From a virus, in IMG/VR virus record IMGVR_UViG_3300037234_000491, positions 1 to 25,980 of that record: a stretch of DNA of 25,980 nt; one strand, written 5' to 3'. Under the pieces are notes generated by a model that had not been told where the DNA came from, made no database searches, and was given only the letters and a program-made list of their open reading frames with translations. Below are positions 1 to 25,980 of this stretch, piece by piece. Made by a program: the position numbers and the translations under genes. Each line of letters opens with the position of its first letter. The stretch's first letter is position 1.

Positions 1-59
1 ATTGTAAAGAGGAATTGAAACAAATAGAAAGTGGAGATATTGAGAATCTTTACATTTAA
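1..59 (+). CDS. 3' end of an unidentified plus-strand gene
   Basis: One frame is open from the left edge to a TAA at 57-59 and encodes a short charged tail ending ESGDIENLYI. The other two plus frames hit early stops. The stop lies 15 nt before the next start codon, so this is probably the end of a gene cotranscribed with the lipoprotein gene that follows. Too little remains to name a product. The fragment could also be chance, because an 18-codon opening is short. Confidence 0.4.
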   Translation, partial: CKEELKQIESGDIENLYI

Positions 60-74
60 TACAAAGGAACAAAA

Positions 75-1094
75 ATGAAAAAAATAATACTACTATTAAC
101 ATCAATATTCATATTAGCATGTGAACCGGTTATCGAATACGTCGAGATCGAAAAGGAGGTTATAGTCACTGAGACTGTAACCGAAACAGTGATTGAATAT
201 GTCGATAATGATGTGATTGTTACGGAAACTATAGAGGTTGAAACGGTTACTATTGAATATGTAGACCGTGAAATTGTTGTCACTGAATATGTCGAGGTTG
301 AGATTGAAACGACCAAATATATAGAAGTAGACAAGATAATTGAAATTATCACAGAAGTCGAAGTTGAAACTATTGTTATTGAAGAAAAAATAACAGAGAT
401 TTATATTGAAGTGCCTGTTGAGACGGTTGTCACTGAATATGTAGAAGTAGAAATCCCTGTAACAGAAACAATTATTGAATATGTGGATAGAATAGAAACA
501 GTAGTGGAGTATGTAGACCGAATAGAAACCGTCACCGAATACGTAGATAGAGTCGAAACAGTAACCGAGTTTGTAGAAGTGGATAATATCGTATATAATG
601 AAACAATAATTTATATTGAGAAAGAGGTATATATAATGGCAGTAGTAGAACCAATTAAAGAGTACGACAATTATATTACAACGGGTAATAAAGTATCAGG
701 AGTTACAGAAACAGGATTTGAAGAAATCCCATTAATTAAAGATCTATTTAAAATCGATGGTGTTATTTATTTTAGTATAGATGAAAAAATGTATAGTCAG
801 GTAAATAATGTAATTACTGAAATTGATATTTTACCAGAAGTTCCAGAATCAGAAAATATTGTATTTAATTCTGGAATCTATAAAGTGGAAAAGGCTGTTT
901 ACGGTGAAGAGGATATTTCAAAAGTATACAAAGGAACATCTAACCAAGCCAGATACATAATTGACGGAGCCTGTATGCGTGGAGATGATTTAATTTTTAG
1001 TTGTCCTATTGATACGGGGGATTTATTAAAAGGTGTTTGGATATGGACGGTTAATGGGTCGCCTAATCATATTATGGAAGGGCGGATCTGGTAG
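75..1094 (+). CDS. Repeat-rich predicted lipoprotein (339 aa)
   Basis: The N-terminus is Met-Lys-Lys, a hydrophobic stretch and then ILAC, a good lipobox with Cys16 as the lipidated residue, so export and membrane anchoring are predicted. Residues about 20-190 are a low-complexity Val/Glu/Thr/Tyr stalk built on TETVIEYVD-type units, becoming near-perfect ten-residue tandem repeats (EYVDRIETVT) around residues 137-170. Residues about 200-339 look like an ordinary folded domain with no family I recognise. The start is supported by AAAGGA seven nt upstream. The gene lies opposite in direction to the phage late genes and converges on them across a terminator. It may be a phage moron acting at the cell surface (for example superinfection exclusion or lysogenic conversion) or a flanking host gene. 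That role is inference from lipidation and position only. Confidence 0.75.
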   Translation: MKKIILLLTSIFILACEPVIEYVEIEKEVIVTETVTETVIEYVDNDVIVTETIEVETVTIEYVDREIVVTEYVEVEIETTKYIEVDKIIEIITEVEVETIVIEEKITEIYIEVPVETVVTEYVEVEIPVTETIIEYVDRIETVVEYVDRIETVTEYVDRVETVTEFVEVDNIVYNETIIYIEKEVYIMAVVEPIKEYDNYITTGNKVSGVTETGFEEIPLIKDLFKIDGVIYFSIDEKMYSQVNNVITEIDILPEVPESENIVFNSGIYKVEKAVYGEEDISKVYKGTSNQARYIIDGACMRGDDLIFSCPIDTGDLLKGVWIWTVNGSPNHIMEGRIW

Positions 1095-1099
1095 AGTAA

Positions 1100-1117
1100 A
1101 GCCCCTTAATTGGGGCT
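1100..1117. terminator. Bidirectional terminator between convergent genes
   Basis: The hairpin is AGCCCC, a six-nt TTAATT loop, then GGGGCT, followed on the plus strand by ATTTTTAT and on the minus strand by TTTACT. It sits five nt past the lipoprotein stop and four nt past the tail-fibre stop, so it can end transcripts from both sides. The U-tract is better on the plus strand. Confidence 0.7.
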
Positions 1118-1121
1118 ATTT

Positions 1122-2114
1122 TTATACAGCAACTTGAACAATTATATAACTTGCACCTACTGTGAATTCTTTTGAATGTGTTGTTGATCCTATTCTTGGG
1201 GTTCCGTTTACTCCGTCTGTGATAAGATCTTTTGCTTGAAATCTCCTAGAAACACCACTACCACTACTGTCTGACCTTTCTACAAATCCAGCATTTGCAC
1301 CAACCCCTCCCCATGTTAAAAAAGCCCCAGATGCAGAATCTTGCAACTCTTGCCTAAACCCCTGCATCCGATCCGCCAAAACCTCACCCAAAACATCATT
1401 ATCCCCACCACTAGACTGCGGAGTGATATGTCTTGATGCCATATCGATTAATGTTCTAGTCCCTAGATTATCAGGTGCCATTTCATCTAAATACGGATAA
1501 CCTAATAATAACCCTTCTAAAATACCATTACCAGTAACAACAGTTCCATCTAAATGTATAAAATGTTCCTCATAATCCACGCCGTCAATTGTCTTTTTAC
1601 CGACTAATAGATTTTGCTGATAATTTGCACTCTGTCTATCATGGACTGGATGCATATTACCGTCTACAGTATCACCGTTATATGCTAATTCCTGATACTC
1701 TTTATTAGATTTGCAAAAGAACCAATACAGTTTATTTGCTGGATCGTTCGGATTTTTATCAAAGTTCCCACCGATTCCAGTAGAACTATAAACATTCCCC
1801 TCTGAATTTCTAACCAAAGTACCAGCGTTAGCATAAGTAAATCCGTTATCCCACTCGGCTGCTTCACCTGAACCAGATATTGCGATCTTTAAAGCGTTAA
1901 AGAATTGTGACGACCCTATAGTTTCCGCAACATCATTGAGAACAATCCCTGCCTCAATAATAAGTCTATTAAAGAAGATGTAAGAATCATTCCTCATGTC
2001 TGCTAGTACTGGGGTTCCTGGAATCCCAGCTGATTTGTTAAGATATTTACCCGTCGGAAAATCCGTCTCTGGTGCGCCCGCATCGGGGTTTTTATTGAAT
2101 AGATTAAATGCCAT
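1122..2114 (-). CDS. Tail fibre / tail collar-like protein (330 aa)
   Basis: This is probably a virion tail appendage and possibly the receptor-binding protein. The N-terminal 80 residues (Pro/Gly-rich, then PVLADMRNDSYIFFNRLI and a helical stretch) resemble the attachment regions of phage fibres. The middle contains DNTxxW/FTYANAGTLVRN-like beta-rich fibre sequence, and the C-terminus ends in a beta-rich block (RIGSTTHSKEFTVGASYIIVQ) typical of fibre or collar tips. The RBS is AGGAGC seven nt upstream of the ATG. It is the last gene of the late operon, downstream of the lysis genes, and has a possible promoter of its own at 2134-2162. The fibre assignment rests on composition and position, not on a named domain match. 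Confidence 0.6.
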   Translation of the reverse strand: MAFNLFNKNPDAGAPETDFPTGKYLNKSAGIPGTPVLADMRNDSYIFFNRLIIEAGIVLNDVAETIGSSQFFNALKIAISGSGEAAEWDNGFTYANAGTLVRNSEGNVYSSTGIGGNFDKNPNDPANKLYWFFCKSNKEYQELAYNGDTVDGNMHPVHDRQSANYQQNLLVGKKTIDGVDYEEHFIHLDGTVVTGNGILEGLLLGYPYLDEMAPDNLGTRTLIDMASRHITPQSSGGDNDVLGEVLADRMQGFRQELQDSASGAFLTWGGVGANAGFVERSDSSGSGVSRRFQAKDLITDGVNGTPRIGSTTHSKEFTVGASYIIVQVAV

Positions 2115-2133
2115 TATTTTGCTCCTATATGAT

Positions 2134-2162
2134 ATTATACAGTATTATAGCCCTAATTTAAA
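2134..2162 (-). promoter_or_regulatory. Possible promoter for the terminal fibre gene
   Basis: On the minus strand TTTAAA is separated by 17 nt from TATAAT, about 20 nt before the fibre ATG, with the RBS in between. A second TATAAT overlaps the stop codon of the preceding gene. The -35 is weak and the region is AT-rich, so this could be chance. Confidence 0.35.
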
Positions 2163-2513
2163 GCCAGAATAAAACCCACCAATAAGTCCAACGACTAAAC
2201 CCCAGAAAAATATTTCAAGACTAGCCATAAAACTATCGGTGTTTTGCTCCTTCAAGGATGTTTCTTGTTTCGTTATCAATATCTGATCGAGTGCTGTTAT
2301 TTGCTCTGAGATTGTCTGTTTTTTTTCCAAGAGACTTAATTCTGTTTCTAATTCCTGTATCGTTAACTTGTCGCTTGCTGTTAGACTTTCTGAGGTCTTT
2401 TGTAACTCCATTAATCTTTCGTATGCTTCGTCTGTTAATACGTATTCTGAAAATAATGATTGCGATAATAACAGCGACAATAACAATAATGATAATAGCT
2501 TTTTCCATAACAT
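2145..2513 (-). CDS. Spanin-like protein: signal, coiled coil, C-terminal TM (122 aa)
   Basis: The N-terminus (MLWKK plus a Leu/Ser-rich core to about residue 22) is a signal peptide or anchor. Residues 25-90 are a charged helical region with heptad-like Leu/Ile spacing (TIQELETELSLLEKK). Residues about 98-118 form a Gly-rich hydrophobic C-terminal membrane segment. This order matches unimolecular spanins, which bridge the inner and outer membranes during phage lysis. Unlike those, there is no lipobox cysteine, and in fact no cysteine at all, so the N-terminal attachment is unclear. The ATG directly abuts the TAA of the upstream small membrane protein gene, with GGGGG as a poor RBS, so translation is probably coupled. 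Another frame within this gene is also open and has an N-terminal TM (see findings). Confidence 0.6.
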   Translation of the reverse strand: MLWKKLLSLLLLSLLLSQSLFSEYVLTDEAYERLMELQKTSESLTASDKLTIQELETELSLLEKKQTISEQITALDQILITKQETSLKEQNTDSFMASLEIFFWGLVVGLIGGFYSGFKLGL

Positions 2514-2711
2514 TTACGCCCCCACACTTTTATTATTCAATTTCTTTAATCCAAGTAACCCTAATATTAAAGCTGTGTTTGATGGTGCTAGAATTGTTAT
2601 TAATTGGGGATCTTTCCAGACCGCAAAGCCTTGTAGAATAAAGTTAAGAATAAATCCAACCACGCCCAACGTTTTTTTTGTGGATTCGTACCACTTTTGT
2701 TTATCGTTCAT
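2514..2711 (-). CDS. Small membrane protein in lysis cluster (65 aa)
   Basis: A charged N-terminus (MNDKQKWYESTKK) precedes a hydrophobic helix at about residues 14-31 and a second hydrophobic stretch at about 36-54 (LITILAPSNTALILGLLGL), ending in a basic tail. Two short membrane segments in a 65-residue protein next to an endolysin fit a holin or antiholin, but no family is recognised. AAGGAT lies about 11 nt upstream of the ATG. The stop codon touches the start of the next gene, which implies coupled translation. Confidence 0.55.
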   Translation of the reverse strand: MNDKQKWYESTKKTLGVVGFILNFILQGFAVWKDPQLITILAPSNTALILGLLGLKKLNNKSVGA

Positions 2712-2740
2712 ACAGATACCATCCTTTTTTAAATCGGTAT

Positions 2741-2848
2741 TTAAAACTTATCAATGATTGCTATTACTAACACGCCAATCATGAATAACGCACCACCACC
2801 AACTATTATATTCGAAATCAACATTGTACCATCAATTTTATTCTTCAT
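2741..2848 (-). CDS. Tiny single-TM protein (35 aa)
   Basis: This ORF fills the gap between the 61-aa and 65-aa membrane protein genes. Its ATG overlaps the TGA of the 61-aa gene in an ATGA arrangement, typical of translational coupling. The product is a short polar N-terminus (MKNKIDGT) followed by one hydrophobic helix (about residues 9-32, containing NIIVGGGALFMIG) and a DKF tail. The overlap, membrane character and location among lysis genes support it being real. It could act as a small holin partner, but its function is unknown. Confidence 0.5.
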   Translation of the reverse strand: MKNKIDGTMLISNIIVGGGALFMIGVLVIAIIDKF

Positions 2849-3030
2849 TGAACAAACCCCGATCCATCCCAATTATACAAAGCAATTAAAATAACAACCC
2901 ATATAACCTCTATAACCGATACTATGATATTTAAAACTATTACAGGACAAAACACCCATAAACTAACCATTATTACCACAGCTAAGACTATTAGTAATAC
3001 AATCCAAGATAATCCATTTTTTAGTTTCAT
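2845..3030 (-). CDS. Two-TM small hydrophobic protein, holin candidate (61 aa)
   Basis: Nearly the whole protein is hydrophobic: one helix at about residues 8-27, a short turn (CPVI), then a second at about 30-51, and a short polar C-terminus (NWDGSGFVQ). The N-terminus is Lys-rich. AAAGGAG nine nt upstream is the best RBS in the lysis cluster. It sits directly downstream of the endolysin gene. Size, two membrane spans and position make it the best holin candidate here, though no holin family is identified by motif. Confidence 0.55.
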   Translation of the reverse strand: MKLKNGLSWIVLLIVLAVVIMVSLWVFCPVIVLNIIVSVIEVIWVVILIALYNWDGSGFVQ

Positions 3031-3044
3031 ATTAAAACTCCTTT

Positions 3045-3461
3045 TTATTTTTTCTCCTCAAAATGATACGGGTCGAAATCTTCCTTTTGAAAGACTCCGT
3101 CGTCTGCCCAGTCTCCACCCCATTGAATTGGAATACCTTTCATATTGCAATAAGTCTTAAATGCACCACCAAGAGCCTTAGCGTGTTCTAAATCCCATGT
3201 AGCTTTACCGTTTATCCAAGGTACTAAATCGACAGCTAAACCGCTTTGATGTGCCGATTTATATTTATATCCGTCACAGTTGGAATAACCATCTATAAAT
3301 TTCTGATTCTGTTGTTCTGCAGTTCTAAATGCACCGTCCCAATTAACTACAAAATCAATAGGCGTATAATTGATAAAATCTATGACCGCATATCTTAGGG
3401 TGTTTGATTTTAATGTGTGAATTATTTTTATTACTGAATTTGCCAAATGGTATTTTGCCAT
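3045..3461 (-). CDS. M15-family peptidase endolysin (138 aa)
   Basis: The protein is predicted to cleave peptidoglycan peptides as the phage lysin. It has the M15 (VanY / T5-endolysin type) metal site: S69-A-H71-x5-A-V-D78, the WGGDW motif at residues 114-118 and the late PYHFE at 131-135, whose His133 would complete the His/Asp/His zinc triad. The AFRTAEQQNQ segment upstream is also typical. There is no signal peptide, so it needs a holin to reach the cell wall. The length matches single-domain M15 endolysins. GGGGGATAAT precedes the ATG and overlaps the stop of the coiled-coil protein gene. Confidence 0.88.
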   Translation of the reverse strand: MAKYHLANSVIKIIHTLKSNTLRYAVIDFINYTPIDFVVNWDGAFRTAEQQNQKFIDGYSNCDGYKYKSAHQSGLAVDLVPWINGKATWDLEHAKALGGAFKTYCNMKGIPIQWGGDWADDGVFQKEDFDPYHFEEKK

Positions 3462-3462
3462 A

Positions 3463-3870
3463 TTATCCCCCTGTAATAATTTTCTCAGCTATTATATAAA
3501 GGAGACCAATACCGACAGATCCAACACCAGCAAATAATATATTTATCTTAATGCTATTGCTACCAACAGGTTTTAATGCTTCTTTTAATGCTGAGATATC
3601 TAAAGTATTATTATCAATTTTATTTTCTAATATTTCGTCATGAAGGGTGGAGGATTCTATCATGGATTCAAATTTTTGTTTAAGCAATTCATGATTACCT
3701 TTTAATTTACCATTTGTTTCAGCAAGGGATTTATTTATCTCACCTTTGAATTCTGCCATTTCGGTATGGAGTTTTGTTAAAGATTTATTCATCTCTTCAA
3801 GTTTTTCATTATTACCCTGAAGCAATGTTATAATACGATCTATTTCTGTCATTGATAATTTATCCCCCAT
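3463..3870 (-). CDS. Coiled-coil protein with C-terminal TM, XhlA-like (135 aa)
   Basis: Residues about 10-95 form a long charged coiled coil with repeated Asn/Lys/Leu/Glu (NNEKLEEMNKSLTKLHTEMA and similar). Residues about 108-128 form one membrane helix (INILFAGVGSVGIGLLYIIA), followed by a short tail. Hemolysin XhlA-type lysis accessory proteins share this plan: an N-terminal coiled coil, then a C-terminal membrane helix, encoded just before holin and lysin. The assignment is by architecture, since residues are not family-diagnostic. The gene opens the lysis cluster, with AGAAGG as RBS and a good promoter at 3892-3920. Confidence 0.6.
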   Translation of the reverse strand: MGDKLSMTEIDRIITLLQGNNEKLEEMNKSLTKLHTEMAEFKGEINKSLAETNGKLKGNHELLKQKFESMIESSTLHDEILENKIDNNTLDISALKEALKPVGSNSIKINILFAGVGSVGIGLLYIIAEKIITGG

Positions 3871-3891
3871 ACGATGAACCTTCTAATTTAT

Positions 3892-3920
3892 AGTATATAT
3901 TATTTTTCATGGTAAAACAA
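3892..3920 (-). promoter_or_regulatory. Promoter of the lysis cluster
   Basis: On the minus strand TTGTTT is followed after 17 nt by TATACT, with a leader of about 20 nt containing AGAAGG before the ATG. Unlike the promoters further right, this one leaves room for a normal RBS. A second candidate (TTGTAA with a 19-nt spacer to TATAAT) lies just upstream, so the active start may differ. Confidence 0.5.
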
Positions 3921-4023
3921 TAACATTATACGGGGGATATTTGGGCGTATTACAAGATTTTGTATTAAATGTGGTATTTTAATTATGTAAAAAATGTAAC
4001 CTTTATATAACTTTGTTGGTTAT

Positions 4024-4188
4024 TTAGTCGATTGAAAACCATCTTATTTCTTTTGTCGGTAGCCATCTATTTTCACCTGATTCTAATTTCATCCATAAAT
4101 GATCTTTTCCAGGTCTTACCTCAGTACATGTAAAATCTTCCATCATGCCGTCAAACCATCTTACTTTAACTATTTTATTCGCTTTCAT
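4024..4188 (-). CDS. Small basic protein of unknown function (54 aa)
   Basis: The start at 4188 is chosen because AAGGA lies eight nt upstream; a longer ORF from 4248 has no RBS and would overlap the membrane-regulator gene by 74 nt. The protein (MKANKIVKVRWFDGMMEDFT...) is rich in Trp, Lys and beta-prone segments and looks like a small SH3- or Tudor-like barrel, but I recognise no family. Its start overlaps the end of the six-TM regulator gene by 14 nt, so the two are probably coexpressed. Confidence 0.55.
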   Translation of the reverse strand: MKANKIVKVRWFDGMMEDFTCTEVRPGKDHLWMKLESGENRWLPTKEIRWFSID

Positions 4189-4894
4189 TCTTAATTCCTT
4201 TATTACTAATTTCAACCTGTTTATTGTACCAGACTCCAAGAGCTTCACCGTTTACAATTTCTAATTCTTTTTTAACTTTAGCAATTTCAGTATTGATAAT
4301 ATCAACTGTAAATTTATCTCTATCAAGTCCTAATCTCCATAGAGTAGAATCTTTTACGCTGGAAGGGATTTGTTTTCGTGGAATATCCATAGCTAAGTAT
4401 TTTAGTATTAATAATTGTCGTTTTGTTAATGGTGTTATTTTTGAAAGTTTTTCTATGTTTTCTGGTTGTTTGATAACTGCTAAGTATAGGAATAATAAAA
4501 TACCAGATATACCTATTATTAAAAGTACTAAGTTTTCAAAATCTACCCTTTCATAAATAAAGAAATTTAGAACTAAAAATACGGGCAATCCAGTAATTAT
4601 TGCTAATATCGTTTTAGAATTATTAAAATATAGCAATGCAATAAAAAATCCAATTACAGGTTCTAAACCAATAGAGGGTCCACTCAAAATATAACCTACA
4701 GAAAACAAGTAAAACGAAATAGAATATAAAGCCCTACTCTCTTTTAAGATCGCTATTCCTAAAAATACAGCAATAACTAATGTAATCTGGTTCAATCCTA
4801 TACCTTTAAATATTATTTTTTGAATATGGATTGACGATAACAACAGCAAAAGAGATATAATAATTGATTTTAAAATCTTATTCGTTACTATCAT
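4175..4894 (-). CDS. Six-TM protein with LuxR-like C-terminal domain (239 aa)
   Basis: Hydrophobic helices occur at about residues 8-25, 34-50, 55-72, 76-92, 95-114 and 120-141. An even number of spans from a cytoplasmic N-terminus would place the C-terminal hundred residues in the cytoplasm. That tail begins LTKRQLLILKYLAMDIPRKQ (from residue 156), close to the LTxRExxIL helix opening LuxR/GerE HTH domains; the later DSTLWRLGLDRDKFTVDII could supply the recognition helix but is divergent. I infer a membrane-tethered regulator that might sense the membrane or infection state. It could instead be a plain membrane protein with a helical tail. The ATG abuts the stop of the 101-aa gene and has no clear RBS, so translation is likely coupled. 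Confidence 0.5.
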   Translation of the reverse strand: MIVTNKILKSIIISLLLLLSSIHIQKIIFKGIGLNQITLVIAVFLGIAILKESRALYSISFYLFSVGYILSGPSIGLEPVIGFFIALLYFNNSKTILAIITGLPVFLVLNFFIYERVDFENLVLLIIGISGILLFLYLAVIKQPENIEKLSKITPLTKRQLLILKYLAMDIPRKQIPSSVKDSTLWRLGLDRDKFTVDIINTEIAKVKKELEIVNGEALGVWYNKQVEISNKGIKNESE

Positions 4895-5200
4895 TTAGGT
4901 TTGCCAAATATTCTGAACTACAGGTTCACCACTTTTAGCAGCTACTGGATTTTCATAACCCTCAAACCAAGTATTGAAATTATCAATTTTTCCACCGTGG
5001 ACTTCAATTATAGATCTAATAGGATCAGCTCTATAATCAGTATAACAAACCTCTCGACTTAGAAAGTCAACATAACTATACTCCAATACAATTAAATTAT
5101 GTACTGCCATGTGAACCGGTTCTTTTACTGATTCTGGTAATTCTGATTTGTTGAATATAATGTCTTTACATTCTTCTAACATTTTTGGATTTAGTGGCAT
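4895..5200 (-). CDS. Hypothetical protein (101 aa)
   Basis: This is a soluble, acidic, mainly helical protein (MPLNPKMLEECKDIIFNKSE...) with no signal peptide, TM or family motif that I recognise. AAGGA lies about 13 nt upstream of the ATG. It lies between the small HTH gene and the six-TM regulator gene, with three nt before and none after, so all three probably form one unit driven by the promoter at 5435-5463. Confidence 0.55.
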   Translation of the reverse strand: MPLNPKMLEECKDIIFNKSELPESVKEPVHMAVHNLIVLEYSYVDFLSREVCYTDYRADPIRSIIEVHGGKIDNFNTWFEGYENPVAAKSGEPVVQNIWQT

Positions 5201-5203
5201 TAT

Positions 5204-5428
5204 TTATTTTTTCCTTATTTTAGTATACTTAATATTGATGATCTTATCAGCGTCAGCTCTGAGCCAATAAACTTTCCTGTCTGGATCGTAATGTGGTGTT
5301 ATTATTACTCCTCTTTTTTTTAAGAGATTGATTCTATAATTAATTGCTTGATACGTCTTAAGCTTTGTTTTTTCAATTATAGAATCGACCGTCTCATAAT
5401 CTTTACCTAATACTAATTTTTCGTCCAT
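5204..5428 (-). CDS. Small winged-helix/HTH-like protein (74 aa)
   Basis: Residues about 12-40 (ETVDSIIEKTKLKTYQAINY) fit two helices of an HTH. They are followed by a Lys/Arg-rich helix (RINLLKKRGVII) and a beta wing (DPDRKVYWLRAD), the outline of a compact winged helix. It is probably a DNA-binding regulator, but the family is not identified. No RBS precedes the ATG; instead a near-consensus promoter ends six nt before it, so the mRNA should be leaderless. It heads the regulatory-looking cluster between the tail genes and the lysis genes. Confidence 0.6.
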   Translation of the reverse strand: MDEKLVLGKDYETVDSIIEKTKLKTYQAINYRINLLKKRGVIITPHYDPDRKVYWLRADADKIINIKYTKIRKK

Positions 5429-5434
5429 ACGATA

Positions 5435-5463
5435 AATATAGCTTGTAACTTGTTATATGTCAA
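5435..5463 (-). promoter_or_regulatory. Near-consensus promoter giving a leaderless mRNA
   Basis: On the minus strand TTGACA, 17 nt and TATATT are followed after six nt (TATCGT) by the ATG of the HTH gene. TAATC lies directly upstream of the -35, as in the three T-tract promoters at 6719, 9363 and 12908, and its TAA is the stop codon of the preceding gene. The predicted transcription start coincides with the ATG. Confidence 0.75.
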
Positions 5464-5465
5464 GA

Positions 5466-5999
5466 TTAAAGGGCGCCGACAATCTCGTTTATAGTAATTG
5501 CAGTTCTTGAAAGAGTAACAGTACCACCACCTTCAGATGTTATGTAAACTTCAATATAGTCAGTGTCTGATAATTGCACCGCACCAGCAAAACCGATAGC
5601 GCCTATGTCTGCTCCACCGGATATAAATCTATCAATTCCGATGCCTTCTTCCAGTACACCGTTTTTATACATTTCTACAGTTACAATATGATTACTTGCA
5701 CTTGACGACATACTTGTGGAAAAGTGACCAAGAAACCATATATTAGAACGACCTGGAGCATCAAAAAAGTAGCGAGAGTTAGGTATATCAAGAGTAAAAT
5801 CCTTAATAGTTTTGGCGGTTGTTGGGACTAGTAACTTTGTTGGGGTTCCTGCAACTAATGCAGGGGTAGTATATGGGGATGCTACAGGTAAATAAGTGTC
5901 TAATCTTGATGGGTTTGCTACAACTACAGGAGGTGCAGCACCGCTTGGTGTATCTGCCTGACTTCCTATTCGTTTAATGTTTCTATTTTTTTCTATCAT
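5466..5999 (-). CDS. Tail-associated protein with TNF/C1q-like jelly-roll domain (177 aa)
   Basis: Residues about 1-70 are Pro/Ala/Thr-rich and flexible (PSGAAPPVVVANPSRLDTYL). Residues about 75-177 look like a beta-sandwich of the TNF/C1q type seen on phage surface proteins: RYFFDAPGRSNIWFLGHFS, then VTVEMYKNGVLEEGIGIDRF, then LSDTDYIEVYITSEGGGTVT. Such domains trimerise and often mediate surface binding. It is inferred to be a virion appendage. The gene overlaps the 96-aa gene by four nt (ATGA), which indicates coupled expression. Confidence 0.6.
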   Translation of the reverse strand: MIEKNRNIKRIGSQADTPSGAAPPVVVANPSRLDTYLPVASPYTTPALVAGTPTKLLVPTTAKTIKDFTLDIPNSRYFFDAPGRSNIWFLGHFSTSMSSSASNHIVTVEMYKNGVLEEGIGIDRFISGGADIGAIGFAGAVQLSDTDYIEVYITSEGGGTVTLSRTAITINEIVGAL

Positions 6000-6286
6000 G
6001 CGGATAACCTGACTTTTGCATCCTCTCCAACTGGATAGATATAAATATTCCTGAGAGTCACACCATCTTTAAACTCAATATCAGTTGTTAATGAATATTT
6101 CGGAATATTTAACCCAACTGGTGCGGATTCTAATAATGGATTGATAAATGTAACCCAGACAGATTGACTCGAATTAAATACTTTTTCCATTGTTGCAAAA
6201 TTAACATTCTCAAATGCTAAATTCCACTGATCTTTTGTTATGACTTCTTCGGTTAATGCACCGCCAATTGTTAATGGTATTGCCAT
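5996..6286 (-). CDS. Hypothetical tail/baseplate-region protein (96 aa)
   Basis: The product (MAIPLTIGGALTEEVITKDQ...) is a small beta-rich protein without signal peptide, TM or a family that I recognise. AAAGGAG lies eight nt upstream of the ATG. It lies between the gp46-like gene and the jelly-roll protein gene, so a structural or connector role near the baseplate is likely but inferred from position alone. Confidence 0.6.
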   Translation of the reverse strand: MAIPLTIGGALTEEVITKDQWNLAFENVNFATMEKVFNSSQSVWVTFINPLLESAPVGLNIPKYSLTTDIEFKDGVTLRNIYIYPVGEDAKVRLSA

Positions 6287-6307
6287 TATGTTCTCCTTTT
6301 ATATTAA

Positions 6308-6712
6308 TTAAATAAATTTTCCTGTACTACTTTCACCATCAAAATAATACCTCTGCCCATCTTTTAAAGTAATTAAAGCAGTCCATGATATCCTATCTGC
6401 AGAACGATTAAATGATTCAGCTTTTATTGATTTTGCGTCACCGTTTACAATCATAGTATTCAAACATGCTTCAATTTTCTGTGAGTTCCGTTTTAAAAAG
6501 TTTGATGTGATTGAGAGGCCGTTTAATTCTTCGTAGCCACCTGGGATTTGAGAGTTTGGAGGTTCGATTAAATTACCCCAATAGCCCGAATCTGTGCCGA
6601 TAAGAATTAAGATTTCATTATTTAAACCAGATACCCTCTCATAGTCTCCACCACGTTTGACTAGATCACCGTTTTTGATTGCTGGTTCACCGTTATATTG
6701 ACTGTTATTCAT
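6308..6712 (-). CDS. Mu gp46-like baseplate protein (134 aa)
   Basis: The order of motifs matches phage gp46: an early GDLV strand (residues about 15-18), a central GYWGN (about 43-47), an ITSNFLKRNSQKIEACLNTM helix, then alternating strands ending in LKDGQRYYFDG. In Mu-like phages gp46 is a baseplate component encoded beside baseplate J. Here it lies about 2.8 kb past J, beyond the fibre gene and a plus-strand cassette. The mRNA should be leaderless: no RBS exists and TATAAT ends six nt before the ATG. Confidence 0.65.
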   Translation of the reverse strand: MNNSQYNGEPAIKNGDLVKRGGDYERVSGLNNEILILIGTDSGYWGNLIEPPNSQIPGGYEELNGLSITSNFLKRNSQKIEACLNTMIVNGDAKSIKAESFNRSADRISWTALITLKDGQRYYFDGESSTGKFI

Positions 6713-6718
6713 GGGTTT

Positions 6719-6747
6719 ATTATAGCATGATAAAATAAAATAAAAAA
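6719..6747 (-). promoter_or_regulatory. Conserved restart promoter, copy 3 (gp46-like gene)
   Basis: On the minus strand TAATC, TTTTTT, a 17-nt spacer ending ATCATGC, TATAAT, AAACCC and ATG occur in series. The 17-nt spacing, the extended -10 and the six-nt gap to ATG are the same as in copies 9363-9391 and 12908-12936. The predicted start site is the A of the ATG. Confidence 0.8.
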
Positions 6748-6771
6748 GATTAGTTATAAGGTGTTATATAG

Positions 6772-6800
6772 TAGACATTAGTTTATATATGAAGTATTAT
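6772..6800 (+). promoter_or_regulatory. Promoter of the first plus-strand cassette
   Basis: TAGACA, 17 nt and TATTAT lie 24 nt upstream of the ATG at 6825, leaving a short leader with AAGGGG. It is back to back with the minus-strand promoter at 6719-6747. Confidence 0.6.
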
Positions 6801-6824
6801 GTAGATGGTTGAAGGGGTTAAGAG

Positions 6825-7106
6825 ATGGAAAAAAGATTAGAAGATAAACAAAAAGTTATGGATTACCTTGGAAGAGTTCAAGCTAAAATTTTAAAAGAAA
6901 ACAAATATTCTGTAATTTTTATTTTTAATGGTAAAACTTGTAAATTATCTTTCAGGAAAGGTAAAAGAAGTTTAGGAAGAACAAAAATGATTGATTATGA
7001 CTGTACTTTGTTATCTTTAATAATAAATGACGAATATTGGTGTACATTTGAAGGCTTATATAATATAGAATTGTCGCTAACAAGGTTATTAAAAACAATT
7101 TACTAA
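6825..7106 (+). CDS. Hypothetical protein of plus-strand cassette 1 (93 aa)
   Basis: This is a basic soluble protein (MEKRLEDKQKVMDYLGRVQA...) with an N-terminal helix and then beta-rich sequence including FNGKTCKLSFRKGKR and several aromatic residues. There is no signal peptide, TM or family that I recognise. AAGGGG eight nt upstream supports the start. It is transcribed against the surrounding late genes from its own promoter and is followed by a predicted outer-membrane protein, so the pair looks like a moron. Confidence 0.6.
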   Translation: MEKRLEDKQKVMDYLGRVQAKILKENKYSVIFIFNGKTCKLSFRKGKRSLGRTKMIDYDCTLLSLIINDEYWCTFEGLYNIELSLTRLLKTIY

Positions 7107-7110
7107 ATAA

Positions 7111-7122
7111 GCCCTTCGGGGC
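7111..7122 (+). other. UUCG-tetraloop hairpin between cassette 1 genes
   Basis: GCCC-TTCG-GGGC forms a four-base-pair stem closed by the very stable UUCG tetraloop, four nt after one stop and immediately before the AAGGAG of the next gene. There is no U-tract, so it is more likely an mRNA-stability or translation-control element than a full terminator. Confidence 0.45.
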
Positions 7123-7133
7123 AAGGAGATGAT

Positions 7134-7562
7134 ATGAAGAGAATTATTTTAGTTGGGTTAATGTGTTTGGGGATGTCGGTTTTTGGGATTGATCATGGGT
7201 TAATTAGTGGGTTTGAGGTTGGATGGAATATCCAACAATCGAGGCTTACAGAAGATTCAGGAACATCTCTTTATGAAAATTATGACAATAGTCTTTATTT
7301 AAGGTTAAAATCAGGATATAGAGTTAATAACCTTAGAATCATAGGAACTTATGAAAACACGTTACAGGTATTAAAAATAGATAAATACAATCCAATTCAA
7401 GATACATATAGAATTGATATAAATTACACAATAGGGTTTATATCAATAGGGTTTTTTCATTCGTGTAATCATCCTGTAGAAACGCAAGAGGACGATAGAA
7501 ATATATATTCAAACAGTGGGCATCGTGCCTTATACTTGAGTTTCTACAGAGAGTTTAACTAA
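7134..7562 (+). CDS. Predicted outer-membrane / exported beta protein (142 aa)
   Basis: The N-terminus (MKRIILVGLMCLGMSVFG) is a classical signal peptide, with cleavage probably near residue 18. The rest is amphipathic beta: alternating stretches such as NSLYLRLKSGYRVNNLRIIG and YRIDINYTIGFISIGFF, with a C-terminal strand LYLSFYREFN rich in aromatics, as in small outer-membrane barrels. A His-Ser-Cys-Asn-His motif (about residues 110-114) is unexplained. By analogy with Lom- or OmpX-like morons it may change the host surface; no residue-level family match is claimed. The RBS is AAGGAG, six nt upstream. The stop overlaps the stop of the convergent fibre gene by four nt, with no terminator between them. 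Confidence 0.6.
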   Translation: MKRIILVGLMCLGMSVFGIDHGLISGFEVGWNIQQSRLTEDSGTSLYENYDNSLYLRLKSGYRVNNLRIIGTYENTLQVLKIDKYNPIQDTYRIDINYTIGFISIGFFHSCNHPVETQEDDRNIYSNSGHRALYLSFYREFN

Positions 7563-8473
7563 TTTAACCGTGTGTAGGTTACTGAAAGATAATCCCCTGA
7601 ATCCATGTAAAGGATAACATGCCCGTCTCCCACCGAAGTAGGGACAGAAGTGACTTCTGTTCTTGCTTCGCTCTGATCCCAAAAAATATAACTATACGAA
7701 TAATCAACCGCAATTGCTTCGTCTGGCATAGATACGGATATTGAGTTTAAAGCTGCCTTATAGGTCTTTATTCCTGTTTGTTTTACTTCTAACGACGGTA
7801 ACACTTGTGGTGTACCAAAATTAATAAAAGGATGGACTATATTTTCTGGTACTACATCATTATCACCAAATCCAGTATTAACACTACTAAAAACAACATC
7901 ATCAGTAGGATTTAAACTTTGTCCGACTTTATCAAGCAACCCTTGAATAATCCCTTTAATATTCCCAAGTCCAGTAATGATTACATCTAAGAAAGTCGGC
8001 GTTGCTGTATTTTTAACATCCTGATCAACTAGATTTTCTAAATCATTAGCCCGACCCTGTAAAATATTAATATCCTGATCATTACTATTAATATTTTGCG
8101 TGTTGGTATTTATATTCTGAGCATTTGTATTTATACCCTGCCCATTAACCCCAATCGCATTAGAGTTATTATTTATATCAATCCCATTCTGATCAATTGC
8201 ATTACCATTCTGGTTAATATTTCCACCATTATTATCAATAGCCTGAGAATTATTATTAATATCATTTTTATTCGCTGTAATCGCTGCCTGATTATATGCT
8301 ATCTGGGCGAATTCCACAAAACTTAAAACCCATGCTCTGATTGCTGAGAATAGAATCCACTTTTGTTTACGGACTCCGATTCCTGAAGGTTGGTTAATTA
8401 AAAATCCGTCTTGATTTTCTGTTATCGCTTGTGAATCTTCATATGAATCCTTTTCATATATTTTATTTGCCAT
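7559..8473 (-). CDS. Tail fibre protein with Asn-rich heptad stalk (304 aa)
   Basis: Residues 1-60 form the N-terminal part (NQPSGIGVRKQKWILFSAIR...), probably attaching to the baseplate. Residues 63-139 are eleven seven-residue repeats with Ile at position three and Asn-rich surroundings, expected to form a trimeric coiled-coil stalk. A hinge and a beta-rich C-terminal head (about 180-304, including SVSMPDEAIAVDYSYSY) follow. It is encoded directly after the gp48-like gene, the usual place for a tail fibre in Mu- and P2-type phages. The RBS is GAGGAG, nine nt upstream. Only two nt separate it from the preceding gene. Confidence 0.75.
   Translation of the reverse strand: MANKIYEKDSYEDSQAITENQDGFLINQPSGIGVRKQKWILFSAIRAWVLSFVEFAQIAYNQAAITANKNDINNNSQAIDNNGGNINQNGNAIDQNGIDINNNSNAIGVNGQGINTNAQNINTNTQNINSNDQDINILQGRANDLENLVDQDVKNTATPTFLDVIITGLGNIKGIIQGLLDKVGQSLNPTDDVVFSSVNTGFGDNDVVPENIVHPFINFGTPQVLPSLEVKQTGIKTYKAALNSISVSMPDEAIAVDYSYSYIFWDQSEARTEVTSVPTSVGDGHVILYMDSGDYLSVTYTRLN
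8057..8287 (-). repeat. Eleven tandem Asn-rich heptads in the fibre gene
   Basis: The encoded units include NDINNNS, QAIDNNG, GNINQNG, NAIDQNG, IDINNNS, QNINTNT and QNINSND. Every unit has Ile at position three. The DNA is correspondingly repetitive (ATTAATATC / AACAAT-type units), which makes this stretch prone to unit gain or loss. Confidence 0.85.
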
Positions 8474-8474
8474 G

Positions 8475-9356
8475 TTAAATCTCCTCTGTTGTCTGTGATA
8501 CTATTGTAAATCCGTCGTCTGTTGTAAATACGAATCCGTCGTCTGTTATTATTTCCTCGTCAAATAGTGGTAGTGGTTCTGCAAAGAATACTACTTTTGA
8601 TATTGCCCACATGAAATTTGGTTTATTCTTATATGTTAAAAATTCATATGCTTCTTTTAATTCAATTGGGATTTCTGCAAAGTTGCCGTCTAGCCCTTCA
8701 ATAATGTATATTAATGGCCATGTCCATGTGTCATCTGGAATTATTAATTTTGGTGGGTCTAATCTACCACCTTCGAAAGAACCAAATACGGTATCAATAC
8801 CAAAAACAACATCACCGAATACAGTTAAATAATTATTTGCGGGATCACCTGGGCGACCATCTGCAAAAATAGTTGGGACAAAATCTGCTTCGATTTCTGA
8901 AAAACCACCGAATACGGAATCTACACCGAAAACTATCTCACCGAATACTGAAGTGAAAACGTCAAATACCGGTTTGGCTTCTGCTATTACTCTTGGATCT
9001 TCTCCCGGGACTAATGGCCTTGCAATAACAGGGATTCCAGATAATTCATACATATGGTTCATCCCGTCGAAACTTGCAACCTCTTCACGTGACCATACCG
9101 CTTTTAATCTATCTCGCCTTTGAGTGTCCGTTAAAAGCTCCCCAGCTGGTAGTCGGTATGTTTCTTCCCATTCGTTAAATAGTGTCGTTGTAGTGGGGTA
9201 GAAATCGGTTACAATAGATTTACCGTCCTGATAATCTCTATTTGCTTGTACTGATAAACCGTCCGAGATTTCACGCATTACACCAGACATCATACCTATC
9301 CATGTAAAACCAGTTGGGAATAAGGATTTTAAAGTTTTTTCGATTAAATTATCCAT
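8475..9356 (-). CDS. Mu gp48 / YmfQ-like baseplate protein (DUF2313-type, 293 aa)
   Basis: The N-terminal third matches the gp48 pattern: LFPTG near residue 12, a long helical stretch, DFYPTTTTLFNEWEETYRLP (residues 51-70), and a basic RRDRLKAVW helix. In Mu-like phages this protein joins the baseplate wedge and connects the fibres. The middle carries two copies of a VFGxxVFGxDxVFG block (residues 137-152 and 179-194), and the C-terminus has a doubled TDDGF. The protein is longer than typical members because of these insertions. There is no RBS: the ATG follows a TATAAT by six nt, so a leaderless mRNA is predicted. Confidence 0.75.
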   Translation of the reverse strand: MDNLIEKTLKSLFPTGFTWIGMMSGVMREISDGLSVQANRDYQDGKSIVTDFYPTTTTLFNEWEETYRLPAGELLTDTQRRDRLKAVWSREEVASFDGMNHMYELSGIPVIARPLVPGEDPRVIAEAKPVFDVFTSVFGEIVFGVDSVFGGFSEIEADFVPTIFADGRPGDPANNYLTVFGDVVFGIDTVFGSFEGGRLDPPKLIIPDDTWTWPLIYIIEGLDGNFAEIPIELKEAYEFLTYKNKPNFMWAISKVVFFAEPLPLFDEEIITDDGFVFTTDDGFTIVSQTTEEI

Positions 9357-9362
9357 GTGATT

Positions 9363-9391
9363 ATTATAGCATGATAGTGATTATTAAAAAA
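9363..9391 (-). promoter_or_regulatory. Conserved restart promoter, copy 2 (gp48-like gene)
   Basis: On the minus strand TAATC, TTTTTT, 17 nt ending ATCATGC, TATAAT and AATCAC precede the ATG. It lies just after the terminator at 9423-9447, so transcription that stops after baseplate J can be restarted here. Confidence 0.8.
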
Positions 9392-9422
9392 GATTAGATA
9401 TATTATCCCTTTATAAACAAAA

Positions 9423-9447
9423 AACACCCTGTATGTAGCAGGGTGTT
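9423..9447 (-). terminator. Terminator after baseplate J
   Basis: A nine-base-pair perfect stem (AACACCCTG / CAGGGTGTT) with a seven-nt loop is followed on the minus strand by TTTTTTGTTT. On the plus strand no T-run follows, so it acts on the minus strand, about 70 nt past the J stop codon. Confidence 0.8.
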
Positions 9448-9514
9448 AATGAAATACTAAGGAGATATTATGAAAGAAAAATGAATGTAAATAAAGTATA
9501 CACCAATAATTTAA

Positions 9515-10669
9515 TTATGTATATGAAATATTCGCTTTTGCACGATACCCCGGGTTTAATATATAAATCTCTTCTTGTGGGAATCCCTGTTTAATTAGGT
9601 CGATATCGGTAAATCTTCCAGTTTCTCCGACTTGTGCATTAATTGTGTTTTGTGCAACTGTTGTAATTTCGACCTCTTCTACTGCTCCCTGATTACTTGG
9701 AGTTAGACCAAGTATATATGGATTTCTGGTTTTGAAATAATTATTAATTGATGCTTCTATTTTAGTTTTTAGTGATGCGGATAATGCGGGTACACCGTCG
9801 GTTATTACTACGTCGTAAGTATCGATTAAACTTGCAAATGCTTCGATTCTCTTTTCTGCGTTTGGTAGTAGGTAGGACGACCACATGACGTTTTTACCTG
9901 CTGTTAAGTAGTGATCTTCAACGGCTTGTAATTGTGGTGCTGTTGGGATTCCATCTACGTTATCGTCTGCTACGCAAAATAGTTCTATTCTGCCTGGATA
10001 TATTTGACTAACGTATGGATATGCTCTGGTTATTCCGGGTACTGATATGGTTTCGTTGAAAAACCATGCTGAAGTTCCGATATTTGGAGGGAATGCAGCA
10101 AGTTGTATTATTGCAGCACGCCATGACTCTATTGACTCTGGTTCGGTTCCGACGGTATTAATTGCGGATATAACAGCGGTTGAGTTTATACCGGGAATTG
10201 TTGTGGTTAATGTTATCTCGTCACCAACTTGCAGTGTTCCCTCTGCTCCGAATTGATTTGCTAAAACTGCAATAGATACCTGACCACCTGAGATTAATCC
10301 ACCTGTTTTAGTTGAATAGTTAATACCGTTGTCAGCAATCCAACGTGGACCGGTAGATCCAGAACCGACAGTTACACCATCTGAGCCAGTTACAGTTGCC
10401 TGTAATTCTGCCTGAGTTCCTTTTCCCCGTGGTCTGTTAACAAGTTGTGCCCAGAATGGTAAACCCACAAATTCGGTTGCGGTTTGGGGAAAACATTCTT
10501 TTCTTTGATCGACATTATGTATTTGACAGAGCGTTGCTAGTCCCGCTTGAGCGTTCGCAAGTATCCTATTATATGCCACATCTACAGCGGGCGTGTTTTG
10601 ATTAGTTTTACTCTCTATATCTGTTAAACTGTTTTGTCTGTTTTCTTGTATGCTTTTTACGTTTACCAC
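9515..10669 (-). CDS. Baseplate J-like protein (384 aa)
   Basis: This is the gp47/gpJ baseplate wedge protein. The N-terminal part includes ATEFVGLPFWAQLVNRPRGKGT and a beta block with TGPRWIADNG. The centre has the typical ESIESWRAAIIQLAAFPPNIGTxxWF arrangement followed by VYPYV-like TRAYPYVSQIYPGRIELF. The C-terminal third has the NAEKRIEAF and SLKTKIEASINNYF helices of the family. The start codon is GTG with AAGGAG 11 nt upstream. The gene follows the tape measure directly, with no identifiable hub, spike or gp43-45 genes between, which is unusual. The terminator at 9423-9447 lies downstream. Confidence 0.85.
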   Translation of the reverse strand: MVNVKSIQENRQNSLTDIESKTNQNTPAVDVAYNRILANAQAGLATLCQIHNVDQRKECFPQTATEFVGLPFWAQLVNRPRGKGTQAELQATVTGSDGVTVGSGSTGPRWIADNGINYSTKTGGLISGGQVSIAVLANQFGAEGTLQVGDEITLTTTIPGINSTAVISAINTVGTEPESIESWRAAIIQLAAFPPNIGTSAWFFNETISVPGITRAYPYVSQIYPGRIELFCVADDNVDGIPTAPQLQAVEDHYLTAGKNVMWSSYLLPNAEKRIEAFASLIDTYDVVITDGVPALSASLKTKIEASINNYFKTRNPYILGLTPSNQGAVEEVEITTVAQNTINAQVGETGRFTDIDLIKQGFPQEEIYILNPGYRAKANISYT

Positions 10670-10690
10670 TTTGTATTTATCTCCTTAATA

Positions 10691-12901
10691 TCAATTCCCA
10701 AACATCGGTGTATATCGAACCGTTGTACCAATCGGCATGTTTCTACTTTCTTTTACTTCTGCACCACCATTAGATTTGTCATTTATGTTTATATCCAGTG
10801 TACCAGCTCCACCTGGTCTGTCTGGGTCGTATGATGGTCTTGGGGTTTCTGCGTTTTGATTTACTGCAGTTGGGAATGTTGGTTGTGGTGTTGACGGGGC
10901 ATTATCTTTAAAATCAACTAAATTATTTCTGATCTCTTCAATTTTTAATGCTCCACCTTTTGCGAGATTGCCGACACCCGGGATATTTGATACCATTTCC
11001 AAGAATGCTTGTATTGGTGCTAACAGTGCAGATAGTATAGTTTTACCGATATTTAAAATTCCTGATAAAATACTCCCATCTGTAAATGCTGTTTTGAGAT
11101 CTCCCCATTTATCAATTAAAAATCCTATTAGTTCTAAAGCTTTATTGATTCCAAAATTAAACCCTTCCGAAATAGCTTTACCTATTTCCACAAACCATGC
11201 GCCGATATCTTTTAAAATTGGCGTGAATATTTCTGCCATAAATGCACCGAACATTTTTAATAATTCCCAAGCTTTTTGAACTGGTATCATTAGACCTCTA
11301 TTAAAGGCTTCTGCTATTGCATACATTCCAGCGACAAAGCCTTCTGTACTAAATGCATCTTTAATTTTACCGAGACTTTTTACTATTTCAATAATACCGG
11401 ATACTAAGAATCCAATAGGACCAAGTAAGAACATAAACTTTTGACCGACATTTGCGACCCATGTCCACGCTATTTTTAGAGCGCTTGTAACTTTATCCCA
11501 GTTCAACGCCATCCAGACTATTGCAGCACCTAGAGCGAAAACAGCGGTTATTATCATTCCAACTGGAGTTGCTGTTAATGCTTTTCCGAAAACCTGTGTT
11601 GCAATTGTTAAAATTCCCATTGCAATTGATACCGCTTTAATACCACCGGCGAATGCAAGTAATATTTTCCAGTTTTTGGCTAGGAATCCTATTCCTTTTT
11701 TAAGACCGTCAAATACCTTTATTATTGGATTAAGATCTATATTTTGTATTTTAGATATTACGGCTTCTAAATCTATTTTGTCGAATTCGTCCAGAATTTT
11801 ATTAACTAATGGAGAGATTGAATCGCCTATTTTAGTAAGAGTGTTGTCTAATTTTACTTTCATTTTCTCGAATCGGAATCCAAGAGTGCTTGTCATTTTC
11901 TCGAATGCTCTATCTGTTGCACCTGCCGAGTTCTGGACTGCTTCGATTGAATCTTTAAATACTTTCGATCCGTTTTTAGTTAATGCTAAAACTGTATTTA
12001 ATGCACGTACTGAACCGAATAATTGCGCCATTTTTTCAGAACTTCCACCTGTTGCATCTGAAGCATCTTCTAAGAATTTTTGGAATCCCTTTGTTTTTAA
12101 TGCTGCTGCTGAGAAATCTAAACCTAATTTTTTTGCAAGTTTTGAAGCTTGTTCTGATGGTTTAATAATATTTGAAAGTGCTGCTTTAACTCCAACAAAG
12201 GCTTCTGGGGTCTGAACACCGACTTTTGTTAGTGCTGCAATAGAACCAAATAGTTGATCAGTTGTGACACCTAAAGCCGATGCTATAGGAATAGTTCCAC
12301 CCATGGATTGTGCCATTTCATCAAAAGTAGTTTTACCGAAATTTTGAGTTGCAAACATTTGATCTGATATTTTGGTTGCATTATCTACAGACATTTCATA
12401 AGCGTTTAATATAGAGGTTAATCCATCAACGGCGGTTGCTGTTTCTGTAAATCCTCCGACTGCTGCTTTTGCTGATAATGCGACAAAATCAAGAGCTTTT
12501 GCGGAATCTGTTACACCTGCTGAAATTGCCTGATATTGTGCTTCTGCTAATTCAAGTGCTGGAATACCTAAACTACTTGAGAGGTCTAAAAGCTTTTTCC
12601 TTTGCATCTCAAAGGACATTGTTGTCGAGTCGGCTATTGTCTCCACTTTTGCCATTGCAGACTGGAAAGCTATATAATTTTTAGTAGCTAGTCCGAAAGT
12701 TGCAATCAATGCAGTAAGCCCGATCATAGCAACTCTGTTTATTGACTGATTAACCTTCCCAAATGAACGAGATATCATGGAATTTTTATCTGCCATATTT
12801 TGGGCTAGTCTGGAGAAACCACGTTGCATTTTTGATTGAGTTTTTAAAACTTGCGAACCGTCCGACTTGTAATCGGTGTGAATAATAAACCTTCTGCTCA
12901 T
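10691..12901 (-). CDS. Tail tape measure protein, TP901 type (736 aa)
   Basis: The protein sets tail length and fills the tail tube before DNA ejection. Residues about 1-55 are basic, with repeated Ser/Arg/Gln. Residues about 70-330 are the conserved TP901 domain: FQSAMAKVETIADSTTMSFE, LAEAQYQAISAGVTDS, GGFTETATAVDGLTS, NFGKTTFDEMAQSMGGTIP and GVQTPEAFVGVKAALSNII. Hydrophobic helices follow at about 410-470 and again near 490-510, then a Pro/Asn-rich tail. The mRNA should be leaderless: no RBS is present and the conserved promoter ends six nt before the ATG. A plus-strand cassette separates it from the chaperone gene, which is normally adjacent. Confidence 0.9.
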   Translation of the reverse strand: MSRRFIIHTDYKSDGSQVLKTQSKMQRGFSRLAQNMADKNSMISRSFGKVNQSINRVAMIGLTALIATFGLATKNYIAFQSAMAKVETIADSTTMSFEMQRKKLLDLSSSLGIPALELAEAQYQAISAGVTDSAKALDFVALSAKAAVGGFTETATAVDGLTSILNAYEMSVDNATKISDQMFATQNFGKTTFDEMAQSMGGTIPIASALGVTTDQLFGSIAALTKVGVQTPEAFVGVKAALSNIIKPSEQASKLAKKLGLDFSAAALKTKGFQKFLEDASDATGGSSEKMAQLFGSVRALNTVLALTKNGSKVFKDSIEAVQNSAGATDRAFEKMTSTLGFRFEKMKVKLDNTLTKIGDSISPLVNKILDEFDKIDLEAVISKIQNIDLNPIIKVFDGLKKGIGFLAKNWKILLAFAGGIKAVSIAMGILTIATQVFGKALTATPVGMIITAVFALGAAIVWMALNWDKVTSALKIAWTWVANVGQKFMFLLGPIGFLVSGIIEIVKSLGKIKDAFSTEGFVAGMYAIAEAFNRGLMIPVQKAWELLKMFGAFMAEIFTPILKDIGAWFVEIGKAISEGFNFGINKALELIGFLIDKWGDLKTAFTDGSILSGILNIGKTILSALLAPIQAFLEMVSNIPGVGNLAKGGALKIEEIRNNLVDFKDNAPSTPQPTFPTAVNQNAETPRPSYDPDRPGGAGTLDININDKSNGGAEVKESRNMPIGTTVRYTPMFGN

Positions 12902-12907
12902 GGGTTT

Positions 12908-12936
12908 ATTATAGCATGATTATTATTTTTAAAAAA
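12908..12936 (-). promoter_or_regulatory. Conserved restart promoter, copy 1 (tape measure gene)
   Basis: On the minus strand CAATC, TTTTTT, 17 nt ending ATCATGC, TATAAT, AAACCC and ATG occur in series. The -10 region and AAACCC are identical to copy 3. It lies back to back with the plus-strand promoter at 12951-12979. Confidence 0.8.
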
Positions 12937-12950
12937 GATTGAATAAAATA

Positions 12951-12979
12951 TTGATAAATGTACGTTTTTGTATTAGTAT
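12951..12979 (+). promoter_or_regulatory. Promoter of the modification cassette
   Basis: TTGATA, 17 nt and TAGTAT are followed after seven nt by the ATG at 12987. There is no room for an RBS, so this transcript too should begin at or next to the start codon. Confidence 0.6.
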
Positions 12980-12986
12980 TGTGTAT

Positions 12987-13127
12987 ATGAAAGAACGAAT
13001 AGTTATAGATACTAATTCAGAAAACAAAACTGAGTTAAAGAGATTGGCGAAAAAAGAGGGTTTGACATTATCGGCGTATATGGTGTTGAAGGGTTTGAAT
13101 AGATTGAAGGATGGGAAGAGTGAATGA
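12987..13127 (+). CDS. Small ribbon-helix-helix (CopG/Arc-like) protein (46 aa)
   Basis: The start at 12987 is preferred because the longer frame from 12939 would begin upstream of the -35 region. The protein begins with a beta-like KERIVIDTNSEN strand, then ELKRLAKKEGLTLSAYMVLK (residues about 17-36), the two-helix signature of minimal RHH DNA-binding proteins. It probably binds DNA as a dimer and may regulate its own cassette, since its promoter is divergent from the tape measure promoter. It heads a four-gene plus-strand unit ending in a Mom-like gene. Confidence 0.65.
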   Translation: MKERIVIDTNSENKTELKRLAKKEGLTLSAYMVLKGLNRLKDGKSE

Positions 13128-13150
13128 GATTGAAATTTATGGGGTAGAGG

Positions 13151-13321
13151 TTGTTGAGGATAAGCCCGTTATTAGAAGTGAAAGTAAAAGATTTTACAGA
13201 AGAGAGATTCTGGGCAGTAGAATGTCCAAAATGTGAAGAAATGATTGATATGAATGAATTACCTGAAGATGGTGATGTTATTTTTTGCGAGCAATGTTTA
13301 ACAAATATTAAGGTGGGATAA
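13151..13321 (+). CDS. Small zinc-ribbon protein 1, possible Com analogue (about 56 aa)
   Basis: The frame encodes a zinc-ribbon pair: VECPKCEEM, then about 16 residues, then FCEQC, ending IKVG. The N-terminal limit is uncertain. TTG at 13151 (shown) has GGGG eight nt upstream; GTG at 13178 is an alternative giving 47 aa. An ORF in another frame (GTG 13120 to TGA 13236) overlaps the start and reads VNEIEIYGVEVVEDKPVI, a plausible real N-terminus, so an indel or +1 frameshift may join the two (see findings). In phage Mu the zinc-finger protein Com, encoded just upstream of mom, activates mom translation; here the position and cysteine pattern are similar, while the equivalence is inferred. Confidence 0.55.
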   Translation: MLRISPLLEVKVKDFTEERFWAVECPKCEEMIDMNELPEDGDVIFCEQCLTNIKVG

Positions 13322-13322
13322 T

Positions 13323-13502
13323 ATGGATAATATAAATAGCATAGAGGATTTAGAAATAATTGAAGATAGTAGATATTGTAATAATTGTGGAGCAGAGTTT
13401 AAGGATTTGATTTACGATAGAACAGTTGCAAATGGAGAGATTTATCATTGTTCCATTTGCAAAGAAGAACATATCTTTCCTGAAGTAGATGATTTTTTAT
13501 GA
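13323..13502 (+). CDS. Small zinc-ribbon protein 2, possible Com analogue (59 aa)
   Basis: An acidic N-terminus (MDNINSIEDLEIIED) is followed by YCNNCGAEF, about 18 residues, and HCSICKEEH, a clear CxxC...CxxC zinc ribbon. AAGGTGGG lies eight nt upstream of the ATG. Its TGA overlaps the ATG of the Mom-like gene in ATGA form, and that gene has no RBS of its own, so translation of the Mom-like protein must depend on translation of this gene or on its product. This mirrors com-mom control in Mu, although this protein is more acidic than Mu Com. Confidence 0.65.
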   Translation: MDNINSIEDLEIIEDSRYCNNCGAEFKDLIYDRTVANGEIYHCSICKEEHIFPEVDDFL

Positions 13503-14098
13503 AAATAAAAGAGATGAAAGTTGAGCTATGCCAAAGAATAGAGATAAAAGACTTTGTTGAAAAATGGCATTACTCAAAGTCTATAAATGGCCTTATGTCA
13601 GACTATTGCTTTAAGTTGACTTATGATAATAAAATGATTGGAGCTATGATATATGGCCGTGTAGCAATGGCTAATGCATGGAAGAAGTACACATCAAAAC
13701 CAGAAGATTTAATTGAGCTTAGAAGATTGTGTTGCATAGATGATACGCCAAAGAATACGGAAAGTTATTTTATTGGAAAAACATTAAGATATCTTAAAAA
13801 TAATACTGATATAAAAACCGTTGTTTCTTATGCTGATACAATGCAAGGCCATGAGGGTATAATATACAAGGCCTCTAATTTTAAATACTTAGGATTAACA
13901 GCAAAAGGGAAAGTCATAATGCATGGTGAAAAACAATATCATGATAAAGCTGTAAGAACTATGTATAAAGGAAAATTAAAACCATTTGCATCAAGATTAA
14001 AGGAGGCACTAGAAAACGGAACCGCTTATTACAAGAAAACAACTGGGAAGCATATTTATATATTTAATATTGAAAAGAAATACTATAGGAGAGGTTAA
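13499..14098 (+). CDS. Mom-like adenine modification protein (199 aa)
   Basis: This is a predicted Mom-family protein. In phage Mu, Mom turns adenines into N6-carbamoylmethyladenine, which protects phage DNA from restriction. Family-like blocks appear in order: WHYSKS (residues 23-28), MIGAMIYGR (46-54), LIELRRLCC (71-79), SYFIGKTLRYL (89-99), VVSYADTMQGHEGIIYKASN (108-127) and FKYLG (128-132), consistent with the GNAT-like Mom fold. The C-terminus is basic. Length is close to that of Mu Mom. The ATG overlaps the upstream zinc-ribbon gene by four nt and lacks an RBS. The base modified, and whether it matches Mu, cannot be read from sequence. A terminator follows at once. Confidence 0.8.
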   Translation: MKIKEMKVELCQRIEIKDFVEKWHYSKSINGLMSDYCFKLTYDNKMIGAMIYGRVAMANAWKKYTSKPEDLIELRRLCCIDDTPKNTESYFIGKTLRYLKNNTDIKTVVSYADTMQGHEGIIYKASNFKYLGLTAKGKVIMHGEKQYHDKAVRTMYKGKLKPFASRLKEALENGTAYYKKTTGKHIYIFNIEKKYYRRG

Positions 14099-14103
14099 CA
14101 AAA

Positions 14104-14129
14104 AAAAAGGAGCAATCAAGCTCCTTTTT
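14104..14129. terminator. Bidirectional terminator between Mom-like gene and chaperone
   Basis: The ten-base-pair stem AAAAAGGAGC / GCTCCTTTTT has a six-nt loop. U-tracts exist on both sides: five T on the plus strand and eight on the minus. It ends the plus-strand cassette and the minus-strand sheath-tube-chaperone operon, and overlaps the stop codon of the frameshifted chaperone extension. Confidence 0.85.
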
Positions 14130-14304
14130 ATTTCTTCTTATCCCCAAACATAGCATCATGTTTCTTCTGGTCAATTTCATTTGCTGTATTTGCCATTTCG
14201 TAATCTAGGGCTAAATCGTCCCATGATTTGCGTTTTACATACCAAGATGGTAAAACCTGGAATCGGGTACATACTACAAATACCCAATTAAGGACTAATT
14301 GAAA
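14128..14304 (-). CDS. Frameshift extension of the tail assembly chaperone (E'/T-like, 58 codons)
   Basis: The -1 frame relative to the chaperone is open from 14322 to a TAA at 14128 and has no start codon with an RBS. Its encoded sequence (QLVLNWVFVVCTRFQVLPSW... to KKHDAMFGDKKK) has the hydrophobic start, Trp residues and charged helical end typical of the E' or T regions that bind the tape measure. It begins exactly where the chaperone gene ends, next to a T5 run and a hairpin. I infer a fusion of about 228 aa made by a low-frequency -1 frameshift, as in lambda G-GT and P2 E-E'. Confidence 0.65.
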   Translation of the reverse strand, partial: FQLVLNWVFVVCTRFQVLPSWYVKRKSWDDLALDYEMANTANEIDQKKHDAMFGDKKK

Positions 14305-14307
14305 AAG
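14285..14307 (-). promoter_or_regulatory. Putative -1 frameshift site: T5 run plus hairpin
   Basis: On the minus strand the in-frame codons TAC TTT TTC AAT TAG contain C-TTT-TTC. CAATTA-GTCCT-TAATTG then forms a hairpin directly after the T-run. The heptamer is not canonical because its first base is C, so the tRNA re-pairing in the P site would have one mismatch. Confidence 0.5.
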
Positions 14308-14813
14308 TAACCCGCTATGAATTTAAGATCCTGCATGTCTCCTACTTCTAGATTACTAAATATTTCATCGTTTGAAATTCCAGACATTGCCATAATTACT
14401 CTTTCGGCTTTTATATCGTCCATTGTTCCGAAATTGATTTCTTTTAATTGTACGGATTGAGTTTTATTTTTATCATTAGTCCATTTGATACTTTTTACTG
14501 TTGCCATTGTAACTTTACCGAATGAAATTTCCTCAGTAACAATAGCCTGATCTCCACCTGTCATAACAGGTTCGTTTAATTTTAACACTATTTTATTTGT
14601 ATCGTCGTTAAAGCTGATTTTACCAGACATTATTTTGCTGATAAATACATCCGCATCGACTCTTTCCTGTTGAATGTGTACCGGCATATTGTTCATTTCA
14701 ACGGTCATTTTTTGCTCGACTACTTCCATAGAGATATTAAACCCGAAATATTTAGTAATTCTGTTTAATTCTGCGATTGCTGATTCTCTTGATAATACAT
14801 TTTCATTGTCCAT
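14295..14813 (-). CDS. Tail assembly chaperone (Mu gp41 / TAC-like, 172 aa)
   Basis: The protein is expected to coat the tape measure during tail assembly and is not in the virion. Residues about 50-110 hold the beta motif IVLKLNEPVMTGGDQAIVTE and ISFGKVTMATVKSIK. The C-terminal helices AERVIMAMSGISNDEIFSNL and DMQDLKFIAGYFF match the Phage_TAC pattern in which a final Asp-Leu-x-x-x-x-x-x-F helix ends the protein. The N-terminal extension (residues 1-45) is longer than in Mu. The RBS is AAGGAA, nine nt upstream. It lies between the tail tube gene and, past the plus-strand cassette, the tape measure gene. The frameshift extension begins at its last codons. Confidence 0.75.
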   Translation of the reverse strand: MDNENVLSRESAIAELNRITKYFGFNISMEVVEQKMTVEMNNMPVHIQQERVDADVFISKIMSGKISFNDDTNKIVLKLNEPVMTGGDQAIVTEEISFGKVTMATVKSIKWTNDKNKTQSVQLKEINFGTMDDIKAERVIMAMSGISNDEIFSNLEVGDMQDLKFIAGYFFN

Positions 14814-14847
14814 GATGAATTCCTTGTGTTTTTTATTCCCTTATAAC

Positions 14848-14882
14848 AAAAAAAGGGTAACTAATATTACACTAGTTACCCT
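14848..14882 (-). terminator. Terminator or attenuator between tail tube and chaperone
   Basis: A ten-base-pair perfect stem (AGGGTAACTA / TAGTTACCCT) with a nine-nt loop is followed on the minus strand by seven T residues. It lies 14 nt past the tail-tube stop and about 35 nt before the chaperone ATG. No clear promoter follows, so it probably lowers rather than abolishes chaperone expression. Confidence 0.8.
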
Positions 14883-14895
14883 AAAATTAAAAGAC

Positions 14896-15303
14896 TTAAG
14901 TCCAATACCCGTCATTAGGGTGTACAGAGTAGGCGACTTTACCCTCTCTGATTGTAGACATTCCGTCGGCTGCATTATCTGGAAGAACCATTGCTCCACC
15001 TGCTGCTACTGATTCATAACCATCTGCAAAAATTACAGAACAAGATACCGGAGTACCTTCTCCACATAATTTCATTGCATCGTCTAAAGATTTGAGAGTA
15101 CCTTCAACATGACTAACCCTCTCTTCTAATCCTGACATTACACCAGTGGCAACATCGACTATAAAAACAGGTTTACCATTATTGGTTTCCTGTTTTTCAG
15201 AAATATATCGACCGCCTTTTGTATATGCAGGGTCATTATCACCTGATAAAGTACGCTCTAAACCGTTAACTATGAATTTTCTTATTGCTCCATGTACTGA
15301 CAT
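14896..15303 (-). CDS. Tail tube protein (Mu gpM-like, 135 aa)
   Basis: The order VNGLERTLSGDNDPAYTKGG near the start and alternating strands with HVEGTLKSLDDAMKL and VSCSVIFADGYESVAAGGAM fits the beta-sandwich of Mu-type contractile tail tubes, whose members recurrently carry an NG motif in the first strand and a Gly/Asp-rich C-terminus. Position directly after the sheath gene and before the chaperone gene is the standard tube location. The length matches tube proteins. GGGAGG lies six nt upstream of the ATG. Confidence 0.75.
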   Translation of the reverse strand: MSVHGAIRKFIVNGLERTLSGDNDPAYTKGGRYISEKQETNNGKPVFIVDVATGVMSGLEERVSHVEGTLKSLDDAMKLCGEGTPVSCSVIFADGYESVAAGGAMVLPDNAADGMSTIREGKVAYSVHPNDGYWT

Positions 15304-15316
15304 ATTTTACCTCCCT

Positions 15317-16885
15317 TTATCCTGCGATTATGATATTGACCGCTGTTTGATCTGTGTCAATTTGAATACCACCAACATTAATTCTATTGTTTCCTGATAA
15401 TATTACAGGGATAACAAAATCAAATCTGTCTGCGTTACTATCTGATGGAGTAACTGTTGTATTATTAAGAGTAAATAATGCTACGAATATCCATGCTTCT
15501 TTTTCTAGTTGACTTGTAACTAATGCCAATCCAGCGTTTAGAACACTTGCGTCAATTGCGTTTGCACTCTGTTTAGTTGCTGCAATACTATTTACAATTG
15601 CTCGACCTTTATTATCGTCACCGTTGATATAAATAGCGTAAAGGTTTTGGATGTTCCACGCTTTCCATCTGTTAACCTGGAATTTAAACGGTGCATTTTG
15701 ATTACTTTGTGGTTGCCAGTAACTGGTCATATCACCAATTTTCGCTAAATTATCAGCAAACATAATTGGAGTTATACCAGCTTTAACGGCTAGATCTCTG
15801 TTATCGTATGCTTTGCCACCTTCTTTATACATTGCCCAATCTTCTTTTGGATCTAATGGTCCATATAATTCAGATAGACCTAAATGTGTATAAGCTCTGG
15901 CAGATTCAAACATTGATGATACTTCCATAACGCCGGAAACATAAGCTGCGATTTCATAACCAAGTTCTGGATAATCTGGAGCTTCTAGTCTAACATTGGC
16001 GCAATCATTCTCTCGACCATCTGCTAATGCTAGTGCTGCAACTAATCCAGCGTTACCACCTGCAGTGTCACATGTAAAGATTGATAGTGGTCTATAATCT
16101 CTAGGGTCGTATTGTCCTGTTTGATCGTTAGGATTGCCAACTGTTACGGAACCGCTATCAAGTGCCAATTCTGCTTCGTATGGTTGTATAACAGATGTAT
16201 GCCATGGTGTTGTCTCGGCAATTACATAATTCCATAAATCTGCTAAATCGGATGATCCTGCACCGGCTAAAGTACTTGCAATATCTACAGTCATATCTGC
16301 TGGTAATAAATCAGATTCTTTTTGATTTACTGTTACACTTAATTTAGATGTTGTAATATCTGCGGTTTTAGCAACTATTGTTACAACTCCGAGAGCTACA
16401 GTAGCAGTAAAAGGTAGATTTGCATTTGCATTTATAGCATCGTTTAATAATTGCGCTATAGCATCTGGGGTATCACCTGAACTGACTCCGATTTGGATTA
16501 CATCGTCTAATAGATAAGATCCTACACGGAAAATATAAGAACCTGAACTTGTTGCATCTACTGCAAATGTAATAGTTTTGGTTTCTTTAGCTCCACCACT
16601 CGCTGCATCTAATGCTAAACAGGTTAGAGGTATTTGACCACCTGCACCTTTGAAATGATATATAGCCATTCTGTGTAATTGAAAACCGAACCCGAAAGTC
16701 TCGCCAGCTTGTTTTGCTGTTAAAATTGGATAGGCTTGTCCCGGTACTATTTCGGTTTTAAGTGGGTCATATCCACCAGCTAATAATTTATCAGCTTGCA
16801 AAAATGCTTTTAATACGCCAAATATAGCTTCAATAGTAAATGCTGTAAATATTGATGCCACGGCGTTATTTGGTAAACTTGCCAT
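15317..16885 (-). CDS. Contractile tail sheath protein (Mu gpL-like, 522 aa)
   Basis: The protein forms the sheath that contracts to drive the tube into the cell. Evidence: length near 500 residues, an N-terminal domain with YPILTAKQAGETFGFG, a beta-rich insertion around residues 95-215, and a C-terminal half with LSIFTCDTAGGNAGLVAALA, LEAPDYPELGYEIAAYVSGV, RDLAVKAGITPIMFADN, and a long GRAIVNSIAATKQSANAIDA helix followed by the handshake-type beta end. The RBS is AGGAGC. Together with tube, chaperone, tape measure, J and gp48 it proves a myovirus-type tail. Confidence 0.85.
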   Translation of the reverse strand: MASLPNNAVASIFTAFTIEAIFGVLKAFLQADKLLAGGYDPLKTEIVPGQAYPILTAKQAGETFGFGFQLHRMAIYHFKGAGGQIPLTCLALDAASGGAKETKTITFAVDATSSGSYIFRVGSYLLDDVIQIGVSSGDTPDAIAQLLNDAINANANLPFTATVALGVVTIVAKTADITTSKLSVTVNQKESDLLPADMTVDIASTLAGAGSSDLADLWNYVIAETTPWHTSVIQPYEAELALDSGSVTVGNPNDQTGQYDPRDYRPLSIFTCDTAGGNAGLVAALALADGRENDCANVRLEAPDYPELGYEIAAYVSGVMEVSSMFESARAYTHLGLSELYGPLDPKEDWAMYKEGGKAYDNRDLAVKAGITPIMFADNLAKIGDMTSYWQPQSNQNAPFKFQVNRWKAWNIQNLYAIYINGDDNKGRAIVNSIAATKQSANAIDASVLNAGLALVTSQLEKEAWIFVALFTLNNTTVTPSDSNADRFDFVIPVILSGNNRINVGGIQIDTDQTAVNIIIAG

Positions 16886-16901
16886 TATTTTGCTCCTTTT
16901 T

Positions 16902-17531
16902 TTATATTGGGTTTGTTGTGTCGGTTTGTATATTGTCCGACCCGTCGAATGCTACGCCTAATTCTTCATTAATTGCAGCTTCGTCTAATTTAAATTTAAA
17001 CTCTGATCTATAAATACAGGAACCACGGTCTGAAATTGTCGCACCTTGTGGGGTAAATTTCTGTATTGATTGCGGATATTTGTTTGCTCCGATATCTAAA
17101 TCCGTTCCGTAAGATTTCTCAATTCCTTCACTTGGTGATCCTTCGGCTTCTCGCCTGTCCATGATTGCACGAAAGGCACAGATTGTTAAAACTTGTCCTC
17201 TTTTTTGCGCTTCTCTGACAGATGAATTATATCCCTCGGGATTATCCTCGTTTTTAAGTGGCGCTCCGAAACCGTATTGGTCTACTCTAATAATAGAATC
17301 GGATTGTTGTGTTTCTGTTGCCGATCCACCAGACTCTGAAAATGTAATACTAGGAGAATAAACAGCAATTGCACCCTGTAAATCGGAACCGTCAAAAAAT
17401 CCTTCAGGTGGTTCAAAATCGATAAATTTAATTTTATTAATGTCTGCGTCGATTTCTTCACTAACTATTTTTTGATTTATTATGAATTTAATTTTATTCA
17501 TAATCGGTGTTTGTAATGCAAAAACTTTCAT
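16902..17531 (-). CDS. Hypothetical neck / tail-terminator-position protein (209 aa)
   Basis: The start at 17531 is chosen because the ATG overlaps the upstream stop as TAATG, with a GGGGGG run about 11 nt upstream; a longer ORF from 17549 has no RBS. The protein is acidic with beta and loop composition (KFIDFEPPEGFFDGSDLQGA, SPSITFSESGGSATETQ) and ends in a flexible polar tail. I recognise no family. In Mu-type genomes the gene just before the sheath encodes a neck or tail terminator protein, so that role is inferred from order only. Confidence 0.6.
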   Translation of the reverse strand: MKVFALQTPIMNKIKFIINQKIVSEEIDADINKIKFIDFEPPEGFFDGSDLQGAIAVYSPSITFSESGGSATETQQSDSIIRVDQYGFGAPLKNEDNPEGYNSSVREAQKRGQVLTICAFRAIMDRREAEGSPSEGIEKSYGTDLDIGANKYPQSIQKFTPQGATISDRGSCIYRSEFKFKLDEAAINEELGVAFDGSDNIQTDTTNPI

Positions 17532-17914
17532 TATGTTAAATCCCCCCATTCAGTATCGTCTGGTTTACTTTTTGTAATAAAAAATAAATCCCCTGGTAAT
17601 TGGTTGTCATGTTTTGGGATCTCTAACACATAATCAGCGGGTGCTGTGTATGCATTCGGTGAACCCGTCATTGTCCAACTATTATCGGGGGCTATTCCGA
17701 GATTAAAAAGCGTATCTTTGTCAAAATAGATAGATGATTTTGCACCCATAATTGGATCATTTAAATTATCTATTTTTAAAACATGCTCGACATCGTTCCA
17801 GATTGGGGTTAATCCCTCGTAAATAGTCCCCTGTTTATCAGTTAATGTAACTGTTACAGAAAAGGGTACTACGATTTTTTTAGTCAATCTGGCGTGTTTG
17901 TCGAGCAAGTTCAT
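17531..17914 (-). CDS. Hypothetical head-tail connector-region protein (127 aa)
   Basis: The protein looks beta-rich (KKIVVPFSVTVTLTDKQGTI, PADYVLEIPKHDNQLPGDLFFI) and has no signal peptide or TM. The size suits head completion or head-tail joining proteins (compare lambda gpFII), but no family motif is certain. Its stop overlaps the next start by one nt, and one nt separates it from the preceding stop, so the three neck genes are tightly coupled. Confidence 0.6.
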   Translation of the reverse strand: MNLLDKHARLTKKIVVPFSVTVTLTDKQGTIYEGLTPIWNDVEHVLKIDNLNDPIMGAKSSIYFDKDTLFNLGIAPDNSWTMTGSPNAYTAPADYVLEIPKHDNQLPGDLFFITKSKPDDTEWGDLT

Positions 17915-17915
17915 G

Positions 17916-18230
17916 TTATTTTTCCAACTCCGCTTTTTTCGCTTCGATTAGTGCGGATAAATCTTTACCAGATGTTCTATCGGTAAATTCAATTTCCAAT
18001 TCACCAGCTTCTTTTTCAAGAGTTATTCGAGCGTCAGATTTACCTTTTTCTTTTGGCTCAACTATTTCCGGCTTATTATCAACAACTATCTTTCTGAGTT
18101 TAAGACCTGGAATATTTTTTTCCATAACCTTTAAATCACCTGGGGTTAATTTTAAATATTCGTCTTTAGATTCGATTTTACCGCCTCTAAGACCTTTTTT
18201 ACTGAACGTTCTATTTGGTATTAAATACAT
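17916..18230 (-). CDS. Hypothetical protein after major capsid gene (104 aa)
   Basis: The N-terminus is basic and Gly-rich (NRTFSKKGLRGGKIESKDEY), the middle is Lys/Glu-rich, and the C-terminus is helical (DLSALIEAKKAELEK). In lambda the equivalent place holds FI, a packaging accessory; the charged, flexible composition would fit, but there is no clear sequence evidence for that. GGGAG lies eight nt upstream of the ATG. Confidence 0.6.
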   Translation of the reverse strand: MYLIPNRTFSKKGLRGGKIESKDEYLKLTPGDLKVMEKNIPGLKLRKIVVDNKPEIVEPKEKGKSDARITLEKEAGELEIEFTDRTSGKDLSALIEAKKAELEK

Positions 18231-18241
18231 TTATTTTCTCC

Positions 18242-19489
18242 CTATACTGTTGTTTCTGTGTCGATTGTAGACGTAATATCTAAAACTTCGGGGGCATAAA
18301 TTGGGGCATGTTGTGTAGATGCACCAAAACCATCATCTTGACCAAGAGGGTAAAGGTTGACCATCATTGTCTCTGTTGGAATTCCAGAATTACCGATAGT
18401 TAAACCTGCTATTGCTGGAACTTGTATTATTCCTTTTTTACCAATAGCTTCAGTCATAATGCTGTCTTTTGGCGGTACTTTAGTTCCAGGACCATAGTAT
18501 GCTCTATAGTATGATGGGTCAAAAAGTCCTACACATATAGTTTCGCCTTTTATCCATGATTCAAAATTTGAACTTGAATCATCTTCTATGGTGTCGTAAC
18601 CCTCAGGAAGAGTAAAAAGGTGTACTTTTACATTTCCAAACTCTTCACCTCTTAACCAACCACCGTACTCCATACCATTGTTAATTAAGAAACTAAATGG
18701 CTTTGGTTCGCCATTATCTGGGTTAAAGTTGTAAGTGTTGTTTAATTTATTAACGTCTGGACCTTCTCCTGGTCTTTGGTCTCTGTAAATAGCTCTTAAA
18801 TTTGTCATTGCAGAATCAGATAAAAAAGCATATCTAAGTTTATTATTATTAATCTGAGAATGTTTTCTAATTGCTTTAAAAGCTAATGCAATATCTGTCC
18901 AAGGTTTTGCATTAGCAGCATCTGACCATGCAGCTGTTACTGTTCTATTTCCAAGAGCGGCAGATCTAGGGAATACTAGTTTTGTATCACCCTGGAAGTT
19001 GTCTTTAATTTCCATTTCAGAATCAAAGTGGGATTGTTGACATAATTGCTCGTTTTTTCTAATAACACGGCAAATCATATCAAGAGATAATTTCATAAAC
19101 CAGTAACGACGTCTAAATCTTTTTCGTTCGCCTTTATCTCCACCTGAAACTCTTTCCGGTTCACCTTGGATTCTTTTGTTTAAGGTTCCTTCAGGTAGTG
19201 CCATTTTTTGTTCTATTAAAGCAAATAAATAATCATCTGCACCAGAGATCCCAGGTCTAATAGTGTTATTATCTGCACTTGATCCAGAACCGACTAGACG
19301 TCTAACTAATGGGGCAACCTTTTCATTACCCTTAAAAAGTTCTACGGTAATTTGATCTGAAGCCATATCAATTATGGCTTGTTGTAAATTATACATTGCT
19401 AAAAATGGAGTTGCAATTCTCGCAAGTTTTGCACTCTGATTCATTTGGCTATTCATTACGAATCTAGTTGTTGTAATTGTACTTGACAT
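18242..19489 (-). CDS. Major capsid protein, lambda gpE-like (415 aa)
   Basis: This is the expected HK97-fold shell protein. Support: encoded directly after the decoration protein, preceded by a strong GGGGAGG RBS, a length slightly above that of lambda gpE, and family-like composition, with LFKGNEKVAPLVRRLVGSG near residues 50-70, a basic KGERKRFRRRYWFMKLSLDM stretch (about 118-137) that could be the E-loop or N-arm, and a C-terminal domain with RYAFLSDSAMTNLRAIY and KVPPKDSIMTEAIGKKG. The assignment leans on order within the lambda-like head module as well as on sequence feel. Confidence 0.78.
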   Translation of the reverse strand: MSSTITTTRFVMNSQMNQSAKLARIATPFLAMYNLQQAIIDMASDQITVELFKGNEKVAPLVRRLVGSGSSADNNTIRPGISGADDYLFALIEQKMALPEGTLNKRIQGEPERVSGGDKGERKRFRRRYWFMKLSLDMICRVIRKNEQLCQQSHFDSEMEIKDNFQGDTKLVFPRSAALGNRTVTAAWSDAANAKPWTDIALAFKAIRKHSQINNNKLRYAFLSDSAMTNLRAIYRDQRPGEGPDVNKLNNTYNFNPDNGEPKPFSFLINNGMEYGGWLRGEEFGNVKVHLFTLPEGYDTIEDDSSSNFESWIKGETICVGLFDPSYYRAYYGPGTKVPPKDSIMTEAIGKKGIIQVPAIAGLTIGNSGIPTETMMVNLYPLGQDDGFGASTQHAPIYAPEVLDITSTIDTETTV

Positions 19490-19490
19490 A

Positions 19491-19874
19491 TTAAACGTCC
19501 TCCCCTGCTACTTGAATTGCATTAGTTCCACCTTGAACTATGATTCTGTTGTTTTCTAAGATGTTAAATAAATAATCATCTAAAGTTAAACCGGCGCCAA
19601 CTAACATATCATCATTGATTCCGCCTGTTATTCCTGCTGGTGCTGTTACGTCTCCACCTGATGGGTCGGCATCTGCTAAAAGAATTCTCCATCCAGTTTC
19701 TAATACACCTCTGTCTGCATCAAGTGCAGCTCTATATTTACCAGCATCAAATACTAAAACCTGACCTTTTAATAAAGCTCCAGCTCCAGTAATTAAGGAA
19801 TCTTTATATCTATAATCAACGTCATGTACTGCAAACATTAATTCATTGTAATTTAATCTTGTTTGTGGTGCCAT
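19491..19874 (-). CDS. Head decoration protein, lambda gpD-like (127 aa)
   Basis: A trimeric capsid-stabilising protein is predicted. The sequence has the gpD outline: an N-terminal arm, then LLKGQVLVFDAGKYRAALDA, a GWRILLADADPSGGD strand region and a C-terminal NNRIIVQGGTNAIQVAG. Its position between scaffold/protease and major capsid is the lambda D position. The ATG overlaps the protease/scaffold stop (TAATG), with GGAGG seven nt upstream. Confidence 0.75.
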   Translation of the reverse strand: MAPQTRLNYNELMFAVHDVDYRYKDSLITGAGALLKGQVLVFDAGKYRAALDADRGVLETGWRILLADADPSGGDVTAPAGITGGINDDMLVGAGLTLDDYLFNILENNRIIVQGGTNAIQVAGEDV

Positions 19875-20302
19875 TATTTCGCCTCCAGTTTTGGTAATTC
19901 AACGCCCATCATTTCGGACATTTCTTTTATATCTGCTTCTGCTGTTAATTCCTCTGAATCTGGAACTACAGGTGTAACAGGTGGTACAGTTTCTTCACTG
20001 TTATTTTCCTGAATACCTGCAGCTGCTAATCTTGCAGTCTCCGCATCCATTAATGCAATAGTAAAATCAGAACTTGCTGTTGCTCCCTCTTTTGCCATTT
20101 CCTCATTAATCATTGTTACCTGATTTGGGAATTTTGCTAATAGTGGGGTGAACCCTGCTTTTCTGTTTGTTTCTGCTGTTGCTTTTGCGTCTCGCTCTGT
20201 TAAAGTAGCGTTAAAAGATTCGCTTGCACTTGCTACTGCTTTTGTAGCTATATCAGAACCGAACTTTTCTAATGCTTCTTCTGACATTGTAATATCTGCC
20301 AT
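19874..20302 (-). CDS. Nested Nu3-like scaffold protein (142 aa)
   Basis: The ATG at 20302, in frame inside the protease gene, is preceded by GGAGG with five nt spacing, one of the strongest RBSs in the window, formed by codons Thr-Glu-Glu-Gln. The product begins MADITMSEEALEKFGSDI, is helical and acidic with a Pro-rich linker (VPPVTPVVPDSEE), and ends at the protease stop. Lambda makes its Nu3 scaffold from an internal start in gene C in the same way. Confidence 0.72.
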   Translation of the reverse strand: MADITMSEEALEKFGSDIATKAVASASESFNATLTERDAKATAETNRKAGFTPLLAKFPNQVTMINEEMAKEGATASSDFTIALMDAETARLAAAGIQENNSEETVPPVTPVVPDSEELTAEADIKEMSEMMGVELPKLEAK

Positions 20303-21178
20303 TTGTTCCTCCGTTTTAATTTTTGGTTTATCATCAATAGCGGTGGTGTCCCGGCTATCATCTTCTAAAATAGAATCTGTCATTTCGTTTTGTATTCCGT
20401 CAATCATTCCTACTTCAAGGGCTTCACGTGCTAACAATGTTGCACCTTTTCCGTATGTTTTTCTAACGTTTTCGGGGGTGGTGTTCCGCCCGTCTGCTAC
20501 AAAAAAAGTAAATATATCTTCCATTTTAGTTGTATGTGCTTTTAATCTTAACCGATCCTCTTTTTTTGATGGATCAATTGTTTTAAAGGGTGCATTGTCA
20601 GAGACTATTGTATATTTAACAATTCCTGATGCTCTGTCTTTTGCGGTTGTATCTGTTATAACCATTTTTACACCTAATGATCCAGATTCACACAACTCAC
20701 CCTCTGCTTCAAATATATCACATTGTGAGCCTAAAAACAAACCTGCAGAACAAGCCTGCCCGTGGATTATGCCTTTTGTCGGTTTTTTTGCGTTTTTTAT
20801 TGCTAATGCGGTTTTCTCTAATCCAACTAAATAACCGCCAGGAGTATCGAAATGCAGTTCATGTCCTTTTACTTCTGGATCGGCTTCACCTTTTGCTATT
20901 GAATCCATAATTTCAGAATAAGCGGTAACTTCCATGCCAAACATAATAGCGCATGGGTCTATTTTTGGCTGTAAAACTCCGACGATATTAATATGGCTAA
21001 TTCCTGATTCATCTATATTAAAAGATTCCTTTTGACTATCCCGTGCATCTGAAATTAACTGAATAGTGTTTTTAACTTCATCGGCTGCCATATCTCCACG
21101 CATTAAGGATATATTGTTCATATGGGAAATATAGGCGTTTAATTCGGGTTCGTTCATGCAAAATAGTAATCTAGGCAT
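19874..21178 (-). CDS. S49-family head maturation protease with C-terminal scaffold (lambda C-like, 434 aa)
   Basis: The head protease cleaves scaffold and portal. Counting from this start, residues about 55-215 form the S49/SppA-like domain: DTPGG at 111-115 (oxyanion loop), GQACSAGLFLGSQCD with the presumed nucleophile Ser144, and GSLGVKMVI at 166. Residues about 295-434 are a Glu/Ala/Met-rich helical tail matching an assembly scaffold. The start at 21178 is preferred over 21217 because AAGGAG lies ten nt upstream. It overlaps the portal gene by eight nt. An in-frame internal start at 20302 with GGAGG would yield the scaffold alone, as in lambda C/Nu3. Confidence 0.82.
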   Translation of the reverse strand: MPRLLFCMNEPELNAYISHMNNISLMRGDMAADEVKNTIQLISDARDSQKESFNIDESGISHINIVGVLQPKIDPCAIMFGMEVTAYSEIMDSIAKGEADPEVKGHELHFDTPGGYLVGLEKTALAIKNAKKPTKGIIHGQACSAGLFLGSQCDIFEAEGELCESGSLGVKMVITDTTAKDRASGIVKYTIVSDNAPFKTIDPSKKEDRLRLKAHTTKMEDIFTFFVADGRNTTPENVRKTYGKGATLLAREALEVGMIDGIQNEMTDSILEDDSRDTTAIDDKPKIKTEEQMADITMSEEALEKFGSDIATKAVASASESFNATLTERDAKATAETNRKAGFTPLLAKFPNQVTMINEEMAKEGATASSDFTIALMDAETARLAAAGIQENNSEETVPPVTPVVPDSEELTAEADIKEMSEMMGVELPKLEAK

Positions 21179-22940
21179 TCTCGGGTATCTCCTTTTTATC
21201 TTTTTTAATCGGTTCAATTATCTCGGGTGGGAAAACTTTTTTCTTTAATTGTTGTTCTATCATTGCCCGTTCGGCGTTCTCTTCAAATGATGTGCCGTTC
21301 ATTTTTTGCGCTTCAAGCTCTCCGTTTGTTAATAGGTTACTAATATTTAAATCTGCTGCTTTCGCTTCTTGTAGAGGGTTCAGTGACGGTTTAGCTGGTG
21401 TAACTACCGACATGCTAGACCATGCGTATCTTTTTTTAAGATCTTCCCAACCAGCACAAATTATTTCACCTGATGCGACTTTTCCGTTTAACCAAATTGG
21501 ATATAATACTTTTGACCAGTCACTAGCGAATTGATCTTTGTAATATTCGATGCCTGTTTTCCATGATAGATCGATTACACCTTTTGATGCATTATAACTG
21601 CCGTCTAAGCGCTGTTTAACTAATACTACGCTGATTCCGTAAGTTCCTGTGTATGTGAATTCTAAGTTTTTTTCGATAAATAGAGGGATGTTTAAATTTG
21701 GTCTGGATGTTGTGTGTTCTGTAAATTTATAACCGGGTGTGAAATTTTGTAGAACAATTGCACCGCCGTTGATTTCTCTTTTTTCGTATCCTGGTGGTTT
21801 ATATTCTGGTAATGCTCCGATACTGGACGGATTATCTACCCAACTAGTACCCATTTTATCAAGATCGCCCTGGTTACCGCCTGGTTGAGCGTTACTGTCT
21901 GCTGTAACTGAACCCATAACAGACGCTGATAATCTTGCTGATTGCATTTCGAATTTCTTTAGATCTGTTGTGTTCATGAATTCGTGCCATGCATAACAAG
22001 AGTCTGGGAGTCCTCTTTTCTGTCCTGGTTCTGTTTGTACAAAGCCGTGGATTATTTGAGTGAATCCGTTTTTATTTTTAAATGGAACTCTGATATATGG
22101 TTCACCAAATTTAGTTGGTGCTAAAAATATAGCAATTTCCTGATCTTTGTTGTTAAACTCAATACCTTTTTCGATGTAGTTACCTTTTGCGGTGATATCG
22201 TCGTGATAACTTGCATAAGATACATTTACTATTTGACCACATGAATTATTTGTTTGGATGTTGTAATAATAATTACCGTATGCGAAATGTGGTGACTGTA
22301 TTTGTAAAGGGTTAAATAGTTGTACTGAAACATTTGTTGGTCGTTCGGGGTCGTTGTTATATGCTCTGGTAACTGCGAAAAATTCACCTATTGATAAATA
22401 TTGTTTTAATGCCATGTCTCCAAGTTGATCATAAGAATTTTTTAATGATTCATCCCATGACTTTAATTCTCTGTCCTGTCTAAATAGTGCTTCGGTTTCG
22501 GCGCTCCATTTATTGGCTTGTTCTGCTGTGATTCCTAATACTCGACGGTTTGGGTGTGATTGCATTCTTGGTGCGTATAGTTGACGTTGGATAAAAGTCT
22601 GTATTGCTCTTAATTCCATAGATGATTTAGACTGTGATATTGCTTTTTCTTGGACTTCTTCGTGATCTGCCAAGTTTGCAGCGTCGTAATGTGCTGCTGA
22701 TATATTTAATTCTTCTGAATTATTGTTATTTGATTTGCTGTGATTTGGATAATATGCAGCTTCGAATTTGTGCATAGTGTCGGCTGCAGCTGTTAATTTT
22801 TTATTATCTCGTTTGGATAAACCTCGAGTATTTCCGACCAGTCCATTAGTGGGTGAATAGCCGAATCCGTACTTATGTAATGTGTTTGACGCTTTATTTA
22901 CGTTTCGTTTAGCCATGTTCCATATTTGTTTTTCTAACAT
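21171..22940 (-). CDS. Portal protein, lambda gpB-like (589 aa)
   Basis: The twelve-subunit portal through which DNA is packaged. Length (589 aa) is close to lambda gpB. Residues about 50-110 contain AAYYPNHSKSNNN... as a family-like entry, then LGITAEQANKWSAETEALFR, YLSIGEFFAVTRAYNNDPER, VQLFNPLQIQSPHFAYGN and IIHGFVQTEPGQKRGLPDSC, the GQxRGVP-like portal motif, followed by a helical C-terminal part. The RBS is GGGAG, six nt upstream. The gene overlaps the gpW-like gene by seven nt and the protease gene by eight. Confidence 0.88.
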   Translation of the reverse strand: MLEKQIWNMAKRNVNKASNTLHKYGFGYSPTNGLVGNTRGLSKRDNKKLTAAADTMHKFEAAYYPNHSKSNNNNSEELNISAAHYDAANLADHEEVQEKAISQSKSSMELRAIQTFIQRQLYAPRMQSHPNRRVLGITAEQANKWSAETEALFRQDRELKSWDESLKNSYDQLGDMALKQYLSIGEFFAVTRAYNNDPERPTNVSVQLFNPLQIQSPHFAYGNYYYNIQTNNSCGQIVNVSYASYHDDITAKGNYIEKGIEFNNKDQEIAIFLAPTKFGEPYIRVPFKNKNGFTQIIHGFVQTEPGQKRGLPDSCYAWHEFMNTTDLKKFEMQSARLSASVMGSVTADSNAQPGGNQGDLDKMGTSWVDNPSSIGALPEYKPPGYEKREINGGAIVLQNFTPGYKFTEHTTSRPNLNIPLFIEKNLEFTYTGTYGISVVLVKQRLDGSYNASKGVIDLSWKTGIEYYKDQFASDWSKVLYPIWLNGKVASGEIICAGWEDLKKRYAWSSMSVVTPAKPSLNPLQEAKAADLNISNLLTNGELEAQKMNGTSFEENAERAMIEQQLKKKVFPPEIIEPIKKDKKEIPENA

Positions 22941-23176
22941 CCACTACTCCCAAAATCAATTACTGAAGGTGGATTAAACTCATAATAACAAGTCGGATTC
23001 TGGTTTTTTAACATTGTTAAATATCTCTCTAATTGCTCTCTTTGTGACCGAATAGAGACTTTAAAAGAGTGCTTCGATTGACTGGTGTCTAACTCAGAAC
23101 TAGTAACGGCGTCGTCAAGTTCTGTCATGAGTGATTTTATCTTTGTTATTAATTCTTCGTCTGTAAATAATCCCAT
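22934..23176 (-). CDS. gpW-like small head-tail joining protein (80 aa)
   Basis: The start MGLFTDEELITKIKSLMTEL and the later KVSIRSQREQLERYLTMLKN give two helices with an intervening short polar stretch, the pattern of small gpW/DUF6148-type proteins encoded between large terminase and portal. The product probably plugs or joins the head-tail connector. AGGAG lies about 13 nt upstream of the ATG. Confidence 0.6.
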   Translation of the reverse strand: MGLFTDEELITKIKSLMTELDDAVTSSELDTSQSKHSFKVSIRSQREQLERYLTMLKNQNPTCYYEFNPPSVIDFGSSGC

Positions 23177-23206
23177 AGTTTATAATACTCCTATTTTTGT
23201 TTTTTT

Positions 23207-25231
23207 TCAAGACAGTAATATTTCCCATAATCGGGCGTGTTTTTCTGCTAGTTCTATCATTGTTACTTTTGGGATTCCAAAATAATTATATGCCCATTTC
23301 CAGAATTCCCTCTCGTTCGTGGTTTCCTCTTCGTTTGCAATAGATCTTTCATACATAAATACGTTTTTGGCTTGTTTGGCGTATAATGCACAGTCAAAAG
23401 TTTCGTTTGATCGGCCCCCTGCATCCCATTCGTAATGATCGTGTTTACCGTGTTTGATTACTGATATAGGCCGTTCTGTCGTTAATTGTTCAAAATATTT
23501 GGCCTCTAAATCGTGGGGAAACATCATGTATCCAGCGGGGTATTCCTCTGTCATTGGGTCCTGTCTTAATCCTAGCGTGTTGTATAAATCTCTTTTGAGT
23601 GAGTTGTTATTTAATTCATATAGGGGGAGTGGTCCACCATTCCCAGATTGATATCCTGATAAATCTATTTTATTAAATACGCCTTTTCGAGTTTTCCCGA
23701 TTCCCATAACAGGGAAAATATTTAATCCACGGTTGCAAAATTTCTTTACTTGGTCTGTTTGGTGTCTGGAGTCAATAAATGTCATAGTTGGAGCGATTGG
23801 GAAAACGTCTTTTTTTATCATTTTCTTAAATTTTGCAAATGCTCCTGATCTATAATCCGTTACATCTCCATAAATTATATAATGATCTATTAACCACTCT
23901 CTATCATTTAGGCCATATCCCCATAAACTAGCTTCTATTCTGGATTCTTTACCTTTGACCCATTTACCGTCTCTTTTGTTTCCGGCCTGTACATCTGCAC
24001 CAAGCATTGTAAATAGTGGGGTTCCTTCTTTTTGACTTGGTAACTGTCCTTTCTTATAGGTTCCTTTTAAAATATGACACGTTTCTGCTGGTGGTGCTTC
24101 TGAATAATCAGAGAATGGTTCCCCCAGTCTAAGGTTTACAAAAGCTTGCATCTCTTCAGAGTCGTTCAGTGCTGAAACAAATTCTTTTGCTAACTGATAC
24201 CAAGTGTCGAACCCTGGACCCGCATACATGGCCGAAAACTGATAAGATTTCGTTAAAGGCTCCGCTTTATCTACATTGTGAGGTATCCACTTTGCTGTAC
24301 CGCCTAATTCTTCACATAATAAAAAGTCTGGTTTTTGCTCTTCTTTGATGTGGTAATTACAATTTTTATCTTGGCATTCATAATAAACTGAGTCCTCGAT
24401 TACATGGCCATGTTCGTCTTTATTGTATTTTAAATGTTTCCAAATTAACCGCTGTGAGTGGCCACAATCTGGACACTCGATATAATAATATCGCTGGTCC
24501 CCTTTTAAGAACTCTGTCCAGATGTGAGAATTATCCTTATATATTGGGGTTGAGATATCTAAAATTTTACGCCTACCTGAGAAGGTCATTGATCTAATAA
24601 ACGCTACTTTTTTAACGTTACCTTGCCCACCACCTTTTTGAGCTGTTAAAACTAACTCTTCAGCATCTTCTATACAAATTATTTGATAAGATTGATTTCT
24701 TAACTGGTTTAATTGTGCAAATGTAATTATATCAAGTTTTCCACCTACCCATGATTTACGACCAATAGCGTCACCGTTTCCACCGTGCTGGCTATTTTTC
24801 TTATAGGAAGACTTTAATTTTAATCCTGACGAATCTATCATAGGACCTAATCTGGTTTCATCCCATTTCTTTAAAAACTCATTTGTTGGGACCATACAAA
24901 GAACGGGACCTGGATCTTCGGCAATTTTAAAAAGTATCAAGTTTTCAGTACTACCAGCCGTGGCCCCCATTTGACCGGCTTTGCAAATATTTACAATTTC
25001 AGTAACATCTTGAGGGCTTAACACCATCGCTATTTCATACATGTATGAGGATTTTGCAAATTTATATTTACCTGGAAATGGTGAAGTTTTTGGAAGGACT
25101 CTAATCCTTTCGGCTGTCTCCACTACATTTGAGGTTATTTTTGTAGTAGGTAAAGAAAGTAATTGTTTTTCTAACCATTCCAAATCTTGCAAGTGTGGTC
25201 TTTTTATTTTTAAATATTTAGTATTACTCAT
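23207..25231 (-). CDS. Large terminase subunit, lambda gpA-like (674 aa)
   Basis: The DNA-packaging motor and nuclease. Residues 84-91 (KAGQMGAT) match the gpA-type Walker A (KSSQVGGT-like), and DPGPVLCMVPT follows. IICIEDAEEL (184-193) is the Walker B. Two cysteine pairs (CPDC at 253 and CQDKNC at 286) fit the family's zinc-finger insertion. The nuclease domain shows GADVQ (411-415), IDSRHQTD (486-493) and a late FDCALYA, giving the acidic metal site. Length matches gpA (about 640-670). The start overlaps the small subunit gene by eight nt. Confidence 0.93.
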   Translation of the reverse strand: MSNTKYLKIKRPHLQDLEWLEKQLLSLPTTKITSNVVETAERIRVLPKTSPFPGKYKFAKSSYMYEIAMVLSPQDVTEIVNICKAGQMGATAGSTENLILFKIAEDPGPVLCMVPTNEFLKKWDETRLGPMIDSSGLKLKSSYKKNSQHGGNGDAIGRKSWVGGKLDIITFAQLNQLRNQSYQIICIEDAEELVLTAQKGGGQGNVKKVAFIRSMTFSGRRKILDISTPIYKDNSHIWTEFLKGDQRYYYIECPDCGHSQRLIWKHLKYNKDEHGHVIEDSVYYECQDKNCNYHIKEEQKPDFLLCEELGGTAKWIPHNVDKAEPLTKSYQFSAMYAGPGFDTWYQLAKEFVSALNDSEEMQAFVNLRLGEPFSDYSEAPPAETCHILKGTYKKGQLPSQKEGTPLFTMLGADVQAGNKRDGKWVKGKESRIEASLWGYGLNDREWLIDHYIIYGDVTDYRSGAFAKFKKMIKKDVFPIAPTMTFIDSRHQTDQVKKFCNRGLNIFPVMGIGKTRKGVFNKIDLSGYQSGNGGPLPLYELNNNSLKRDLYNTLGLRQDPMTEEYPAGYMMFPHDLEAKYFEQLTTERPISVIKHGKHDHYEWDAGGRSNETFDCALYAKQAKNVFMYERSIANEEETTNEREFWKWAYNYFGIPKVTMIELAEKHARLWEILLS

Positions 25232-25880
25232 CTATAGAACTCTTAACGTCTCGTTTATATTTTGCGATCTCTTTGTTTATTAGTTCTATTGCTTCTGATA
25301 TTGCTTCCATTGCTGGTTTTCTTGCGAGGTCTGTTAAATCTGTTTTTGATTTACCGGCTTTAATTCCTGATGAAATTTCATCTATCCAGGAACGAGGTTG
25401 GTCTAGTAAGTTTTGATTTACGGCCATTAAATAACCTATACAGACTTGACCGATAGTTTGAAGTTCTGCCAATTCTGCTCGAGCCTTTTTTAATTCCATT
25501 TCAGCCTTTTCAGATTTATATATTTCACTTTTACATTTTGCAATAGTAGATTTTCTCTGCAGATCGCTTAACTCTTCATCTTTCGGTTTTTCAGGTGGTG
25601 GATCAATTACTATTTCTTTTTTCTCTTTAGATTTTGGCTTTGGGGTTTTAACTGGAACTTTTTTAACCGGGACTTTTTTATTTTTTAATTTTTCCAATTC
25701 TTCAGGTATTACTTTATGCGAATATTTTTTAATGAATCCAGAATCATCAATATCAACTTTTCCATCATCTGTAAAAAAGCTGTAAAAATCTTTTCCTGCT
25801 AAGTGACGTTTCCACATTTGAGAAAAGACAGATTCATTTATTCCTGTAATTTTATGTAATTTATATCTAGTAATAATCAT
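25224..25880 (-). CDS. Small terminase subunit, Nu1-like (218 aa)
   Basis: Presumed recognition subunit for packaging. The N-terminal 60 residues (YKLHKITGINESVFSQMWKR) fit a DNA-binding HTH, followed by a Lys/Pro/Val linker (VPVKKVPVKTPKPK) and a helical part with EIYKSEKAEMELKKARAELA and a WIDEI helix, as in Nu1-type subunits. The start at 25880 is chosen because the upstream Met codon at 25898 lies inside the -10 region of the promoter; with this start the ATG follows TATACT by eight nt, so the mRNA is nearly leaderless. The assignment also rests on its position before the large subunit. Confidence 0.7.
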   Translation of the reverse strand: MIITRYKLHKITGINESVFSQMWKRHLAGKDFYSFFTDDGKVDIDDSGFIKKYSHKVIPEELEKLKNKKVPVKKVPVKTPKPKSKEKKEIVIDPPPEKPKDEELSDLQRKSTIAKCKSEIYKSEKAEMELKKARAELAELQTIGQVCIGYLMAVNQNLLDQPRSWIDEISSGIKAGKSKTDLTDLARKPAMEAISEAIELINKEIAKYKRDVKSSIDE

Positions 25881-25888
25881 ATAGGTAA

Positions 25889-25918
25889 AGTATAGCATTT
25901 TAAATATGTGTTGGTCAA
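25889..25918 (-). promoter_or_regulatory. Promoter of the terminase/head operon
   Basis: On the minus strand TTGACC, 18 nt and TATACT with an extended TGC precede the ATG at 25880 by eight nt. The ATGCTATA core resembles the restart promoters at 6719, 9363 and 12908, but the -35 is near consensus. The A-rich TTTAC repeat just upstream may act as an UP element. Confidence 0.7.
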
Positions 25919-25939
25919 TTTTTACTTTACTTTACTTTT
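25919..25939. repeat. TTTAC tandem repeat upstream of terminase promoter
   Basis: TTTAC is repeated three times in tandem within a T-rich run (plus strand), directly abutting the -35 of the terminase promoter. It could be an UP element, a small-terminase binding site, or a slippage tract. Confidence 0.6.
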
Positions 25940-25980
25940 TATTAACTCAGAATTTTTACAACACGCTGCGCAAATCGACC

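Follow-up and report, generated by a model that had tools for sequence, protein, structure and literature searches.

Promoters abutting the start codons of tail genes predict leaderless late mRNAs in two related phages

The window analyzed here is the 25,980-base virus record IMGVR_UViG_3300037234_000491 (positions 1 to 25,980), with no larger assembly behind it. Its minus strand carries the late region of a contractile-tail phage (terminase, portal, protease, capsid, sheath, tape measure, and baseplate), including the genes for the tape measure protein (PF10145), baseplate J (PF04865), a gp46-like protein (phrog_180), and a gp48-like protein, whose match to PF10076 is weak and under the curated cut-off and which belongs to phrog_203 (baseplate wedge). 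The plus strand holds a Mom-type modification cassette and two small genes, and no RNA family was found in the window. One syntenic relative, IMGVR_UViG_3300043219_000190 (53,301 bp), was retrieved by IMG/VR searches with the tape measure, capsid, sheath, gp48, and baseplate J proteins, with identities to the window of 98% for the capsid, 81% for gp48, 70% for gp46, and 45% for the tape measure protein; beyond it, the same searches yielded just one distant tape measure protein. Both phages are uncultured. GenBank phages gave no near match to the window phage, and no host prophage turned up in two scans of GTDB genomes. Coordinates of the relevant features are listed in Table 1.

Table 1. Genes, candidate promoters, and hairpins of the window, with corresponding sites in the relative (G001, its coordinates)
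Feature	Position	Strand	Remarks
Tape measure protein, predicted leaderless	10691..12901	-	
gp48-like baseplate wedge protein, predicted leaderless	8475..9356	-	
gp46-like baseplate wedge protein (phrog_180), predicted leaderless	6308..6712	-	
74-aa winged-HTH-like protein, predicted leaderless, possible regulator	5204..5428	-	low-confidence model
Tape measure late-class promoter, CAATC-TTTTTT-17-TGCTATAAT-AAACCC, abuts ATG 12901	12902..12943	-	orthologous site G001:12724-12766 (+)
gp48-like late-class promoter, abuts ATG 9356	9357..9398	-	orthologous site G001:17247-17289 (+)
gp46-like late-class promoter, abuts ATG 6712	6713..6754	-	orthologous site G001:19454-19495 (+)
Small HTH-like gene promoter, AATC-TTGACA-17-TATATT-6-ATG	5429..5467	-	conserved in relative
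Candidate terminase small subunit (TerS) promoter, TTGACC-18-TATACT-8-ATG, start moved to 25880	25881..25918	-	conserved in relative
Promoter of 80-aa gpW-like gene between terminase and portal genes, TTGAAA-17-TATTAT-5-ATG	23177..23210	-	conserved in relative
Terminator-like hairpin just upstream of gp48 restart promoter	9423..9447	-	
Terminator-like hairpin between Mom gene end and upstream late gene end	14104..14129	.	
Divergent cargo promoter TAGACA-17-TATTAT-GTAGAT, 24 bp from gp46 late promoter	6772..6806	+	leadered, SD-led gene at 6825
Divergent promoter TTGATA-17-TAGTAT-7-ATG (12987), abuts start of 46-aa NikA/ribbon-helix-helix-like gene heading Mom cassette	12951..12986	+	

The original prediction placed minus-strand promoters directly before the tape measure, gp48-like, and gp46-like genes, and all three were found in place, each reading (C/T)AATC-TTTTTT-17-TATAAT-6-ATG. 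For the three genes in this order, the -35-like TTTTTT occupies positions 12936-12931, 9391-9386, and 6747-6742, and the TATAAT -10 occupies 12913-12908, 9368-9363, and 6724-6719. The 17-nt spacer ends in ATCATGC at all three sites, which also share the 13-mer ATCATGCTATAAT. A TGN stands directly before TATAAT in all six late-class sites of the window and the relative (TGCTATAAT), and with TGC ahead of the hexamer the T-tract sites are therefore extended -10 promoters. They lack the TTGACA-like -35 at 16-18 bp of -10/-35 sigma-70 promoters, the TTTTTT at 17 bp matching TTGACA at only two of six bases. The three genes had also been said to lack a Shine-Dalgarno (SD) sequence while most other genes carry one; this was borne out, with the SD absent at 6/6 T-tract sites.

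A motif search in relatives, proposed along with the prediction, returned the same box at the same three orthologues of IMGVR_UViG_3300043219_000190 only. Its sites read CACACTTTTTTT...TGCTATAAT-AAAACCT-ATG (tape measure), CAATCTTTTTT...TGCTATAAT-AACCCTT-ATG (gp48), and CAATCTTTTTT...TGCTATAAT-AAAAGT-ATG (gp46), so that the claimed distance of exactly six nucleotides from the -10 to the ATG holds for the three window sites and gives way to 7, 7, and 6 in the relative. AATC and the six T's keep a constant register in five of the six sites, while the remaining spacer drifts; at the relative's tape measure site the T-run was retained and AATC lost. A conserved box in the -35 position, as in activator-dependent middle or late phage promoters of the T4 MotA/Mu C type, is present as AATC-TTTTTT at 5/6 sites. 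Between the two phages, tape measure codons 2-75 comprise 35 identical, 27 synonymous, and 12 changed codons, and gp48 codons 2-16 comprise 10, 4, and 1, respectively; the proteins align from residue 1, the gp46 orthologue having four extra residues. Because the codon changes after the ATG are mostly synonymous and the alignments begin at residue 1, coding starts at these ATGs. Downstream start codons with ribosome-binding sites (RBSs), named beforehand as evidence against the prediction, were looked for and not found in this one close relative. The gene of the distant tape measure relative lies inside an operon and is SD-led.

The short motif TATAAT-N6-ATG, with one mismatch allowed, was not enriched (21 seen versus 22 expected from shuffles), and the promoter claim therefore rests on the extended motif and its conservation. 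TGNTATAAT-N6-7-ATG was seen three times in the window versus 0.09 expected and four times in the relative versus 0.32 expected. A weight matrix built from the window sites and run on the relative ranked the three orthologous sites at the top (39, 33, and 20 bits; next 7.9), as did the reciprocal matrix run on the window (33, 33, and 23 bits; next 10.2). Across IMG/VR, ATCATGCTATAAT-N6-ATG matched 99 stretches and AATCTTTTTT-N14-TGCTATAAT matched 16, none of the latter besides the relative being placed 6-7 nt ahead of a long gene's start.

Further promoters abut start codons in the same way. The one assigned beforehand to the HTH gene was confirmed in the sequence, with TTGACA at 5463-5458, a 17-nt spacer, TATATT at 5440-5435, and six nucleotides to ATG 5428, and an AATC box ahead of its -35 in both phages is common to this promoter and the late class. 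The structure model of the 74-aa product is of low confidence (pLDDT 59; helix-helix-strand-strand). The terminase and modification-cassette promoters are likewise present, leaving eight and seven nucleotides to ATG 25880 and ATG 12987, respectively, and the window copy of the gpW-like gene promoter retains AGGAG within the promoter. The HTH, TerS, and gpW-like promoters have a TTGACA-like -35, unlike the T-tract sites, and their near-zero-leader layout occurs in both phages; a minor-tail-like gene at G001:42223 (TGATATAAT-ACCCCC-ATG) adds a case in the relative only. The near-zero-leader layout is broader than the T-tract class, as it includes the HTH, gpW-like, and TerS genes and the relative's tail gene, with other -35 boxes.

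In a count over 113 gene starts of both phages, made by hand and with a simple script (window start 17534 is off by 3 nt), the SD was absent in 12 of the 14 starts preceded by a -10 box at a distance of 5-8 nt, versus 11 of the 99 other starts (present in 88/99; Fisher p=2e-8). The 13 candidate genes (six pairs of orthologues plus a single gene from the relative) all start with ATG, and the base before it is C or T in 13/13 compared to 48/100 other genes (-1Y/+1A; p=1.9e-4). Sigma-70-type promoters start transcription about 7 nt past the -10, with a preference for a pyrimidine at -1 and a purine at +1; since the ATG follows the -10 after 6-7 nt, its A is the predicted +1. This placement, put forward in the original prediction, draws sequence support from the recurrence at the same three genes, the -1 pyrimidines, the exclusion of SD sequences, and the conserved N-terminal codons. 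The tape measure, gp48-like, and gp46-like genes of the two phages compared are thus probably (about 0.8) served by leaderless restart promoters. The predicted leader is 0 nt or at most 1-2 nt, the latter being possible where the spacing is 7-8 nt. Strong SD use in both phages argues against a host that makes leaderless mRNA by default.

Since AATC and the T-tract occupy the place of the -35 and are conserved in register, a factor bound at AATC-TTTTTT, in the manner of T4 middle promoters, is suggested, at about even odds. The activator or alternative sigma factor that had been proposed from the poor -35 is unproven; TGCTATAAT resembles the element read by a housekeeping sigma and could function with little help from a -35. 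Somewhat less favored are plain extended -10 promoters, constitutive or host-timed and without an activator, at which the T-tract would be AT-rich DNA aiding the polymerase; this alternative concerns regulation only and is compatible with leaderlessness, the mRNAs remaining unchanged. A perfect extended -10 such as TGCTATAAT requires little -35 contact, and the loss of AATC with retention of the T-run at the relative's tape measure site agrees with such promoters. Likewise, twenty scanned proteins of the relative and the small HTH proteins included no recognizable sigma factor, RNA polymerase, or known late activator, neither record being known to be complete. Plain promoters explain less well why AATC and the six T's stay fixed in register at 5/6 sites despite spacer drift and why AATC recurs ahead of the HTH -35 in both phages.

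Every T-tract site comes after a break in the late operon, either an antisense cassette or a terminator-like hairpin. Antisense cassettes stand ahead of the tape measure and gp46 genes in the window and of the tape measure, gp48, and gp46 genes in the relative; the cargo differs between the two phages, and the window appears to have lost its cassette ahead of gp48. Four of the six late promoters are back-to-back with a divergent TAGACA-17-TATTNT-GTAGAT promoter, 23-24 bp separating its -35 from the T-tract; in the relative (L004) these are upstream of the tape measure (10001), gp48 (14524), and gp46 (16730) genes. Promoters of this class have ordinary leaders with SD, two further copies occur on the minus strand of the relative (34266 and 31567), and an exact IMG/VR scan with TAGACAT...GGTATTnTGTAGAT gave no contig besides the window phage and the relative. 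By this back-to-back arrangement at a fixed gap from promoters of phage-specific cargo, the T-tract sites resemble promoters that restart the late operon where cargo has been inserted. More tentatively, the cargo promoter, the 24 bp, and the late promoter might form a bidirectional unit of fixed geometry for modular insertion, which would permit free swapping of antisense cargo with a late side self-contained to the ATG in some 45 bp, and a phage factor between the -35 boxes might turn the cargo off and the leaderless late genes on.

The same breaks bear on whether the three mRNAs could instead be leadered, with read-through from upstream late transcription spanning the ATGs, SD-less initiation of the AU-rich/S1 type, and the box as a minor promoter. 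This is unlikely: the intergenic DNA is AU-rich and SD-less starts occur elsewhere in both genomes, e.g., in overlapping genes, but a terminator or opposing genes stand ahead of the sites, and read-through gives no reason for the constant -10/ATG distance and the -1 pyrimidine. That the repeated 36-mer is no promoter and serves as a protein-binding site or repeat (an operator, or an element for packaging or recombination, at the points where cargo is inserted) is very improbable, since its location at cassette boundaries and its constant 23-24 bp gap to the divergent promoter would fit, but the consensus TATAAT with its TG extension is always oriented into the gene, in a register tied to the ATG, and the SD is missing in exactly these genes.

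In the leaderless restart scheme, for which we infer the start site, leaderless translation, late timing, and bound factor alike, RNA polymerase with a housekeeping-type sigma factor would read the internal late promoters via the perfect extended -10 and re-initiate tail-operon transcription beyond the terminator or antisense cargo cassette. Transcription would begin on the A of the AUG and give leaderless tape measure, gp48-like, and gp46-like mRNAs, to which ribosomes would presumably bind directly at the 5' AUG, the downstream genes of each transcript using ordinary SD sites. The AATC-TTTTTT box that substitutes for the -35 may be bound by a factor from phage or host that restricts the promoters to late infection. 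Each late restart promoter would carry, within about 45 bp, the signals for transcription as well as translation.

Several known systems share parts of this layout. The Thermus phages P23-45 and phiYS40 have leaderless middle and late transcripts; their hosts are thermophiles in which leaderless mRNA is common, whereas the genome of the window phage is otherwise strongly SD-led and has an AATC-T6 box for the -35. T4 middle promoters have a MotA box ahead of an extended -10, with AsiA appropriating sigma, and give leadered mRNAs; alike is the box in the -35 position ahead of an extended -10, in contrast to its different sequence, the lack of a recognized MotA/AsiA homologue, and the predicted absence of leaders. 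Mu late promoters depend on the C protein, several are internal to the tail operon, and the late genes are SD-led; here too, a Mu-like tail operon contains several internal late promoters, but no Mor/C homologue was recognized. The middle and late promoters of P23-45 belong to the extended -10 class, and at T4 middle promoters an upstream box substitutes for the -35 (PMC7403470). Lambda cI (PRM) is named as a leaderless mRNA (PMC9031893) and likewise starts at AUG, but it encodes a single regulator compared to a set of structural genes here. A study of AR9 describes phage transcripts as often leaderless (PMC5312081). Leaderless mRNAs make up about 13% of the total in Lactococcus, where leaders of 4-14 nt were not seen (PMC10986495), which agrees with the all-or-none layout in both phages.

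Given these published transcripts, leaderless mRNA in a phage is no novelty in itself. Phage promoters of the leaderless and extended -10 kinds are already known, and what is new is that they occur together with a non-canonical upstream box and exchangeable antisense cargo in a genome that is otherwise strongly SD-led. Repeated leaderless use for structural genes is unusual in a phage with nearly all other genes RBS-led. By this prediction, an ordinary SD phage would make key tail proteins from leaderless mRNAs. Assembly of its virions would then be linked to leaderless initiation, a mode that could be favored or resisted as translation shifts late in infection. The arrangement would also offer a compact means of breaking a late operon with exchangeable cargo while preserving expression.

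Other features of the window were noted. The Mom cassette (12987-14098, plus strand) begins with the NikA/RHH-like gene and includes two zinc-ribbon-like ORFs, its Mom protein (PF25680) shares about 70% identity with a protein of a Geobacillus phage, and the relative has other genes at this site. The gp48 cargo site (9400-9515, plus strand) contains a stub, AAGGAGATATT-ATG with SD, with a stop three codons on and a terminator adjacent. Near the small HTH gene in both phages, a gene on the minus strand (4175-4894; L004:19111-19755 in the relative) encodes a seemingly membrane-bound phage protein with a C-terminal helix-turn-helix weakly like LuxR/sigma region 4. A pair of overlapping ORFs in different frames and with nearly the same start (2145-2513 and 2233-2508, minus strand; L055:7000-7456 in the relative) occurs in both phages and may be an embedded spanin-like (Rz/Rz1) pair. 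At 75-1094 on the plus strand, a putative lipoprotein with long EYVxxEV-type repeats resembles a lipoprotein of the relative (L129:8773-9735).
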